A DNA stretch of 64,000 nt, taken from Sphingomonas sp. CL5.1 (GTDB lineage Bacteria; Pseudomonadota; Alphaproteobacteria; Sphingomonadales; Sphingomonadaceae). Within the stretch, counting starts at the first letter, position 1; every line of letters begins with the position of its first letter. The stretch is from NCBI RefSeq assembly GCF_013344685.1, contig NZ_CP050137.1:62001-126000 (forward strand), written 5' to 3'. A model generated the notes under the pieces. That model did no database searches, was not told the DNA's origin, and was given only the letters and a program-made list of their open reading frames with translations. Position numbers and translations under genes: made by a program. This document shows, in pieces, positions 1 to 64,000 of this stretch.

Positions 1-1
1 G

Positions 2-100
2 CGCGCGCGCGATGCAGTTCAGGATGTGCTGGGCGCGTCCATTGTAAGATCCGACGTCGCCCCGGAACATCAGATGCGAGACGAAGAATGGCGCGACTAA
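2..100 (+). CDS. 3' end of an unidentified upstream gene (partial)
   Basis: An open frame enters from the left edge and stops at TAA 98-100. It reads 32 codons, mostly charged and helical in character, ending in EEWRD. Its last 13 bases overlap the start of the ImmA/IrrE gene, which suggests translational coupling. In this peptidase family the upstream partner is often an XRE-type DNA-binding protein, but too little is visible here to confirm that. The family call is inference; the open frame and overlap are what the sequence shows. Confidence 0.45.
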   Translation, partial: RARDAVQDVLGASIVRSDVAPEHQMRDEEWRD

Positions 101-576
101 GCATTCCTCAGTTGCCCCCGTATGCTGCGGAAGCAATTACGCGCCATCAGGTCGAGGCGCCCGTGAAACTGGGAGCGATTGCCAACGATCTGGGGGTCAA
201 AGTCGTCATCAGCGATCTCCCGCTGGCCGTATCTGGAATGTTAGTTCTGGATAAAGACGACCGCAAGAGCTGGACGATCAAGGTAAATCGGCATGAGCAT
301 CGTAACAGGCAACGATTCACAATCGCTCATGAAATAGCTCACTACGTATTGCACCGCGATGCCATCGGCAATGAGTTGGTGGATGATACATTTTACCGCA
401 GCGGCTTGTCAGAGCAGCGCGAATGGGAAGCAAATGCCCTCGCTGCCGAAATATTGATGCCTTGGCACCTCATTACTCAAATTATGCGCAGTGGCGAGAG
501 AGACGTTGAAAAATTAGCAGAAGCGCTTCAAGTCTCGCCGGCAGCGATGAACATTCGCTTGGGGGTTTTAACCTAA
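88..576 (+). CDS. ImmA/IrrE-family metallopeptidase
   Basis: 162 aa. The zinc-peptidase motif HEIAH is visible at about residues 80-84, inside FTIAHEIAHYVLH, followed by a Glu-rich segment (EWEANALAAEILMP) typical of this family (COG2856). Members usually cleave or sense a partner repressor and act in phage induction, stress response or toxin-antitoxin-like cassettes. The start at 88 lies inside the end of the preceding frame, so the two are probably co-translated. The next gene begins 28 bases downstream. The target protein is unknown. Confidence is high for the family and low for the role. Confidence 0.85.
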   Translation: MARLSIPQLPPYAAEAITRHQVEAPVKLGAIANDLGVKVVISDLPLAVSGMLVLDKDDRKSWTIKVNRHEHRNRQRFTIAHEIAHYVLHRDAIGNELVDDTFYRSGLSEQREWEANALAAEILMPWHLITQIMRSGERDVEKLAEALQVSPAAMNIRLGVLT

Positions 577-604
577 CTGCGCGAGACCTTGGAGAGGGCG
601 CCAA

Positions 605-1720
605 TTGCTGACACCCAAATATTTCCCCAGCCTGACCATTCGCCTGAGCGAGGCGGAGGCTCTGCGCCGATTGGCCGAACCCATCAAGGACTCGCTTTTC
701 CCGATCATTCGAGTCCAGGCTTGGCCCCACCCGAAAAAGGGCGAAGGCGGACCCGTAGAAAGATCGACCGATCATGTTGTGGGCGCGTACGGCGCTCGCC
801 CAATCGGCATCGACCTCGCCCCGCCACTCCCTCCTTCTGACAAGCCCTATAAAACCAAAGACCGTGCCGACTGGGCGGAACTGGGGCGCTCAGAAGTCGC
901 AGCCCTCCACAACCCGGCAAACGGCTACCAAGCGTGGTGTACCTTTATCGGTAGTGATGAGAGACGCATCCCCGTCGTGCAATGGACTGATGATGCGCAA
1001 ATGCTTAAAAGCCAGGTCCAGCAGCTTGCCGCTCTGAACCGCGGGCTGATTTTTCGGTTCCGACGGTCGCAAGGGTGGAACCTTGCGCAGGCTGCCGCTC
1101 TTGCGGACCTCTCCCTCGGCCAGAATCATATCCTGATGGTTTATGATTATGAGCAGATCGGGCTGCGCGATGACCTGACCTCGATCGGCGTAACCACTCA
1201 AAGCGCAATCCTTACCTCAAATATTCGAATATCCGGAGGGTCGCGAACTCATGTATTCAAAGCGTCGAGCTTCCCGAGCGAGTTTACCTCCACCGGTGAG
1301 GAATATGCATGCCTCACGATCCGCGAGCGGCAGCTTTACGAGATGCTGAAAGCCAGCCCTCCGATTGTCGCCGCGGGAATCGAACTGAATTATGGCGATC
1401 ACGCTGCCATATACGCTTCAGAGCGTTTGCCTGCATTTCGCGGCGTCCCGCGCGTCGACTATCCGACTCCGGGTGAATGGATTTACCATCGACGACGCGA
1501 AGGCTTCCACGACGCGGCCAGTCGCGTGCGTGCCGACGCAAAGTGGGACGACGGAAATCTCTGCTGGGGAGCGCAGCGTATTCGTGAGGCTGCCAACGGA
1601 CAAATGGAAGGGTTGGGCGCGCCGGGGAAATGGACGACCATTAGGATGAACATCCACATGCATGTGCAAGCGCAATTCGGGGACGCAGCGCTGTCAACGG
1701 ATGAGCCTTGGATGGATTAA
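605..1720 (+). CDS. Beta-family protein (phage T4 beta-protein-like)
   Basis: 371 aa from a TTG start at 605, with a GGAGAG ribosome-binding site about 9 bases upstream. The N-terminus (YFPSLTIRLSEAEALRRL) and overall length fit the Beta_protein family (PF14350) as I remember it; no enzymatic motif is evident. Members are often found beside sce7726-type nuclease-like proteins and ImmA peptidases in variable genome regions, and that is the arrangement here. The 3' end overlaps the convergent sce7726-like gene by 4 bases. The function is not established; a defence role is inferred from context. Confidence 0.6.
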   Translation: MLTPKYFPSLTIRLSEAEALRRLAEPIKDSLFPIIRVQAWPHPKKGEGGPVERSTDHVVGAYGARPIGIDLAPPLPPSDKPYKTKDRADWAELGRSEVAALHNPANGYQAWCTFIGSDERRIPVVQWTDDAQMLKSQVQQLAALNRGLIFRFRRSQGWNLAQAAALADLSLGQNHILMVYDYEQIGLRDDLTSIGVTTQSAILTSNIRISGGSRTHVFKASSFPSEFTSTGEEYACLTIRERQLYEMLKASPPIVAAGIELNYGDHAAIYASERLPAFRGVPRVDYPTPGEWIYHRRREGFHDAASRVRADAKWDDGNLCWGAQRIREAANGQMEGLGAPGKWTTIRMNIHMHVQAQFGDAALSTDEPWMD

Positions 1721-2529
1721 CCGGTGAGCAGGGCCACCAACTCGGCGGGGACGGGGCCAAAGCTTCGTCCGACGTGGCTGTAGACTTCGTTATCCTGGCA
1801 CCCTGGCTGCTTCTCGCCGCAGATTTGCAACACGTTTTCCGTCTCTGTCGCCCTGTCGACTTGGTTCCAGCGCCTGAGGATCGCGAGGTCATCAGCTCGT
1901 ATTCTGCGGCGCCTCGTAGCACGAAGCAAGGCTCGGCTCTTCGGGCCATATCGCTCAGAGAGGAATGCAATGACGGCCTGTTTCTTGATCAGTTCGGGCA
2001 GTTCGATTGCCTGCGCGATCGCATCTTGCCGGTTGAGCCGGCCACTCAATGCGAAGCGAGCCTGTAGCTCGGCAACTGGAAGAAGCGACAGCATCGCATC
2101 GACCTCACAAGAAGGCGAACGCTCTGGCTCCCTGACGACGCGGATCGGGTTCGGGCCGTCGAACCTCACCATCTCATATATTCCGACGTGGGGGGGCACC
2201 CGCGAAATGATCGTATTGATGTGTTTCGTTGCCGCTACGATGGTAACGAAGTCCGCATGACGGTCATAGACTTCGAGTTGGCGACCCAACCGAACGAGGT
2301 TGTCGCGCTCGGTTTTGATCTCGAAGCAGTGGAGGTCGGTAGGGCCGCACATTACGACATCGGCCCGCACGCTGTACTTGTCTAGAATAAGTTCGGCCGT
2401 TGCCGTCACCTTGGTAGTGAGCAAGCCTCGTGAGCGAAGAAAATCCAATAGGGCGGCTTTTGCCTTTGCCTCTGGTCGATCATCCGCGCGGGGTTTGGTC
2501 ACAGATATTTTCCTGGGGATGGTCCGCAT
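1717..2529 (-). CDS. sce7726-family nuclease-like protein
   Basis: 270 aa from ATG 2529. A segment of about 60 residues reads RADVVMCGPTDLHCFEIK and then LGRQLEVY. This gives the D...ExK spacing of a PD-(D/E)xK-type nuclease fold and matches the sce7726 family. The rest is helical and basic (RATRRRRIRADD). The frame stays open upstream to 2787, but the extra 86 residues have no recognisable similarity, so the internal ATG was preferred; it has only a weak ribosome-binding site. The gene converges on the beta-family gene. Catalytic activity is inferred from the motif, not shown. Confidence 0.6.
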   Translation of the reverse strand: MRTIPRKISVTKPRADDRPEAKAKAALLDFLRSRGLLTTKVTATAELILDKYSVRADVVMCGPTDLHCFEIKTERDNLVRLGRQLEVYDRHADFVTIVAATKHINTIISRVPPHVGIYEMVRFDGPNPIRVVREPERSPSCEVDAMLSLLPVAELQARFALSGRLNRQDAIAQAIELPELIKKQAVIAFLSERYGPKSRALLRATRRRRIRADDLAILRRWNQVDRATETENVLQICGEKQPGCQDNEVYSHVGRSFGPVPAELVALLTG

Positions 2530-2949
2530 TGGGCAGCGTGAAAGCGGCGCCGAATAGACCGTAACCGAACGGCAGACAAGCGCGAAGGGTTTTATCCGCC
2601 GTCCAGCTAAGCGACACTCTACGTCCGGCTTACTATATGGAAACGCTTCGGAAAATTCGTACTCGCCCGTCTTGATGGGCATGACTGCGGCACTGTCAGC
2701 GACGTCACGCCAATCTAAAGGATAGCCGCTCATGGGGGCTATCAGGGCGCAAGAGCTTGCCTGAAATTTCCGGCTGTGGAGATCCACTACGGTAGCGCCC
2801 CCGCCTAGTTTAAATGACCGCTATTGTCAGGGTCGGACGTCCGCATGTCAGGAGCGAATGTCGTCACGTCGGCGGGGGCCTCGGCGCATTCCTGTTCATC
2901 AGCTCGAAAGCGTTCTTCAGACGGCCAATCTGGCCATCGGAGAATGATC

Positions 2950-3582
2950 ATGGAGATGCCTAAAACTGAACCCACCACCACCAAGCGCCCGGTCTGGAAT
3001 GCGGGAAGAACTGTCGGCGCAAAGCGCGCTCTGAAACCGAAGAAAATATGGGAGATCCGATTTTACCTCAACCAGCGCCGCCGCTTGCGAGATCGGGCGC
3101 TGTTTGACTTGGCGATCGATAGCAAACTCCGCGGCTGCGACCTGGTGCAAATGAAGATCGGCGACCTTGTCAGCGGCGGGCAGATCCGAACGCGTGCCAT
3201 CGTGATGCAGCAGAAAACAGGTCGGCCGGTTCAGTTCGAACTCCTTCCAGACGCCCGGGCCAGCCTGCGGGCGTGGCTTGATCGGCGGGGCGGCACGGTT
3301 GACGACTATGTCTTTCCGAGCCGTGTTGATCACAATGGCCATCTCAGCACCCGCCAGTATGCCCGGCTCGTTGACGAATGGGTGACAGGGGTCGGTCTGA
3401 TGCGAAGCGAGTATGGCACGCACTCACTTCGCCGGACGAAGGCGTCGATCATCTACAGGGCGACCGGCAACCTTCGCGCCGTCCAGATCCTTCTCGGTCA
3501 TAGCAAGATCGAGAACACGGTGCGCTAGCTCGGGATCGACGTGGAAGACGCGCTCGCCCTTGCTGAAAATACCGAAATCTGA
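2950..3582 (+). pseudogene. Tyrosine recombinase/integrase with an amber codon at the catalytic Tyr
   Basis: Phage-type site-specific recombinase. The visible catalytic set is Arg in KLRGCDLV, Lys in QQKTG, His and Arg in THSLRRT, and His in LLGHSKIENT. The next expected residues are VR-Tyr-LG; here the codon is TAG (3526-3528). The same frame then continues with LGIDVEDALALAENTEI to TGA 3580-3582, exactly the tail expected for this family. ATG 2950 has a GGAGA site 6 bases upstream. The product stops at 192 residues without its nucleophile unless amber readthrough occurs. A sequencing error is also possible. Confidence 0.75.
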
Positions 3583-3592
3583 CCTACCGGCT

Positions 3593-3610
3593 CCTCGCCT
3601 TGGGGCGAGG
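3593..3610. terminator. Hairpin after the integrase
   Basis: CCTCGCC and GGCGAGG form a perfect 7-bp stem with a 4-base loop, 11 bases after the final TGA of the integrase frame. No long T run follows, so it may be a weak or bidirectional terminator between convergent genes, or a recombination-associated structure. Confidence 0.4.
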
Positions 3611-3778
3611 GGCCAACTTCGCGATGCTTGGGACAAAGCCGTCGTTTGCCGGTTCGACGAGGAACGTCGGCTCCCGTTGCAAACCGACATTCGAATGCTT
3701 TCGCATCGATGCTCCTGAACGAGAAACTCAGGCCACTAGCTGCTTGGCAAACTTCGGGCGGCCGCGGTGGTGCGCAGC

Positions 3779-5446
3779 CTATACCGGAGTCCCTATAACC
3801 GGCGGATCGATCGGCTCGCACGCATCAGGATCGATCCCGTAATATTGTCGGAACTGGCGCTTGGCGAGCGCGATGAGGGCGGCATTGTCGCTCTTCCCGG
3901 TGAGCCATTTGAAGTCGTAGCGGAAAGGCCCCGGCCGCAGGGTCCATTGGAGCGCCAGATCGTACACGAGCATGCCAGTGAAGAAGGTCTGCACGAGCAT
4001 CTTGATGTTTTGATCGCTGCGACCGGGCATCGCGCGCGGAAAGATCTGCTCCGTATCGACTCGGTCTTGAAAGAGGGACAGATGATCGACAAGGAGAGCG
4101 CCCTCCTCTGGCGTCGCCTTCCCGCCGGCCAGCCACATGCCGGGCCAGCAGAAGAATTCGGGTCGCTTCAGCTTGTCGCGACAGAAGGCGATATAGTGCG
4201 CGACCATGACGCGCACTGGCGTGTTCACGGCCTTGAAGCCAAATGTGCGATGCTCCTCCATCAGCGCATCGACCGGACCACCATCTCCCAGAAGACCGAC
4301 GACCGCCTCAAGGGCTGTACGCGGATGGTCATAGCCGCAACGGTCGGTCAGTCGACCCGCGATATAATCATATTCGAGGGCGGAATAGGTCTGCACGCCT
4401 TTTGCAAGTTCCGGCGCCTCCGCCGCAGCCAGACACAGAAGCGTGAAACGGGCCCCGGCATCCACATCGCTGATGAGGTCGTCGAAATGCTCGATATCCA
4501 GCGGAAAACCGCGCGTGGGGTTGATCGCCAGATCGCAGATCAGAAGGAAGAGACCGACTAGCGGGTCGTCGCAGCGCTCTGGCCATTGCGTGGCCGTCAG
4601 CTTGAGGAACAGCTCGAAGGCATCCCCGTAGAGTGGCGCGAAACAGCCGTCGTCGCGATAGATCTGAAGCAGTTCGGGGCCGCCGGCCGACGCCAGAAAC
4701 TGGATCTGACAGAAGCGGGCTTGGCCCTCAAAGATGTGGCGCAGGCCGATCTCCGCGTAGGGCGGCCGCGGACCATAAGGGAAGCCTTCGCTGCGCTCGG
4801 CATGCAGCCGGCGGGTTTCCGCATCCCAGCTCTCGGGATCGGGAAACTGGCCGTCAGCGAAGTCACATGAGCCGTTGATGGCGCTGACGGTGTCGCCATA
4901 GGCCTTCAGATAGCTGTGCCCCACACCGAGGAAGAAGGGCAAGCGCTCATGCTCCAGCACCGACTTGGGAAAGAAGGCGAGTTGCTTGTAGTAATTGATA
5001 TCGAGTGCGTTGTTGACGGCGACATTGCCGGCAACGAGCCCTGGATCGAGGGTCGGCGTGCCGTCGATCAGAGAGCGATCTGTCCATGCCTTGACCGGCT
5101 TCACGGCGCCGACCTCGCGCGCAAAATCCGCGAGGAAGCCCATGCTGCCATAGACCTGTGCGGGATAGGCCAGACTCAGGATCAGGCCTGCTGTCGATCC
5201 AACGTGCTGCCACCAGTGGATCGTTTCATGCAGATAGGTGGAATAGGCCTGATACAGTTCGGCCGTGTCATAGCCGTCCGTTTCCTGCCGGGTGATGGCA
5301 TCGACCAGTTCGTGCGTGCGGGGGCTCAGGCGCAGCACGAAATGCTCCGTCGTGTACGTGCCGAACGCGTTGATGGTCGCCTCGAACACAGTCTGATCGC
5401 TGCCGGGATTGAGCAGGGCCGGGTCAAGATCGGAAAACCGAAGCAT
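3779..5446 (-). CDS. HExxH-motif protein, last gene of the retron-type operon
   Basis: 555 aa, family not recognised. Residues 73-77 read HETIH, followed by WWQH: a zincin-like HExxH motif preceded by a helix (YQAYSTYL). The remainder is acidic and helical, with no signal peptide or clear membrane segment, so it is probably cytosolic. It starts 4 bases after the stop of the upstream gene and is the last of four genes transcribed leftward from the retron promoter. Zinc binding and peptidase activity are inferences from the motif. Its position makes it a candidate effector or effector partner of the reverse transcriptase. Confidence 0.6.
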   Translation of the reverse strand: MLRFSDLDPALLNPGSDQTVFEATINAFGTYTTEHFVLRLSPRTHELVDAITRQETDGYDTAELYQAYSTYLHETIHWWQHVGSTAGLILSLAYPAQVYGSMGFLADFAREVGAVKPVKAWTDRSLIDGTPTLDPGLVAGNVAVNNALDINYYKQLAFFPKSVLEHERLPFFLGVGHSYLKAYGDTVSAINGSCDFADGQFPDPESWDAETRRLHAERSEGFPYGPRPPYAEIGLRHIFEGQARFCQIQFLASAGGPELLQIYRDDGCFAPLYGDAFELFLKLTATQWPERCDDPLVGLFLLICDLAINPTRGFPLDIEHFDDLISDVDAGARFTLLCLAAAEAPELAKGVQTYSALEYDYIAGRLTDRCGYDHPRTALEAVVGLLGDGGPVDALMEEHRTFGFKAVNTPVRVMVAHYIAFCRDKLKRPEFFCWPGMWLAGGKATPEEGALLVDHLSLFQDRVDTEQIFPRAMPGRSDQNIKMLVQTFFTGMLVYDLALQWTLRPGPFRYDFKWLTGKSDNAALIALAKRQFRQYYGIDPDACEPIDPPVIGTPV

Positions 5447-5450
5447 CGGG

Positions 5451-7061
5451 CTAATCCTTGCTCGTAAAGATGGCGGTGGGATATTCGCGGAAGATCCACT
5501 CGTCGCCGCCGCCTTCCTCGCTCAAGAACTGGACTGTGTTCTCCACCATGTCCGGATTTCCATGACCGGTCGGCAGGGGAAACTGGCGCACGAGGAAGGT
5601 GGCGGGAATGCGAATAGCGCCGTCATGCTCCCATTGATGGATGCGCTCCATGTACGCACGGGTACGGTTGTCGGCCACACCGGAGCGCGCGCCCTCGGGA
5701 TAGGCGACATAGACCAGCCCGAACTCCCCGCGAGGGACCTGCGTCACCGCCTTCGCGAACAGGCCCAGCGGCGCCCGGCTCCGCTTGGTGATCGCGGCCT
5801 CGGCGTCGACCCGCCAGGCGAGACCCACCGGCGAGCGGACCCGGTCTACGGCTGCGGCGGGCGGTCCGTCGATCTGACAGATGATGCCATCCCAGCTCGG
5901 CATCTCCAGGTTCCAACCGAAAACCTCCTTCAGCATGATCGGGCTGTACGCCTTCGTCACCTCGTCGAGTTCGACGCGACGTGGCAGCGGTCGAAACGCA
6001 ACGCTGCCCCAAGGGTAGGCGAGCAGCCGCTCGGGATGCGCGGCAAGCCGCTGCCGGAGGCACGTCGCGGCGACATCCGCGATATCGACCGCGCTGGCTT
6101 CCACCGAGAACGCAACCTCGTACGTGCCGAACTGGCCGCGGGTCATCGCACCAGCCCTGAGCAGACGAAACAGGTCACGCATCCGCGCTTCCTCACCGAT
6201 CTCATAGACCGTGAGCGCCGCGCTGCGCTTGCACTCGACGACCATGTTGAAGGCGTCGGTGCAACGCAGATCAGGCGATTTGACGCTCGTTGGCTCGACG
6301 AAGACCATGGCTCGGCCCTTCGCCGAGCAAGCAGCAGCGACGAGAAGCTCGAACATGATCGCATCGGTCTCGGCGCCGGAATAGAGGGCGTCGATCCTCT
6401 CTTCGGCGCCACCAACCGCCCGCAGCGCCTCGATCCGCCGCCCGAGCTGCGCGAGCTGGGTTACGGCCAGCGCGCCGCCGAAATGGTCGTAGCGCGGATC
6501 GTTGGCGAGATAGTCCTTCGCCAATATCATGGTCTGACGAAGCCGGTGTCCCTTCGGCCGTTCGCTTTCCAGTCGCACGCCCTTCACGATCGAGACGGGC
6601 TGATCGTCGGCCACCGATGAAAGGCGAAAAAGGTCGGCAGGTTCCTGTTCGAACCAGCCGCTTGGCGCGTGGCGTTCGATGAGCTCGATCGCCTCGGGCA
6701 GATGGTCCTCGACATAGGCGGTCGCAGCCGGTGCCTCGTCCACGATCGATGCCCGACTGAGCCTCGGGAAAGGGTCGCCGACCGGCTCTCTCTCCTCGGC
6801 AAGATCGTCCGGATCGATCCCGGCGGCCTCGAACGTGGCCGCGACCGCGGCATCGAGATCGACACGGGCCCGTTGCGCGCGCTCGATCGCCGCTTCCATT
6901 GCCGTTTTGGCAACTTCGGTCCGCTCGACGAAATATCGGCGGCGCAATTCCATCACCTTAGGCCATTCCACATCGAAGGCCTGCTGGCGGCGATCCAAGT
7001 CTTCCACGAGCACTCTGAGATGCTCGGGCATGTCATCGGGGAGTGGGGGAAAGGCCGGCAT
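5451..7061 (-). CDS. PD-(D/E)xK-like protein in the retron-type operon
   Basis: 536 aa. The N-terminal ~90 residues look like a long charged helix or coiled coil (DLDRRQQAFD... ERAQRARVDLDAAV). The middle carries E238, then SPDLR with D264, then VVECK with E276 and K278. That spacing is typical of PD-(D/E)xK nucleases such as restriction enzymes, so a nucleic-acid-cutting effector is plausible. It lies between the reverse transcriptase (37-base gap) and the HExxH gene (4-base gap). The family was not recognised and the nuclease call is inference from residue pattern. Confidence 0.6.
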   Translation of the reverse strand: MPAFPPLPDDMPEHLRVLVEDLDRRQQAFDVEWPKVMELRRRYFVERTEVAKTAMEAAIERAQRARVDLDAAVAATFEAAGIDPDDLAEEREPVGDPFPRLSRASIVDEAPAATAYVEDHLPEAIELIERHAPSGWFEQEPADLFRLSSVADDQPVSIVKGVRLESERPKGHRLRQTMILAKDYLANDPRYDHFGGALAVTQLAQLGRRIEALRAVGGAEERIDALYSGAETDAIMFELLVAAACSAKGRAMVFVEPTSVKSPDLRCTDAFNMVVECKRSAALTVYEIGEEARMRDLFRLLRAGAMTRGQFGTYEVAFSVEASAVDIADVAATCLRQRLAAHPERLLAYPWGSVAFRPLPRRVELDEVTKAYSPIMLKEVFGWNLEMPSWDGIICQIDGPPAAAVDRVRSPVGLAWRVDAEAAITKRSRAPLGLFAKAVTQVPRGEFGLVYVAYPEGARSGVADNRTRAYMERIHQWEHDGAIRIPATFLVRQFPLPTGHGNPDMVENTVQFLSEEGGGDEWIFREYPTAIFTSKD

Positions 7062-7098
7062 CAGGACGCGCCTACGGCTGGGAGAGCGCCGTCAATCG

Positions 7099-8070
7099 CT
7101 AGGCTGCCTTGTCGACAGCGGCCGCTATAAGCGCACCTGCGGCGATCCGACGCTTGAGATCCCGCCATTGGCAGTGATGGAACTCGGCGCGCGAACGGCA
7201 CCGGGAATCGATCTGCGCCGCCTCATAGAGGCGGGAGACCAGCTTGGGATAAAGCCGCAGCTTCTCGGCGTCGTCCGAGCACGCGGCAATCTCGCGCGCC
7301 GCATGGCTGATCTTCTGCCAGCGGGAGAAGGGAAGCGCGATGCCGTCCGGCCCGACCACCACGCCCGTCACGATCTTCACGGTGTCGCCCGTGAACGACC
7401 GATCCTTGTGCGCACGCAGGCCCGCCTTGAAGATCGCCGATCGCGCTTCATGGAGGACCGCGCGCGATGCGCCGGGGCCGGACATCGTGATGTCGTCGAC
7501 ATAGCAGGTCATGACTAGGCCATGCTGGGCAGCGAGCCCCGCAAGCCCGTCGAACAGCGACTTGTAGGCGTAGTAGGAAATGATCGGGCTGATCGAGCTG
7601 CCGGTCGCCAGAACGCCGCGGTAGCAGATCAGGTTAGCGAGCAGGCCAGCCACGTCCGGTGCGCAAGACAGCACATCGCGAAAGAAGTGCATGACCTTGT
7701 GCTGCGGGACCGACTGATAAAATTTCGCGATGTCGATCTTCAGCAGCTTGCCATCGCCGACATGGGCGCGCGCATTGGACAGGTACGAACGGCCCTTCAC
7801 GGCTGAATGAAGATAAACCGGCACCTCGATCCGGGCCAGATACCGATGCAATTGCCGGTGGAGGCTCTGCAGCGCGGCACCCGGCTCCTGGATCTCACGG
7901 CCGGTGTCCTTGTGGTTGTAGACGCGGTAGCCGCCGTACGCGGCCAGACTGTCGAGCTTGTTCAGCTCCCAACCCAGCCGCTTTGCCAACGCGTGCGGCG
8001 ACCGGATGCCATACAGGTGGCAGCGGTCAATCGGTATGCGCGGTTGCTTTGCCTGCTTCCCCTGGCTCAC
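7099..8070 (-). CDS. Retron-type reverse transcriptase
   Basis: 323 aa from GTG 8070, with a purine-rich ribosome-binding site (GGAAGGGGAAG). Polymerase motifs are in order: LKIDIAKFYQSV (residues 109-121), ATGSSISPIISYYAY, and catalytic YVDD (190-193). Two features specific to retron enzymes are present: NAxxH (NARAH, 99-103) and VTG (233-235). Length and motif order fit a stand-alone retron RT, which reverse-transcribes part of a linked structured RNA into msDNA. The gene overlaps the upstream XRE gene by 44 bases and is followed by two uncharacterised genes. The retron subtype is not assigned. Confidence 0.9.
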   Translation of the reverse strand: MSQGKQAKQPRIPIDRCHLYGIRSPHALAKRLGWELNKLDSLAAYGGYRVYNHKDTGREIQEPGAALQSLHRQLHRYLARIEVPVYLHSAVKGRSYLSNARAHVGDGKLLKIDIAKFYQSVPQHKVMHFFRDVLSCAPDVAGLLANLICYRGVLATGSSISPIISYYAYKSLFDGLAGLAAQHGLVMTCYVDDITMSGPGASRAVLHEARSAIFKAGLRAHKDRSFTGDTVKIVTGVVVGPDGIALPFSRWQKISHAAREIAACSDDAEKLRLYPKLVSRLYEAAQIDSRCRSRAEFHHCQWRDLKRRIAAGALIAAAVDKAA

Positions 8071-8356
8071 CGTCTTCCCCTTCCGCTACCCATTCCAGCA
8101 TCTTCAAAACCTTGTCGGCAACAAAGACACGCGCCTTGTCGAAGGTCGTGCCCGCTCCCTGTTCCGCAAACAGCATGAGGGACGACAAAGGAACCTCGAA
8201 CCGTTCGGCATATTTCTTGAGAACCTCTAGGCTGGGCTCTTTCTTGTTGCGCTCGATCTCATTCAAATAAGACCGAGAGATATTGATCTGTTCGGCAAGA
8301 TCGGACTGCGACAGCCTATGATACTGCCTGATTGTCTTCAACGCTCTGTCATACAT
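8027..8356 (-). CDS. XRE-family helix-turn-helix protein, first gene of the retron-type operon
   Basis: 109 aa. Residues ~5-60 form a classic XRE HTH (LSQSDLAEQINISRSYLNEIERNKKEPSLEVLKKYAERF). An acidic C-terminal tail follows. ATG 8356 has a clear GGAGG site 6 bases upstream. Its last 44 bases overlap the start of the reverse transcriptase, so the two are translationally coupled. HTH proteins are known accessory components of several retron types, acting as operon regulator or antitoxin partner. Which applies here is unknown. Confidence 0.85.
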   Translation of the reverse strand: MYDRALKTIRQYHRLSQSDLAEQINISRSYLNEIERNKKEPSLEVLKKYAERFEVPLSSLMLFAEQGAGTTFDKARVFVADKVLKMLEWVAEGEDGEPGEAGKATAHTD

Positions 8357-8549
8357 AAGTGCCTCCGCAACCTCCGTTGGGAGAGTTAAGGGGGGATTAC
8401 GTCAACATGTCCCAGATCTTCGCGCCCACACGTACCGCCTTCAGGATGAAATCCAGGGCGGCCGCCGCGGCCTTCCAAGTCGTCGGCTTCAGAAGAGCAT
8501 CCCGAATTGGATGCCCCCGTCGGCTAGTCTTCGCACGCTTCTTCTCAGC

Positions 8550-8790
8550 ACTCGGTGAGGGAATAGTTCCCATAGGTAGTTCTCCTACACGCTCGCCCCA
8601 GGATTAGGACCAGCTCCACCAGCAGGAGTACAACGAGAGAAGAAGCATCCCCCCGAAACCCTTCGCGTCCGGTCCACACGGACGCGCCTTATCGGTGCCG
8701 TCGGCGGTCCCCTCGCGGGGGGCCCTCAAGCTCCTGACAAGTGTGAGGATCAGCCGAAGCAGACCCCGCAGGTGATTACTCACCCAGAGT
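8550..8790 (-). ncRNA. Candidate msr-msd RNA of the retron
   Basis: The ~460-nt stretch upstream of the XRE gene has no convincing protein gene but is full of stems when read leftward. A possible a1/a2 closing pair is ACTCTGGGTGAG (8790-8779) with CTCACCGAGT (8559-8550): 10 base pairs with a 2-base bulge. Inside lie a perfect 8-bp stem CGCGTCCG/CGGACGCG with a 7-base loop (8664-8686), a CCCC-CGCGA-GGGG stem, and a short GGTGA-GTAA-TCACC stem that competes with a1. A retron RNA is expected beside the RT, so position supports the call. The exact boundaries and branching G are not resolved. Confidence 0.4.
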
Positions 8791-8828
8791 TCAGTGGGAT
8801 GTTGCCTATGTCCCGAATGCTTGACGCT

Positions 8829-8857
8829 CATATGCGGAAGACGTCGCCGAGTGTCAA
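8829..8857 (-). promoter_or_regulatory. Promoter of the retron-type operon
   Basis: Read leftward, a perfect -35 TTGACA (8857-8852) is followed after 17 bases by CATATG (8834-8829), or after 19 bases by TATGAG. It lies just upstream of the structured leader and points into the XRE-RT operon. No other promoter-like pair was noticed between here and the XRE start. Confidence 0.5.
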
Positions 8858-9228
8858 CACATATTCGCTGGTAGCGAACAATTTTCTTCTAAGGGCGTCA
8901 ATTTTGCTGCCTCGATGAAGGCGAGTGTTCCCCTGAAAGTAAAGCGGCGATCTCAAAAATGGCCGGATCGTGAACCGAAGAGCGGCTTGCCATTCTTCAC
9001 AGCCAAGGCGATCTCCTTGGCGCACATAGGTCCGTTATCAGAAGCGTCGTCATATCGACCAATGAACGTAAATCAGGGCCCGCTGCCGCCCATCAAGTCC
9101 ATGAGACATATGGCGGATCTTGGCACAAGCTGCCGTCGGCGGCGCTTCTGCTGAACGGCGTAGTTTGGTCGCGTGCCGACGAACGGGAATGATGCGGAAA
9201 CGACGGCGGGGACCAGGCATCGGAACGG
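8858..9228. other. Intergenic region between retron promoter and traD
   Basis: About 370 bases with only short, unconvincing reading frames on both strands. It is somewhat lower in GC near 8870-8960. No repeat, terminator-like T run or RNA gene was identified. It lies behind the end of traD and upstream of the retron promoter. Confidence 0.5.
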
Positions 9229-9480
9229 TCAGACCTTAGTGAGCGTCGCTGAAAATCCGACCGCCTCTGTATCCTCCGCTTCGGTCGCCAACGCGTGCGC
9301 GCCACACTGTCGGAACACCTCGCATAGCGGCGCGCCACCTTCGTCCCGCATACGCGCCGCCAGATCGAGAAATGCGCCGTACAGCATTGTGCGATCATCG
9401 TCGGCAAGTCGGGCGAGCCCGGCTTTCTGCACGAGCCAGCCCAGCTCGATCAGGCTGCGCGTTCGTTCGCGCCGCGTCAC
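9229..9480 (-). CDS. traD: Conjugal transfer protein TraD (Ti-type)
   Basis: 83 aa small protein with the family signature RRERTRSLIELGWLVQKAGL and LYGAFLDLAARM near the N-terminus. In Ti plasmids, traC, traD and the coupling-protein gene lie beside the relaxase gene and oriT. The GTG start at 9480 is the best canonical choice. The frame stays open upstream across the end of traC (basic, Arg/Ala-rich), so a longer N-terminus is possible. Role: accessory to relaxosome assembly, by family. Confidence 0.7.
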   Translation of the reverse strand: MTRRERTRSLIELGWLVQKAGLARLADDDRTMLYGAFLDLAARMRDEGGAPLCEVFRQCGAHALATEAEDTEAVGFSATLTKV

Positions 9481-9517
9481 CGCCCGGTTCCGCGTTTCCG
9501 TCCGCGCCCGTGCCGCA

Positions 9518-9823
9518 TCAAGCCGGTTCCGCGCCTGGCGCAGCTGTCGTGTCGCCCTCGCCGCCGCCGCGAGCGCGGCGCGAGGATTTCCGGCGCGTGT
9601 CGCGAAAAAATTGCGCGCCCTTTCGACCCCATGCGGCGATCGTCGCTATGTCCTGCTCGGCGACCGCCGCCAGCAGCGCGCCGGCCAGTACATCGGCGTC
9701 GAGCGCGTCGGCCCCGGTCGCCTCGACCAGCTCGCCGAATTGCTGAACCTTGCGTTGCTGCAACAGCCGTGCGCGCTCATTGAGCGCCTTCAGCTCGGCG
9801 TCGAAATCCCTGACCTTGCGCAT
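9518..9823 (-). CDS. traC: Conjugal transfer protein TraC (Ti-type)
   Basis: 101 aa, starting MRKVRDFDAELKALNERARLLQQRK and continuing with QFGELVEATGADALDADVLAGALLAAV, the conserved core of the TraC/mobilization-accessory family. The C-terminus is basic and Gly/Arg-rich. It is transcribed divergently from traA across 153 bases that hold an oriT-like site, the same order as on Ti plasmids. Likely role: relaxosome accessory protein at oriT. Confidence 0.75.
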   Translation of the reverse strand: MRKVRDFDAELKALNERARLLQQRKVQQFGELVEATGADALDADVLAGALLAAVAEQDIATIAAWGRKGAQFFRDTRRKSSRRARGGGEGDTTAAPGAEPA

Positions 9824-9916
9824 GTCGACATCTCCTTGTCTGTCGTCGATGCCGGCGATCTGGCCCGTCCGTTGCCCGGTTCAACGGGCGCATACCCGCC
9901 ATCGTAGCAGCGGGTA

Positions 9917-9946
9917 GAAGTGCGCGCTTATACGTCGTACCGACGT
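9917..9946. other. Candidate oriT/nic region
   Basis: Between divergent traC and traA, the + strand reads AAGTGCGCGCTTATACGTCG and is followed by an inverted repeat ACGTCG-TAC-CGACGT (9932-9946). The GTGCGC...TTATACGTCG part resembles the Ti-plasmid/IncQ-type nic region as I remember it. Location is the main support. The exact nick position is not assigned. Confidence 0.5.
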
Positions 9947-9976
9947 CGCGCTGTGTGGCGTAAATGGATTGCCGTC

Positions 9977-12559
9977 ATGGCGATCTACCACTTCTCGACA
10001 AAGATCATCTCGCGCGGCGCAGGCCGGAGCGCCGTCGCAGCGGCAGCCTATCGCTCGGCCTCGCGAATCCCTGACGAACGGCTCGGGCGTGATCATGACT
10101 TCACCAACAAGTCGGGCGTCGTCCATTCCGAGATCCTGCTCCCCGAGGGCGCCCCCGAGCGGATGCTCGACCGCGAAACGCTATGGAACGAGGTCGAGGC
10201 GGCCGAAAAGCGCAAGGACGCGCAGCTCGCCCGCGAGGTGGAGTTCGCCATTCCCAGAGAAATGACACAGGAACAGGGCATCGCGCTTGCCCGCGAGTTT
10301 GTCTCCCGCGAGTTCGTCGAACGCGGCATGGTCGCCGATCTCAATGTGCATTGGGATATCGGCGCGAACGGCGAAGCCAAGCCGCACGCGCATGTCATGC
10401 TTAGCCTGCGCGCGGTCGGCCCCGAAGGGTTCGGCGCCAAGGAGCGTGAATGGAATGCGACGGCGCTGCTGCAGCACTGGCGCGCGGCATGGGCCGGGCA
10501 TGTCAACGCGCGCTGCGCCGAACTCGGCATCGAGGCGCGCATCGACCATCGCTCCTATGAGGCGCAGGGCATCGAGCTTGAACCGCAACACAAGATCGGC
10601 GCGGCCGGCGCACGCCGCGAGGCGAACGGCGAGGATGCGGAACGCGCAGGGGATCATCGTGCCATTGCGCGCGAGAACGGGAACCTGATCATCACCGATC
10701 CGCGCATCGGCCTGGACGCGCTGACCCACAGCCAGGCGACCTTTACGGTGCGTGATCTCGCGATGTTCGCGCATCGTCATTCGGATGGTCAGGACCAGTT
10801 CGATCGCGTGCTGGCCAGCATGCGTCATCACCAATCCGTTCTCGCGCTCGGCCGCGACGGGCACGGCGCCGAACGCTTCACCACGGCCAACATGATGCGC
10901 GCCGAAGAAGCGCTTGTGCGTGATGCGGAGCGGCTCGCCGCATCGCGCCGTCATGCCGTCGCGCGCGGCGATAACGAACATGCCGTCGGCAATGCGGGGG
11001 CACGTGGGTTGCGGCTCAGCACGGACCAGCGCGCCGCCCTCGATCATGTGCTGCGCACACCCGGCCTCGCGCTGGTGGTCGGTTACGCCGGCGCGGGCAA
11101 ATCCGCGATGCTTGGGCTGGCGCGCGAGGCGTGGGAGGCGGCCGGCTATACCGTGCGCGGCGCGGCGCTGTCGGGAATCGCGGCGGAAAATCTCCAGGGT
11201 GGTTCCGGCATCGTGTCGCGTACCATCGCCAGCCTCGAGCATGCGTGGGCGAAGGACCATGACCGGCTTGGCTCCCGCGACGTACTGGTGATCGACGAGG
11301 CCGGCATGGTCGGCACCCGCCAGCTTCAGCGTGTGTTGGCCGAGGCCGCCGGAGCCGGCACCAAGGTGGTGATGGTAGGCGACGTCCAGCAATTGCAGGC
11401 GATCGAGGCCGGCGCCGCGTTTCGCCTGCTCGCCGAACGGCACGGCGCCGCCGAAATCGGCGAGGTGCGCCGGCAGTCGGCGGAATGGATGCGCGAGGCG
11501 ACACGGGCCTTCGCTTGCCAGCGGACCGGCGAGGCGCTGGCCACCTATGCCGATCACGGCATGATCCATACCGCTACCACACGCGATGCGGCGCGCGCGG
11601 CGCTGATCGATCGCTGGGATGCCGAGCGGCGCGACGCGCCGACAGCCTCGCGGATCATTCTCACCCATACCAACCGGGAGGTTCAGATGCTCAATCGTGC
11701 CGCGCGCGAACGGCTCCACGACCAGGGCGAACTCGGCGTCGATATCGCGATCCATACCGAGCGTGGCGTGCGCGACTTCGCCGAGCATGACCGCATCATG
11801 TTTTTGAGGAACGAGCGCGACCTCGGGGTAAAGAATGGCACGCTCGGCACCGTCGAGAAAGCGGCCTCCGACAGATTGGCCGTGAGGCTCGATGACGGCC
11901 GCCGGATCGGCGTCGAGCTCAGCAATTACGCGCATGTCGATCATGGCTATGCCGCCACCGTTCACAAGGCGCAGGGCATGACCGTCGATCAAACGCATGT
12001 GCTGGCGACACCGGGGCTCGATGCGCACTCCGCCTATGTCGCGCTCAGCCGCCATCGCCACGCCACCGCGCTGCACTATGGCCGTGATGACTTCGCCGAT
12101 GAGGCGACGCTGCGCCGCACGCTGGCGCGCGAGCGGCCCAAGGACATGGCGCTCGACTATGATCGGCGGATTGCGTCGTCGGCGCGGCAGCAAGGTGCGA
12201 CCGGCTCGCGTACGCAGAGCGACAGTGGAACGACCGCGCCGCATATGCAGCCGCGCGGGTTTGCCGCACTGGTTTCGCGAGTGCTCGGCCGGTCGGGCGA
12301 CGAGCGCACGCCCGCGCCGGATGCTGGCCGGGATGCTGGCGACGATCGTGGCCCGGCATCAGGCGCGCAGGGAACGAACGCTGCCGGCAACCGCAGTGCC
12401 GATCCGGCGAACAGCGAGCAGGCGAAGGCGCTGCGCGCGATGATGGCGGCGCGGCACAATGCGCCGCGCCACACGCCGGAATCGATGCGCGAAGCGCTGG
12501 CCATGGCGAAGAAGGCACCTGCCGCGTCGCGCGAGCAGGATTATGGAGCGGAGCGGTGA
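9977..12559 (+). CDS. traA: Ti-type conjugative relaxase/helicase TraA
   Basis: 860 aa from ATG 9977 (MAIYHFSTKIISRGAGRSAV), the usual start of MobA/MobL-type TraA; a longer frame begins at 9920 without similarity. The N-terminal relaxase domain carries the metal-binding histidines in NGEAKPHAHVMLSLR. A helicase domain follows, with Walker A GYAGAGKSA, Walker B VLVIDEAGMV and the RecD-like VHKAQGMTVD motif. The protein nicks oriT and unwinds DNA for transfer. It is shorter than the ~1,100-residue Ti TraA and its C-terminus is Ala/Arg-rich and degenerate. It is followed directly by the coupling-protein gene. Confidence 0.92.
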   Translation: MAIYHFSTKIISRGAGRSAVAAAAYRSASRIPDERLGRDHDFTNKSGVVHSEILLPEGAPERMLDRETLWNEVEAAEKRKDAQLAREVEFAIPREMTQEQGIALAREFVSREFVERGMVADLNVHWDIGANGEAKPHAHVMLSLRAVGPEGFGAKEREWNATALLQHWRAAWAGHVNARCAELGIEARIDHRSYEAQGIELEPQHKIGAAGARREANGEDAERAGDHRAIARENGNLIITDPRIGLDALTHSQATFTVRDLAMFAHRHSDGQDQFDRVLASMRHHQSVLALGRDGHGAERFTTANMMRAEEALVRDAERLAASRRHAVARGDNEHAVGNAGARGLRLSTDQRAALDHVLRTPGLALVVGYAGAGKSAMLGLAREAWEAAGYTVRGAALSGIAAENLQGGSGIVSRTIASLEHAWAKDHDRLGSRDVLVIDEAGMVGTRQLQRVLAEAAGAGTKVVMVGDVQQLQAIEAGAAFRLLAERHGAAEIGEVRRQSAEWMREATRAFACQRTGEALATYADHGMIHTATTRDAARAALIDRWDAERRDAPTASRIILTHTNREVQMLNRAARERLHDQGELGVDIAIHTERGVRDFAEHDRIMFLRNERDLGVKNGTLGTVEKAASDRLAVRLDDGRRIGVELSNYAHVDHGYAATVHKAQGMTVDQTHVLATPGLDAHSAYVALSRHRHATALHYGRDDFADEATLRRTLARERPKDMALDYDRRIASSARQQGATGSRTQSDSGTTAPHMQPRGFAALVSRVLGRSGDERTPAPDAGRDAGDDRGPASGAQGTNAAGNRSADPANSEQAKALRAMMAARHNAPRHTPESMREALAMAKKAPAASREQDYGAER

Positions 12560-14298
12560 TGGCGCCCGGCGGTGGACGCGGCTCCGAGCCAATCGTCCAG
12601 CAGATCGCATTTCTCTCGGCGCTCGCGGCGATCGGCCTGTGCTGGCCGCTGGTCCGGATGCAGGTTCCGGCCGACAGCCGATTTGGGTTCGTCGATCTCG
12701 CATGGGAGCATTGGGCGCATCGACACGCGCTTGAACCCTGGCTCGAACAGCGTTGGGCGTGGCTCGCGCTCCACGGCTATCACCTGTGGTTTGCGCTGGC
12801 GATGCTGCCCGGCAATGTCGCGGTCGCCATCGTCCAAAGCGTGGATCGGCGCACGTTCTGGCCCCTCCTCTACGCGCCGCTCGGGTGGCTGGGTGGCATC
12901 GTGCTGGGCTACTGGCTCTACACCAGCTTCCGGACCGACAGTTGGCCGCTCGCGGTGATGATGCCGGCGGCGTTCGCATTCCTGGGCGGTGCCGTCGCCG
13001 CACGGCTCGCCGCCATGCCCCGCAAGGTTACGCATCTCCGGGGCACGCGCATGGGCGGGTTCACCGGCAGGCGTGGCGGACGGCTGCGCGCGCGGCTCAC
13101 CGGCGGGGTGGCGCTCGCGGGCGTGCCGCTTTCCCGCGAAGACGAAACCATGCATGTCGCCGCGATCGGGGCAACCGGCTCGGGCAAGTCGACCGCGCTG
13201 CGCGCCCTGATGGGCGACGCGCTTCGTCGTGGCGATCGTCATATCGTCGCCGATCCCGAGGGTGCGTCGATGGACGTCTTCCTCGCGCCCGGAGACGTGA
13301 TCCTCAATCCGTTCCACACGCGCTGCGCGCGATGGGATCTGCTCGCCGAGATCGAGCGCCCCGGGGATCACGCCTTCCTCGCCCAGTCGCTGCTGCCGCA
13401 TCTCGGCATCGGCGAGCATGACCAGTGGATCACCTATGCCCAGCAGCTACTCGCGGCGGCGCTGGAGAATTTTGGGCGGATGGGGCTCGGCACGACCAGC
13501 GACCTGATCAATATGCTCGCCTCCGGCTCGATCGCCGAACTGAAACTATTGTGCCAGGGGACGGCCGCCGCGCGGTATTTTGAGCCGGGCGGCGAAAGGA
13601 TGCTCGCCAGCATCCTCGGTACGCTGGCTCCGGCGGTCGGGAATCTCCGGTTCATCGCCAGTCTCGAGGGCGAGCCGTTCTCGATCCGGCGATGGGTGCG
13701 ATCGGGGTCGGGCTCACTCTGGATGCCCTATACCGGCAATCAGGTCGCGGCACTGCGTGGGCTAATCTCCTGCTGGATCAATATCGCCATTACCGAAACA
13801 TTGTCGCTCGCCCCTGATCGTCATCGGCGCATCTGGTTTCATGTCGACGAGCTGGACTCGCTCGGCCGGATCGAGGGATTGAAGGACGCCCAGGCCCGGC
13901 TCAGAAAGTTCGGCGGCTGCGTCGCAATCGGGTTCCAGTCGTTCGCTCAGGTCAAGGCGGTTTACGGCGAAGCCGCCAACACCATCATCGAGAATTGCGG
14001 GAACCTGTTGCTGCTCCGCTGCGGCGCCAGCGACGGCGGCGGCACCGCCCGTCTCGCCGCCGAACTGATCGGGGAGCACGAAATCGAACGCGACGAGGTC
14101 AGCCGATCGCGCACGCAGGGGCGCTTCACGTCGCGTTCCATGTCGACGCAGCCGCGGCGGGCGGTCGAGGATACGGTGCTCGCCAGTGAGATCATGCAGC
14201 TTGCCAACAACCAAGGCTATGCGAAACGCGCGACCAGCCCTCGCTGGGTCAGGGTCTCATTCCCGCTGGTGAAGAACCCCCATCACGCCAATCTTTGA
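12559..14298 (+). CDS. Type IV coupling protein (TraG/VirD4 role, TraD-type AAA domain)
   Basis: About 579 aa. The start ATG overlaps the traA stop (TGATG), so the genes are co-translated; GTG 3 bases upstream is an alternative. The N-terminal third has several hydrophobic membrane segments. The ATPase domain shows Walker A GATGSGKST, then RHIVADPEGASMDVF and a later IWFHVDELDSLGR Walker B region. This fits the TraD/TrwB DNA-binding family, which brings the relaxase-DNA complex to the secretion channel. The matching channel genes (trb) lie 21 kb away on the other strand. Confidence 0.88.
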   Translation: MAPGGGRGSEPIVQQIAFLSALAAIGLCWPLVRMQVPADSRFGFVDLAWEHWAHRHALEPWLEQRWAWLALHGYHLWFALAMLPGNVAVAIVQSVDRRTFWPLLYAPLGWLGGIVLGYWLYTSFRTDSWPLAVMMPAAFAFLGGAVAARLAAMPRKVTHLRGTRMGGFTGRRGGRLRARLTGGVALAGVPLSREDETMHVAAIGATGSGKSTALRALMGDALRRGDRHIVADPEGASMDVFLAPGDVILNPFHTRCARWDLLAEIERPGDHAFLAQSLLPHLGIGEHDQWITYAQQLLAAALENFGRMGLGTTSDLINMLASGSIAELKLLCQGTAAARYFEPGGERMLASILGTLAPAVGNLRFIASLEGEPFSIRRWVRSGSGSLWMPYTGNQVAALRGLISCWINIAITETLSLAPDRHRRIWFHVDELDSLGRIEGLKDAQARLRKFGGCVAIGFQSFAQVKAVYGEAANTIIENCGNLLLLRCGASDGGGTARLAAELIGEHEIERDEVSRSRTQGRFTSRSMSTQPRRAVEDTVLASEIMQLANNQGYAKRATSPRWVRVSFPLVKNPHHANL

Positions 14299-14458
14299 AT
14301 TCCAAGGCCGGCGCAGTGCTGTTGAAGACCCCTTTATCTGTGGAGTTGAGGAACAGCATTGATGGGCCGGGCAAACCGTCGTTCCCTGGGGCCGCCGGCA
14401 AACGACGGCTTGTGGCAGGCGCGGATGCTCGAACATTCTGCCCGGGAATGAGCAAACC

Positions 14459-14637
14459 TGGGCCGTCAAGCGACAGGCAGGTTCCGGGCAGGCGATAGCG
14501 GTAAGCTGCCCTTCGTAAAGGTAGGCGCTGTCGATCAAAATCTGGCCACTGATCGCCTGGACCTGGGCCGTTACGCGACGGGCAGGTTTGAGACCGACGA
14601 TCGCGGTGAGTTGCCCTTCGTTAAGGTATACGGCCTC
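14459..14637. repeat. Two imperfect 74-bp direct repeats, period 105 bp
   Basis: Copies at 14459-14532 and 14564-14637 both begin TGGGCCGT and share GCGGT-AG--GCCCTTCGT-AAGGTA near their ends. The period of 105 is a multiple of 3. On the minus strand the units translate to a 35-residue repeat, (A)YL-EGQLTAI----PA-R-TAQV. The minus frame runs from ATG 14655 down to 14257 and could be a gene remnant, but nothing else supports it. The region sits between the coupling protein stop and the truncated IS5 transposase. Confidence 0.55.
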
Positions 14638-14654
14638 TACCTTCAGCGTTTTCA

Positions 14655-15580
14655 TGAAGCTCTCATCGATGATCGCGTATGGGACGCCTCGACCTTCTCG
14701 AAGAACCGCGAGCGGCTCCTGGACGGCGAGGTCGCGGTGCGCTTCTTGTCGTCGATCCTGGCGTTGTCGCGGGTGAAGCGCCTGCTGTCGAGCGACCACT
14801 TTTCAGTCGACGGCACACTCATCGACGCATGCTGCAGCATGAAGAGTTTCCGCCCCAGGGATGACGCCCGCCCGGCGACGGCCCCGGCGGTCGTAATGCC
14901 GAGGTCGATTTCCGCGGCCACAAGCGCAGCAACGATACGCACGCGTCGACCAACGACCCGGATGCGCGCCTGCACCGCAAGAGCGCCGGCACGGGCGCGC
15001 GATTGTGTTACATGGCGCATGTGCTGATGGAGAACCGCCACGGGCTGGTGCTCGATACCGAGACCACGCGGGCGGCGGGTTTTGCCGAGCGGCTGACCAC
15101 GTTGGCGATGGTCGATGACATCGCCCGGCCCGAGGGCCGGCGCGTCACGCTGGCTGCGGACCGCGCCTATGACACGCGTGCCTTCGTCGCCTACCTGCGC
15201 GATCGCTGCGTCACGCCACATGTCGCGCAAAACACCAGCGGCCGACGTTCCGTGATCGATGGCCGAACGACGCGGCACGCTGGCTATGCTGCCAGCCAGC
15301 GCATCCGCAAACGGATCGAGGAGGTGTTCGGCTGGGCCAAGTCCGCGGCCGGACAGGGCAAGACGCGCTTCCGCGGGCTGGCGCGGGTCCGCTTCGCCTT
15401 CGCCCTGACCGTTGCCGCCTACAACCTCGTCCGCCTGCCAAAACTATTGGCGGCGGGATAATGGTTATGGCCGCTTCACGCATCGGCAGGGAGCGGATCG
15501 GCCAATCGACCGCATGGGCCGACCTGCGCGAGGAAGCCACCTTCATCGAGAAGTCATCGCCTTTTTCAGCGGCCTGCTAG
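14655..15580 (+). mobile_element. IS5-family element, right part only, transposase broken
   Basis: Transposase similarity starts abruptly at about 14660 (DDRVWDASTFSKNRERL) and runs through KRLLSSDHFSVDGTLIDA. The frame then shifts near 14880-14895; the correct frame resumes with RNAEVDFRGHKRSNDTHAS and ends at 15461 (YNLVRLPKLLAAG). The first ~100 residues and the left end are missing. The right terminal repeat is at about 15559-15579 (CTTTTTCAGCGGCCTGCTA) and is inverted relative to a left end at 16144. The transposase cannot be functional as it stands. Confidence 0.75.
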
Positions 15581-15599
15581 AGCGGGCGCCGTTCGCTAA

Positions 15600-15981
15600 T
15601 CATCTGGTGAAGCGATTACGGACATAGCCTTTGTTTAAACAGATTTCCTTTATACAGCCCAGTAAGAACGCATCGTCACCGACCCGATACCAGTCGTTCC
15701 CTCGCCCTTGATAACCAAGTCCATACTCGTGTCTCTTCGCCGTAAGGCGATACTGCTCGCGAGCGCATCCCGGTGGAAGATGGCTATGGGTATAATCGTT
15801 TCCGGGACATTCGCGCGACCAGACATAGGCCGGTGCCGCTACCCTCAGACCGGGATGGGTATCACGGGAATTCACCCCCCCCCATCTGCGCCAGAAGGGC
15901 AACCGCGATTATCGCCAATCCGGAATATATGCCAAATTTTAGCCGGGTTAGCCCTACGCCGCCTCTGGTTGAATTATTCAT
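15600..15981 (-). pseudogene. Small membrane or secreted protein gene broken at a 9-G run
   Basis: From ATG 15981 the minus strand encodes MNNSTRGGVGLTRLKFG and a hydrophobic stretch IYSGLAIIAVALLAQ, like a signal peptide or membrane anchor. The frame then meets nine G (C run at 15875-15883) and stops soon after at TGA. Removing one G would join it to a further ~90-residue frame (NSRDTHPGLRV... to RNRFTR, stop at 15600), giving 126 residues. Length and composition support one gene interrupted by a homopolymer shift. No family was recognised. It lies between two IS5 fragments. Phase variation and a sequencing error are both possible. Confidence 0.5.
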
Positions 15982-16143
15982 CGTCCGTCCTGTCGCTCGC
16001 GTCGGATGCGATCTAGCAGCGCGGGGTTTCGGTCGCGTTAAGCGGTCGTCCAGTTACGACCATCTCGAAATGGGGAAGTATGAAGCGGGGTGGATCGAGC
16101 CTTAGCGCGAGGCGTGGCACCTGCTCGAAATGCAACGCCGATT

Positions 16144-16303
16144 TAGCAGGCCGCTGAAAAGGCCTTGTCTATCGGGGTTCTGGCTGATTCATCGTTGATG
16201 GGACGATGAGGGCGAGTGGATGCGAGGCAGTGACGCGGGATCGGGAGCTTTGTGCTCCTACGTCGATCTGGAGCGCCGGGTGCCGGCGGATCATCCGGAC
16301 ACC
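16144..16303 (+). mobile_element. IS5-family element, left end fragment
   Basis: The left terminal repeat TAGCAGGCCGCTGAAAAGG (16144-16162) matches the right end at 15559-15579 in inverted form. ATG 16218 starts a typical IS5 transposase N-terminus (MRGSDAGSGSLCSYVDLERR, then VPADHP) that breaks off near 16303. Together with the 3' fragment at 14655-15580 it makes most of one element, but in permuted order and the same orientation. Confidence 0.75.
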
Positions 16304-16436
16304 TTGATTTACCGCTTTCGGGCGCGACGGTCTCGGGCAAGCGGCGGGATCGTGCGGGTCCAGCGATGATTTTCGATTGAGCGGCTCGGTTTTCGGAGCG
16401 GTGACGGGTTCGGGGCACGGTGCCGCACCGTCCGGT

Positions 16437-16530
16437 TCAGGTCATCGCCACCTTCTGTTCCCAATAGAGGAAGCGTTCGAAGTTGAAGGCGATGTTGGCG
16501 AGGCCGATTTTTGCCTGCCGGGCCAATTTG
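16437..16530 (-). mobile_element. Transposase C-terminal remnant
   Basis: The minus strand reads IKLARQAKIGLANIAFNFER and then FLYWEQKVAMT before a stop at 16437. This pattern is common at the C-termini of IS5-family transposases (KIGLANIAYNF-R). Only about 30 residues remain, and they join directly to an unrelated lipoprotein-like fragment upstream. Confidence 0.5.
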
Positions 16531-16654
16531 ATTGCAGCGGGCTCTCTCTCGCTTCTAACGCACCGCGGGCCGCGATTGCTTGCTGGCTTTCGTCTGAACC
16601 TGACGAGCAAGCCACCAATGTCAGCGGCAGAACCAAAAGCACGAAAGGTCGCAT
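16530..16654 (-). pseudogene. Lipoprotein N-terminal fragment
   Basis: From ATG 16654 the frame reads MRPFVLLVLPLTLVACSSGS, a signal peptide with lipobox LVAC, then DESQQAIAARGALEARE. Similarity to the mature part of sphingomonad lipoproteins is lost at the junction with the transposase remnant. It is probably the start of a lipoprotein gene truncated by insertion and deletion. Upstream of it no intact gene was found to about 16875. Confidence 0.4.
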
Positions 16655-16874
16655 GGGTAAGAGGCTCTGCGCAACCGGCTGGTTTTTCAAGCCCCTCGCC
16701 GAAGTCGAACCGCTTTCCCCCAGTCCACGGCATGTCCGGACTCATGACCCGCGCCATCCGGCTGAAAGCAGCCCGACGGGTTTCGGGAAACGGCATCGGC
16801 CGTCCGAACGACTGGAATGGGGCGCCTAGCCGAACGGCAGCTAGTCGACCCTCAAGAACCGAGCCGACGGTCCA

Positions 16875-17774
16875 TCATATTCCGGGGCGGTAACGTAGCG
16901 CCTCAACCACGGCAGCGAAGCCCAACGAATGTTGCCTGCGGCTCGGATAATAAAGGTGGTAGCCGGGGAACGGCGGGCACCATTCCGCGAGCACGCGTGT
17001 CAGGCGTCCCTCTGAGATCAATGGGAGCACCTGATCTTCGGTTATGTACGCGATACCGATCCCGTCCATCGCTGCCTGCAGGGCAAGCGTGGTGTCATTC
17101 ACGGTTAACTGGCCGTCGACCCGGACGTTGAGCGCGCGGCCGTCCCTTTCGAACTCCCACGCGTAGAGTCCGCCATAGGTGGGAAACCGCAGGTTGATGC
17201 AATTATGGTCGCGCAGATCGTGCGGTGTCGTCGGTGGCGATCGGCGTTCGAGATAAGCGGGTGACGCCGCAGCCGCCATGCGCATCTCCGGACCGATCGG
17301 AATGGCGATCATGTCTTGTGCCACCGTCTCGCCGAGGCGCACGCCGGCGTCAAACCGCTCGGCAACGATGTCGACGAACCCGGCGTCTGCGCTCAGCTCG
17401 ACCTTCAGTTCGGGATGGATCGCGAGCAGCGGCAGAAGCGCTGGCTCCAATATGGTCTTGGCCGCATGCGCGCTTGTGGTGATGCGAATGTTGCCGGACG
17501 GTCTGTTTCTTAACTCTCCCAGGCGCGCCAGCTCAGCCTCGACGCCGTCGAACAATTGAGACACCGTCAAGAGCAGGCGCTCGCCCGCTTCGGTCGGCAC
17601 CACGCTTCGGGTGGTGCGGTTGAGCAAACGGATACCGATCCGCTCCTCCAGGCCGCGCAACGCATGGCTTACCGCCGAGGTCGAGACGCGGAGCTGCGCC
17701 GCTGCGCGCGTGAAGCTGCGCTCGGTCGCGACGGCCCGGAACGCAAGCAGATCGTTGAGGTCATGTCGCGCCAT
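16875..17774 (-). CDS. LysR-family transcriptional regulator
   Basis: 299 aa. The N-terminal winged HTH reads LNDLLAFRAVATERSFTRAA and continues LRVSTSAVSHALRGLEERIG, the standard LysR pattern. The effector domain follows, with FDAGVRLGE and DGIGIAYITEDQV. It is divergent from the carboxymuconolactone-decarboxylase-type gene across 88 bases, the classic LysR layout, so it probably controls that gene and the aldo/keto reductase. The ligand is unknown. Confidence 0.88.
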   Translation of the reverse strand: MARHDLNDLLAFRAVATERSFTRAAAQLRVSTSAVSHALRGLEERIGIRLLNRTTRSVVPTEAGERLLLTVSQLFDGVEAELARLGELRNRPSGNIRITTSAHAAKTILEPALLPLLAIHPELKVELSADAGFVDIVAERFDAGVRLGETVAQDMIAIPIGPEMRMAAAASPAYLERRSPPTTPHDLRDHNCINLRFPTYGGLYAWEFERDGRALNVRVDGQLTVNDTTLALQAAMDGIGIAYITEDQVLPLISEGRLTRVLAEWCPPFPGYHLYYPSRRQHSLGFAAVVEALRYRPGI

Positions 17775-17862
17775 TGTTGAATCGCATTCAATACCGTTTC
17801 CCGATTGTGCAGCCTAATCGTGCCGGTCGCGCAATCCTAGATGGTGCCGACAAGGAGCAGAC

Positions 17863-19238
<1,376 letters not shown>

Positions 19239-19265
19239 TCAAAGACTGGTTTTGCGTTCGCATAA

Positions 19266-19294
19266 CCGCTCCTGCGCAGGCGCGTCAGGAGCGG
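19266..19294 (+). terminator. Terminator-like hairpin after the aldo/keto reductase
   Basis: CCGCTCCTG and CAGGAGCGG form a perfect 9-bp GC-rich stem with an 11-base loop, 28 bases after the stop codon. A T tract is lacking, so termination may be Rho-assisted. Confidence 0.55.
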
Positions 19295-19772
19295 CTAGCG
19301 CCACCGACCCGGAACTTCGACTGGCGCTTGTTCCGGCAAGCGGACTGAAATCTAATCACTAATATCCGCCGCCGCGCCTGATCCGACAGAGCTAATAAGC
19401 TTGCCTTATCGCGCGAATGACGCGACTGTATCCCCGCTCTCGAAAAATCCGGGAGTGGGGCGTGGAAACCCCTCGCAATGCAACTCGGTCGGATTCACGG
19501 CCGGGTGGCATGCGCGTATGTCCAGCCGGCAACGGTAAAGGCGCATGCGCTCTGTGCATTGCCAGGGTTTCCAACATCCGGCTTTGGCCGTCGCCCCGAG
19601 AGGACATAGGCGCGACGCATGGACCAAAGCCACACGAACGAACGACGGACCTCGAACGGACACCGACATAGTCGGGCCGTCCGCGTTCGTGGCGACCACC
19701 ATCGTTCACATCGCCATGCAGCGCATGATCGAAGCCGATGCGCGCGTCCTCTCCACCATGCGGGAGACAGCC
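19295..19772. other. Intergenic region upstream of fecI
   Basis: About 480 bases without a convincing gene. Short frames on both strands are Arg/Pro-rich shadows. The sigma-factor frame is open upstream to 19545, but the similarity begins only at about 19800. The region should hold the promoter of the fecI-fecR-receptor unit; no clear -35/-10 pair was recognised. Confidence 0.5.
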
Positions 19773-20321
19773 ATGCTGGAACGGTCCATTGATATCGGCG
19801 GGGACGCCGAGCAACCGAGCGATCCGAAAGCGGAAATCACAGCACTTTATCAGGCTGAACTCCCCCGGATTACCCGATATCTTCGTCGCAAGCTCGGCCA
19901 TCCCGAAGAGGCCGCAGACGTGGCCCACGACGCCTTCTTCCGCCTTGTCCGCATTAGACCAGACCGCAAGATCGAGACGCCGCAGGCCTATCTGCGCCTG
20001 ATCGTGGCCAATCTACTCAAGGATCGCGCAGCGAAGGTCGCGACCCGTATACAGGGATCCATCGACCCGCTTGACGAAGAATCCCTACCAGCCAGCATGA
20101 TCGACCCTCACCGGGAACTGGTCGGACGTCAGGAACTGGATCATGTCCACCACGCGCTGAGGAAACTCAAACCGGTGACACGACAGGTATTTTTGCTTAG
20201 TCGTGTAGAAGGGTTGACCTATCGCGAAATCCAGGAACGGCTTTCGCTATCTGAGGGGGTGGTCAAGGCTCATATGCGCAAGGCGCTCCATCTTATCAGC
20301 CGTGTCAGGAGCACGCTTTGA
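19773..20321 (+). CDS. FecI-type ECF RNA polymerase sigma factor
   Basis: 182 aa from ATG 19773 (GGGAG 6 bases upstream). Region 2 is visible in LPRITRYLRRKLGHPEEAADVAHDAFFRLVR and region 4 in REIQERLSLSEGVVKAHMRKAL. Such sigma factors respond to a TonB-dependent receptor through FecR. The stop overlaps the fecR start (TGATG). The gene heads the rightward arm of the lasso-peptide locus, where the same fecI-fecR-receptor-isopeptidase order is known from other sphingomonad and Caulobacter lasso clusters. It probably controls receptor and isopeptidase, and perhaps the precursor operon. Confidence 0.9.
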   Translation: MLERSIDIGGDAEQPSDPKAEITALYQAELPRITRYLRRKLGHPEEAADVAHDAFFRLVRIRPDRKIETPQAYLRLIVANLLKDRAAKVATRIQGSIDPLDEESLPASMIDPHRELVGRQELDHVHHALRKLKPVTRQVFLLSRVEGLTYREIQERLSLSEGVVKAHMRKALHLISRVRSTL

Positions 20322-21337
20322 TGCTGGACTGGCTGCCATGGCTTGGCCGCTGGCTCATTGGCCGGCGTATCGGGTATTTTCTGACCGAGATGATCGATGA
20401 CGCCGATAACCATCGCGCCGATCGTTATCGTGCCGAGCGCGAACGCTGGCTTGCGGGCGGTGTTCGACGACGCCGTATGTATAATGAAGCCCTACGCAGA
20501 CTCCAAGCTCATGGCTGGGGTTCCGGGCTTGAGCAGCCGCTGGCCGATGAAACCGCCGGTTCGTGGCATTGGAGCGGGATAGTTGGTGCGCTCGCAGCCG
20601 CCTGCATTCTTCTCGGCCTGATCGGATGGCACGTGACGCGGAACCCGCTTGTACCCGATCAATATTCCTCGCGGCAGGTCACCGGACAGGAATTCAGCAC
20701 ACTCCCTGACCAGCGACGATCGATAAAACTCGCTGATGGTTCGGCGATTACGCTGGAGGCCGACACGGATCTCGTCGCGGCACTCGTCCCTGATCTGCGC
20801 AGGATCGATTTGAAAAAGGGAGCGGCAAGCTTCAGGGTCGCGCACGATACGCGACGGCCTTTTGTCGTTTGGGCCGCCGGAGGCGTGACGACCGCCACCG
20901 GCACGGTTTTCAGCGTCCGGTTGCAACCGGATCAGACAATTCGCGTGGATCTCACTGAGGGATCCGTCACGGTCGCGTCCCCGGCGATGAACGGCAAGGG
21001 GACGAATCCGGCGCGCAAGCTGACGGCCGGCCAGCATGTGGTCTATCCTGCGGCCAGCACGCCGGCCTCCGAAGATCGGCGGGCAACAGCGAAGGACAAT
21101 AATATCCACTTCGAGTATGAGCATCTCGACGCGGTCGTCGCCAGGCTGAACCCGCACAGTCCGGTCGCCATCACGCTGGCGGACCCATCGCTAGGCGCAT
21201 TGCGCGTCTATGGAGATTGCGATCTTCATGATGTCGTCGGGTTCGTGCGCATGCTCGCCTCGAGCCTGAACCTCGACGCGATCGATCGTCGCGGCAGCAT
21301 CGTGCTCCGGACGAAAGGCGCTGCGTCCGAAAAATAG
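20321..21337 (+). CDS. FecR-type anti-sigma regulator
   Basis: 338 aa from ATG 20321, which overlaps the fecI stop. The cytoplasmic N-terminus is followed by one membrane segment (IVGALAAACILLGLIGWHV, about residues 86-104). The periplasmic FecR domain then shows LADGSAITLEADTDL and the repeated GVTTATGTVFSVRL pattern. The C-terminal part resembles the secretin/TonB short domain (ALRVYGDCDLHDVVGFVRML). It transmits receptor occupancy to FecI. The receptor gene starts 79 bases downstream. Confidence 0.9.
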   Translation: MLDWLPWLGRWLIGRRIGYFLTEMIDDADNHRADRYRAERERWLAGGVRRRRMYNEALRRLQAHGWGSGLEQPLADETAGSWHWSGIVGALAAACILLGLIGWHVTRNPLVPDQYSSRQVTGQEFSTLPDQRRSIKLADGSAITLEADTDLVAALVPDLRRIDLKKGAASFRVAHDTRRPFVVWAAGGVTTATGTVFSVRLQPDQTIRVDLTEGSVTVASPAMNGKGTNPARKLTAGQHVVYPAASTPASEDRRATAKDNNIHFEYEHLDAVVARLNPHSPVAITLADPSLGALRVYGDCDLHDVVGFVRMLASSLNLDAIDRRGSIVLRTKGAASEK

Positions 21338-21415
21338 TTCGTCCGGTTCTCGTCCATTCCCGTCTTTCCCGGATGAAGGCCCGCACCACGCGGGCCGACA
21401 ATCGGGGAGGACGAG

Positions 21416-24358
21416 ATGGTAAGAGTGGGTGCGCACGTGCGGCGCGCAGCGTTGGTGGGCGCGGCAATCAGCGCTTTCTGTCTATCGGGCGTCGCTGCAG
21501 CCCAGAGTATCGCGGCGAATGACTACCATATCGCCGCGCAGGATCTCGGGCAGGCGCTGAGTGCGCTGGCGCGACAGGCCGGGCTGCAACTCGTCGCCGA
21601 CGGCGATCTCATCCAGGGCAAGCGATCCACCGCCGTAACCGGACATCTCAGTCTCGAGGAAGCGCTGGAGCAGGTACTCGATCGCACGGGTCTCACCGCT
21701 ACCATATCCGACAACACGATTGTCATCCGGGGGCGATCAGAGCCGCCGCGGGATGAGCGGACGCACGCGGCGGAATCATCGTCCGATGTTGTCGTGACCG
21801 GTTCCCGCATTCGCGGGCGGGCACCGGCGGGCGCGGCGGTGACGGCGATCGACCGTACCGCAATCGAGCAGACTGGCTATGCCACCACCCAGCAGCTCCT
21901 CCAGGCCTTGCCGCAGAATTTCGGGGGCGGCCCGAACGAGACCACCGCAGCGACGGCACGCGGCAATGCCGACTTCAACTCGGCCTATGGATCCGGCATC
22001 AACCTGCGCGGACTCGGCGCGTCCTCGACCCTGGTGCTGCTCAATGGCGAGCGCCCCCCGATGGCGGGCCTCGCCGGCGTATTTACCGATCTTTCGCTGA
22101 TCCCATTGAGCGCGATCGGCCGGATCGAAGTACTGCCCGACGGTGCCTCGGCGTTGTACGGCTCGGACGCCGTTGCCGGCGTGGTCAACATCGTTCCGCG
22201 CAGCGATGTAGAAGGGCTCGAGACCAGCGGACGGATTGGGCTCGCCGATGGCTTCACCGAGCGGCAGGCAAGCGCGCTCGCCGGTCACCGTTGGTCGACC
22301 GGCAATTTCCTGATCGGCTATGAATTCTATCAGCGCGGCGCGCTCGCCGCCGCCGATCGCCCCTATGTCAGCGAGGATTTGCGCCGTTACGGGCTCGGCG
22401 ATTTCCGCTCGGGCGCCGCGGTGCCCGGCACGATCGTCGGCGGCGGCCAGTTCTTCGGGATTCCCGCCGGGCAGGACGGCCGCGCGCTCGCGGTTTCCGC
22501 CCTGCTTCCCGGTCAGCGCAATGTGCAGGACCGCTATCTCGACGCCGACGCGCTGCCAATGCAGCGGCGCCATGCCGTGCTGGCCACCGCGCGGCAGACG
22601 ATCGGCAATGTCGAACTTTATGGACAAGCGTTGTTCGGCGATCGCCAATTCGATGTCGCCAAACCGGCATTGTACAATTCCAAGACGGTCGTCGTGCCGG
22701 TCACCAATCCCTTCTATGTCGATCCGATCGGAACGCACCAGCCGGTGCAGGTGCAGTACAGCTTCCTCAACGACCTCGGCCCCGAACGCATGCGCGGCGA
22801 AGCGCGGGCTATCGGCCTGTCGGGGGGCGGCAAGCTCAGCATCGGCCGCTGGCAGATCGATGCGCACGGCACCTTTGGCACCGAGCGCGACAGCACGACC
22901 AGCTACAATCTCGTCAACAGCGCCCGGATGACAGCGGCGCTTGCCGACACCAATCCCGCAACCGCGCTCAACGTTTTCGGTAACGGGAGCGCCAACAATC
23001 CCGCGACGCTTGCGACAATCCGCGGCAGCATCCGGGCGGGTGGGCATTATCGCCTGTGGGGCGGCCAGCTTCGGGCCGAAGGGCCGTTGCTGGCGCTGCC
23101 GGCGGGCGATCTCCGCCTCGCGACCGGCGTCGAGCATCGCGACGAACTGTATGTGTTCGACAAGGGCGTGCTCGACACCGCAACGCTGACGCCTACGGTG
23201 CTGTCGACCAACTGGACCGGCCGACGAAACGTCACCGCAGGCTATGTCGAACTCGCCGCCCCCCTGTCGGGTGCGGCCGATGAAGGACTGGGGGTTGGTC
23301 GGCTCGACCTTTCGATCGCGGCGCGCGGTGAGCATTACAGCGACTTTGGCAACACCTTCAATCCGAAGGTCGGGCTATCGTGGGAGCCGTTCCGGCGCGT
23401 CGTGCTGCGCGGCAGCTGGGGAACCTCGTTCCGCGCCCCCAATTTTCAGGATCTGCGCCAAGATCCCAATGCGATCCTCTATTTCGCCTATCCGGTGCCC
23501 GATCCGACGGCACCGGGCGGCGTCACCAGGGCGCTGATCATCCGCGGCAACGATCCCAACCTCGGCCCCGAGAAGGCGACAAGCTGGACGCTTGGATTCG
23601 ACGTCAACATGACCGACACACCGGGGCCATTCGCCCGGCTCACCTGGTTCGGGATCGACTATCGCGATCGCATCGCCAGCCCCGCCTCGGCGCTGCTCAC
23701 CTTCTTCACCGACCGGGCGATCTACGCGCCGATCATCACCGACAAACCCGACCCGGCGGTGGTCGCCGGCTATTTCGCCAGCCCCTATTTCCAGTTACTG
23801 TCGGCCGTCACCGCCGGCCAGGTCACTGCGATCGTTGACGCCCGCACCCAGAATCTCGCGCGCCAGACCCAGCGCGGGATCGATTTCGATCTTGGGTATC
23901 GTTTCGACGTCAACGGCCACCACGGCGAGATCGGCATGAGCGGGAGCTGGTTGCTGTCGTTTCGCCAGCAACTGACCGCCACGGCGCCAACGATCAATCT
24001 CGTCGGCACGATCGGCAATCCCCCCGATCTGCGCCTACGTGGCCGCATGAGCTATGGCGGTGCGCCGCTCGGGGCGGCGCTGTTCGTCAATTATATCGAC
24101 GGCTATCGCAACAACACGGTAACGCCGTCGCAGCCGGTCGCCTCCTGGACGACGGTCGATTTCCAGCTGTCCTGGCGGTCGCGCCGCACCGATGGTCCGC
24201 TATCCGGCCTTTCCATTGGCCTGAATGCGACCAACCTGTTCAATCAGGCACCGCCGCCAGTCCGCTACGCGGTGGGCACGAACACGATCGGCTACGATGT
24301 CGAAAATGCGAATCCCTTGGGCCAGATCTTCTCGATCGAGGTCACCAAGCGGTGGTAA
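21416..24358 (+). CDS. TonB-dependent receptor with N-terminal signalling (STN) domain, lasso-peptide locus
   Basis: 980 aa from ATG 21416, with GGGGAGGA upstream. A signal peptide (AALVGAAISAFCLSGVAAAQS) is followed by an STN domain (about residues 40-105; YHIAAQDLGQALSALARQAG), a plug (VVVTGSRIRG, GINLRGLGASSTLVLLNGER), and a 22-strand-type barrel ending in the aromatic C-terminus EVTKRW. The STN domain means it can signal to FecR. In the related astexin-type clusters the receptor is thought to import the lasso peptide. The isopeptidase gene overlaps its end. Confidence 0.92.
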   Translation: MVRVGAHVRRAALVGAAISAFCLSGVAAAQSIAANDYHIAAQDLGQALSALARQAGLQLVADGDLIQGKRSTAVTGHLSLEEALEQVLDRTGLTATISDNTIVIRGRSEPPRDERTHAAESSSDVVVTGSRIRGRAPAGAAVTAIDRTAIEQTGYATTQQLLQALPQNFGGGPNETTAATARGNADFNSAYGSGINLRGLGASSTLVLLNGERPPMAGLAGVFTDLSLIPLSAIGRIEVLPDGASALYGSDAVAGVVNIVPRSDVEGLETSGRIGLADGFTERQASALAGHRWSTGNFLIGYEFYQRGALAAADRPYVSEDLRRYGLGDFRSGAAVPGTIVGGGQFFGIPAGQDGRALAVSALLPGQRNVQDRYLDADALPMQRRHAVLATARQTIGNVELYGQALFGDRQFDVAKPALYNSKTVVVPVTNPFYVDPIGTHQPVQVQYSFLNDLGPERMRGEARAIGLSGGGKLSIGRWQIDAHGTFGTERDSTTSYNLVNSARMTAALADTNPATALNVFGNGSANNPATLATIRGSIRAGGHYRLWGGQLRAEGPLLALPAGDLRLATGVEHRDELYVFDKGVLDTATLTPTVLSTNWTGRRNVTAGYVELAAPLSGAADEGLGVGRLDLSIAARGEHYSDFGNTFNPKVGLSWEPFRRVVLRGSWGTSFRAPNFQDLRQDPNAILYFAYPVPDPTAPGGVTRALIIRGNDPNLGPEKATSWTLGFDVNMTDTPGPFARLTWFGIDYRDRIASPASALLTFFTDRAIYAPIITDKPDPAVVAGYFASPYFQLLSAVTAGQVTAIVDARTQNLARQTQRGIDFDLGYRFDVNGHHGEIGMSGSWLLSFRQQLTATAPTINLVGTIGNPPDLRLRGRMSYGGAPLGAALFVNYIDGYRNNTVTPSQPVASWTTVDFQLSWRSRRTDGPLSGLSIGLNATNLFNQAPPPVRYAVGTNTIGYDVENANPLGQIFSIEVTKRW

Positions 24359-26439
24359 GGCCCCTCCTGTTCGCCACTACGCTGCTCGCCGCAGCGCCTG
24401 CCGCTGCCGAGACCTGCCGCGACCGGCTCACGCCGTCGGTCGCGCGCCTGCCACCAGGAAATCGCGCGCTGACCCCGCAGGATCTGATCGGGCTGCGCGA
24501 CTTCGGGCCGCCCTATGACATTCCGGGCGGCGACCGCAGCTTTGCGGTATCGCCCGATCGGCGCCGGGTCGCGCTGATCCTGCGCCGCGCCGACCCGGCA
24601 ACCAACAGCTATTGCATCGGTCTCGTGGTCGTGACCGCCGAAACGGGCGCGGCCGGCATCCTCGATAGCGGCGGTGACCCGATCTTTGCGGCCTTCGATC
24701 TGCACGGTCTCGCCGACCAACGCACCGGCGCGATCGATCCGCCGGCACCAGTCTGGTCACCCGACGGAAGGAGGATCGCCTTTCTGCGTCGCGATCAGGG
24801 CCGTACCCGGCTGTGGCTGGTCGACGCCGACGGCAAGGCTCCTGCCCGTTCCCTCACCAACGAGACGAGCGACGTGCGCCGCTTCGCATGGACATCCAAC
24901 GGTACCCGGCTGATCTATTCTGTTCGGCGCGGAATCGGGGACGCACAGGCCGACATCGACGTCGAGAGTCGCTCAGGCTTTATCTACGACCACCGCTTCT
25001 GGCCGATGGCAGATGCTAGGCCGCTGCCTCCGGCCTCGGTTCCATTCGATTATCGCGTCGTCGATCTCGACGGCTCAGCTCACCCGACGAGCGATGCCGA
25101 CCGCGCGCTGTTGGCACCCGCCGCAGCAATCGGGATTCCCGCAAATGCGACACTCCGGGCGCGACGGGAAGGCGCGAGCGCGTGGGTCGCGCCGCGTTAT
25201 GCCGGTCGATACACCAGTCCCGGTGCCCTCACCGCAAGGGTCAACGACCGGCTTTACCCATGCGACGCGCCGGCCTGTGCCGAGCGGGTGGTCGGTATCT
25301 GGTGGACCGATACCGGCGACCTTCTGTTCCTGCGCGACTGGGTCGGTGAGAAAGCGGGTCACCTCGAGTTTTTCCGCTGGCGGCCGGGGAGCGCGCCAGT
25401 ATCGCTTTATGAAACCGCCGACGACCTAACCGGCTGTCAGCGGGGCGTCGCCGGGTTGCTGTGCGCGAGGGAAGCAGCGCAGCGCCCTCGCGAACTCGTG
25501 AGCGTCCTGCCCAAAGCGCGCCGTATTGTGCCGATCTACGATCCGAACCCTGAATTCGCCGCGTTTCGGCTCGGGGCCGTCACCCGGCTTCCTGCGCGCG
25601 CGAGCGATGGCGCCATGAGTTTTGCCGATCTCGTGCTCCCACCCGACCACCGCCCCGGCGAGCATCACCCGCTCGTCATTATCCAGTACAACAGCCGCGG
25701 ATTCCTACGCGGCGGCACCGGCGACGAATATCCGATCTTCCTCTTTGCCCAGCGCGGATTTGCGGTGCTGAGCTACCAGCGACCGCAGTCGTTCGCCTTC
25801 GGGTCGGACACGCGGGACTTCCAGGCCTTCCAGCGACTCAACGTCAAGGACTGGGCCGATCGTCGACGCGCCTTCACCGCGCTCGATTCAGCAATCGATG
25901 CCGCCATCGCGCGCGGCGTGATCGACCCCACGCGGATCGGCATCACCGGTCTCAGCGATGGCGCCTCGACCGTGCAATGGGCGCTGCTCAACAGCGATCG
26001 TTTCCGCACAGCCGTGATCAGCAGTTGCTGCGAGGATCCCGGCTCCGTGACCTACGGCGCCGGGCTCGCCTTCCAGGACGACATCCGAAAGTTCGGCTAC
26101 CCCCTCCCCGGCCCCGCTGCGGATGTTTTCTGGCGGCCTTTCTCGCTCGCGCGCAATGCAGGACGCGTGCACACGCCGCTGCTGATTCAGGCGGCTGATC
26201 GCGAATTCCGCGCCGCGCTGGAAACGGTAGGCAGCCTGCGAGACGCCGGGAACCCCGTCGAGATGTTCGTGTTCCCCGACGAATATCATCTCAAATGGCA
26301 ACCGGCGCATCGCCTCGCGATATATGATCGCGTAGTCGACTGGTTCGACTTCTGGCTCCGCGGCGAAGTCGATCCCGATCCCGCCAAAGCGGCGCATTAC
26401 GCGCGATGGCGCGCACTAGCCGCTCGCCCAGCATCCTAG
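24352..26439 (+). CDS. Lasso-peptide isopeptidase (prolyl-oligopeptidase-like)
   Basis: 695 aa from a GTG start that overlaps the receptor stop by 7 bases. A signal peptide (LLFATTLLAAAPAAAETC) points to the periplasm. The N-terminal half has beta-propeller-like repeats (WSPDGRRIAFLR, FAWTSNGTRLIY). The C-terminal alpha/beta-hydrolase carries Ser535 in GITGLSDGAS, Asp616 in IQAADREF and His646 in DEYHLKW. AtxE2, the characterised family member, cleaves the ring isopeptide bond of astexins. By position this enzyme should open the product of the neighbouring precursor. It converges with and overlaps the cyclase gene by 24 bases. Confidence 0.9.
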   Translation: MVRPLLFATTLLAAAPAAAETCRDRLTPSVARLPPGNRALTPQDLIGLRDFGPPYDIPGGDRSFAVSPDRRRVALILRRADPATNSYCIGLVVVTAETGAAGILDSGGDPIFAAFDLHGLADQRTGAIDPPAPVWSPDGRRIAFLRRDQGRTRLWLVDADGKAPARSLTNETSDVRRFAWTSNGTRLIYSVRRGIGDAQADIDVESRSGFIYDHRFWPMADARPLPPASVPFDYRVVDLDGSAHPTSDADRALLAPAAAIGIPANATLRARREGASAWVAPRYAGRYTSPGALTARVNDRLYPCDAPACAERVVGIWWTDTGDLLFLRDWVGEKAGHLEFFRWRPGSAPVSLYETADDLTGCQRGVAGLLCAREAAQRPRELVSVLPKARRIVPIYDPNPEFAAFRLGAVTRLPARASDGAMSFADLVLPPDHRPGEHHPLVIIQYNSRGFLRGGTGDEYPIFLFAQRGFAVLSYQRPQSFAFGSDTRDFQAFQRLNVKDWADRRRAFTALDSAIDAAIARGVIDPTRIGITGLSDGASTVQWALLNSDRFRTAVISSCCEDPGSVTYGAGLAFQDDIRKFGYPLPGPAADVFWRPFSLARNAGRVHTPLLIQAADREFRAALETVGSLRDAGNPVEMFVFPDEYHLKWQPAHRLAIYDRVVDWFDFWLRGEVDPDPAKAAHYARWRALAARPAS

Positions 26440-28152
26440 CCATGCCTCGATCGCAAGCAGGCGCAGCAGTCGGTTGGCTGACCGTTCGGCGATCGGCCGT
26501 TCACCGAGAAGCGCGGCGTCGATCGCGGGCAAGTCCAGCAGGCCCGCGCGCGCAAGATGCCCCTCGCGCAGCCGCGTGTGCGCTTCCCCGCGGCGCTCGA
26601 GCAGCACCTCGTTGGCGAAGCCGTCAAAACCACCCTTGGTGCGGCGCTCGAGGATCGCGCGCGGCAGCATATCGGCAAAGGCGTGCCGCGCGACTGCCCG
26701 ATTGCGGCCGCCGGCGCACCATAGCCAGCTCGGCACGCTTAGGCAGAATTCGATGACGGGCTGTGCATAGAAAGGCGTGATCAGCGGCGCGACCTCGGAG
26801 CGATCATAATATTCGAAATGATCCTGCATTTGGATCAGCGCGCGAACATAGGCCCTGACGCCGCGACGGGTGCCGCGCGGCGCCGCCCACCACGGATGCG
26901 GTGGGATCGCCGGCAGCTCGCGGCACACATCGGGCGCAAGGAACAGGCAATCGTGCGGCCAGGGCTGCGGTCGCCGATGAAGGAGCTTGCGCGCGGCCAG
27001 CGCGAGCGCCCGCGAGCGCGGCACCGCACACATTTCGGCGAGATCACCGATCGTTCCGAGGAATCCCGCGACCCCGTCAACGGCGAGACGATCGAGCGCG
27101 GGGGTCACCGTGTTGAAATACCACATCACCGTATCGCCGGTACCGCCGCTGAAGAAGGCCTGCGTGGCATGAGTTCGTCCGAGCGCAGCGATCTGCAGGT
27201 CACTGGCCTGGCCGAAGATCCGCGCCGTCGGCCGCGGCAGGCGAGCTGACGCCGACCGCCCGAGGTCAATGAAGGCGGTGTCGAGCGTCAGGCGATGCAG
27301 CGGTATATTACAGGTATCGGCGACCAGTTGGGCGTAGGGGGTCTCGTCGAGATCGGCCTGGCGCCCGCGCACGGTGACCCCTGCCACCTCGCCGCCGGCC
27401 CTCGCAAGGCATGCGGTGATGATTGACGAATCGAGCCCCCCGGACAATTCGCTGAGGGATTTGGGATAAACCCGCGCCCAGGCCCCCACGGTATTGGTCA
27501 CTATCCGGCGCAAGCCGTCGGCGGCATCATCGATACGCGCATTCGCGGTCCATCCCTCGACGTAGCGATAGGGCGACCAGAGGCTGTCGACACGCACATC
27601 GATGCCGTCAGTGTGCAAGGTGCTGCCGGGAAGCAACTCGCGGATCGGGTCGAGCGCGGTACGCGGGGTTCGCAGGCTGACGAAAATCAACTGGGCGAGG
27701 ATCTCATCCCAGTCGATCGTCGGCGCGATCAGGCCGGTCGCCGTAAGCAATGCCGCGTCGCTCGCCAGCATAAGCCCCCAGGCGGTGGCGGCATAATAAC
27801 ACGCGACGCCGCCGGAGGGATCGCGCAAGACCGTCACGCCGTCGTCGCCGGGCAGCAGCGCGAGATAGCTGCCCCAATGCCGGTCGAGCAGCGCCTTGCC
27901 ACCGGTTGCGCGCCATTGGCGAAAACTGTCCGGATCGCCCGCCGATATCCGCGTCGATGAAGGGTCAAACAGATCACCGACAATTACGCCGTCGCCGTCA
28001 AAGAGCAGCCACGGCGTGTCGTCCGGGACAAACAGCAGTATTGTATCGGACCCTAGACGCTCGCTCATACCAGGGGGGAGTAGCGCTTGCCGGGCGGCGA
28101 CGGCGCTGTCGGGATTACGCGGCACGAGGGCAAGAAAGCTGTTGAGCTTCAT
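26416..28152 (-). CDS. Lasso cyclase (asparagine-synthetase-like, protein C)
   Basis: 578 aa from ATG 28152 (MKLNSFLALVPRNPDS); a longer frame starts at 28329 inside the B gene without similarity. The start overlaps the B stop (ATGA). The C-terminal ATP-pyrophosphatase domain has the PP-loop LSGGLDSSIITACL. The enzyme adenylates an Asp or Glu side chain of the core peptide and closes the ring onto the N-terminal amine. No catalytic N-terminal Cys is present for glutaminase activity, as usual for lasso cyclases. It is the last gene of the A-B-C operon. Confidence 0.92.
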   Translation of the reverse strand: MKLNSFLALVPRNPDSAVAARQALLPPGMSERLGSDTILLFVPDDTPWLLFDGDGVIVGDLFDPSSTRISAGDPDSFRQWRATGGKALLDRHWGSYLALLPGDDGVTVLRDPSGGVACYYAATAWGLMLASDAALLTATGLIAPTIDWDEILAQLIFVSLRTPRTALDPIRELLPGSTLHTDGIDVRVDSLWSPYRYVEGWTANARIDDAADGLRRIVTNTVGAWARVYPKSLSELSGGLDSSIITACLARAGGEVAGVTVRGRQADLDETPYAQLVADTCNIPLHRLTLDTAFIDLGRSASARLPRPTARIFGQASDLQIAALGRTHATQAFFSGGTGDTVMWYFNTVTPALDRLAVDGVAGFLGTIGDLAEMCAVPRSRALALAARKLLHRRPQPWPHDCLFLAPDVCRELPAIPPHPWWAAPRGTRRGVRAYVRALIQMQDHFEYYDRSEVAPLITPFYAQPVIEFCLSVPSWLWCAGGRNRAVARHAFADMLPRAILERRTKGGFDGFANEVLLERRGEAHTRLREGHLARAGLLDLPAIDAALLGERPIAERSANRLLRLLAIEAWLGCWASG

Positions 28153-28799
28153 ATCACGAGGATCGGGGTGAACAGCGAGACGCGATCGACATGGTCGTTC
28201 AGGACATGATCGCCGGCCTGGATCCAGCAATGCGCCCCGAACGGCATTGCAATCACACCGAGGACAATTGTGCCGTCGCTTCCAGCGCGGTGCAATCGGT
28301 CGACCAGCGCCAGCGAGCGCACCAGACAATCATCGCCCGGACCGAGCGCCGCACCGGCCGCGAGCAGCCCCGCCGTGATGGCGCGGGGGTCGCGATATGG
28401 CCGCAGCGCTACCCGCTGCATCGCCACATGGGTGAGCGCACCGAACAGGCGTCGCCGCGCAAGGCGGCGACGAGCACGATGGAGAGCCTGACGAAACAAT
28501 ATGGATTCCAGCAGCGCGGCGGCCGAACCAGGCCGTCGCGGCGATACCCCCGAACGGGCGGCGACCATCCCGCAGGGCATGGGCATTGCGTTGCCCTCGA
28601 CCGGCTCAAGCAGACCGGCGCGCTCGAGCATCGCCACTGCCTCGCAGGGTTCGGCCGGATGATTTCCCGACACCCATGGCACGAACGGCGCGTTCAGGTG
28701 TTCAGGCAAGCGCGTATAGCGGTCCGCACGCACGTCGAGGAAGATCGCCTTGTTCGAGGCGATACAGAACGTCACGTCAGGTGCGAGTTTCCAGCCCAT
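28149..28799 (-). CDS. Fused RRE and leader peptidase of the lasso pathway (protein B1-B2)
   Basis: 216 aa. The first ~80 residues are a PqqD-like recognition domain that binds the leader (MGWKLAPDVTFCIASNKAIF, DVRADRYTRLP). Residues ~95-216 form a transglutaminase-like cysteine protease with Cys158 in GPGDDCLVRSL, His190 in PFGAHCW and Asp202 in HVLNDHVDR. It removes the leader so that the core can cyclise. The B1-B2 fusion is usual in Proteobacteria. No good ribosome-binding site precedes ATG 28799, and a strong hairpin lies in the 50-base gap after the precursor. Confidence 0.92.
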   Translation of the reverse strand: MGWKLAPDVTFCIASNKAIFLDVRADRYTRLPEHLNAPFVPWVSGNHPAEPCEAVAMLERAGLLEPVEGNAMPMPCGMVAARSGVSPRRPGSAAALLESILFRQALHRARRRLARRRLFGALTHVAMQRVALRPYRDPRAITAGLLAAGAALGPGDDCLVRSLALVDRLHRAGSDGTIVLGVIAMPFGAHCWIQAGDHVLNDHVDRVSLFTPILVI

Positions 28800-28815
28800 G
28801 GTTCGATACGCGAAA

Positions 28816-28842
28816 GGCGCCAGCAGCGCAGCCGCCGGCGCC
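28816..28842 (-). terminator. Hairpin between precursor and B gene
   Basis: GGCGCC-AGCAGC (28816-28827) can pair with GCCGCC-GGCGCC (28831-28842) around a 3-base loop, giving 12 pairs with two G-U wobbles. Similar A-B intergenic hairpins are known in other proteobacterial lasso clusters, where they attenuate or process the transcript so that more precursor than enzyme is made. Confidence 0.6.
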
Positions 28843-28849
28843 CATTGCG

Positions 28850-28987
28850 TCAGTCGGCGTCCGACATGCCGGTCGGAATACCGACACCGAACTGATCGAG
28901 GGCGAGGGGTTCGCCGCCACGGGTCTCGACGCTCGCAGCGCCGAGATCGATCAGTTCCTCATTTCCTTGATGATCAACGCGGTTCAT
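28850..28987 (-). CDS. Lasso peptide precursor (protein A)
   Basis: 45 aa, too short for routine gene calling. ATG 28987 has a near-perfect AAGGAGG 5 bases upstream; TGA ends at 28850. The leader is MNRVDHQGNEELIDLG then AASVETR, with the key Thr at position -2. The predicted core begins at Gly24 of the precursor. Its first eight residues, GGEPLALD, give a Gly1-Asp8 macrolactam ring. The remaining 14, QFGVGIPTGMSDAD, form the loop and acidic tail. If cleavage were one residue later the ring would have 7 members, but Thr would then be at -3. The B and C genes follow directly. Confidence 0.88.
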   Translation of the reverse strand: MNRVDHQGNEELIDLGAASVETRGGEPLALDQFGVGIPTGMSDAD

Positions 28988-29006
28988 GACTACCTCCTTG
29001 GTTGTA

Positions 29007-29022
29007 CCGCGAGAGATCGCGG
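29007..29022 (-). promoter_or_regulatory. 5'-leader hairpin and promoter region of the lasso A-B-C operon
   Basis: CCGCGA-GAGA-TCGCGG is a perfect 6-bp stem with a tetraloop, 20-35 bases upstream of the precursor start. Further upstream the DNA turns AT-rich, with TATAAG-like hexamers read leftward near 29060 and a tandem direct repeat of TTATTTTCGG at 29072-29081 and 29083-29092. No confident -35 box was found, so an ECF-type promoter is possible. Confidence 0.4.
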
Positions 29023-29174
29023 CGCAATTAAGGCTACGTACGAAGCGCGATATACAAAGCTTATAGTGTAGTTATTTTCGGCTTATTTTCGGACAGACAC
29101 GAGCAACCAGATTTTTCCCGACAAACAAGCAGTGTCACTGCGAACCGGTAAGGACTTTTCTTCCGGAAAACGGG

Positions 29175-30509
<1,335 letters not shown>

Positions 30510-30513
<4 letters not shown>

Positions 30514-31433
30514 GGTCCGGCCTCATTTGGCTTCGTGCCGGCGGCCTGGTCTGCAACAAACGCGGCGACCAGTTCTGTCTGGTCAGGCCGCAGCGCATCG
30601 ACCGCGCCAATCCTCGCGGGAAGGGTGTCCCCGAGCAATAACGATGGGCACAGGCCATCGACGTTCCCGAGATTGGGGCGGTGCTGCTGGTAGCCGACCA
30701 GCCGCGCCAGCGACGGCGAAAATGTGCGCGCGATAGCGGGCGGATAGGCCAGCCACTGATTTTCGTAAGGTTTGAGCCAGCCCAGACAATAACTGACAAT
30801 GATTCCCCGGCGGGGCACATCAGTTTCATTCCCGCCGGCACCATGCAGGGTTGAGCCGAGGAAGACGATCGCCGCGCCCGGATCGCATTCCACCGCGAGC
30901 GACTCGCCCGGATCGGCATCGTCGAGTGCCGCGGCCCCATGACTGCGCGGGTACATCCGGGTTGCGCCATTATCATGCGTGAACGGCACGAGCGGCCACA
31001 TTACGTTGAGGAGATATTCGACCTCGCCCTTCACGCCCTGCCACATATCCTGATCGCGATGCGGAAGCTGTGACAGGGCGTCGGGATGAATTTCGATCGC
31101 CTGGGTCAGGTTGAGTTGGATCGTATCGCACCAGGGTTTGAGCGCCGCCTCCGCCAGCCCGAGGATCAGCGGGTGCTCGACCAGCGCTGCGGCATGCTTC
31201 GACCGGGCGAGCAAACGGCCAAAGCGTTTGGTACGCTCGCCGTAGAAACCGCCGGTCGAGAACAGCGTCTGCTCGAACCGGGGCTGGAGGTCGGCTTCGA
31301 GCGCGGCCAATAGCGGCCCGGGCAAGGCGTCCTCGATCAGGCACCAGCCCTCTTCGCGCAGCTGACACCAGTTCGGGGCAAAGCGCTGATCCTGCGCGAC
31401 CGGGCCCGCGCTGCATGTTGGATGGTGCACCAT
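30510..31433 (-). CDS. Phytanoyl-CoA dioxygenase family (PhyH-like) Fe(II)/2-oxoglutarate oxygenase
   Basis: 307 aa from ATG 31433 (MVHHPTCSAG), one base after the luxI stop; a longer frame through luxI has no support. Iron ligands are visible: HxD in LSQLPHRDQD and the distal His in GSTLHGAGGNETD. A basic residue for 2-oxoglutarate is likely in PRRGIIVSYCL. These enzymes hydroxylate small molecules or lipid-derived substrates. A luxI-phyH neighbour pair is, to my memory, recurrent in sphingomonads, which suggests a quorum-controlled product. The substrate is unknown. Confidence 0.85.
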
Positions 31434-31434
31434 G

Positions 31435-32055
31435 TCACGCCGCCTCCAGTGGAGGCAGGTGGTATACCGGGGTTCTGCTTGCCGGCCCGTAGATACCCGC
31501 GTCGCGCAGTCCGGAAATGGTGTCCTCATCGATATCGATCACAAGCGCCGACAGGGAACGGCCCGCGTGAATATGCGGCAGCCCCAGTGGTCGGCATCGC
31601 CAGCCGAACCGCATGATCTGTCTAAGCCAGGGGAGTTCGGCAACACCGGTATAGCGTCTGATGCCATGATCGAGCGCATGGTCCGCAAGCGCGCTCACCA
31701 GCCGGTTGCGCGCCGCGAGCCGTTCCGCGGCATTCTGGTGCCGGTCGAGGCAGAAGCGGGTGATCTCCCATACCCCTGCCCCGCGCGGAATGTCGTCCTG
31801 GCAAAGCTCGGGAAATAACGTGTCCAGAATATGCGGCCGCGTCGTCGGCAGCAGGCGCGCGGATGCACGATGGCGACCTTGCGCATCGAGCAGGATGAGA
31901 TAGCGGGCATGCACGTCGTCGAACTGATCGAGTTCGAAACGGCCATCGAGCATCGGGACATCCCAGCCCAGGAGGTCGACAAACACCTCCTTGCGCGCCA
32001 CGAACATCGCACGCAGCGCGTGCCCTTCATCCAGGTTTCTCCGGTCTCCCGACAT
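31435..32055 (-). CDS. Acyl-homoserine-lactone synthase (LuxI family)
   Basis: 206 aa. The invariant LuxI residues are present in order: R21 and F25 in VARKEVFVDLLGW with W31, E41-D43-D46 in RFELDQFDDV, Arg in ASARLLPT, and Glu and Arg in VWEITRFCLD. The enzyme makes an N-acyl-homoserine lactone from SAM and an acyl-ACP. A long palindrome lies 57 bases upstream and luxR lies just beyond it in the same direction. phyH and gntR follow in a tight operon. The acyl-chain length cannot be read from the sequence. Confidence 0.92.
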   Translation of the reverse strand: MSGDRRNLDEGHALRAMFVARKEVFVDLLGWDVPMLDGRFELDQFDDVHARYLILLDAQGRHRASARLLPTTRPHILDTLFPELCQDDIPRGAGVWEITRFCLDRHQNAAERLAARNRLVSALADHALDHGIRRYTGVAELPWLRQIMRFGWRCRPLGLPHIHAGRSLSALVIDIDEDTISGLRDAGIYGPASRTPVYHLPPLEAA

Positions 32056-32111
32056 CTTGAATCGCCCCGCTATTATCGATGACGAAACAGGATTTGCTCG
32101 AGAAGGGTCGG

Positions 32112-32145
32112 TCGATCCTATCCTGTAAACACGGGATAGGCTCGA
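32112..32145. promoter_or_regulatory. Candidate lux box upstream of luxI
   Basis: A 34-base interrupted palindrome: TCGA-T-CCTATCC on the left and GGATAGG-C-TCGA on the right, around a 10-base centre TGTAAACACG. It lies 57 bases upstream of the luxI start and 87 bases downstream of the luxR stop. It is longer than the usual 20-bp lux box, but position and symmetry make it the likely LuxR-AHL operator. Confidence 0.65.
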
Positions 32146-32231
32146 CCAGGAAAGACACTACATTTGATCGATTCGCCGTCTCTTCCGCCCGACATGGGTT
32201 AATCTGATACCCAGATTCTCTGCCCGTTTTT

Positions 32232-33008
32232 TCAGGAACAACTTCGCGATCGCGGCGAACAACAGCCGGGCAAAAGCTCGCCATAGGTGATCGATCCCGT
32301 GAACAACCCGTGGACGACCAGCGGCGAGCTCTTGCTAAACCCGCAGCGCGAGCGTGCGTTCTTGAGGTGCGCGTTGACCGTTGCCGGGCTGATCGCGAGA
32401 TGACGCGCGATCTCCTTCTCCTGCTTGCCCTGCCCCAGACACACAATGATTTCGCGCTCCCGCTCGGTCAGCCGTGCGGGGCGGCGGCGAGGTGATGAGC
32501 GTCGGACGACAAGATTCCTTGCCGCCTCGAACGCGAAAGCGCCGAGCGATTGTGCGAGCGGAATCTGGTCGCGGGGAAAGCGAAGACCCGGTTCCATCGC
32601 AAAAGAGCAGGATCCGCTGCGTTCGCCCGGCACATGATAAGGAACCGTATAGCCATCGCCGATGCCCGCGGCCACCGCCAACGCCCGAATCCTGTGGTCG
32701 TCGGGCGTCAGATCGACGAGGTGTTCGAGTTCCCACCAGCCAAAACCGGAATTGCGCATCTGGCTTGCCCGGTGAACCGGATCACGCACGCCCAGCCCCT
32801 GCGCGTCGAACCATGTCGCCCAATGGATGGGATAGTTGTGCACCCGCAGCAATTCGGAACAACCCGGGTGCCAGTGCGCATGGTGAGCAATCGCGAAATA
32901 GTGGAAGCCCGCTCCCTTGCATATCGCGGCGACCGCCTGCGCAATCGCTTCCAGGCTTTCGAAGAGTTCGATGACCTCATGAAACCGTCGGACGATATCG
33001 ATAAGCAT
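32232..33008 (-). CDS. LuxR-family quorum-sensing regulator
   Basis: 258 aa from ATG 33008 (GGGAG site upstream). The autoinducer-binding domain keeps the Trp, Asp-Pro and second Trp pattern: NYPIHWATWFDAQGLGVRDP, then NSGFGWWELEHL. The C-terminal GerE HTH reads LTEREREIIVCLGQGKQEKE then IARHLAISPATVNAHLKNAR. It should bind the AHL made by the adjacent synthase and act on the palindrome at 32112. The C-terminus extends ~25 residues past the HTH and is Cys/Ser-rich. Confidence 0.92.
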   Translation of the reverse strand: MLIDIVRRFHEVIELFESLEAIAQAVAAICKGAGFHYFAIAHHAHWHPGCSELLRVHNYPIHWATWFDAQGLGVRDPVHRASQMRNSGFGWWELEHLVDLTPDDHRIRALAVAAGIGDGYTVPYHVPGERSGSCSFAMEPGLRFPRDQIPLAQSLGAFAFEAARNLVVRRSSPRRRPARLTEREREIIVCLGQGKQEKEIARHLAISPATVNAHLKNARSRCGFSKSSPLVVHGLFTGSITYGELLPGCCSPRSRSCS

Positions 33009-33345
33009 TGACTGCTCCCCGATTGCGGCCAGCACACGTGTATCTGTCTCACGTCTTTTCCGGCCGCTCCTGACAATGTCGACAGATTTTCGCGGATGCA
33101 CACGTTCTGTCGGCGGCTTACGCACCCGGTCGCGCAAAAGCACGGCCAAAACAAATTTCTATAAAGATCTTTGTCGCTCAGCGCGAGTCTGATCACCGCG
33201 CCTCATGATTTTGCGGGATCGTTTCGCGAGCCGTACGCGAATGTCGGGAATATGACGCGTCCTCCTCCCGCATCTACGGGAAAGCCATCGCTCTATTTTT
33301 ATGTTTCGTTTGGACGTTGCTCTTTTGCGATAACGCTGCGCAAAA

Positions 33346-33360
33346 ATCGAACGGTTCGAT
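33346..33360. promoter_or_regulatory. Palindrome in the luxR/lysR intergenic region
   Basis: ATCGAAC-G-GTTCGAT is a perfect inverted repeat with a 1-base centre, 24 bases before the LysR start at 33384. It may be an autoregulatory or divergent operator. The whole intergenic region (33009-33383) is ~375 bases and carries an AT-rich patch near 33150-33170 that could hold the luxR promoter; no other feature was seen in it. Confidence 0.4.
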
Positions 33361-33383
33361 ACTCGCGGCCGGACACGAAGATC

Positions 33384-34337
33384 ATGAACCGGGACGTCTT
33401 TTCACCTGTCGCAGCGACCGCGCATAAAACTGTCGGTGCACACCCCGCGCATCCCGAGTTCCATCAGCTCGCCGTATTCCTGCGCGTCGTCGAAAGCGGC
33501 ACCTTCACCGGCGCCGCGCGGCGGCTCGGCTGCAGCCAGCCCGCGATCAGCCAGACCATCAGGCGGCTCGAGGATATCTATGGCGGCGATCTGTTTACGC
33601 GCCGGCCGGGCGCGCCGCTCAGGCTGACGCCGATCGCACGCGCGATCCTGCCGAGCGTCCGCCGTGTCATAGATACGGTCGACCGTCAGATGGTTGATGC
33701 AATGAGCGCGGCGCGAAGCCGCAGCGGTACCTTGTCCGTCGGGTTCTGTCCGGGCTTTTTCGACGGCCGCTTCCTTATCGGGCTGGCCGCCTTCGCGGCC
33801 GAGGCGCCGGCGGTGCAACTGCGGCTTGCCGAGGCGTCCCCTCAAGCGCTTCCCACTGCGCTCGACCGGTGCCGGATCGACATATTGGTAGCTCCATTGT
33901 CCGGCACACTCGACGACACGCGCCACGAAAACGCGTTCCTGTGGAACGAACGGCTGGTCGCCGCGATACCGGAGAAAAGCCCGCTAGCCGGTCCAATCGA
34001 AATCCACGGCTCGGCGCTGCGGCCGCTCAGGTTGTTCTGGCCGTGGTATATCGGTGAGGCGCTACGTGACAGTGTGTTGGGCGCCCAGATCAACGAGTCA
34101 CGCAGCCCTCCGCTTCACGAGGTGACGCCGACAACGATTCTCGATCTCGTGGCGAGAGACCGGGGAGCGGGCATCATACCGGCGTCCGCCGCGACCCCCC
34201 GTCCCGGCGTCTGTTTCCGGCCGCTCAGCGGGGAGCACGCCCGTATCGCGATCCATGCGTGTTGGTTGCGCGATGACGCCAACCCGCTCCGGCACCGATT
34301 GCTGCGACATCTCCGCGCGACATCGCACGACGCGTGA
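33384..34337 (+). CDS. LysR-family transcriptional regulator
   Basis: 317 aa from ATG 33384; a longer frame from 33171 has no family similarity. The HTH reads FHQLAVFLRVVESGTFTGAA then RRLGCSQPAISQTIRRLEDI. The effector-binding domain follows (GTLSVGFCPGFFDGRFLIGL). It is divergent from luxR and may modulate the quorum locus or read a separate signal. The toxin gene of the next pair ends 5 bases beyond its stop on the other strand. Confidence 0.85.
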   Translation: MNRDVFSPVAATAHKTVGAHPAHPEFHQLAVFLRVVESGTFTGAARRLGCSQPAISQTIRRLEDIYGGDLFTRRPGAPLRLTPIARAILPSVRRVIDTVDRQMVDAMSAARSRSGTLSVGFCPGFFDGRFLIGLAAFAAEAPAVQLRLAEASPQALPTALDRCRIDILVAPLSGTLDDTRHENAFLWNERLVAAIPEKSPLAGPIEIHGSALRPLRLFWPWYIGEALRDSVLGAQINESRSPPLHEVTPTTILDLVARDRGAGIIPASAATPRPGVCFRPLSGEHARIAIHACWLRDDANPLRHRLLRHLRATSHDA

Positions 34338-34342
34338 AAGGA

Positions 34343-34678
34343 TTAGCGGGTCAATAAACGATGCTCGAGCAATGCCTGCATATCCCGGCGCCCATCGGCG
34401 ATCACGAGAATGAACACCGTCTCGCCCGCGACCCGATAGATCAGCCGGTAAGGCGTCAGCAGAATTTGGCGGAATTCGCGAATCCCAAGCGCATCGAGTT
34501 CCCTGGGAACCGCGCCCCGCAACGGAAAGCGCTCCAGCGTCTGGACCTTGTCGAGAAACGAATCCAGCAGCGCTTCGGCGTCGTCGGGTGAACGATGCTC
34601 GGCGAGCCAGGCGTGGATGGTTTCCAGATCACGTTCCGCGCCCTCGGTCAGTTCGACCTCGAACCGCCGGTCCGCCAT
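34343..34678 (-). CDS. ParE/RelE-superfamily toxin
   Basis: 111 aa. The fold signature is visible: VELTEGAERDLETIHAWLAE, RFPLRGAVPRELDALGIREF, and YRLIYRVAGETVFILVIADGRRD. The arrangement with an upstream Phd-like antitoxin gene, sharing one base, is typical. Toxins of this superfamily poison gyrase (ParE) or cleave mRNA (RelE); the sequence does not settle which. Confidence 0.88.
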   Translation of the reverse strand: MADRRFEVELTEGAERDLETIHAWLAEHRSPDDAEALLDSFLDKVQTLERFPLRGAVPRELDALGIREFRQILLTPYRLIYRVAGETVFILVIADGRRDMQALLEHRLLTR

Positions 34679-34953
34679 CAGCGCGCGGCGCCCTTCGATC
34701 GCAAGCCGTCGACAATCGCGCGCGCTGGCCTGGTTTTCCCTGCGGCGATGTCCTGGTTCCCGAGCGCGAGCAGCTTGAGGAGCGCAAGCGTTTCCTGCGT
34801 CTGCTCGAAGCTTGCCACGTCCTGGATTACCGCCTTCGCTTCACCGTTTTGCGTGATCACCACGGGTTCGCGCCTTTCCCTCAGCTCGAGGAGTACCTCC
34901 GCAGCATGGGCCTTCAAATAGCTGATCGGTTTGATCTGGGCAGAATATCGCAT
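34678..34953 (-). CDS. Phd/YefM-family antitoxin
   Basis: 91 aa. The N-terminal DNA-binding half reads PISYLKAHAAEVLLELRERR followed by EPVVITQNGEAKAVIQDVAS, the standard Phd/YefM pattern. The C-terminal half (ALLKLLALGNQDIAAGKTRP) should wrap the toxin. A symmetric element lies just upstream at 34966, consistent with autorepression. It precedes the toxin gene in one operon. Confidence 0.88.
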   Translation of the reverse strand: MRYSAQIKPISYLKAHAAEVLLELRERREPVVITQNGEAKAVIQDVASFEQTQETLALLKLLALGNQDIAAGKTRPARAIVDGLRSKGAAR

Positions 34954-34965
34954 CGCCGCACCTGT

Positions 34966-34986
34966 CTATATTCAGACCGAATATAG
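34966..34986. promoter_or_regulatory. Candidate operator of the ParE/Phd-like pair
   Basis: CTATATTC and GAATATAG form a perfect 8-bp inverted repeat around AGACC, 13 bases upstream of the antitoxin start. Its AT-richness also suits an overlapping -10 region. Confidence 0.55.
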
Positions 34987-35048
34987 TCCAGTGCGTCGAT
35001 TGGGCAAGTGCCGGCCATTTGCGCGTGCCCGGATACGACAGTGGGAAA

Positions 35049-36242
35049 TCAGCCACCGTTCCACGCCTCGAGGACAAGATCGCGGCTAACAAGCACGCGC
35101 ACCCGCGCGCCTGGCCGCACGGTGATCGTCGGCTGCACATCGAGCTGCCGGCCGACGATCCTGTCGCCGACGCTCTCGACCGATCGCGCTGCGCTCTCGC
35201 GGATCGCGAATGCGATATCATTGTTGCCACCACCTCCCGCCGTCGCGGCATTGGCGCCGACGCCAAACAGGGTGGACAGCAATCCCGCGGTGAGCAGCTT
35301 GCCGGTATGACTGTTGACCCGATCGGCGAACCCCGACTGCCCGGCGGCATCGGTGCCGATCATCCGGTCGAGGTCGATCGAGCGGCCATCGGGGAAGATC
35401 ATCCGCGTCCAGACCACCAGCGCGCGGGTCTGCCCGTAGGTAACGCGCGCATCATAGCTGCCGATCAGCCGCGTTCCCTGCGGCACGAGCCGCGTGGCGC
35501 CGGTCACGCTATCGAACACATCCTCGGTCACTTGCGCCACGACCTGGCCGGGAAGATCGGAGGACAGGCCGGTGATCAGCGCCGCGGCGATCGTCGAGCC
35601 CGCCAATACCACATAGCGTCCGGCAGATAAGGCGATCCGGCCGCTGTTGACGGTCGGCTCGCGCGCACCGCCGGCAACGAACGCGGCCTTGCGATCCTGC
35701 GCGTCGGCATTCGCGATCGGCGCTGCGGCGGGCGTAGCAGGCTGCGCGGTCGATGCAGACGGCGAGTCCGCGCTGACGACGGTCGTCCGAGTACCTTCGC
35801 TGGTTCCGGCAAACAGCTTGCTCGCGCGCGCGCTGTCGTTTTGCTGGCGCCCGCGCTGCCGGTCGGCGGCAGCCTGGTTGTCGAGCGGCGTAGATGGGAC
35901 GACCGTGCCGGCGGTGGTCGACGTGACGGATGTTCGGCGCGTAACCGGCGGTGCGCCGATCCCCGCCGAGGCGATGCGGGCCAGATCACCATAATCCTTC
36001 GGCGCGCCGGCCAGCGCAGCGGTTTGGCGGCGGTCGATCGATACCGTCTGCCGCGCGGCGACGGTGCGATGCCCCTGGCTCAGGCTGTAGCCGAGCGCCG
36101 CCGCCACGCTGATCGCAGCCACGCCCGCCAGCGTGGCCAGCGCCCGCCGTGACAGCCTGCGCGGAACCGGCGGGGCCGCGCGCGTGGGGATCGGCGCCGG
36201 CCGGGGCGGCGAGCCCGTCCCGAGATCGTCGCGCCCGCTCAC
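35049..36242 (-). CDS. trbI: Conjugal transfer protein TrbI (VirB10-like)
   Basis: 397 aa from GTG 36242, which overlaps the trbG stop. A short cytoplasmic N-terminus rich in Pro is followed by one membrane segment (RRALATLAGVAAISVAAALGYSL), a linker, and the conserved C-terminal VirB10 domain (VLAGSTIAAALITGLSSDLP, VPQGTRLIGSYDARVTYGQT). It spans inner and outer membranes in the mating channel. It is the last gene of the trb operon. Confidence 0.9.
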   Translation of the reverse strand: MSGRDDLGTGSPPRPAPIPTRAAPPVPRRLSRRALATLAGVAAISVAAALGYSLSQGHRTVAARQTVSIDRRQTAALAGAPKDYGDLARIASAGIGAPPVTRRTSVTSTTAGTVVPSTPLDNQAAADRQRGRQQNDSARASKLFAGTSEGTRTTVVSADSPSASTAQPATPAAAPIANADAQDRKAAFVAGGAREPTVNSGRIALSAGRYVVLAGSTIAAALITGLSSDLPGQVVAQVTEDVFDSVTGATRLVPQGTRLIGSYDARVTYGQTRALVVWTRMIFPDGRSIDLDRMIGTDAAGQSGFADRVNSHTGKLLTAGLLSTLFGVGANAATAGGGGNNDIAFAIRESAARSVESVGDRIVGRQLDVQPTITVRPGARVRVLVSRDLVLEAWNGG

Positions 36243-37078
36243 GCGTTCTGCTTCCGACCGCGCGTCCGCTCGATCCGGACGATCTGTTGTTTCTTCGTGC
36301 CGAGCCGGAGTTCGGCGATCGAGAATAACCGGTCGACCACCATGTAGCGGCCCGACACGCGATAGTTGACCAGCTCGGCCGTGTTGCGCTCGCCAATCAG
36401 GAACAGCGGCGGCAGCTCGCTCTGCCCGATGCTGTCAGGGAACAGCAGGTAAGTTTTCGCGCCGTCATCGAACACCTGCATCGGCTTCCACGGCGGACTG
36501 GCGCCGGTGAGCCGATAAGCGAAGTCGAGCTTTGCCGGATCGATCCCGGTCTGAACCTGCGCGGCGGCGACCTGTGCCGCCGCCTGCGCGCGGCTGCGCA
36601 CCGCGATCAGTCCGTCCTGCGGATAGGACCAGCCGACGCTCGCCATATAGGTCGCGGGCGTCGAACGCAGTTCGACATGATAGGTGCGCGTGGTCGTATT
36701 GATAACAAGGTTGGTGCGCAGGCCAGGATCGGTCGGCTTGACAAGAATATGCGTGCGACGGCTGGTGCCAGTCCCGCTCGACGCCTCGCCGATCACCCAC
36801 CGCACCGTGTCGCCGGCCGCGACCGCGCCGGTGTCGGACAGCATCTCGCCTTCCTGCAACATGATATCGGTGACCTGCCCGACCGCGGCATAGATCTGAT
36901 AGAGTCCGCCCGGCGCATAGACGAACAGCTGTGTCGCCCCCTGCCAGCCGGCGGGGCGCGGGGCGATCCGCGCGGCATCGGTCGCGGTCGCCACCGGATG
37001 CGCCGATGCGGGCGACGATTGTGCAAGCGCCGGCGTGGGGGTGAGCAGCAGGGGTGTTGCGAGCAGCAAGGAGCGCAT
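36239..37078 (-). CDS. trbG: Conjugal transfer protein TrbG (VirB9-like)
   Basis: 279 aa from ATG 37078 (MRSLLLATPLLLTPTPALAQ signal peptide), 2 bases after the trbF stop and with GGAG inside the end of trbF. The VirB9 fold is visible in GDTVRWVIGEASSG and LVINTTTRTYHVELRSTPAT. The C-terminal part (PLFLIGERNTAELVNYRVSG) is the outer-membrane-pore region. It works with TrbI in the outer-membrane core. Confidence 0.9.
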   Translation of the reverse strand: MRSLLLATPLLLTPTPALAQSSPASAHPVATATDAARIAPRPAGWQGATQLFVYAPGGLYQIYAAVGQVTDIMLQEGEMLSDTGAVAAGDTVRWVIGEASSGTGTSRRTHILVKPTDPGLRTNLVINTTTRTYHVELRSTPATYMASVGWSYPQDGLIAVRSRAQAAAQVAAAQVQTGIDPAKLDFAYRLTGASPPWKPMQVFDDGAKTYLLFPDSIGQSELPPLFLIGERNTAELVNYRVSGRYMVVDRLFSIAELRLGTKKQQIVRIERTRGRKQNA

Positions 37079-37080
37079 GA

Positions 37081-37770
37081 TCAATCTCCGAGATCCTGTG
37101 ACCAGTTGATGGCATGGACATAGAGCCCGAGCGGATTGCGGCTGAACGTCGCCGCATCATCGGGCGTGCGGATGACGATGGTCAGGATCGCCGACCAATG
37201 GGTGGTGGCGGCAAGCTGGCCATGGTCGTAATGGCGTTCATCCCACGCAATGCGAAAGCTGTCGGCCGAGGCGCGCACGACGTTCTTCACATCAACCGAC
37301 ACCTGCCTGTCAGCGAGATCGGCGAACGGATCGCTGCTCCGCGCATAGTCGTTGAGCGCGGCGGCACCCTGTTCGGTGGTGAAGTAGTAGGCGGTGGCGA
37401 GATTCTGGCGCAGCACGATCGGATCGGCCGGCCGCGACCGGACATTTTCGATGAACCGCGCGAGTTGCGATGCGATCAGCGCGTCGGTCGGATGATAATC
37501 GGCGGTCGCGGGCGCCACGGCGCGCGCCGCGCCCAGCCGGTCGACCTCGACCACCCAGGGCACGATATGCGCGCCGAACCGCAGCCGCAGGTTGTCGACC
37601 ACCGACAGCGACAGCAGCGCGGTCGCGCCGAACGCCATCAGCCGCCAGCTATATGCCTGCGCGCGCGCCGAGCCGATGCGCTCGTCCCACGCCTGCCCAG
37701 CGCGCTGATAGGGGGTTTCGGGAACGGGCTCGCGGCCGAAGCGCGATGAGGAACGGCGGAACGGATTCAT
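37081..37770 (-). CDS. trbF: Conjugal transfer protein TrbF (VirB8-like)
   Basis: 229 aa from ATG 37770; the longer frame through trbL is an overlap artefact. One membrane segment near residues 45-60 (AFGATALLSLSVVDNL) is followed by the periplasmic VirB8-type domain (ALIASQLARFIENVRSRPAD, NPLGLYVHAINWSQDL). It is an inner-membrane scaffold of the channel. Its start overlaps the trbL stop (ATGA). Confidence 0.9.
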   Translation of the reverse strand: MNPFRRSSSRFGREPVPETPYQRAGQAWDERIGSARAQAYSWRLMAFGATALLSLSVVDNLRLRFGAHIVPWVVEVDRLGAARAVAPATADYHPTDALIASQLARFIENVRSRPADPIVLRQNLATAYYFTTEQGAAALNDYARSSDPFADLADRQVSVDVKNVVRASADSFRIAWDERHYDHGQLAATTHWSAILTIVIRTPDDAATFSRNPLGLYVHAINWSQDLGD

Positions 37771-39167
37771 GAACGGTCCTCCAGCGAGATATGGGCGGCA
37801 CCCCCATGGTGGTCGGCTGAACGCAGCGCATGCGCGGCCATGGTCGCGCCCTGGAACATGGCCTGCCGGCGACGCAGCCGCTTCGCCCATTCCGGTGTCG
37901 GCGATGGGGCGGACGCCGCAGCGTGCATGGGAGCCAGCGGCAAGGACGCATTGCTGACGCCAGTCTGTTCCGCAGCTCCCGCACCAGCTTCCATGGTGTC
38001 GCTTCCCGCCGACGCCGGTTCCACGCCACCGTCGCCCACACCGTTTGCAACCGCACCGCCTTCGGGCGCTCCGAGCGGCGGGGAAACCGTCGGAGCGCCC
38101 CCTCCGCCTCCATTCCAACGATGCGGCACACCGCTGGAACCCTGGGAGGCTCCGCCCGAAGGCGCCGAGGGAGCGGGCGGCGCGGGCGGAGGTCCGCCAG
38201 ATCGGGCACCATAGGCGCCAGAACCCGCGGACCGGGAGAGAGTGGAGGCCGCCGCCGACGTGGCCCGGCCGGCCAGTCCGGCAGCGCCGGCAACGCCCGC
38301 GCCGACGGCGGTCCCGATCCCGGCCACCGTCATGCCGGTCGCGAATGCGGCACCTGCACCAAGCTGCGGACCGCCCGAGACCAGCCCCGACGCGATGCCG
38401 GGCCCGAACATCGCGAGACCGAGCAGTGTCAATGCGGCAAGCGCGATGGCGCCGACCTGTTCGAGCGTCGGTGGCATGTCGCCGAAATCCACCACGAACT
38501 CGCGAAAGATGGTCGAGCCGATGCCGATGATGACAGCGAGCACCAGCACCTTGACCCCGGTCGCCATCACATTGCCGAGCACCCGCTCGGCAAGGAACGC
38601 GGTGCGGCCGAACAAGCCGAACGGCACCAGCACGAACCCGGCCAGTGTCACGAGCTTGAACTCGATTAGCGTCACGAACAGCTGGATCGCGATGATGAAG
38701 AAGGCGAGCAGGACGATCACCAATGCCAGCAGCAAAATCGCGATCTGCGCTGCGTTGGTGAACAGACCGACCGGCCCGGCGAGCGCCGACGCCTGATCGA
38801 ACAGCGGTCGCGCCGCGTCGATGCCGATGGTGGCGATCCTGCCGGGATGCAGGAGGTCGTCGGCGCTGCCCGATCCGGCCGCCTTCAGACCCAGCCCCGA
38901 GAAGCTCAGATAGATGACCTTCGCCAGGCCGTTCCAATTGGCAATCAGGAAGGCGAAGAAGCCGACCTGAAGCGTTTTCCTGACCAGCCGCGCGACAATG
39001 TCCTCGCCCTCGCCCCACGTCCAGAACAGGATCGCCAGCGTCACGTCGATGACGATGAGCGAGCTGGCGAGGAACCCGACGTCACCATGGATCAGCCCGA
39101 AGCCCGAATCGATGTAACGCGCGAACAGGTCGAGGAACCTGTCGATGACGCCGGTGCCCTCGCCCAT
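37767..39167 (-). CDS. trbL: Conjugal transfer protein TrbL (VirB6-like)
   Basis: 466 aa polytopic inner-membrane protein. Multiple hydrophobic helices fill residues ~25-290 (SLIVIDVTLAILFWTW, IAILLLALVIVLLAFFIIAI, VLVLAVIIGIGSTIF). The C-terminal ~150 residues are a Gly/Ala/Pro-rich low-complexity tail. Within this tail is QGSSGVPHRWNGGG, one copy of the palindromic-element peptide also seen twice in TrbE. Role: inner-membrane channel component. Confidence 0.88.
   Translation of the reverse strand: MGEGTGVIDRFLDLFARYIDSGFGLIHGDVGFLASSLIVIDVTLAILFWTWGEGEDIVARLVRKTLQVGFFAFLIANWNGLAKVIYLSFSGLGLKAAGSGSADDLLHPGRIATIGIDAARPLFDQASALAGPVGLFTNAAQIAILLLALVIVLLAFFIIAIQLFVTLIEFKLVTLAGFVLVPFGLFGRTAFLAERVLGNVMATGVKVLVLAVIIGIGSTIFREFVVDFGDMPPTLEQVGAIALAALTLLGLAMFGPGIASGLVSGGPQLGAGAAFATGMTVAGIGTAVGAGVAGAAGLAGRATSAAASTLSRSAGSGAYGARSGGPPPAPPAPSAPSGGASQGSSGVPHRWNGGGGGAPTVSPPLGAPEGGAVANGVGDGGVEPASAGSDTMEAGAGAAEQTGVSNASLPLAPMHAAASAPSPTPEWAKRLRRRQAMFQGATMAAHALRSADHHGGAAHISLEDRS
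38103..38156. repeat. Palindromic in-frame element, copy 1 (in trbL)
   Basis: About 54 bp, including CCATTCCAACGATGC and ending GGAGGCTCCGCC. It is ~80% identical to the two copies in trbE. The central stem is GCGG-CACA-CCGC, shifted from the copies in trbE but still a hairpin. On the coding strand it gives ASQGSSGVPHRWNGG. Confidence 0.7.
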
Positions 39168-39170
39168 GGC

Positions 39171-39512
39171 TCAATGCTCCCCGGTGTCGCTGGCGATCGC
39201 CGGCGGGATGTAGATCCGACTCTCGCCCATGAAGCGACGGCGGTTGACCTCCCACGCCTCGCGGCACGCCGCGTCATCTGTCCCTGCAGCAAGCGCTCGG
39301 CAGCGCTGCAGTTCGGCCATCAGCGGATCGGTCGATGCGTGTGCGGGCGGGTTCTCCTCGCCCATCAACACTGCAAAGCGCGATGCAGGCGGCGCGGACT
39401 CGTGGAGTGCGACCAGCACAACCATGCCCGTTCCCGCGACGGCGGCACCGATCGCCAGCGTCCGTTTGCCCGGCAAGACGAACCGGCGGCGTGGCGGTGG
39501 CTGCTCAGTCAC
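39171..39512 (-). CDS. trbK: Putative entry-exclusion protein TrbK (alternative type)
   Basis: 113 aa from GTG 39512. One membrane segment (TLAIGAAVAGTGMVVLVAL) is followed by a short periplasmic domain with two Cys in ELQRCRALAAGTDDAACREA and the terminal WEVNRRRFMGES. That Cys...Cys...W...NRRRF pattern is that of the alternative TrbK family found between trbJ and trbL. It should limit redundant entry of the same element. It overlaps the end of trbJ by 8 bases. Confidence 0.8.
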   Translation of the reverse strand: MTEQPPPRRRFVLPGKRTLAIGAAVAGTGMVVLVALHESAPPASRFAVLMGEENPPAHASTDPLMAELQRCRALAAGTDDAACREAWEVNRRRFMGESRIYIPPAIASDTGEH

Positions 39513-40251
39513 GGAACAGCGACACGCTTTGCGCGACGTAAGGCGAGCCCGCCCGCGAGAACCGCCGCGCCTGCTCGCGGCCCTGCGCTTCGTCGGCGGC
39601 CGCGCGCGCCGCTGCGATGCTCGCCGAGCGCGCCTGGGCGGCGAGCATCGTGGTCAGATCGGCAAGCTGGCGGGTTTCGAGCGCGATCAGCTGGTTGCCC
39701 GCCTGCGCCGCCTGAAGCGCGCCGGTCGAGCTCTGACTCGCGTCGACGAGCGTGCCGACATGGGCGCGCGTGTCGTCGAGATTACCGGCGACCGTGGCGG
39801 AAGTCCGTAACGTATCCTGATACGCGGCGAGCGCGTCGTGCCAGCGGGCCTGCGCGTTGGCGACGAGATCGGCCGAGCTGGTGCCCGACAGCGATCCGGC
39901 CGGGTAACGCTGGTTGAACACCCGGTCGATGTCCGAGACGTTATAGGCGACCTGCTGCGCCTGCTGAATGAGTTGCCGCGTGCGGTCGATATCCCGCTGG
40001 ATCGGCGCGAGGATGCTGGTCGGCAGGCTGGCGAGGTTGCGCGCCTGGTTGATCAGCGATTGCGCCTGATTCTGGATTTGCGTGATCTGATTGTTGATCT
40101 GGCTAAGCGCGCGCGCGGCAGTCAGCACGTTCTGCGCGTAATTGCTCGGGTCATAGACAATGCCGCCAAACTGCGCGTCGGCCGGGGCGGCGAGCACAAG
40201 CGCCATCGCGGCGGCGCCGGACAGCAGCGGACGGAAGGAGCGAATCTTCAT
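39505..40251 (-). CDS. trbJ: Conjugal transfer protein TrbJ (VirB5-like)
   Basis: 248 aa secreted protein. A signal peptide (LLSGAAAMALVLAAPADAQF) is followed by FGGIVYDPSNYAQNVLTAAR, the typical TrbJ start. A long coiled-coil-like Gln-rich helix comes next (INNQITQIQNQAQSLINQAR). VirB5-type proteins are minor pilus components involved in adhesion. The start overlaps the trbE stop (ATGA). Confidence 0.9.
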   Translation of the reverse strand: MKIRSFRPLLSGAAAMALVLAAPADAQFGGIVYDPSNYAQNVLTAARALSQINNQITQIQNQAQSLINQARNLASLPTSILAPIQRDIDRTRQLIQQAQQVAYNVSDIDRVFNQRYPAGSLSGTSSADLVANAQARWHDALAAYQDTLRTSATVAGNLDDTRAHVGTLVDASQSSTGALQAAQAGNQLIALETRQLADLTTMLAAQARSASIAAARAAADEAQGREQARRFSRAGSPYVAQSVSLFRD

Positions 40252-42824
40252 GACAGAAACTCCTCAGTTTCGGGGGTGGAAGCGGACACGGTCCCGGCCG
40301 CGATCAGCTCGGCGGCCCAGCCGAGGCCGCGATAATGGAGCCATACCTCGGGGAAGCGGTCGGTGCCGTAGCGCTCGACCAGCGCAGCAATCGCGTTGAG
40401 GTCGGTGCGCGACGATGCGGCGGCAAAGGCCAGCGCGACCGGGCCGATGCCGAGATCGAACAGGCGATTGCCGAGCGACGACTGGCAATAATAATCGCGC
40501 TTGGGCGTGGCGCTCGCGATGATCTGGATCTGGCGATCGTTGAGCCCGAACCGGCGATAGATCGCCATGATCTGCGGTTCGAGCGCGCGCTCATTGGCGA
40601 GGAAAATGCGCGTCGGGCAACTCTCGATGATCGCGGATGCAATCGCCGAGCCTTCGATATCGGCGAGGCTCTGCGTGGCGAAGATCACGCTGGCGTTCTT
40701 CTTGCGCAGCGTCTTCAGCCATTCCTTCAATTGGCGGACGAACAGCGGATCGTCGAGCGCGAGCCACCCTTCGTCGATCACGATCAGGGTCGGCCGCCCG
40801 TCGAGGCTGCCTTCGATGCGATGGAACAGATAAGCGAGCACCGCGGGACCGGCGGGCGTGCCGACCAACCCCTCGGTCTCGAACGTCTGGAACGCGCCTT
40901 CGCCGAAATGCTCGATATCGCCATCGAGCAGCCGCCCGTAGGGTCCGTCGAGCGTATAGGACGCCAGCGCGCGCTTGAGGCCGGACACCTGGATCAGCGC
41001 CGTGAGGCCGGTCAGCGTGCGCTGTTCAACTGGCGCATCGGCGAGGCTGCCCAGTGCGGTCCAGAGATGCTCCTTCACCTCCGGGGGACAAGCAAAACCT
41101 TCACGCACGAGGATCGCGGCCAGCCAATCGGACGCCCATGCCCGTTCATCCGGTGCGTCGATCCGCGCCAGCGGCTGGAGCGACACCGGCACAGCGTTGT
41201 CGCTTAAGCTCCCACCAAGATCGTGCCACTCGCCCCCGACACCGTGGGTCGCCGCGCGCATCGAGCCGCCGTGGTCGAACGCGAATATCTGGGCTTGCCC
41301 GTAGCGGCGGAACTGGAGCGCCATGAAGGCGAGCAGCACACTCTTGCCCGATCCGGTCGGGCCGATGATCAACCCGTGGCCGACATCGCCGACATGGATC
41401 GCGAAGCGAAACGGGGTCGCCCCTTGCGTCCGCGCGTGGAACAGCGGCGGGGCATCGAAATGGGTATCGCGATCCTGCCCGGCCCATATTGCCGAGACCG
41501 GCATGATGTGCGCGAGGTTGAGGGTCGAGATCGGCGGCTGGCGGACATTGGCGTAAGGGTTGCCGGGCAGCGAGCCAAGCCACGCTTCCACCGCGTTCAG
41601 CGTTTCTGCGATGCACGCAAAATCCCGGCCGCGCACGATCTTCTCGATCGCCTGCAGGCGAAGATCGGCATCGCGTGGGGTATCGCCAAGCACGGTAATG
41701 GTAGTGGTGACATAGGCGTAGCCAGCGATATCGGCGCCGAGATCCTGCAACGCCGCATCGGCTTCTGCCGACTTGTTGGCGGCATCGCTGTCGACCAGCA
41801 CGCTCACCTCATTGGTCAGCACTTCCTTGACGATCGCGGCGACGCTCTTGCGCTTGGCGAACCACAGCCGCCGGATGCGGGTCAGCATCCGCTGCGCCGA
41901 CACCTTGTCGAGCGTGATCGCGCGCGTGGTCCAGCGATAAGCGAAGCCCAGCCGGTTCAGCTCGTCGAGCATCCCCGGCACGGTCGCGGCGGGAAAGCCG
42001 GTGATGGAAAGGCACCGCAGATGCTTCGCGCCCAGTTGCGGCGCGAGCCCGCCCAGCAGCACTTCGTCGGCAAGCAGCGCGTCGAGGTGCATCGGCGTCT
42101 CTGGCACCGCGATGCGCTGTTCGTGCGTGGAGACGGTGGAATGGAGGTAGGTCAGCGTCTCGCTGTCCGAGAGCCACGCGGCCTCGGGCATCACGCCCTC
42201 TACCTGATCGAGCACCCGGCCGGTCTCGCGCTCGAAATCGTCGAGATGGTCGGCTGCGGTCGCTATCGCCTGCGCGCGCCCTCGGCCGCCATTCCAACGA
42301 TGCTTCGCATCGCCGGAACCTTGGGCGGCTCCGCCCTCGTAGAGCAGCGATGATGCCTTCGAGGTGTCGTCGGCCGGCGGCAGCCATTGCAAGGTGAGAT
42401 AGAAGCTGCTGGTGAAGTTGGGCTGGTTGATATCGCCCCGTCCGCCGCCATTCCAACGATGCTGCGCATCGCCGGAACCTTGGGCGGCTTCGCCTTCGAA
42501 CAGGTCGCGACGCTCCTCGTCGATCAACGCCGATACCGGGTCGGCGAACCCGTCCGACACTGGATAGCCGGGCGCGGCCCTGCGCTGCGCCTCGACGTAG
42601 ATCGCCCAGCCAGTGCCGAGCCGCTTCAACGCCGAATTGAGCCGGGCCGAGGTCGCGATCAACTCGGCCTGCATCGCGCTGTCGAGGTCGGGACCGCGAA
42701 AGCGTGCGATGCGAAGGAAGCTGCCGTCCTTGTTGAGGATGATGCCGGGCGCGATCAGCGCCGCCCATGGCAGGAAATCGGCGAGCCGCGATGCGTGACG
42801 GGCATGTTCGCGCAGGAACAGCAT
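40248..42824 (-). CDS. trbE: Conjugal transfer ATPase TrbE (VirB4-like)
   Basis: 858 aa. Walker A is GPTGSGKSVLLAFM and Walker B lies in RPTLIVIDEGWLALDDP. The N-terminal CagE-type domain is interrupted by two in-frame peptides: GEAAQGSGDAQHRWNGGGRG after RRDLFE, and GGAAQGSGDAKHRWNGGRGR after SSLLYE. Both are encoded by copies of one palindromic element. The rest of the protein aligns in length and motif order with family members as I know them, so the element seems tolerated. TrbE powers pilus assembly and substrate transfer. Confidence 0.9.
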   Translation of the reverse strand: MLFLREHARHASRLADFLPWAALIAPGIILNKDGSFLRIARFRGPDLDSAMQAELIATSARLNSALKRLGTGWAIYVEAQRRAAPGYPVSDGFADPVSALIDEERRDLFEGEAAQGSGDAQHRWNGGGRGDINQPNFTSSFYLTLQWLPPADDTSKASSLLYEGGAAQGSGDAKHRWNGGRGRAQAIATAADHLDDFERETGRVLDQVEGVMPEAAWLSDSETLTYLHSTVSTHEQRIAVPETPMHLDALLADEVLLGGLAPQLGAKHLRCLSITGFPAATVPGMLDELNRLGFAYRWTTRAITLDKVSAQRMLTRIRRLWFAKRKSVAAIVKEVLTNEVSVLVDSDAANKSAEADAALQDLGADIAGYAYVTTTITVLGDTPRDADLRLQAIEKIVRGRDFACIAETLNAVEAWLGSLPGNPYANVRQPPISTLNLAHIMPVSAIWAGQDRDTHFDAPPLFHARTQGATPFRFAIHVGDVGHGLIIGPTGSGKSVLLAFMALQFRRYGQAQIFAFDHGGSMRAATHGVGGEWHDLGGSLSDNAVPVSLQPLARIDAPDERAWASDWLAAILVREGFACPPEVKEHLWTALGSLADAPVEQRTLTGLTALIQVSGLKRALASYTLDGPYGRLLDGDIEHFGEGAFQTFETEGLVGTPAGPAVLAYLFHRIEGSLDGRPTLIVIDEGWLALDDPLFVRQLKEWLKTLRKKNASVIFATQSLADIEGSAIASAIIESCPTRIFLANERALEPQIMAIYRRFGLNDRQIQIIASATPKRDYYCQSSLGNRLFDLGIGPVALAFAAASSRTDLNAIAALVERYGTDRFPEVWLHYRGLGWAAELIAAGTVSASTPETEEFLS
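42282..42335. repeat. Palindromic in-frame element, copy 2 (in trbE)
   Basis: About 54 bp. Outer arms are GGCCGCC and GGGCGGC; the inner stem is CGATGC-TTC-GCATCG. It differs from copy 3 at only about 3 positions. It encodes AAQGSGDAKHRWNGG on the minus strand. Confidence 0.75.
42441..42494. repeat. Palindromic in-frame element, copy 3 (in trbE)
   Basis: About 54 bp with the same architecture as copy 2 (arms CCGCCGCC and GGGCGGC; inner stem GATGC-TGC-GCATC). It starts 159 bases from copy 2 in the same gene, same orientation and same reading frame. It encodes AAQGSGDAQHRWNGG. Confidence 0.75.
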
Positions 42825-42828
42825 AAAA

Positions 42829-43107
42829 TCAGCTTTCGAAATGAGTGGGGAGCGCGATGTGGCGGCGGGCGACGGGGAGGATTTGCGGGTCGCGGCGCGC
42901 GGCGAACACGGCGAGGCCGTGGCCGACCACCGCCATGACGATACCCGCGATCCACAGGCGGAGCCCGATCCCGACCGCCGCGGCGAGCGTGCCGTTGACG
43001 ATCGCCAGCGCGCGTGGCGCGCCCGCCAGCAGGATCGGCTCGGCGAGCGCCCGGTGAACCGGCGCCGCGAACCCCGGCAAATCGCCCCCCATCATGGGGT
43101 CCTGCAT
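42829..43107 (-). CDS. trbD: Conjugal transfer protein TrbD (VirB3-like)
   Basis: 92 aa from ATG 43107, which overlaps the trbC stop. It begins MQDPMMGGDLPGFAAPVHRA, continues with LAEPILLAGAPRALAIVNGT, and carries two adjacent membrane segments (TLAAAVGIGLRLW, AGIVMAVVGHGLAVF). Small VirB3-type proteins assist the VirB4 ATPase. trbE starts 5 bases downstream. Confidence 0.88.
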   Translation of the reverse strand: MQDPMMGGDLPGFAAPVHRALAEPILLAGAPRALAIVNGTLAAAVGIGLRLWIAGIVMAVVGHGLAVFAARRDPQILPVARRHIALPTHFES

Positions 43108-43451
43108 CAGACCAGCGCCCCGCCGCCGAAGCTGAAGAAGGAGAGGAAGAACGACGAGGCGGCGAAGGCGACCGACAAGCCGAACACGATCTGGATCAGC
43201 CGCCGGAAGCCGCCGGAGGTATCGCCGAACGCCAGCGTGAGCCCGGTGATCACGATAATGATCACGCCGATCACCTTGGCGACCGGCCCCTGCACCGAGT
43301 CCACAATCGACTGGAGCGGCGTCTCCCATGGCATGCCGGTGCCGCTCGCCCAGGCCGGTGACGCCATGAGCAGTCCGGCGGCCGTGACCGCGCTGATACC
43401 GATTTTGTCGAACATGTTGCCGGCGCGCAGCCGGCGCTTGAATGCCGTCAT
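43107..43451 (-). CDS. trbC: Conjugal transfer pilin TrbC (VirB2-like)
   Basis: 114 aa. A signal peptide (ISAVTAAGLLMASPAWASG) is followed by the pilin core of two hydrophobic helices (GPVAKVIGVIIIVITGLTLA and LIQIVFGLSVAFAASSFFLS) separated by a short loop, GDTSGGFRR. It is the major pilus subunit precursor. It overlaps both trbB (4 bases) and trbD. Confidence 0.9.
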   Translation of the reverse strand: MTAFKRRLRAGNMFDKIGISAVTAAGLLMASPAWASGTGMPWETPLQSIVDSVQGPVAKVIGVIIIVITGLTLAFGDTSGGFRRLIQIVFGLSVAFAASSFFLSFFSFGGGALV

Positions 43452-44425
43452 GGCAGGTCTCCAGGAAGTGGGTGAAAGGGGATCGGGAGCAGCCGGTAGT
43501 TGCCTTGCGCGTCGAGCCCGTCGACGCGGACCAGCTCGGACAGCTGGCGGTCGGTGCCGCGCCCCGACAGGACCGCGATCAGGTTAATGGTCTCCGCGAT
43601 CAGCGGGCGCGGGACATGAGCGATGGCTTCGAGGATCAACTGTTCGAGCCGGTGCAGTGCCGCGGTGGCAGTACCCGCATGGATGGTGCCGATTCCGCCG
43701 GGGTGGCCGGTGCCCCATGCCTTCAAAAGATCGAGCGCCTCGGGGCCGCGCACCTCACCGACCGGAATGCGGTCGGGGCGCAGGCGCAGGCTCGAACGCA
43801 CGAGGTCGGTCATGGTGACGCCTGGTGCGGTGCGAAGTGCTACGACGTTGGCGGCGTCGCAGCGCAGCTCCCGCGTATCCTCGATCAGAACGATCCGGTC
43901 GCTACCGGCGGACGCGACCGCGAGCAGCGCGTTGGTGAGCGTGGTCTTGCCGGTGGAGGTGCCGCCGGCGACGAGGATGTTGGCGCGGTCCCGCACTGCC
44001 CGCGCCAGATACGCGGCGGTGGTCGCGGTCATCGTGCCCGCAGTGACATAGTCGCCGAGGGTCAGCGGGAGGCTCGCCGGTCGGCGGATCGAGAACACGG
44101 GAGCCATCACCACTGGCGGGAGCAGACCCTCGAACCGTTCGCCGCTGCCCGGCAGTTCGGCCGAGACGCGAGGAGAACCGCGATGGACCTCGGCGCCGAC
44201 ATGGTGCGCGACCAGCCGGATGATCCGCTCGACCTGCGTCGGCGACAGCCGTTCGCCAGTCTCCACCATGCCGGTGTCGAGGCGATCGACCCACAGCCGG
44301 CCGTCCGCGTTGAGCATGATCTCGGCCACGCCCGCATCGTCGAGCCATCCCACGATCGCAGGGCCGAGCGCGCTCCTCAGCATTGATGTGCTGCGTGCGT
44401 GGACGATCGCCGAGAGCTGGGGCAC
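43448..44425 (-). CDS. trbB: Conjugal transfer ATPase TrbB (VirB11-like)
   Basis: 325 aa from GTG 44425; ATG 44383 is an alternative. Walker A is [17 protein letters not shown], followed by [12 protein letters not shown], and the conserved His box [20 protein letters not shown]. This is the traffic ATPase of the mating apparatus. It is the first gene of the trb operon, which runs B-C-D-E-J-K-L-F-G-I with overlaps or a few bases between genes. Confidence 0.93.
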
Positions 44426-44909
44426 TTGCCTGTCTCCGTTGGTTCAGCGCCGCGCAGCGCGGCATCGGAGACAGGTAAAGAATGCGAATTTTGGCGGATT
44501 ACAACAGTATTCGGATGGCGTCGTAGGGGCGGTTATGGAAGGATATATTCGGGTGAAACCCCCGCTGTCGGGAATAGTCTCCCATGCGCTCTGCGGACCG
44601 AGAATCGCTTGCAACCCGGGCAATCAATGGGTCGTGTACTACGGGATAATGTAGAAATCGGCGATTCACGGGCTCGTCCACACATGGATCACGTCACCGC
44701 CAATTTTACGACGGGTAAATGAAGGCGCTGACCTGCTCGTCGCTTGCCCCAAACCATCGGTTTCAAAAGCGGTAAATCAAGGTGTCCAGTTGGCGGACCT
44801 CGGGTCCGGTCCAACAGCGCGCGTGACCACGCGCTTTTTGTATCGACCTTCCTCCGCCGCATCACTGGCGCACTGCTGAATTCACCAATGATACGACGGA
44901 AGCGGTGTC
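44426..44909. other. Region upstream of trbB
   Basis: About 480 bases without a convincing gene. It holds a GCCGC-GCAGC-GCGGC stem (44450-44466) just upstream of trbB. The sequence from 44700 to 44900 has lower similarity to coding statistics and no recognisable feature. It should contain the trb promoter, but no clear -35/-10 pair was picked out. Confidence 0.5.
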
Positions 44910-45153
44910 TTATCGTGCATCGGCGCCGAAGCGATATTTGAGCGAGAAGCCAAACATCCGCGGGGCGGAATACATATTCGACACCGTCCCGACCGAGGAA
45001 TTTTGGGTCAGATCGTTAGTCCCGATACGATAGAGCTTGTTTGTCACGTTGGTCATGAAGAACCCGATGTCGAGCGGGTAGCCGAGAAAATTGTTCCAGC
45101 CTGCGGTGAGATTCAGATAACCGTAAGGCTTCTCGATTGGTCTGCCATGGAAA
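44910..45153 (-). pseudogene. TonB-dependent receptor, C-terminal fragment
   Basis: About 80 residues ending FGFSLKYRFGADAR, preceded by LNLTAGWNNFLGYPLDIGFF and MTNVTNKLYRIGTNDL, the typical last barrel strands of an outer-membrane receptor. Its upstream part is missing: the frame runs into the IS3 element at 45154, and the sequence on the far side of the IS is an unrelated gene. So the gene was truncated by insertion plus deletion or rearrangement. Confidence 0.7.
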
Positions 45154-45206
45154 AACTGGTCCAATTCTGAAGAGAGTCCGTTTGAGCATGAGAATTGGAG
45201 AAAGGC

Positions 45207-45485
45207 ATGGGACGTCAGCGATATACGCCGGAACAGATCATCGCGAAGCTGCGTGAGGTGGATGTAATTGTCGGGCGGGGCGGGACTGCTGTTGAAGCTT
45301 GCCGCCAGATCGGGATTGCGGAACAGACGCTGTATCGATGGCGCAAGGAATATGGCGGGCTGAAGGTTGATCAGGCGCGCCGGATGAAGGATCTTGAGCG
45401 CGAGAACGCGCGACTGAAGAAGCTGGTGGCGGACCTCGCGCTCGACAAGGCGATCCTTCAAGAGGCATCGAAACTGACTTTTTGA
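45207..45485 (+). CDS. IS3-family transposase OrfA
   Basis: 92 aa from ATG 45207 (MGRQRYTPEQIIAKLREVDV), with an HTH (AVEACRQIGIAEQTLYRWRK) and a C-terminal leucine-zipper-like stretch (DLERENARLKKLVADLALDK). It binds the element ends. OrfB starts in the -1 frame over a T run at the end (45479-45483), where programmed frameshifting would give the fused transposase. Confidence 0.9.
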   Translation: MGRQRYTPEQIIAKLREVDVIVGRGGTAVEACRQIGIAEQTLYRWRKEYGGLKVDQARRMKDLERENARLKKLVADLALDKAILQEASKLTF

Positions 45486-46378
45486 GCCCCTCCCGTCGCC
45501 GTGAGGCGATCGAGCAGGTCCGTCGCGCGTTGCCGGTATCGGAGCGACGGACCTGCCGTGTTCTGGGCCAGCATCGTTCGACACAGCGCCACCCGCCGAA
45601 GGACGATGCCGACGAGCAGCGCCTGACGGCCGACATCGTCGCGCTGGCCAGGGACTATGGCCGATATGGCTATCGCCGCATCCATGCCTTGCTGGGCCAT
45701 GCCGGCTGGCAGGTCAGTCTGTCGGTAGTCGAGCGCATCTGGCGGCGGGAGGGTCTCAAAGTGCCGAAGCGGCAACCGAAACGGCGTCGGCTCTGGCTGG
45801 GCGACGGATCGTGCATTCGGCTGCGCCCGCAGCATCGCGGGCATGTCTGGTCCTACGACTTCGTTGAGGATCAGACGTACAACGGGCGCAAATACCGGAT
45901 GCTCAACATCATCGACGAGTTCAGTCGCGAGTGCCTGGCGATGGTTCCGCTACGGCGGTTCCGCTCGCACGACGTGATCGACGTGCTGGCCGACCTGTTC
46001 ATCGAGCATGGGCCGCCCGAGCATATCAGATCCGATAACGGCCCCGAGTTCGTCGCCAACGCGGTACGCGAATGGCTCGGCCGGCTCGGCGTCACCACCC
46101 TTTATATCGAACCGGGAAGCCCGTGGGAGAACGGCTATATCGAAAGCTTCAACGCACGCCTGCGCGACGAGCTGCTCAACGGTGAGATCTTCTACAGCCT
46201 CGAGGAGGTACGGATCGTCACTGGCTGGTGGCGTGCACATTACAACCGGGCAAGGCCCCACAGCAGCCTCGGTTATCGACCACCGGCGCCGGAGACGATC
46301 GAGATGCCAGCCTGGCCGCTCGGCTCCGCTGCGCTCCGCCCCCCGCCCAGGCTGGCATCGGAGGTCCGCATCAACTAA
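45482..46378 (+). CDS. IS3-family transposase OrfB (DDE integrase core)
   Basis: 298 aa. DDE residues are visible: Asp in SYDFVEDQTYNGRKYRMLNI, Asp in HIRSDNGPEF, and Glu in WENGYIESFNARLRDEL. The HTH_21 region YGYRRIHALLGHAGWQVSLS precedes them. It appears intact. Expected to be made mainly as an OrfA-OrfB fusion. Confidence 0.9.
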   Translation: MSPSRRREAIEQVRRALPVSERRTCRVLGQHRSTQRHPPKDDADEQRLTADIVALARDYGRYGYRRIHALLGHAGWQVSLSVVERIWRREGLKVPKRQPKRRRLWLGDGSCIRLRPQHRGHVWSYDFVEDQTYNGRKYRMLNIIDEFSRECLAMVPLRRFRSHDVIDVLADLFIEHGPPEHIRSDNGPEFVANAVREWLGRLGVTTLYIEPGSPWENGYIESFNARLRDELLNGEIFYSLEEVRIVTGWWRAHYNRARPHSSLGYRPPAPETIEMPAWPLGSAALRPPPRLASEVRIN

Positions 46379-46432
46379 CTGTGCAACCGGACCAGTCATC
46401 GCGGGCAGTCCATCTACGCAGCCGGCGCTACT

Positions 46433-46948
46433 TCAACCGGGCTCGAGACGTGATCGCGGGTAATCGGATTGCGCTTTTGACCCTGGCCACCGCATCGGCG
46501 TTTCGGACTCAAGCGCCGCTCCGAACTCCAGCCAGGGTGCGATGGCAATCGTGCGCATGTCGCGCTTGCTGATCAACCACCGACCGTCTCGCTTCACATA
46601 TTCATCGACATATCGAACCGCGCCGTAGATCGCCTGCCCGCCCAGCACCAATTCGAGGTGCGCGCCGACCAGACCGCGCGCGCGATCAGCATCGTCGAAC
46701 GTGATCTGCACGTAATGAGGGGTATGAATCGTGAGACCCATGTGGCTGCGCGCACCGCGAATGAACTCGACGATGCCATCGCGGCCCTCGCCGGATATTT
46801 GGCCGGAGGAAGCGAAGATCGCGTCCGGCGTGAAGCTTTCGCCAATGGTCTTCAGATCGTCGCCATCGGACGCGAGAAAATAGCGTACAACTAGGTCGTT
46901 GATCGCTGCTCTGTCCTCCAGCCGTGCCACACGTTGTTCGAGGTCCAT
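46433..46948 (-). CDS. SnoaL/NTF2-like family protein
   Basis: 171 aa from ATG 46948 (MDLEQRVARLEDRAAINDLV), preceded by a purine-rich GAAGGGAA. The cone-shaped SnoaL-like fold is suggested by VVRYFLASDGDDLKTIGESF and AVRYVDEYVKRDGRWLISKR. Such proteins act as dehydratases, isomerases or cyclases, or as non-catalytic partners. It is the last gene of the leftward catabolic run, after the dehydrogenase. The reaction is unknown. Confidence 0.8.
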   Translation of the reverse strand: MDLEQRVARLEDRAAINDLVVRYFLASDGDDLKTIGESFTPDAIFASSGQISGEGRDGIVEFIRGARSHMGLTIHTPHYVQITFDDADRARGLVGAHLELVLGGQAIYGAVRYVDEYVKRDGRWLISKRDMRTIAIAPWLEFGAALESETPMRWPGSKAQSDYPRSRLEPG

Positions 46949-46963
46949 TTGCGTTCCCTTCAA

Positions 46964-47728
46964 TCAGCGAGGTGCCATGCGAATTGCCCCGTCGAGACGG
47001 ATCACCTCGCCATTCAACATAGGGTTGGCGATGATGCTCTCGACGAGCAACGCATATTCTTCGGGCCGGCCCAGACGGCTCGGATGGGGCACCTGCTGAC
47101 AGAGTGAATCCTGCGCCGCCTGCGGCAGCCCCATCAGCATCGGGGTGAGAAAGATACCCGGTGCGATCGTAACCATCCGGATGCGGTGCTGGGCGAGATC
47201 GCGGGCGATGGGCAGCGTCATGCTCACCACGCCACCCTTGGACGCCGCATAGGCCGCCTGTCCGATCTGCCCGTCATAAGGGGCAACCGACGCGGTATTG
47301 ATGATCACGCCGCGTTCCTCGCCGATCGGCTGGGCAGCCGAAAGCCGCGCCGCGAATTGCGCGACCACGTTGAATGTGCCCACCAGGTTGATCGACACCG
47401 CGCGCCGAAAGGCGTCGAGCGAATGTGGTTGCCCGTCCTTGCCGACGGTTTTGATCGCGGGTGCGACGCCTGCGCAATTGATGAGGATGCGTGCCGCCCC
47501 GTTGGCACGTTCGGCGCTGTCGAGCGCGCGGGCGACACTTGCTTCGTCCGTCACGTCCGCTTCGGCGAAAGTCGCGCCGATGGCAGTTGCGGCGGCCTCG
47601 CCCGCTGCGATATTGAGATCGATGATCGTGACACGCGCGCCGTTGGCCGCCAGAAGCGCGGCGGTCGCGCCGCCCAGCCCCGAAGCCCCGCCGGTAACGA
47701 TCGCGCTGACTCGATCGACATTCATCAT
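46964..47728 (-). CDS. Short-chain dehydrogenase, 3-hydroxyacyl-CoA dehydrogenase type II-like
   Basis: 254 aa. The NAD(P)-binding motif is TGGASGLGGATA, the catalytic Ser is in IINTASVAPYDG and Tyr-Lys in AAYAASKGGVV. The segment TLPIARDLAQHRIRMVTIAP and the C-terminus GEVIRLDGAIRMAPR resemble HSD17B10-type 3-hydroxyacyl-CoA dehydrogenases, which fits the adjoining thiolase and hydratases. It is 6 bases from the thiolase pseudogene. Confidence 0.82.
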   Translation of the reverse strand: MMNVDRVSAIVTGGASGLGGATAALLAANGARVTIIDLNIAAGEAAATAIGATFAEADVTDEASVARALDSAERANGAARILINCAGVAPAIKTVGKDGQPHSLDAFRRAVSINLVGTFNVVAQFAARLSAAQPIGEERGVIINTASVAPYDGQIGQAAYAASKGGVVSMTLPIARDLAQHRIRMVTIAPGIFLTPMLMGLPQAAQDSLCQQVPHPSRLGRPEEYALLVESIIANPMLNGEVIRLDGAIRMAPR

Positions 47729-47734
47729 CTGCTC

Positions 47735-48893
47735 CTAAAGCGCTTCCACGATCGTGGCGTTCGCAATGCCGCCGCCCTCGCACATCGTCTGCAGGCCCCA
47801 GCGCTTGCCGCGCGCGTGCAGCGCATGAACAAGTGTCGCCATCAGCTTGCTGCCGGTGGCGCCGAGTGGGTGACCAAGCGCGATCGCGCCACCATTGACG
47901 TTCATCCTGGCCGGGTCCGCGCCAGTAGCGGCAAGCTACGCCATGGGAATCGCGGAAGGCTTCATTGACCTCGAACAGATCGATATCATCGAGCTTCAGG
48001 CCGGCCCTTTGCAGCACCTTGCGCGTCGCCGGGATCGGCTCCTCGAGCATTACGACCGGATCGCCTGCCGTAACCGCCAGCGCATGGATGCGCGCGATCG
48101 GCGTAAGGATGAAACGCTTGAGCGTCCTTTCGTGGACGACCAGCGCGGCAGACGCGCCATCGGTCATCTGGCTGGCGTTGGCGGCGGTGATCGTTCCACC
48201 GACCTCGATCGGCTTGACCGCCGCTATGCCCTCGGCCGACGCGTCACGGCGTACGCCCTCGTCTTGATCGAAGGTGCCGCCATCGGCGAGCGTTACGGGG
48301 GCGAGTTCTTCCGTGAATGCCCCAGCATCGATGGCGCGCGCGGCCTTGCGATGGCTGTCCAGCGCGAAGGCATCCATCGCCTCGCGGGAGAAACCATATT
48401 TGTCGGCGATCATCTGGGCGCCGGTGAACTGGCTGAACTCCGCGACGTCGTAGCGGCGTCTGATGGTGTCGCTTAGCGGGCCAGTCGACACACCGGCGTC
48501 GGCGGCGAGCCGCACCGGTGATCCCATGGCGACACGCGTCATATGCTCGACACCGCCCGCGATCACCATATCCTGCGTGCCGGACATGACTGCCTGCGCG
48601 GCGAAATGAAGCGCCTGTTGCGACGATCCGCACTGACGGTCGATCGTGACGGCGGGCACCGATTGCGGGAGCATGGAGGCAAGCACCACCGACCGCGCGA
48701 CATGATTGGATTGTTCGCCGATTTGGCTCACACAGCCGAAGATCAGGTCATCCACTGCCGCCGGATCGATCCCGGTGCGACGCACCAGCGCGTCTACCGC
48801 GACAGCCCCGAGATCGGCTGGATGGATATCCGCCAGCCGCCCTTTGCGACGGCCGCCCGGTGTGCGCAGGACATCGACGATGAAGGCTTCCAT
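47735..48893 (-). pseudogene. Acetyl-CoA acyltransferase (thiolase), decayed at the 3' part
   Basis: The first ~310 residues are a good thiolase with the nucleophile Cys in IDRQCGSSQQALHF and the pattern IDLFEVNEAF. Directly after NEAF the frame shifts. In the restored frame the codon before LAATGADP is TAG (47938-47936), where Trp is usual; after it the C-terminal half continues normally to TAG at 47735, including GHPLGATGS and CEGGG with the second active-site His and Cys. Two lesions within about 25 bases make a single sequencing error less likely. The product would lack the catalytic C-terminus. Confidence 0.8.
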
Positions 48894-48902
48894 CGCGCGC
48901 GC

Positions 48903-49424
48903 TCAGTTCGCGTCGAGCGGCATGAAATTGCCGTATTTGCCGCGAAAGAACAGCAGCGGCTGGTCCGCACGCTCGATGTCGAGTTCCCGGACGCGCCCGA
49001 GCACGATGAAATGATCGCCCGCGTGGTGAACCGCGTCGAGCGTGCAGTCGACCCACGCGACGACATCGTCGAGCACCGGCGAGCCGTTCCGCGAAACCCG
49101 GTGCGCCAGCCCGGCGAACTTGTCCTCGCTCTTCGATGCGAAGCGCCGGCAAAGCTCGCCCTGGTCGCTGGCGAGCACGTTGACGCAGAACTTGCCGGCG
49201 CGCTCGATGCGCGGCCAACTGGTCGAGGACTTGTCGGGGAAGAAGGCCACCAGCGGGGGATCGAGGCTCACCGAGGTGAACGACCCCACGACCATGCCCG
49301 TCGGCGCGCCACCCGGCTCAATCGCGGTGACGACGCAGACGCCGGTCGGATAATGACCGAGCACGCGCCGAAAGGTCGCGCCGTCAACGTCCGGAGCAAG
49401 CGTTGTCGTCACCGGCCGGTCCAT
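48903..49424 (-). CDS. Flavin reductase (HpaC/DIM6-NTAB family)
   Basis: 173 aa from ATG 49424; the frame is open much further upstream inside the hydratase gene without similarity. Family motifs are YPTGVCVVTAIEPGG, GMVVGSFTSVSLDPPLVAFF and DHFIVLGRVRELD. It supplies reduced flavin to two-component monooxygenases, and this locus has three luciferase-like ones. It overlaps the start side of the hydratase gene end by 16 bases. Confidence 0.88.
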   Translation of the reverse strand: MDRPVTTTLAPDVDGATFRRVLGHYPTGVCVVTAIEPGGAPTGMVVGSFTSVSLDPPLVAFFPDKSSTSWPRIERAGKFCVNVLASDQGELCRRFASKSEDKFAGLAHRVSRNGSPVLDDVVAWVDCTLDAVHHAGDHFIVLGRVRELDIERADQPLLFFRGKYGNFMPLDAN

Positions 49425-50179
49425 ACCGGCTTGCGCCGTGCCGCGCCCGCCGCCTCGCCTTCCTGCTTGTCCGCACTCTCGGCATATTGCTCGATCGGCT
49501 CGAAACGGGTCATCAAGGCTACCTCCAGCGGATGGCCGAGCCGGCCGAGCGCCGCCGCCTTGGCCGCCTGATTGGCAAGCGGCGATGCGGCGTTGATCTT
49601 GTCTGTCCATTTCTGCGTCGCCGCAGCCAGTTCGGCGAACGGCACCACCTCGTTGACGAGACCAAAACGCTCGGCGGCATCCGCCTTGATCCGCTCGCCG
49701 GTCAGGATCATCGCCATTGCGATGTGATAGGGCAATTGCCGCATCGCGCGATGAACCACACCGCATTCGCCGATAATGCCGACCTTGGTCTCGGGAAGGC
49801 CGAATTGCGCTGTATCCGCCGCGACGATGATGTCGGCGCACATCGCCAGCTCAAATCCGCCACCCACGCAGAAGCCCTGTACGGCTGCGATCAGCGGCTT
49901 CTTCAACGTGACGAGCGGTCCGCCAATGCCGGTCAGCCCGCCGCCCAGCGCCATGCGCGTCTTGCGCTCGGCCCCCCCCGACACATCCGCCCCGATGCAG
50001 AACCCCTTTTCACCCTCGGCCGACAGCACCGCGCACCAGATATCGGCATCGTCGTTGATCATCGTCCACGCCTCGAACAGCAGATCGTCCATCTCCTGCG
50101 TGATCGCGTTGAGGCCCTGCGGCCGGTTGAGTCGGATGTGCGCAACGTGGCCGTCACGCGTGAATTCAACATCTGCCAT
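49409..50179 (-). CDS. Enoyl-CoA hydratase/isomerase family protein
   Basis: 256 aa from ATG 50179. Crotonase motifs: the CoA/oxyanion loop GFCIGADVSGGAE and KPLIAAVQGFCVGGGFELAM. The second active-site Glu region is present in LPETKVGIIGECGVVHRAM. Family members hydrate or isomerise enoyl-CoAs in beta-oxidation-like pathways. It lies between another crotonase gene (2-base gap) and the flavin reductase. Confidence 0.88.
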   Translation of the reverse strand: MADVEFTRDGHVAHIRLNRPQGLNAITQEMDDLLFEAWTMINDDADIWCAVLSAEGEKGFCIGADVSGGAERKTRMALGGGLTGIGGPLVTLKKPLIAAVQGFCVGGGFELAMCADIIVAADTAQFGLPETKVGIIGECGVVHRAMRQLPYHIAMAMILTGERIKADAAERFGLVNEVVPFAELAAATQKWTDKINAASPLANQAAKAAALGRLGHPLEVALMTRFEPIEQYAESADKQEGEAAGAARRKPVWTGR

Positions 50180-50181
50180 GG

Positions 50182-51018
50182 TTACTCCTTCGGCGCGACG
50201 AGCGGCGTCGTCGGCGGGACTTTGAATTCCTGGATCACGGCCTTGAGGCCCTTCTCCTTCATGCGCGCGCGCACTTCCAAGACCGCCGGCGCGAGATGGA
50301 GGAGCGCGTCGATCTCGGCGATCCCGGACAGCGCCTGGCGGAAGCCGCCGGCCTCCGCCGCGCGATTGATCGACAGCTTCTTCAGCCGCAGCACCGCCGA
50401 CGGGGTCAACGCGATACGCACGGCCAACCCCCGGACGGCACCGATGAGATCGGCCGCCGGGACGCAATGGTTTGCCCAGCCCCATGTGACCGCCGTCGGG
50501 CCGTCGATCGAGTTGCCTGGCACGAACGCGAATTCCTTGGCGCGCTTGTGCCCAACGAGGCTCACCCAGGCCGGCGCGATGAACCCGCCACCGATCGGAA
50601 TGGTCGGCTCGCCGATGCGGACATCGTCGGCAACAACCGTGATATCCGCAAAAACGCACATCTGCGCCGCCGCCGCCATGCAATAACCGTGTACGGCGGT
50701 GATGATCGGCTTGGGATGATCCCACATCTTCAGCCAGCGCTGAACATTGTCATGAAGGCGGTTCCGGTCCGCCATCGGGTCGGCCGGCCCGGTATCGCTC
50801 GCGCCATAGCTGCCCAGATCCATCCCCGAACAAAAACCGCGTCCCTCACCACGGATCGCGATCACCGGGCCGCCTTCAGATTGCAGACGATCTAGCGCGT
50901 CGCTGAACTCGTCGAGCAGTTGCGGCGAAAGCGCGTTCGCGGCTTCCGGCCGGTCGAGCACGATCCAGCTCAGCGCAGGCTCGTGGTCGACCCGGATCGT
51001 CTGATAGGGGCCTGCCAC
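50182..51018 (-). CDS. Enoyl-CoA hydratase/isomerase family protein
   Basis: 278 aa. Crotonase motifs: GEGRGFCSGMDLGSYG for the oxyanion loop and KPIITAVHGYCMAAAAQMCV, in which the usual Gly-Gly-Gly is replaced by Ala residues. The active-site region GEPTIPIGGGFIAPAW lacks the typical Glu, so this may be a divergent or non-hydratase crotonase. It is co-transcribed with the second crotonase downstream and the SnoaL-like gene upstream. Confidence 0.82.
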   Translation of the reverse strand: MAGPYQTIRVDHEPALSWIVLDRPEAANALSPQLLDEFSDALDRLQSEGGPVIAIRGEGRGFCSGMDLGSYGASDTGPADPMADRNRLHDNVQRWLKMWDHPKPIITAVHGYCMAAAAQMCVFADITVVADDVRIGEPTIPIGGGFIAPAWVSLVGHKRAKEFAFVPGNSIDGPTAVTWGWANHCVPAADLIGAVRGLAVRIALTPSAVLRLKKLSINRAAEAGGFRQALSGIAEIDALLHLAPAVLEVRARMKEKGLKAVIQEFKVPPTTPLVAPKE

Positions 51019-51022
51019 CCGA

Positions 51023-51481
51023 TCAGTCCGCCCGACCGATCGCGTTGGCCGCCCGGACGTGGTAATCGGTGGTCATCGTCGTGCGCAGTTCGCGGCGCTT
51101 GAACTTCCAGGCGCCGTCGACCTTCACGACGGTGTCAAAATACTGGCCATAGAGAATGCCGTCGGGGCGTTCCTTGGTGTAGCGGTGAACGGCCAGCACG
51201 ATCGAGCGCACGTTCGCCTCAGCGGCACTGACGAAGTCGACGCAGATGTTCGAATTATGGTGGCTGGTGCCGCGAAAGAACGTACCGATGCCCTCGAGCG
51301 TCTTCTTATAGGCCTCCATCCCGGTCGCGCCGAAATTGGGCGCATAGCTGACCTCGCAATCCTCGACGAACAACGCCGCGAGTGTATCCGGCTGGTTCAT
51401 GTCGAGCGCATAGCTATAATCGAACATCATGCGTTCGATTGCCTGCTGCTCGACGAGTTTCTCTATTTCCGTCATGTTCAT
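51023..51481 (-). CDS. SnoaL/NTF2-like family protein
   Basis: 152 aa. The fold signature is visible in IEKLVEQQAIERMMFDYSYA, QPDTLAALFVEDCEVSYAPN and DTVVKVDGAWKFKRRELRTT. It resembles small dehydratase/hydroxylating-dehydrogenase beta-subunit-like proteins. It is 4 bases from the next crotonase gene in the same operon. The reaction is unknown. Confidence 0.82.
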   Translation of the reverse strand: MNMTEIEKLVEQQAIERMMFDYSYALDMNQPDTLAALFVEDCEVSYAPNFGATGMEAYKKTLEGIGTFFRGTSHHNSNICVDFVSAAEANVRSIVLAVHRYTKERPDGILYGQYFDTVVKVDGAWKFKRRELRTTMTTDYHVRAANAIGRAD

Positions 51482-51528
51482 AATGATATTCTTCTCCGGG
51501 AAGTGGCGCGTTCACCGCGTCTGATATT

Positions 51529-52275
51529 TCACTGTGCAAGCATTCCGGCGTCGATGAGATGTTCCGCACCAGTGATGTACGAAGACTCGTCGGAGGCGAG
51601 GAACAGCACGAGTTGCGACACCTCGTCGGGATCGGCGATCCGCCCGAGCGGGATCAGCGCCAGCGCATCGCCCCCTTCCTCGTTGGTCGCCTCGACCATC
51701 ATCGGCGTCTGGATGAAGCCCGGATGGACCGAGTTCACTCGGATGTTATGCCGGCCGTATTCGATCGCCGTCGCCTTGGTCATGCCACGGACGGCGAACT
51801 TGCTCGCGACATAGGCGAGGCTGGGAAAGCCGTAATTGGCGGCCATGCCGGCGATCGACGAGATGTTGACGATCGACCCACCCCCGGCACGAAGCATCGA
51901 CGGCAACACCGCGCGCATGCCGAGAAAGACCGAATGCTGGTTGATCGCACAGACGCGAAGATAGTCCGCCTCGCTCAAGTCCTGCGTACGGGCGATCGGG
52001 CCGAGGATGCCGGCGTTGTTGATCAGAACGTTGATCGGCCCGAACACTTCCTCCGCCCGTTTGACCACCGCGTCCCATTGATCCGCGTCGGTCACGTCAT
52101 GCGGCAGGAAGAGCACGTTCCCGCCCAATTCCTCCGCAAGCGCCTGCCCCTGCGCGACCGACCGGTCCGTCAGGATGACCCTGGCGCCCTCCCCGGCGAA
52201 GCGGCGGGCATGCGATTCACCCATGCCGCGCGCGGCGCCGGTGATCAGGGCGATCTTTCCCTCCAGCCGGCTCAT
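51529..52275 (-). CDS. Short-chain dehydrogenase/reductase
   Basis: 248 aa. The cofactor motif is TGAARGMGESHARRFAGEGA, the NNAG motif is VLINNAGILGP, and the catalytic residues are Ser in IVNISSIAGMA and Tyr-Lys in AYVASKFAVRG. The C-terminus (SYITGAEHLIDAGMLAQ) is intact. Similar enzymes oxidise hydroxyl groups of cyclic or acyl substrates. It follows the TonB-dependent receptor gene by 43 bases. Confidence 0.9.
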   Translation of the reverse strand: MSRLEGKIALITGAARGMGESHARRFAGEGARVILTDRSVAQGQALAEELGGNVLFLPHDVTDADQWDAVVKRAEEVFGPINVLINNAGILGPIARTQDLSEADYLRVCAINQHSVFLGMRAVLPSMLRAGGGSIVNISSIAGMAANYGFPSLAYVASKFAVRGMTKATAIEYGRHNIRVNSVHPGFIQTPMMVEATNEEGGDALALIPLGRIADPDEVSQLVLFLASDESSYITGAEHLIDAGMLAQ

Positions 52276-52318
52276 TGTGCCGCCCCCTCGGGCGCGCGCG
52301 AGATCACGCCGGCCATGA

Positions 52319-54850
52319 TCAAAACTTCACCGAGATTTCGGCCGCGACGGTGCGTGGCTCGCCCGGATAAGCGGTGTTGTAACCGCCCGCCGCACCCATG
52401 GCATAACCAGACACGTAATAGAGCTTGTTGAACACGTTCTTGACGTAGACGCCCGCCGAGAACTTGCTCTGCATAATCTCGTTCCAGCTCAGGCGCAGAT
52501 TCGCCGTGGTATAGCCGTCGAGGCGCGTACCCGGCGTGACCGAACCTTCATTGCTCGAGAAGAAGGTGTGGGTCTGCGCGTAAACATCGCCGTGGAGGAT
52601 GAACTTGCCCACGCTCTCGGGCGCCGGCAGCGTGATGTCCGCACCAATCGAGCCCGAGAATTTTGGCGTGTCGGGATAGGAGTCGAACAGGATGGTCGAT
52701 CCCGGCGTGCCGGTGAGGTTCGACACATCGACCACGCCCTTGGTATATTTCGCGTCGGTATAGGCGCCGGTCGCGTTGATATTAAGCCATGGCGCGAGGC
52801 TGATCGAGGTATCCACCTCCACGCCTCTCGTCCTGGATTCTGGAACATTGAGCGTGAAGCCGGCGGGGTTGCCATCGACGACGGCATAGACCGCATGCTG
52901 GGCGTGTTTGACGGTTTCGTTATAGAGCGCGAGGTTGAACCGGAAGGGCACCGTCCCGACGCGTCCGTTATATTTGTACCCCAGCTCGAAATCATGCGCA
53001 TATTCGCTGCCGAACGAATTGTCGTTGTTCAGCGGATTGACCGTTCCATTGAAATTGCCGGAGCGGAAGCTGCCGCGCTGCGAGAAATAGAACATATTGT
53101 CGGAATTGAGCTGATACTGAAGATTGAACGTCCAGGATGGCGCCGACAAATTCTTGTGCTGCGGCACGCCGACCGACGTAACGCCCGAGATCACGAAGAT
53201 GCTGCCAGTCGCCTGAGACAGCGTGAGGCTCTCCCAGGTATAACGGCCACCAAACGTCGCAGTCAGCTTGTCGGTAAACTTGTAATCGACCTGGGCATAG
53301 ATCGCCTTGGACGTATCCTTCGCATTATAGGTATAGTCGATATCGGCGGGAAGGCCGAACGCGGGGGCGGCGCCCGCGCTGCCGTCAATATCGGCGCCGA
53401 CGTTGACCGGGATGATATCGAAATGCTTGAGCGACGAATAGAATGCGCCGACCGTATAGTTCAATTTGTCATCGAAAAGCTTGCCCTGCGCCTGCAGTTC
53501 TTCCGAGTATTGCGTCGCTTTGAATATCTGGCCGCCGGGACCGCCCTGTCCCGACAAGCCAGTCGCGTTGTTCGGATCGTTATATAGCCAAAGCCCCGCG
53601 AACGGCGCGCCGGCAAGATTGCCGCTCAGGCGCGTATAACTGTTCATATAGCTGAAGATATTCTTGATCCGGAGCGAATCCGACGCATCGACCTCGGTCG
53701 TGTTCGAGACGAAGGTGTTGTGCGCGCGGTGCGGAAGATCGAATTGCAGATAGATGTCATAGGGATTGGCGCGCGAGAAGGCGGCATATCCCGCAACACC
53801 GCCTGGGAAACGCCCCGGGGCGTAGGCAGGTCCGGGGGTCAGATTGCTGTCGCCGATATTGTTGCCGGCCTTGTTGAACAGCACCCCGGAATACACATTA
53901 TATACCGTGTCGAGCGTCGACGTCAGCGGCGTGCCGTTGGTGTTTTTCACCGACGTAATACCGTTGTTAATGAATTGCTCGCCAGCCGCGTTCGGCGTCG
54001 TATAATAATTATAGAGATTACCCTGGCCTTCCGTACCACGGAAATTGCTATATTGGACCAAAGTCGTATTCTTGATATTGCTGGTTGGGGTAAATACGAT
54101 CGTCGCACGACCGGATTTGCTATCCTTGTCGCCCAGCGTGTTGCCGGTATAAAGATTGCGGATATACCCGTCCGCCCGGGTGAAATCACCGGCAAGGCGG
54201 ATCGCCAGCACGTCCTTGACGATCGGAAGGTCGATTGCCCCCTGAATCTGCACTGAGTTCCGCTCGCCGGCACGCACGATCAGGTTACCCCCGATCTCGT
54301 TGCCGGGCATGGGCGTGGTGTAAAGCACCGCGCCGCCCGTTGCGTTGCGGCCGAACAGCGTGCCCTGCGGCCCCTTCACGACCTGGATCGACCCGAGATC
54401 GAAGAAGCTGGTCGACGTATTATATGGCGTATAGGGAGCCTCATTCAGATAGGTCAGCACCGCCGGGCTCGTTCCGGAGAACGGATCGAGCGTCTGTCCA
54501 CGCATGCTGAAGCTGAGCTGATTGGAGGTCTGCCCGTTCTTGACGATCAGACCGGGAACCAGCGTGCCGACGTCCTGCTCGCTGACGACCACCCTGTTCT
54601 GGAGCGTCTGAGCGGTGAATGCCACCACCGAGACGGGAACGCGGGAAAGCCTTTCCTCGCGCCGCTGCGCGGTCACCACGATATCGTCGGCAAGAGATAC
54701 GGTGTCCGTGGCGCGCGTAACCGCTGCGTCCTGATCGGGAGCGGTTGGGCTGGTCTGGGCCAATGCCGGCGCGGCAAACATTGCGATCATCGCGGCACCC
54801 CCAAGGAGCGCACCCCTTTTCGAATCGATGTGAGTCTTGATCACGAGCAT
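52319..54850 (-). CDS. TonB-dependent receptor of the catabolic block
   Basis: About 843 aa from ATG 54850 just after AGGAAAGGA; GTG 54844 gives better spacing and is an alternative. A signal peptide (AMIAMFAAPALAQ) is followed by the TonB box and plug (DDIVVTAQRREERLSRVPVS, FGRNATGGAVLYTTP) and the barrel, ending TVAAEISVKF. It has no STN domain. Sphingomonads use such receptors to take up aromatic or lipophilic substrates, so this is the likely importer for the pathway. Paired palindromes lie in its promoter region. Confidence 0.9.
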   Translation of the reverse strand: MLVIKTHIDSKRGALLGGAAMIAMFAAPALAQTSPTAPDQDAAVTRATDTVSLADDIVVTAQRREERLSRVPVSVVAFTAQTLQNRVVVSEQDVGTLVPGLIVKNGQTSNQLSFSMRGQTLDPFSGTSPAVLTYLNEAPYTPYNTSTSFFDLGSIQVVKGPQGTLFGRNATGGAVLYTTPMPGNEIGGNLIVRAGERNSVQIQGAIDLPIVKDVLAIRLAGDFTRADGYIRNLYTGNTLGDKDSKSGRATIVFTPTSNIKNTTLVQYSNFRGTEGQGNLYNYYTTPNAAGEQFINNGITSVKNTNGTPLTSTLDTVYNVYSGVLFNKAGNNIGDSNLTPGPAYAPGRFPGGVAGYAAFSRANPYDIYLQFDLPHRAHNTFVSNTTEVDASDSLRIKNIFSYMNSYTRLSGNLAGAPFAGLWLYNDPNNATGLSGQGGPGGQIFKATQYSEELQAQGKLFDDKLNYTVGAFYSSLKHFDIIPVNVGADIDGSAGAAPAFGLPADIDYTYNAKDTSKAIYAQVDYKFTDKLTATFGGRYTWESLTLSQATGSIFVISGVTSVGVPQHKNLSAPSWTFNLQYQLNSDNMFYFSQRGSFRSGNFNGTVNPLNNDNSFGSEYAHDFELGYKYNGRVGTVPFRFNLALYNETVKHAQHAVYAVVDGNPAGFTLNVPESRTRGVEVDTSISLAPWLNINATGAYTDAKYTKGVVDVSNLTGTPGSTILFDSYPDTPKFSGSIGADITLPAPESVGKFILHGDVYAQTHTFFSSNEGSVTPGTRLDGYTTANLRLSWNEIMQSKFSAGVYVKNVFNKLYYVSGYAMGAAGGYNTAYPGEPRTVAAEISVKF

Positions 54851-54936
54851 TCCTTTCCTGCAGCCCCGTTCGGGCCTGTTGCCCGGCCTTGTGGCGACCG
54901 GTTCAAAGGCGTCGCGTTCAGCACCGCGACGACCTA

Positions 54937-54952
54937 TCAACACTGTAGTTGA
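54937..54952. promoter_or_regulatory. Operator-like palindrome 1 (receptor/CMD intergenic)
   Basis: TCAAC-ACTGTA-GTTGA. It lies in the divergent promoter region between the TonB-dependent receptor and the carboxymuconolactone-decarboxylase-type gene. Its centre is 33 bp (about three helical turns) from the centre of the second copy. Confidence 0.65.
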
Positions 54953-54969
54953 CGAACATTCGCGGTACG

Positions 54970-54985
54970 TCAACACTAAAGTTGA
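54970..54985. promoter_or_regulatory. Operator-like palindrome 2 (receptor/CMD intergenic)
   Basis: TCAAC-ACTAAA-GTTGA, the same half-sites and spacing as the copy at 54937. Two sites on the same helix face suggest cooperative binding of a dimeric repressor such as a TetR-type protein. Confidence 0.65.
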
Positions 54986-55043
54986 TTTACGCAAATCGAG
55001 AATGGATAACGGCGTTCGCGGCGCCAGGGAGAAGGAAACAGGG

Positions 55044-55688
55044 ATGGCTCACATCGAATTGGAAGAGCTGCACTCGCTGGCCGAACAGGCGCTCATCGGG
55101 GTTGATGCGGGGCCGTCGCTGGAGGTCCGCGATGCCGCGCTGATCTGGTTCGGGTTGACGAGCAGCGTGACCGCCCTTGCCCCGGACGCAATCGATGAAG
55201 CGCTCGCCGCCGCGCTACGCCACGGTGCGTCGCCCGCACAATTGCAGGAGGTAGTTTCGCTCGTCTCGGGCCTTGGCGTGCATTCGCTCATGACGACCGC
55301 CGTGCGGCTTGCGCGTGCGGCCGGGATCGCCACGCGCGCCTTGAGTCCGGAAGAACAGGCATTGTGGGATCGCCATGTCGGCGACGACCCGTTCTGGGCC
55401 GGGTTCGAGCGTGAACTGCCCGGCTTCCTCGGCGCGATGCTGCGGTTATCCTCCGACCAGTTCGTCGCCTTCTTCGATTATTGCGCGGTGCCGTGGAAGA
55501 GCGGCACGGTGCGCGGACGATTGAAGGAGTTGATCGCGATGGCATGCGATGCGACGCCGGGTCACCGCTTCCTGCCGGGGTTTCGGCTTCATCTCGCCAA
55601 TGCCGTGGCGCTTGGTGTCGGCAGGACGCAGATCATGGAGACCATCGCCCTCGCCGCGCGCGTACCGTTGCACGAAGGGACGCGTTAA
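55044..55688 (+). CDS. Carboxymuconolactone decarboxylase family protein (duplicated domain)
   Basis: 214 aa from ATG 55044; the longer frame from 54837 crosses the operators and is not supported. Two CMD-like repeats are visible: LEVRDAALIWFGLTSSVTAL with LQEVVSLVSGLGVHSLMTTA, and VRGRLKELIAMACDATPGHR with IMETIALAARVPLHEG. It lacks the AhpD CxxC. It is divergent from the receptor and converges on the disrupted dehydrogenase with a 4-base overlap. The reaction is unknown. Confidence 0.82.
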   Translation: MAHIELEELHSLAEQALIGVDAGPSLEVRDAALIWFGLTSSVTALAPDAIDEALAAALRHGASPAQLQEVVSLVSGLGVHSLMTTAVRLARAAGIATRALSPEEQALWDRHVGDDPFWAGFERELPGFLGAMLRLSSDQFVAFFDYCAVPWKSGTVRGRLKELIAMACDATPGHRFLPGFRLHLANAVALGVGRTQIMETIALAARVPLHEGTR

Positions 55689-56008
55689 GCGTTGACACCG
55701 CGCCAGGCGAGCGTGCCGCCGTCGATGACATAGGCCGCGCCGGTAATGAAACTGGAATCGTCCGACGCGAGAAAGCAGGCGAGCTTGGCGATTTCCTCGG
55801 GCCGTCCAAGGCGCGGGATCAGGTGCGCGCCGGTGAGCACCGACATGATCTTTTCCTTGTCCGGCGCCGCCTCGTAATATTTCTGCATCATCGGTGTATC
55901 GATCGCGCCGGGGCAATAACAATTGCAGCGGATGCCATATTTGGCGAGATCGACGGCGGCCGCCTTGGTCAGCATCAGCACCCCACCCTTAGGGTCAGGA
56001 CTCGTTGA

Positions 56009-56398
56009 TCAGAGCCAGAAGATGACGGTGGCTGCGAGTGCGATGGCAGAGAAGAACACCCGCGGGCACCGGTCGTAGCGTGTGGCGACGCGCCGCCAGT
56101 CCTTGAGGCGGCCGAACATGATCTCGATGCGGTTACGGCGTCTGTACCGGCGCTTGTCGTATTTGACGGGCTGCAGCCGAGATTTGCGGCCCGGAATGCA
56201 GGGCTTGATGCCCTTCGCCTGCAAAGCCTCTCTGAACCAGTCGGCGTCATAGCCGCGGTCACCCAGCAGCCATTTCGCTTTGGGCAGGTCGTCCAACAGA
56301 GCCGTAGCTCCGGTGTAGTCGCTGATCTGCCCGGCGGTCATGAAGAAGCTGAGCGGGCGGCCGTTGGCGTCGGTGACGGCGTGAAGCTTGGTGTTCAT
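56009..56398 (-). CDS. IS5-family transposase, C-terminal frame
   Basis: 129 aa. DDE residues: Asp in KWLLGDRGYDADWF and Glu in RNRIEIMFGRLKDWRRVATR. It probably is expressed as a fusion with the upstream frame by frameshifting at A5G4 (56434-56442, read leftward). Confidence 0.88.
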   Translation of the reverse strand: MNTKLHAVTDANGRPLSFFMTAGQISDYTGATALLDDLPKAKWLLGDRGYDADWFREALQAKGIKPCIPGRKSRLQPVKYDKRRYRRRNRIEIMFGRLKDWRRVATRYDRCPRVFFSAIALAATVIFWL

Positions 56399-56418
56399 GC
56401 CGCCCTTGGTGCGGCCGA

Positions 56419-56766
56419 TCAGGCGCCCGAGATCCCCTTTTTAACCCGCAGGCTCGAAGCTGTGCGGTGCGCCTTCAAATAGGTCGCATCAATCATGATC
56501 GTCGCTGGTTCGGCGCCTTCAGCAGCCAGCCCTTCCATCATGCGAAGGAACACGCCCATATCGCCCCATCGCTTCCACCGGTTGTACAGCGTCTTGTGGG
56601 GGCCATACTCCTTGGGCGCATCGCGCCAGCGTAGCCCGTTGCGGTTCACGAATACGATGCCGCTCAACACCCGCCGATCGTCAACACGCGGCTTGCCGTG
56701 GCTCTTGGGAAAATAGGGGCGCAGACGATCCATCTGCTCGTCAGTCAGCCAGTACAAGTCGCTCAT
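56419..56766 (-). CDS. IS5-family transposase, N-terminal frame
   Basis: 115 aa from ATG 56766 (MSDLYWLTDEQMDRLRPYFP), with GGAG just upstream. The first catalytic Asp is in TIMIDATYLKAHRTA. The frame ends shortly after RVKKG at the A5G4 slippery run; a shift of frame would join the C-terminal part. Confidence 0.88.
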   Translation of the reverse strand: MSDLYWLTDEQMDRLRPYFPKSHGKPRVDDRRVLSGIVFVNRNGLRWRDAPKEYGPHKTLYNRWKRWGDMGVFLRMMEGLAAEGAEPATIMIDATYLKAHRTASSLRVKKGISGA

Positions 56767-57362
56767 TCTCAGTCTCCTCACGGAGCCTGAATCAGATCGC
56801 GCTTCTCATATCAATGGGTCCTGACCCTAGTCGCGCAATAGGCGCCGGCCTGCGGGTAGGATACGAACGAGCCGGTCGATGCGACATTGACGATCGCGGG
56901 CCCGCGCTGCGACAGTTTGAGATGCGGGACAGCATATTTGATCGCCAGCCAGATCGCTTTCAGGTTGATCTCATAGACGATGTCCCAGATCTCGTCGGGC
57001 AGGTCCTCGATCGACGTCTGCGTGGTGAGATCGGTCTCGTGGATCGCGGCATTATTGTGCAGCACGTCGATGCCGCCGAACCGGTCGACGGCAAAGTCGA
57101 TCAATCCTCTGATGTCGTCCGGGCGGCGCAGGTTGCAGACGAACGCGGCAGCCTCATGGCCTGCGTTCGTGATCGCGGCGAAAGTCTCTTGAACGGATGC
57201 GTCATTGACATCGGTGACGACCACGCGACCGCCCTGCGCGGCCATTTCGATCGCGCAGGCCCTGCCCATGCCGCTGCCCGCGCCGGTGACGATGCAGACC
57301 TTGCCGTCGAGTCTATTGCCCATCTCTCACCCCTTGGCGCGTTGCGCGAATCGCACGGAAAG

Positions 57363-58454
57363 TCAGATCGCGCGGGCGCATTCGGGGTCGATGACCGCCT
57401 TGATCACCTCCCCCCTGTGCACCGCATCGAGCGCCTGCTGGGCGTCTTCGATCGCGAAACGGTGCGTGACGAGGCTCGCGAGCGGCACCTTGTCCTGCAA
57501 TCGCGCGGCCATATGCATCGCCTCATAATAATGCTTGGGCTTGGGGAAGCTCGCGCCCGCGACGGTGATGTTCTTCGTCGTCATGTCGCGCGGCGAGATC
57601 GGCTGGGTTCCGATCGCGCCCCACAGACCCAGGATCACATAGCGGCCGTGCGGCCCCGTCAGATCAACCCCCTCGGGGAACGCGGGCAGGACACCGGCCG
57701 CCTCGACCACCAGCGACGGTCCGCCGGCGCCGGTCAATTCGTACACTTTGCGCCGCCGCTCTTCGGGGGTGTCGCGCAGCGAGATGGTGGCGGTCGCGCC
57801 AAGCGATCGGGCGACTTCCAGCCGTTTGTCGACACCATCGATCACGATGACATCACGCGCGCCCGCTTGCGCGGCGACCATGACGGCGGATAGGCCGACC
57901 GGCCCCGCCCCCTGCACGACCACCGCTTCACCCACCCGCACGGGGCCGCAGCGATCGAATCCGCGCAATACCGTCGGCAGCGCGCAGCCCAACGCGGCAA
58001 CCGCCAGCGGGTCGGCGTCGTCGGGCAGTTTGAAGAACGCCAACCCGTTCGGCAGCCACGCATAATCGGCGTAGCTGCCCCAGTTAGGCTTCTCGGCATG
58101 TTCGAAGAACCGCGAATTGTCGCACGGCGATTCAGCCACCACGTTGCACGAATAGCACCGATGGCATGCTGCGATCGGCGACCAATAGACCAGATCGCCC
58201 GGCTTGACCGGGACGCCGGCATAGTCCGTCTCGATGCCGCCCAGTTTCTCGACTCGACCGATGCCCTCATGGCCGAGAATGATCGGGAACGGCATGATCC
58301 CCGCCTCACCCGTGGTGATGTGCACGTCGCTGCCGCACACACCGCCGACAACGATCCTCACCAGTGCGCCGCCGGGTTCGGGATCGACGACCGGCACGTC
58401 CCACGTCTCAAGCTTGTTCGGTTCGACGAGCACCGTCGCACGGCCGATCGACAT
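57363..58454 (-). CDS. Zinc-dependent medium-chain alcohol dehydrogenase
   Basis: 363 aa. Catalytic zinc ligands are implied in GGVCGSDVHI and GHEGIGRVEKLGG. The structural zinc cysteines are in CHRCYSCNVVAESPC. The cofactor-binding Rossmann region is VVQGAGPVGLSAVMVAAQAG. It would oxidise an alcohol or reduce a ketone of the pathway intermediate. It is in the leftward unit that starts with the flavin-dependent oxidoreductase at 60834. Confidence 0.9.
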   Translation of the reverse strand: MSIGRATVLVEPNKLETWDVPVVDPEPGGALVRIVVGGVCGSDVHITTGEAGIMPFPIILGHEGIGRVEKLGGIETDYAGVPVKPGDLVYWSPIAACHRCYSCNVVAESPCDNSRFFEHAEKPNWGSYADYAWLPNGLAFFKLPDDADPLAVAALGCALPTVLRGFDRCGPVRVGEAVVVQGAGPVGLSAVMVAAQAGARDVIVIDGVDKRLEVARSLGATATISLRDTPEERRRKVYELTGAGGPSLVVEAAGVLPAFPEGVDLTGPHGRYVILGLWGAIGTQPISPRDMTTKNITVAGASFPKPKHYYEAMHMAARLQDKVPLASLVTHRFAIEDAQQALDAVHRGEVIKAVIDPECARAI

Positions 58455-58513
58455 GTTTCACTCTCCCAGGATGCGCCACCAACTCATGGTCCGGCCTGAC
58501 GCAATAGTTTGGT

Positions 58514-59626
58514 TCAGGCGGTTTCGAGATTGGGCATCCGCACCTTCGGGCAGACCTCGGTGGCGAAACGCCGCAACGATTCCTCCCACGGTTTCGGATC
58601 ATCGAGGCTGTCGTGCTGGTTGGCGACGATCTGCCCCCAGCCGCCGACCTGATCGGCGAGCTTTTCGAGCTTTTCGATCACGGTCTCGGGCGATCCGCAC
58701 AGCACGACATGCTCGGCCAGGAAATCCGCGTCGACCTGCGCCGGCGTGATGTCCATCCCGGAATCGTGGATGATGCCGTCGAACAGACCGAACTTGACGT
58801 AGATTTCCTTCAGATACTTGGCCCAGGTCTGCGCCATGCCGCTCTTGAGGAACAACCGCTTGGCCTCCGCGTCGGTATCCGCGATGAACACGTCGCGGCA
58901 CACGCGGTAGCGGCTGCGCTCCGCGACCCGTCCCATCGACGCCATCGCATCGGCCCATGTATTCCAGTGCGCCTTCATCTGCGGCGTACCGCCGAAGAAG
59001 GAAATCGGGCTGTAGTCGCGCTCGCCGGCGAACTTCATCGACGACGAACTCATCGACAGACCGGTGACCGCGATTTCCAGCTTGTCGCGGCCGCCATATG
59101 GTCCATTATCGGCGACGATCACGTCATATTCCGGCATGGTGTCGGGGCCGGGGAAGCCCGCCTGGAAATATTTTCCCTTTTCGAGGAACGGCTTGCCCTC
59201 CCACACCCGCTCCATGAGGTGCAGCGCCTCAAGCTGGCGCGGCGGCAGTTCGAAGATATTGTCGAAGCCATGCAGGATGGCGTCGGTGTGGTGGCCGCCG
59301 GGCGCAACGCCGAGGAAATAGCGCCCCTCCATCACCTGGCTCAGCCAACCGATGCGGATCGCGAGCGTCGCCGGATCATGATAGGGCAGCAGATGCGCCA
59401 TCGGCGCGAAACGGATCGACTTCGTAGTCTGCGCGCAGGCCGCGATGATCGCCTCGGGCATCGGGATATTTTCCCAGCCCAGCGTATAATGCTCGCCGAT
59501 CATGAAATCGACATAGCCCGCCTCGTCACAGATCCGTGCGATGTCCAGCGCCCAGTCGAACACCTGCCGTGGCGTCCGGCTCGGGGGGTTGTAAGGGGTC
59601 ATGAACACCCCGCACTGCATGGCCAT
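58514..59626 (-). CDS. LLM-class (luciferase-like) flavin-dependent oxidoreductase
   Basis: 370 aa from ATG 59626 (AGGAGAG site). Bacterial-luciferase-like motifs: EAGYVDFMIGEHYTLGWENI, TTKSIRFAPMAHLLPYHDPA and RIGWLSQVMEGRYFLGVAPG. Enzymes of this class use reduced flavin from a partner reductase to oxygenate substrates, sometimes in a Baeyer-Villiger step. Its N-terminus closely resembles that of the partial gene at the right edge. It is 53 bases from the next oxidoreductase. Confidence 0.88.
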   Translation of the reverse strand: MAMQCGVFMTPYNPPSRTPRQVFDWALDIARICDEAGYVDFMIGEHYTLGWENIPMPEAIIAACAQTTKSIRFAPMAHLLPYHDPATLAIRIGWLSQVMEGRYFLGVAPGGHHTDAILHGFDNIFELPPRQLEALHLMERVWEGKPFLEKGKYFQAGFPGPDTMPEYDVIVADNGPYGGRDKLEIAVTGLSMSSSSMKFAGERDYSPISFFGGTPQMKAHWNTWADAMASMGRVAERSRYRVCRDVFIADTDAEAKRLFLKSGMAQTWAKYLKEIYVKFGLFDGIIHDSGMDITPAQVDADFLAEHVVLCGSPETVIEKLEKLADQVGGWGQIVANQHDSLDDPKPWEESLRRFATEVCPKVRMPNLETA

Positions 59627-59679
59627 TCCTACTCTCCTAAAAACCTGTTCGTTATGCCGCGTGATCGAGGCGCCCGGGG

Positions 59680-60834
59680 TCAGACGAACGTGCCGGCCGC
59701 ATCCTTTGTGGAGAAGCGCGGCGCCACCTTGCTGATGAATGCCTCCAGCTCGGCCTGATTTTCCTCGGGCTCGAGATGGCCCTGGCCGAACATCAGGAAC
59801 AATTCGTCGAAGCCCAGCCGGTCGTGCGCCCGCCCGATCTGGTCGGCGATCTCGTCGGCGGAGCCGATCAGCACATTTGGCGGGCGCTGGCCCATCGGGA
59901 TGAACCATTCATCCCAGAACCACATATGCTCTTCCATCAGCTGCCGCGCCCGATCCTTGTCATCGGTGAGCATGAGGAAGCCACCCCAGGCGGAGGCCTG
60001 CGCGTTGGTGACCTGGCGATCGTTCTTCGCCGCCGTGGCGATGTAGCGCTCGTTGAGCTTTTCGCAGAAATCGAGATTGTCGGACAGGACGATCAGCTTG
60101 CCGCCCTCCTCCGCCCAGAAATCGATCGTCCGGCCCGACGCGGCGAACCCGCCATAGATCGGCGGATGCGGGCGCTGATAGGGCAGCGGCGCGATCCCGA
60201 TCTGCCGGACCCGGCCGTTCTCGTCCTGACCCTTGCCGTATTTGGCATAGGCCGGATGACCGCCAGAACCGCCTTCCGGCGGGAATTGCCAGTTATTGCC
60301 CTTGTGGCTGAAGACGTCGTTGGTCCACGCCTTCTTGATGACGCGCACACCTTCCTCGAACAGCGAGCGGTTCTTCGCGTCCTGCTCGTCGCGCGCCTTC
60401 ACATTGTCGGGCGTGGTCGCGCCGACGCCCTCCTTGATGCCATAAGCATCGACCCAACGCGCGTGATATCCGCGCGTAAAGCCGCAATAAAGCCGACCTT
60501 GCAGCATATGATCGAGCGTGGCGATCTCTTCCGCGACGCGCACCGGATTATGCGTGGTCATGGTGTAGCCCATGATGCCGGCATGCATCCGCTTGCAGTG
60601 CTGGCCGACGAACAGGCTGAACATGCCCGGATGGTTGTTCGCCTCAAAACCCTCGATCTGAAGGTGATGCTCAGGCTGGCAATAGCCGTAGAAACCGAGA
60701 TCGTCGGCAAGCCGCACGTAATCGCGAACTTCCTCGAGAAAGCGCTGGTACAGCTCGGGACGCTGCCCCGCCATGCCTTGCTCGATCTCCTTGCGACGAC
60801 CGACCACGCCGGTCTGCATCAGGTGAAATTTCAT
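59680..60834 (-). CDS. LLM-class flavin-dependent oxidoreductase
   Basis: 384 aa from ATG 60834 (MKFHLMQTGVVGRRKEIEQG), with GGAGAGG upstream; ATG 60849 and 60876 are less likely. Family motifs: LADDLGFYGYCQPEHHLQIE, NPVRVAEEIATLDHMLQGRL and FTRGYHARWVDAYG. It is the first gene of a leftward unit LLM-LLM-ADH-SDR. Operator-like palindromes lie between it and the divergent acyl-CoA ligase. Confidence 0.88.
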   Translation of the reverse strand: MKFHLMQTGVVGRRKEIEQGMAGQRPELYQRFLEEVRDYVRLADDLGFYGYCQPEHHLQIEGFEANNHPGMFSLFVGQHCKRMHAGIMGYTMTTHNPVRVAEEIATLDHMLQGRLYCGFTRGYHARWVDAYGIKEGVGATTPDNVKARDEQDAKNRSLFEEGVRVIKKAWTNDVFSHKGNNWQFPPEGGSGGHPAYAKYGKGQDENGRVRQIGIAPLPYQRPHPPIYGGFAASGRTIDFWAEEGGKLIVLSDNLDFCEKLNERYIATAAKNDRQVTNAQASAWGGFLMLTDDKDRARQLMEEHMWFWDEWFIPMGQRPPNVLIGSADEIADQIGRAHDRLGFDELFLMFGQGHLEPEENQAELEAFISKVAPRFSTKDAAGTFV

Positions 60835-60928
60835 GCCCTCTCCGCTCATTTTTGGCTCGGCGGCCAGTGCCCTCAAACGGGCGCCGACTTGATCGACCCC
60901 TGTTAAACACTCGATTCGGACGCGGTTG

Positions 60929-60944
60929 TCAACTCATGCGTTGA
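60929..60944. promoter_or_regulatory. Operator-like palindrome 3 (LLM/ligase intergenic)
   Basis: TCAAC-TCATGC-GTTGA, extended to GTCAAC...GTTGAC. It matches the two sites at 54937 and 54970. A half-site TCAAC recurs at 60962, so that a degenerate second site (60962-60977) would again be centred 33 bp away. It lies in the divergent promoter region of the monooxygenase unit and the acyl-CoA ligase. Confidence 0.65.
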
Positions 60945-61019
60945 CTGGCTCGCGGTTATTTTCAACAATGCGCTAAAGACGAAGCGACGCCGATCACGGC
61001 GCGGTGACTGGAGAGTGGA

Positions 61020-62624
61020 ATGACGGGTGTGGTGACGACCGAAGTATCAACCTTGGGGGATCTGCTGATAAGCTCAGCCGCTCGCCACCCCGATCGACCC
61101 GCCCTTGTTCTGCCCGGAAAGGAAAGCTCCTATCAGAGCCTGCGTGATGGGGCGTTGCGTGTCGCGCGGTCGCTTCACGCCAGCGGCGTGCGCCCCGGTG
61201 AACATGTCGGGATCCTCATTCCAAACTGTATCGAATATGCCGAATGCCTTTTCGGCATCGCCTTGCTGGGCTGCGTCGCGGTACCGCTCAACGCACGCCA
61301 CAAGGCGAGCGAACTTGGCTATATCGTGCGCGACGCCGCGATCGTCGCGCTGCTCACCAGCAACCATCCCGATGACCCCGTGCGCTTTTCGGATATCGTC
61401 GCGGATATTCTCGTCGAAGGGCCGCAGCCAGCGCTGCGCTTCGTGGCGTTCGCGCGCGGTGAGGCGGTCGCGACAATTGTCGGCGCCGAAGAATTCGCGT
61501 CGTCTGCTGCCGCCGTTGCCGATTCGGCGATCGAAGCCATCCGACGCGGCGTGCGGGTGCGGGAACCGGCGCTGATCATCTATACCTCCGGCACGACCGC
61601 GAACCCGAAGGGATGCGTGCTCAGCCATGAGGCGGTGACGCGAGGCCCGGTCGAACGCGCCCGCTACCGCCTGAGCGCGGGTGAGCATGACGTTACATGG
61701 GCCGCCGGGCCGCTCTTTCATATCGGATCGCTTGCCCCCTTCGTCGGGTCGGTGGGTGTCGCGGGTACGTTCCTCAGCGACACCTATTTCGAGCCGGGCA
61801 GAGCGCTCGCGCTGATGTACCAATATGGCGTCACCCTGGCCTGGCCATGGTTTTCCGCGATCGCGCAAGGGCTGATCGGCCATCCAGATTTCGACGCGGC
61901 GCGCCTCGCGACGCTCAAATATCTGTTCATCATCGCACCACCGACGCTCGTCGCCGAGGTGCAGGATCTCCTTGCCCGTACCGAGATCATCCAGGCGTGC
62001 GGGATGACCGAGACCGCCGGCATTTTCGCATTGTGCGATGCGGACGAAACCGCGCTCAACCGGACACTCAAGCATGGGCGCCCCTCTCCCGGCGTGGCGG
62101 TGCGCATCGTCGATCCGGAGACCGAGGCCGATCTGCCCGACGGGACGATGGGGGAGATTTGGGTCCGCGGCTATAATGTCATGGAATGCTATTGGAACGC
62201 CCCGGCGAAAACGGCGGAGGCGCTGACGCCGGACGGCTGGCTCAAGACCGGCGATCTCTACACGCGGGATCCAGACGGCAATCTCATCTTCGGCGGCCGC
62301 TTCAAGGATATGCTCAAGGTCGGCGGCGAGAATGTCGCCGCCATCGAGGTCGAAGCATTCCTGTGTACCCATCCCGCGGTTAAAACCGCCGAAGTGGTCG
62401 GCCGGCCCGATGATCGCCTCGACGAGGTGCCCGTCGCCTTCATCGAACTGCACGATGGTCAATCCGCCAGCGCGGACGCGCTCATCGCCCACTGCAAGGG
62501 CCGGATCGCGAGCTACAAGGTGCCGCGCGCGATCCATTTCATGGCGGCGGCGGACTGGCCGATGTCGGCCACCAAGATCGACAAACGCGCGCTGCGCGAC
62601 CGGCTGAAGGAGCTCTCGCTATGA
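61020..62624 (+). CDS. AMP-dependent acyl-CoA synthetase/ligase
   Basis: 534 aa. The phosphate-binding loop IIYTSGTTANPKGCVLSHEA is clear, followed by GMTETAGIF, TPDGWLKTGDLYTRDPDGNL and GRFKDMLKVGGENVAA. The C-terminal catalytic Lys region is MSATKIDKRAL. It activates a carboxylic acid to its CoA thioester, the likely entry step for the hydratases and thiolase. It overlaps the next gene by 4 bases. Confidence 0.92.
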   Translation: MTGVVTTEVSTLGDLLISSAARHPDRPALVLPGKESSYQSLRDGALRVARSLHASGVRPGEHVGILIPNCIEYAECLFGIALLGCVAVPLNARHKASELGYIVRDAAIVALLTSNHPDDPVRFSDIVADILVEGPQPALRFVAFARGEAVATIVGAEEFASSAAAVADSAIEAIRRGVRVREPALIIYTSGTTANPKGCVLSHEAVTRGPVERARYRLSAGEHDVTWAAGPLFHIGSLAPFVGSVGVAGTFLSDTYFEPGRALALMYQYGVTLAWPWFSAIAQGLIGHPDFDAARLATLKYLFIIAPPTLVAEVQDLLARTEIIQACGMTETAGIFALCDADETALNRTLKHGRPSPGVAVRIVDPETEADLPDGTMGEIWVRGYNVMECYWNAPAKTAEALTPDGWLKTGDLYTRDPDGNLIFGGRFKDMLKVGGENVAAIEVEAFLCTHPAVKTAEVVGRPDDRLDEVPVAFIELHDGQSASADALIAHCKGRIASYKVPRAIHFMAAADWPMSATKIDKRALRDRLKELSL

Positions 62625-63025
62625 ACGACCGAATCGACCCGAAGGCCGTCGTCGCGGATTTTCTGGCCACCTTCTCGCGCGGCGATGTCGATGGCGTGCT
62701 CGCGACCATGGCCGATGGCGCGACCTGGTGGGTGTCAGGCGGACTCGATGGGATGGCCGGCACGTATGAAAAGGCGACCTTCGGCGATCTGCTGCGCGGT
62801 GCGACCGCGCTTTATCTCGAGGGAGCTTTGCGGATCACGCCGACGAGCATGATCGCGGAAGGAAACCGCGTCGCGGTCGAGGCCAAGGGGCTGGCGACGA
62901 TGACGAACGGGCGGGTTTACGCGCCATCCTATCATTTCCTGTTCGAACTCGCCGGCGACAAGATACTTCGCGTTCGCGAATATATGGACACGATGCACGC
63001 CTGGGAGACGTTCTTCAAACCCTAG
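62621..63025 (+). CDS. SnoaL/NTF2-like family protein
   Basis: 134 aa. The fold signature is visible in VVADFLATFSRGDVDGVLAT, MADGATWWVSGGLDG and LFELAGDKILRVREYMDT. It resembles ketosteroid-isomerase-like proteins. The start overlaps the ligase stop (ATGA), so the two are co-translated, and it converges on the tetR gene with an 11-base overlap. The reaction is unknown. Confidence 0.85.
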   Translation: MNDRIDPKAVVADFLATFSRGDVDGVLATMADGATWWVSGGLDGMAGTYEKATFGDLLRGATALYLEGALRITPTSMIAEGNRVAVEAKGLATMTNGRVYAPSYHFLFELAGDKILRVREYMDTMHAWETFFKP

Positions 63026-63677
63026 CCGAGCCAAGCGGCATACAGGTCGCCAGCACGATCTGGCCGAGTGTGTCGTCCACCGCGTCCTCGAAGCTCTCGT
63101 CGTCGGACGACCGGACACGGTCGTCGGCATAAGCGGTCAGCATGTTGAGGAACATGAAACAGGCCGTCACCAGCCGGCGCTGCGCAATGTGCTCGGGCAG
63201 GAAATCGAGCCGCTGCCGCAGTAACTGCAACGCGCGCGCGATGTTCGGTGGCAATTCCGCGCCGAAGTCGCCGAAGTCCCGTCCATCGTTGCGCAGCAGA
63301 TAGAGCAGCAGGAAATAGGCATAACTGTGATTATCTCGCTGTCCGGGCAACTCGAGCTGCGGCAGGAAGATAATCTCGACGATCGCCCGCGCGTCGGAGA
63401 GCCTGCCGGCCGCTTCCGCCGCCGCCAGCATCTCGCCGCGCCGCGCCTCCATCTGCTGCATGCGATGGACGAAAATCGCATGGACCAGGCCCTCGCGCGA
63501 ACCAAAATGATATTGAACCGCATGGTGATTACCCTGCCCGGCCGCGGCGGCAATCTCGCGTAGCGACACGCCGTCGATCCCGCCCTTCGCGAACAATTGC
63601 TCGGCAGCGAGGATCAGCCTGGTCTTGCCGTCCGACCTTGCCGCTCGCGCCGTCGCCACTCCTGCTCTCCCATTCAT
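63015..63677 (-). CDS. TetR-family transcriptional regulator
   Basis: 220 aa. The N-terminal HTH is clear: RLILAAEQLFAKGGIDGVSL, then REIAAAAGQGNHHAVQYHFG. The larger C-terminal domain would bind an effector, plausibly a CoA thioester. It is the only local regulator in the catabolic block and is therefore the leading candidate to bind the TCAAC-N6-GTTGA sites. A different palindrome (63709) lies at its own promoter, so the pairing is not settled. Confidence 0.88.
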   Translation of the reverse strand: MNGRAGVATARAARSDGKTRLILAAEQLFAKGGIDGVSLREIAAAAGQGNHHAVQYHFGSREGLVHAIFVHRMQQMEARRGEMLAAAEAAGRLSDARAIVEIIFLPQLELPGQRDNHSYAYFLLLYLLRNDGRDFGDFGAELPPNIARALQLLRQRLDFLPEHIAQRRLVTACFMFLNMLTAYADDRVRSSDDESFEDAVDDTLGQIVLATCMPLGSARV

Positions 63678-63708
63678 CCGCGCGATCCCGCTTGACCGCT
63701 CCGATCGC

Positions 63709-63730
63709 CCATGTCAATTAAGCCACATGG
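63709..63730. promoter_or_regulatory. Palindrome between tetR and the next oxidoreductase
   Basis: CCATGT-N10-ACATGG, with an AT-rich centre (CAATTAAGCC). It lies between divergent tetR (start 63677) and the LLM gene (start 63768) and could be the tetR autoregulatory operator. Confidence 0.5.
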
Positions 63731-63767
63731 CGTAAATTAGATCACGAAAATCACGAGGAGAGATGAA

Positions 63768-64000
63768 ATGGCGATGCAGACCGGATTGATCTTCCACCCG
63801 TACATGCGGCCTGACCGCACCGCGCGACAGACATTCGAATGGGGCGTGCAAAGCTCGATCGCGGGCGACAAGGCCGGGTTCGACTCGATGATGATCTCCG
63901 AACATGCCTCGCAGATCTGGGAAAATATCCCCGCCCCCGAACTGATCATCGCGGCCTCCGCACTGCATACCAAGACGATCAAGTTCGCGCCGATGGCGCA
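63768..64000 (+). CDS. LLM-class flavin-dependent oxidoreductase (5' part)
   Basis: At least 77 residues, cut off by the window edge. ATG 63768 has a GAGGAG site 7 bases upstream. The N-terminus MAMQTGLIFHPYMRPDRTAR and the later AGFDSMMISEHASQIWENIP plus IKFAPMA match luciferase-like oxidoreductases and resemble the gene at 58514-59626. It is a third monooxygenase of the locus and is divergent from tetR. Confidence 0.85.
   Translation, partial: MAMQTGLIFHPYMRPDRTARQTFEWGVQSSIAGDKAGFDSMMISEHASQIWENIPAPELIIAASALHTKTIKFAPMA

Follow-up and report, generated by a model that had tools for sequence, protein, structure and literature searches.

A type VI retron followed by a predicted nuclease–metalloprotease cassette in Sphingomonas sp. 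CL5.1

Main finding

A minus-strand locus of Sphingomonas sp. CL5.1 probably consists of two defence modules, arranged head to tail within a single transcription unit: a type VI retron and a separate nuclease–protease cassette. Both modules most likely sit on a conjugative element. Positions refer to the window, the 64,000-nucleotide stretch of DNA that was analysed, and all features described lie on its minus strand. Module one (8880-7099) would comprise a promoter, a structured ncRNA as the msDNA template, and genes for an amphipathic peptide of 58 aa, for an XRE protein and for a reverse transcriptase (RT). Module two (7064-3779) would be a mobile cassette, encoding a PD-(D/E)xK nuclease and an HExxH metalloprotease, that landed directly behind the RT.

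The first-pass annotation described four genes, with their motifs, as a tight operon. Coordinates and translations bear it out, and recomputing the spacing gives the same values: the XRE and RT genes overlap by 44 bases, and gaps of 37 and 4 bases separate the RT gene from the third gene and the third gene from the last, which encodes a protein with a HETIH motif. Its list of four genes stands, but it overlooked the ncRNA (8642-8804) and the 58-aa ORF (8397-8573). The four genes are not chance reading frames, given conserved homologues of each and low dN/dS against the nearest relative for the RT (0.08), the third protein (0.11) and the HETIH protein (0.12); for XRE, dS is saturated.

Type VI retron

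By its sequence, the RT operon is a type VI retron. The RT (7099-8070; 323 aa, GTG start; Pfam RVT_1) matches the PADLOC model RT_VI at 1.2e-69, the next best retron model being RT_III-A (3.2e-35). It carries the retron motifs first reported from the raw sequence: YVDD (residue 190), NAxxH (residue 99, NARAH) and VTG (residue 234). The adjoining XRE/HTH protein (8027-8356; 109 aa; Pfam HTH_3) matches HTH_VI at 2.7e-35, so that RT clade and neighbouring HTH protein both agree with the PADLOC definition of the type. An ncRNA lies upstream, as in the described type, and the overlapping XRE-RT order is also that of the 22 other type VI loci, which are the RT loci examined that have an XRE match beside the RT. 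The locus differs from the described type in having a 58-aa ORF between ncRNA and XRE, for which the searched libraries hold no model, and in the two extra genes behind the RT, which are absent from the other 22 loci.

The structured ncRNA (8642-8804), aligned with five relatives, is a candidate msr-msd, which would serve as the template for msDNA. Compensated pairs and model matches both point to a structured RNA upstream of the genes, as in a retron: 17 of 68 predicted pairs have changed on both sides with pairing kept. An ncRNA model (R1) has a single match in the 64 kb window, at 8642-8804. It also matches seven other type VI loci; five of these are its training sequences, and the remaining two, L171 (E 8.5e-4) and L174 (E 0.32), match at the same place. 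No match was seen in 30 other RT loci (0/30). Of the 17 type VI loci on which R1 was not trained, 15 lack a match to it, and a second model (R2), trained on L171 and L174, found nothing further, so support from sequence models is limited to near relatives. A search of the window against Rfam matched no family.

Upstream of the ncRNA, TTGACA (8852-8857) is identical in all four aligned loci and may be the -35-like element of the retron promoter; a consensus scanner found no complete promoter around it. Position 8857, where the first-pass annotation ended its feature, is the first TTGACA base on the minus strand. The palindrome TTCGCTACCAGCGAA (8864-8878) lies directly upstream. It was found as an inverted stem by a stem scan, is partly retained in alignments with relatives and is a candidate operator for the XRE protein.

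Candidate effector peptide

The best candidate for the toxic effector of the type VI retron is the peptide predicted from the 58-aa ORF (8397-8573), which ends 40 bases before the XRE gene. It has a net charge of +8 and an amphipathic C-terminal half. Seventeen homologues of 57-73 aa were found at E <= 1.6e-7. A small ORF precedes XRE in 18 of the 22 other type VI loci compared with 2 of 1120 control genes, a recurrent association with the retron type that is to be read knowing that the ORF criteria were fixed only after viewing the loci; four of the 22 do not satisfy them. Against L115 its dN/dS is 0.17-0.19, and pairwise values reach 0.91 (window versus L126). The product is amphipathic, and it is basic in most type VI loci; in the distant loci L179-L181 the net charge is -5, +1 and -3. 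No description of such an ORF in type VI retrons was recognised in the open-licence retron literature searched.

Under the preferred reading, XRE would repress the operon, and XRE together with the RT-msDNA complex would restrain the peptide. Disturbance of the msDNA complex by a phage would free the peptide, which would damage the membrane and halt the infected cell. Type IV retrons have a two-transmembrane effector. The likeness lies in the proposed killing arm, a small membrane-active protein; the RT is of another type, and the peptide here is amphipathic and about 58 aa long.

It is also conceivable, though we think it unlikely, that the small ORF encodes a leader or regulatory peptide with no toxin involved, and that the XRE-RT-msDNA complex acts as a gene regulator, with neither it nor the pair behind the RT serving as a classical retron effector. 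XRE is indeed the only effector-like family that PADLOC names for type VI, and neither Pfam nor PHROG has a relative of the 58-aa peptide. What speaks for a toxin instead is that an amphipathic helix (hydrophobic moment 0.5-0.75 in most loci) is kept across very different small-ORF sequences, as is the position between ncRNA and XRE in most type VI loci.

Nuclease-like and HExxH proteins

The third protein (5451-7061; 536 aa) is a predicted PD-(D/E)xK nuclease with an N-terminal coiled coil. Its PDx11ExK core starts at residue 263, and the catalytic residues are conserved throughout: E238, P263, D264, E276, K278 and Q337 are invariant in all 26 rows of the alignment. The structure model (pLDDT 86) has elements H232-247, E252-254, E265-267, E274-279, H285-308 and E312-318, an order that fits the PD-(D/E)xK core. 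The protein resembles the superfamily in its invariant E, its PDx11ExK, a Q in a helix and an alpha-beta-beta-beta-alpha-beta order, but differs in that it matches no model of Pfam, NCBIfam or PADLOC. One PHROG of unknown function matched at 4.1e-6, and viral_contigs held no relative. Foldseek returned nothing for the model at E <= 0.001. A second fold search gave no solved relative; its matches were mostly to coiled coils, over residues 8-86, and barely probed the core. One solved chain matched the sequence at E 0.73 and was taken as chance. The nuclease first guessed from D...ExK spacing is roughly right: the catalytic residues hold, while no solved relative of the fold was found.

The HETIH protein (3779-5446; 555 aa) is a predicted zinc metalloprotease of defence islands. 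Its HETIH motif begins at residue 73, and H73, E74, H77 and E240 are invariant in 34 of 34 aligned rows, 33 of them chosen from 120 listed homologues with no selection for the motif; E240 is a candidate further Glu ligand. The model reaches pLDDT 87. The original zincin-like assignment survives in its invariant HExxH, but the likeness to M1 aminopeptidase-like gluzincins is weak and Foldseek found no match for the model at E <= 0.001. Among solved chains the protein has no sequence relative, and it has no match in PADLOC or NCBIfam, nor in Pfam above cut-off.

Loci encoding HETIH homologues were collected by a pattern scan with HET[IV]HWW and QAR motifs, and the best 80 of 99 were kept. HExxH is present in 73 of 76 ORFs of at least 400 aa in these 80 loci, a count biased by the motifs used in the scan. 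Contig edges lie close to some of these loci; L006 starts at HETIH residue 82 and is silent on the upstream gene. Homologues lie tightly behind GmrSD, UvrD/GajB, AbiJ-like or SNase genes, as seen in a scan of 50 of 51 upstream proteins (a short L004 fragment was left out). When adjoining proteins were scanned singly, six of ten had a Pfam match. Viral_contigs contained five HETIH loci and three RT loci.

Relation between the two modules

The first-pass annotation proposed the nuclease and zincin as a new retron effector combination. Neither gene occurs in any of the 22 other type VI loci (one of which, L185, has only 0.5 kb downstream), and no similar RT occurs in the best 80 of 99 HETIH loci. 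The two proteins thus show no recurrent association with the retron type, and the pair was rejected as the type VI effector in the main reading. In the loci compared, homologues of the pair occur away from type VI RTs. The annotation's remark that neither protein matches a known effector agrees with the lack of matches in PADLOC, NCBIfam and, above cut-off, Pfam, and the pair was likewise rejected as a known named system.

Loci that have no retron share DNA homology with the cassette from 3-10 bases ahead of the nuclease gene onward. Blastn homology to L003 and L004 (90-92%) starts at 7064 and 7071; these loci have no RT, and an 801-aa HSDR_N/NTPase gene lies upstream. Homology to L005 (90%), which has the HETIH gene alone, starts at 5476. 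From the other side, the retron carried by plasmid L115 is homologous (72%) as far as 7151; the retron-side border is not sharp because L115, the nearest retron relative compared, has a different RT C-terminus. The full nuclease gene is present in 2 of the best 80 of 99 HETIH loci, and a third, L021, has a 38-residue stretch of it. Plasmids gave no near DNA match to 3700-8900. The setting is that of a defence island and a conjugative element, and no tRNA adjoins the integrase in the window.

The 37-base junction (7062-7098) has no terminator- or promoter-like site on the operon strand. A shared strand, the short gap and the missing terminator make co-expression likely and linked function possible. 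In the preferred reading the cassette would probably work alone, with the nuclease as its toxic arm and the protease as activator or controller.

A retron that had captured the pair as effectors, its RT-msDNA restraining nuclease or protease until a phage trips the complex, seems to us improbable. The tight co-directional order without a terminator and the low dN/dS of both genes would suit it, but neither the 22 other type VI loci nor the best 80 of 99 HETIH loci contain a second case, and this retron has kept its small ORF. A precedent, Retron-Sda1, cuts both ways. PMC12548924 describes retron effectors being replaced by other defence systems and raises a 'nascent association' for Retron-Sda1, which favours capture; it also reports that the HipA/DUF3037 neighbours of this type III RT gave defence when RT and ncRNA were absent, which favours two separate modules. 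The likeness is a (type III-A1-like) RT beside a two-gene module known elsewhere without an RT, and the difference is that Retron-Sda1 is of another type and lacks the usual effector, whereas the retron here retains its own candidate.

More doubtful still is that the HExxH protein serves as a plug-in controller of many defence nucleases, attached as a downstream gene to PD-(D/E)xK, GmrSD, SNase, AbiJ-like and UvrD/GajB partners, and that the pair has now come under retron msDNA sensing; a membrane peptide and a nuclease gated by the protease would then be the two effector arms of the retron. Very improbable is a cassette that recently landed behind the RT as a chance neighbour, neither co-regulated nor a functional unit with the upstream genes: homology that breaks exactly at gene borders and the defence-island and conjugative-element setting would fit, but the pair has no promoter-like site on its strand and so would depend on the retron transcript.

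Implications

A gene that follows a retron RT closely on the same strand is not for that reason an effector, since in the homology maps the nuclease–protease cassette can be separated from the retron at gene borders. Within the libraries searched, the HExxH family, which numbers at least 1068 homologues and has varied defence partners, is a so far unstudied part of defence islands. Those libraries name only the HTH protein beside the type VI RT. If the preferred reading is true, the short gene for an amphipathic peptide between ncRNA and XRE would give type VI retrons a concrete effector candidate, and how these retrons kill or arrest cells would become directly testable.

Operon layout and retron assignment

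The four genes of the operon lie on the minus strand: XRE (8027–8356), RT (7099–8070), a third protein of 536 aa (5451–7061) and the HETIH protein of 555 aa (3779–5446). The motifs, the XRE/RT overlap and the intergenic gaps described in the first-pass annotation all stood when the window's minus strand was re-read. That annotation listed four genes; three further elements lie upstream, namely a TTGACA, a structured RNA and a 58-aa ORF. The TTGACA (8852–8857) is unchanged in all four aligned loci, and adjoining it on the upstream side is a palindrome, TTCGCTACCAGCGAA (8864–8878), a candidate XRE operator. Beside the operon, genes of the PADLOC families capP-like (88–576), beta (605–1720) and cll (1717–2787) form a further defence candidate.

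The RT matches the PADLOC model RT_VI at 1.2e-69 (next best RT_III-A, 3.2e-35) and the XRE matches HTH_VI at 2.7e-35. To define what belongs to such a retron, RT loci were gathered from genomes, plasmids and viral contigs; the type VI set comprises 22 loci outside the window, each with an RT adjoined by an XRE of the window's family.

Alignment and a covariance model place the conserved structured RNA at 8642–8804 (minus strand). Six near relatives share its fold, and 17 of 68 predicted pairs are kept with both sides changed in at least one sequence. The window copy is the model's single match in 64 kb. Over 52 loci the model matched five training copies and, outside training, two loci (L171, E 8.5e-4; L174, E 0.32), both directly upstream of their small ORFs; it matched 0/30 other RT loci and none of the remaining 15 type VI loci. 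Because matches are confined to near relatives and these two loci, the ncRNA is firmly established in near relatives, and for distant ones the model does not prove it.

The predicted nuclease–HETIH cassette

The first-pass annotation proposed the nuclease and zincin-like proteins as a new retron effector combination and called for a census of RT neighbours. Neither phmmer of ORFs nor tblastn found an RT resembling the window's in any of 80 HETIH-family loci (the best 80 of 99 genome loci), and 0/22 other type VI loci encode either downstream protein (in one, L185, only 0.5 kb downstream is visible). DNA matches divide the operon likewise. In Sphingobium lactosutens (L003) and Qipengyuania (L004), a 90–92% match running from 7064/7071 to 3801 covers the nuclease and HETIH genes, with an 801-aa HSDR_N/NTPase gene ahead of the pair in place of the RT. 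Szabonella alba (L005) matches at 90% from 5476 on, the HETIH gene alone, and a Sphingobium plasmid (L115) at 72% from 8815 to 7151, the retron alone. The operon thus consists of three pieces, each known without the others, joined at gene borders. By every association test run, the nuclease and HETIH proteins are not part of the retron, contrary to the proposed combination. A site scan of the RT–nuclease junction found neither terminator nor promoter, so functional linkage is possible; this speaks for recruitment of the pair by the retron as captured effectors, which we consider unlikely given the associations.

The nuclease and HETIH protein are nevertheless a real pair, since their homologue lists have longest-contig values 77489, 46677, 128502 and 31089 in common, read as four shared contigs, and since 38 residues of the nuclease N-terminus are kept directly ahead of the HETIH gene in another locus (L021, 8856–8969). 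At two loci a homologue of the nuclease gene stands without HETIH; at one (L118, 3200–7617; the other is L119) the homologue (42%) adjoins a gene annotated QatA.

Across 26 aligned rows (the query and 25 of 51 homologues found), E238, P263, D264, E276, K278, E321 and Q337 of the third protein are invariant. Its structure model (pLDDT 86, pTM 0.76) begins with a helical hairpin and contains helix 232–247, strands 252–254, 265–267 and 274–279, helix 285–308 and strand 312–318. In this predicted structure the element order fits that of the PD-(D/E)xK core, with D264 and ExK at the expected places. The nuclease-like D...ExK spacing of the first-pass annotation falls on the invariant D264, E276 and K278. 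Comparison with solved structures gave no good match for this protein.

The nearest gene upstream of HETIH lies on the same strand in 65 of the 80 loci and on the opposite strand in 13 (absent at a contig edge in 2), and within −130 to +60 bases in 24. Ten such close upstream neighbours, each with the HETIH homologue directly behind it, were scanned singly and gave a UvrD-type helicase (L019, L020), AbiJ_NTD5 (L067, L081), GmrSD (L070) and SNase (L026), with no match for four; 3 of 50 upstream neighbours scanned jointly match GajB models. At L067, L070 and L081 the HETIH homologue overlaps its partner gene by 4 bases. The S. lactosutens island holds GajA- and GajB-like genes, Shedu SduA and an Mrr-type gene. 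Judged from these neighbourhoods, HETIH is a defence-island gene with changing partners, and a metalloprotease by prediction. The 801-aa protein of L003 (4968–7373) combines HSDR_N with a weak STAND-type NTPase match and has no PADLOC match.

A candidate retron effector

The 58-aa ORF (8397–8573, minus strand) follows a ribosome-binding-like AGGAG. An ORF of about 33–82 codons, ending ~35–80 bases ahead of XRE, is present in most of the 22 type VI loci. Criteria chosen after the loci had been viewed (length 40–90 aa, a ribosome-binding-like motif, a hydrophobic moment of 0.5 or more and a Kyte-Doolittle value of 1.0 or more) select 18/22 of these loci vs 2/1120 other genes. The four exceptions are an ORF too short (L173), one plainly homologous to the window's but lacking a ribosome-binding motif under the pattern used (L126) and two out of frame (L127, L185). 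Protein search with the peptide gave 18 homologues at E ≤ 1; 17 reach 1.6e-7 or better, and these are 57–73 aa long. The window ORF has a dN/dS of 0.19 against L115 (0.17 under another alignment), 0.25 against L184, 0.48 against L125, 0.63 against L183 and 0.91 against L126; these ratios clearly indicate purifying selection in near pairs only.

The window peptide has a net charge of +8 and a hydrophobic moment of 0.60, and the products are basic in most other type VI loci. Those of L179 (−5), L180 (+1) and L181 (−3) are acidic or neutral and longer (68–82 aa), possibly another peptide family. The recurrent amphipathic peptide is likely the true effector of the retron; against this reading stand the post hoc criteria and the three distant peptides that are not basic. 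The founding classification paper of retron types may already mention this small ORF.

Proposed mechanism and setting

With families, conservation and module borders of retron and cassette observed, we infer each functional step. XRE would repress the retron operon and RT would make msDNA; RT-msDNA, with or without XRE, would restrain the amphipathic peptide until a phage trigger released it, leading to membrane failure. The cassette would act as a nuclease under protease control, co-transcribed with the retron here and probably independent. It would resemble HipA/DUF3037 beside Retron-Sda1, reported in PMC12548924 as independent of the retron.

Directly beyond the HETIH gene, and convergent with it, is a tyrosine integrase (2824–3528, plus strand; Phage_integrase 1.2e-20). 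Together with a MobA/MobL relaxase (9920–12559), a coupling protein (12556–14298), TrbI (35049–36242) and a TrbE-like protein (40248–42824), it points to an integrative conjugative element. By gene content, including the PADLOC-matched genes at 88–2787, the retron and its neighbouring cassette reside on a defence-bearing conjugative element.
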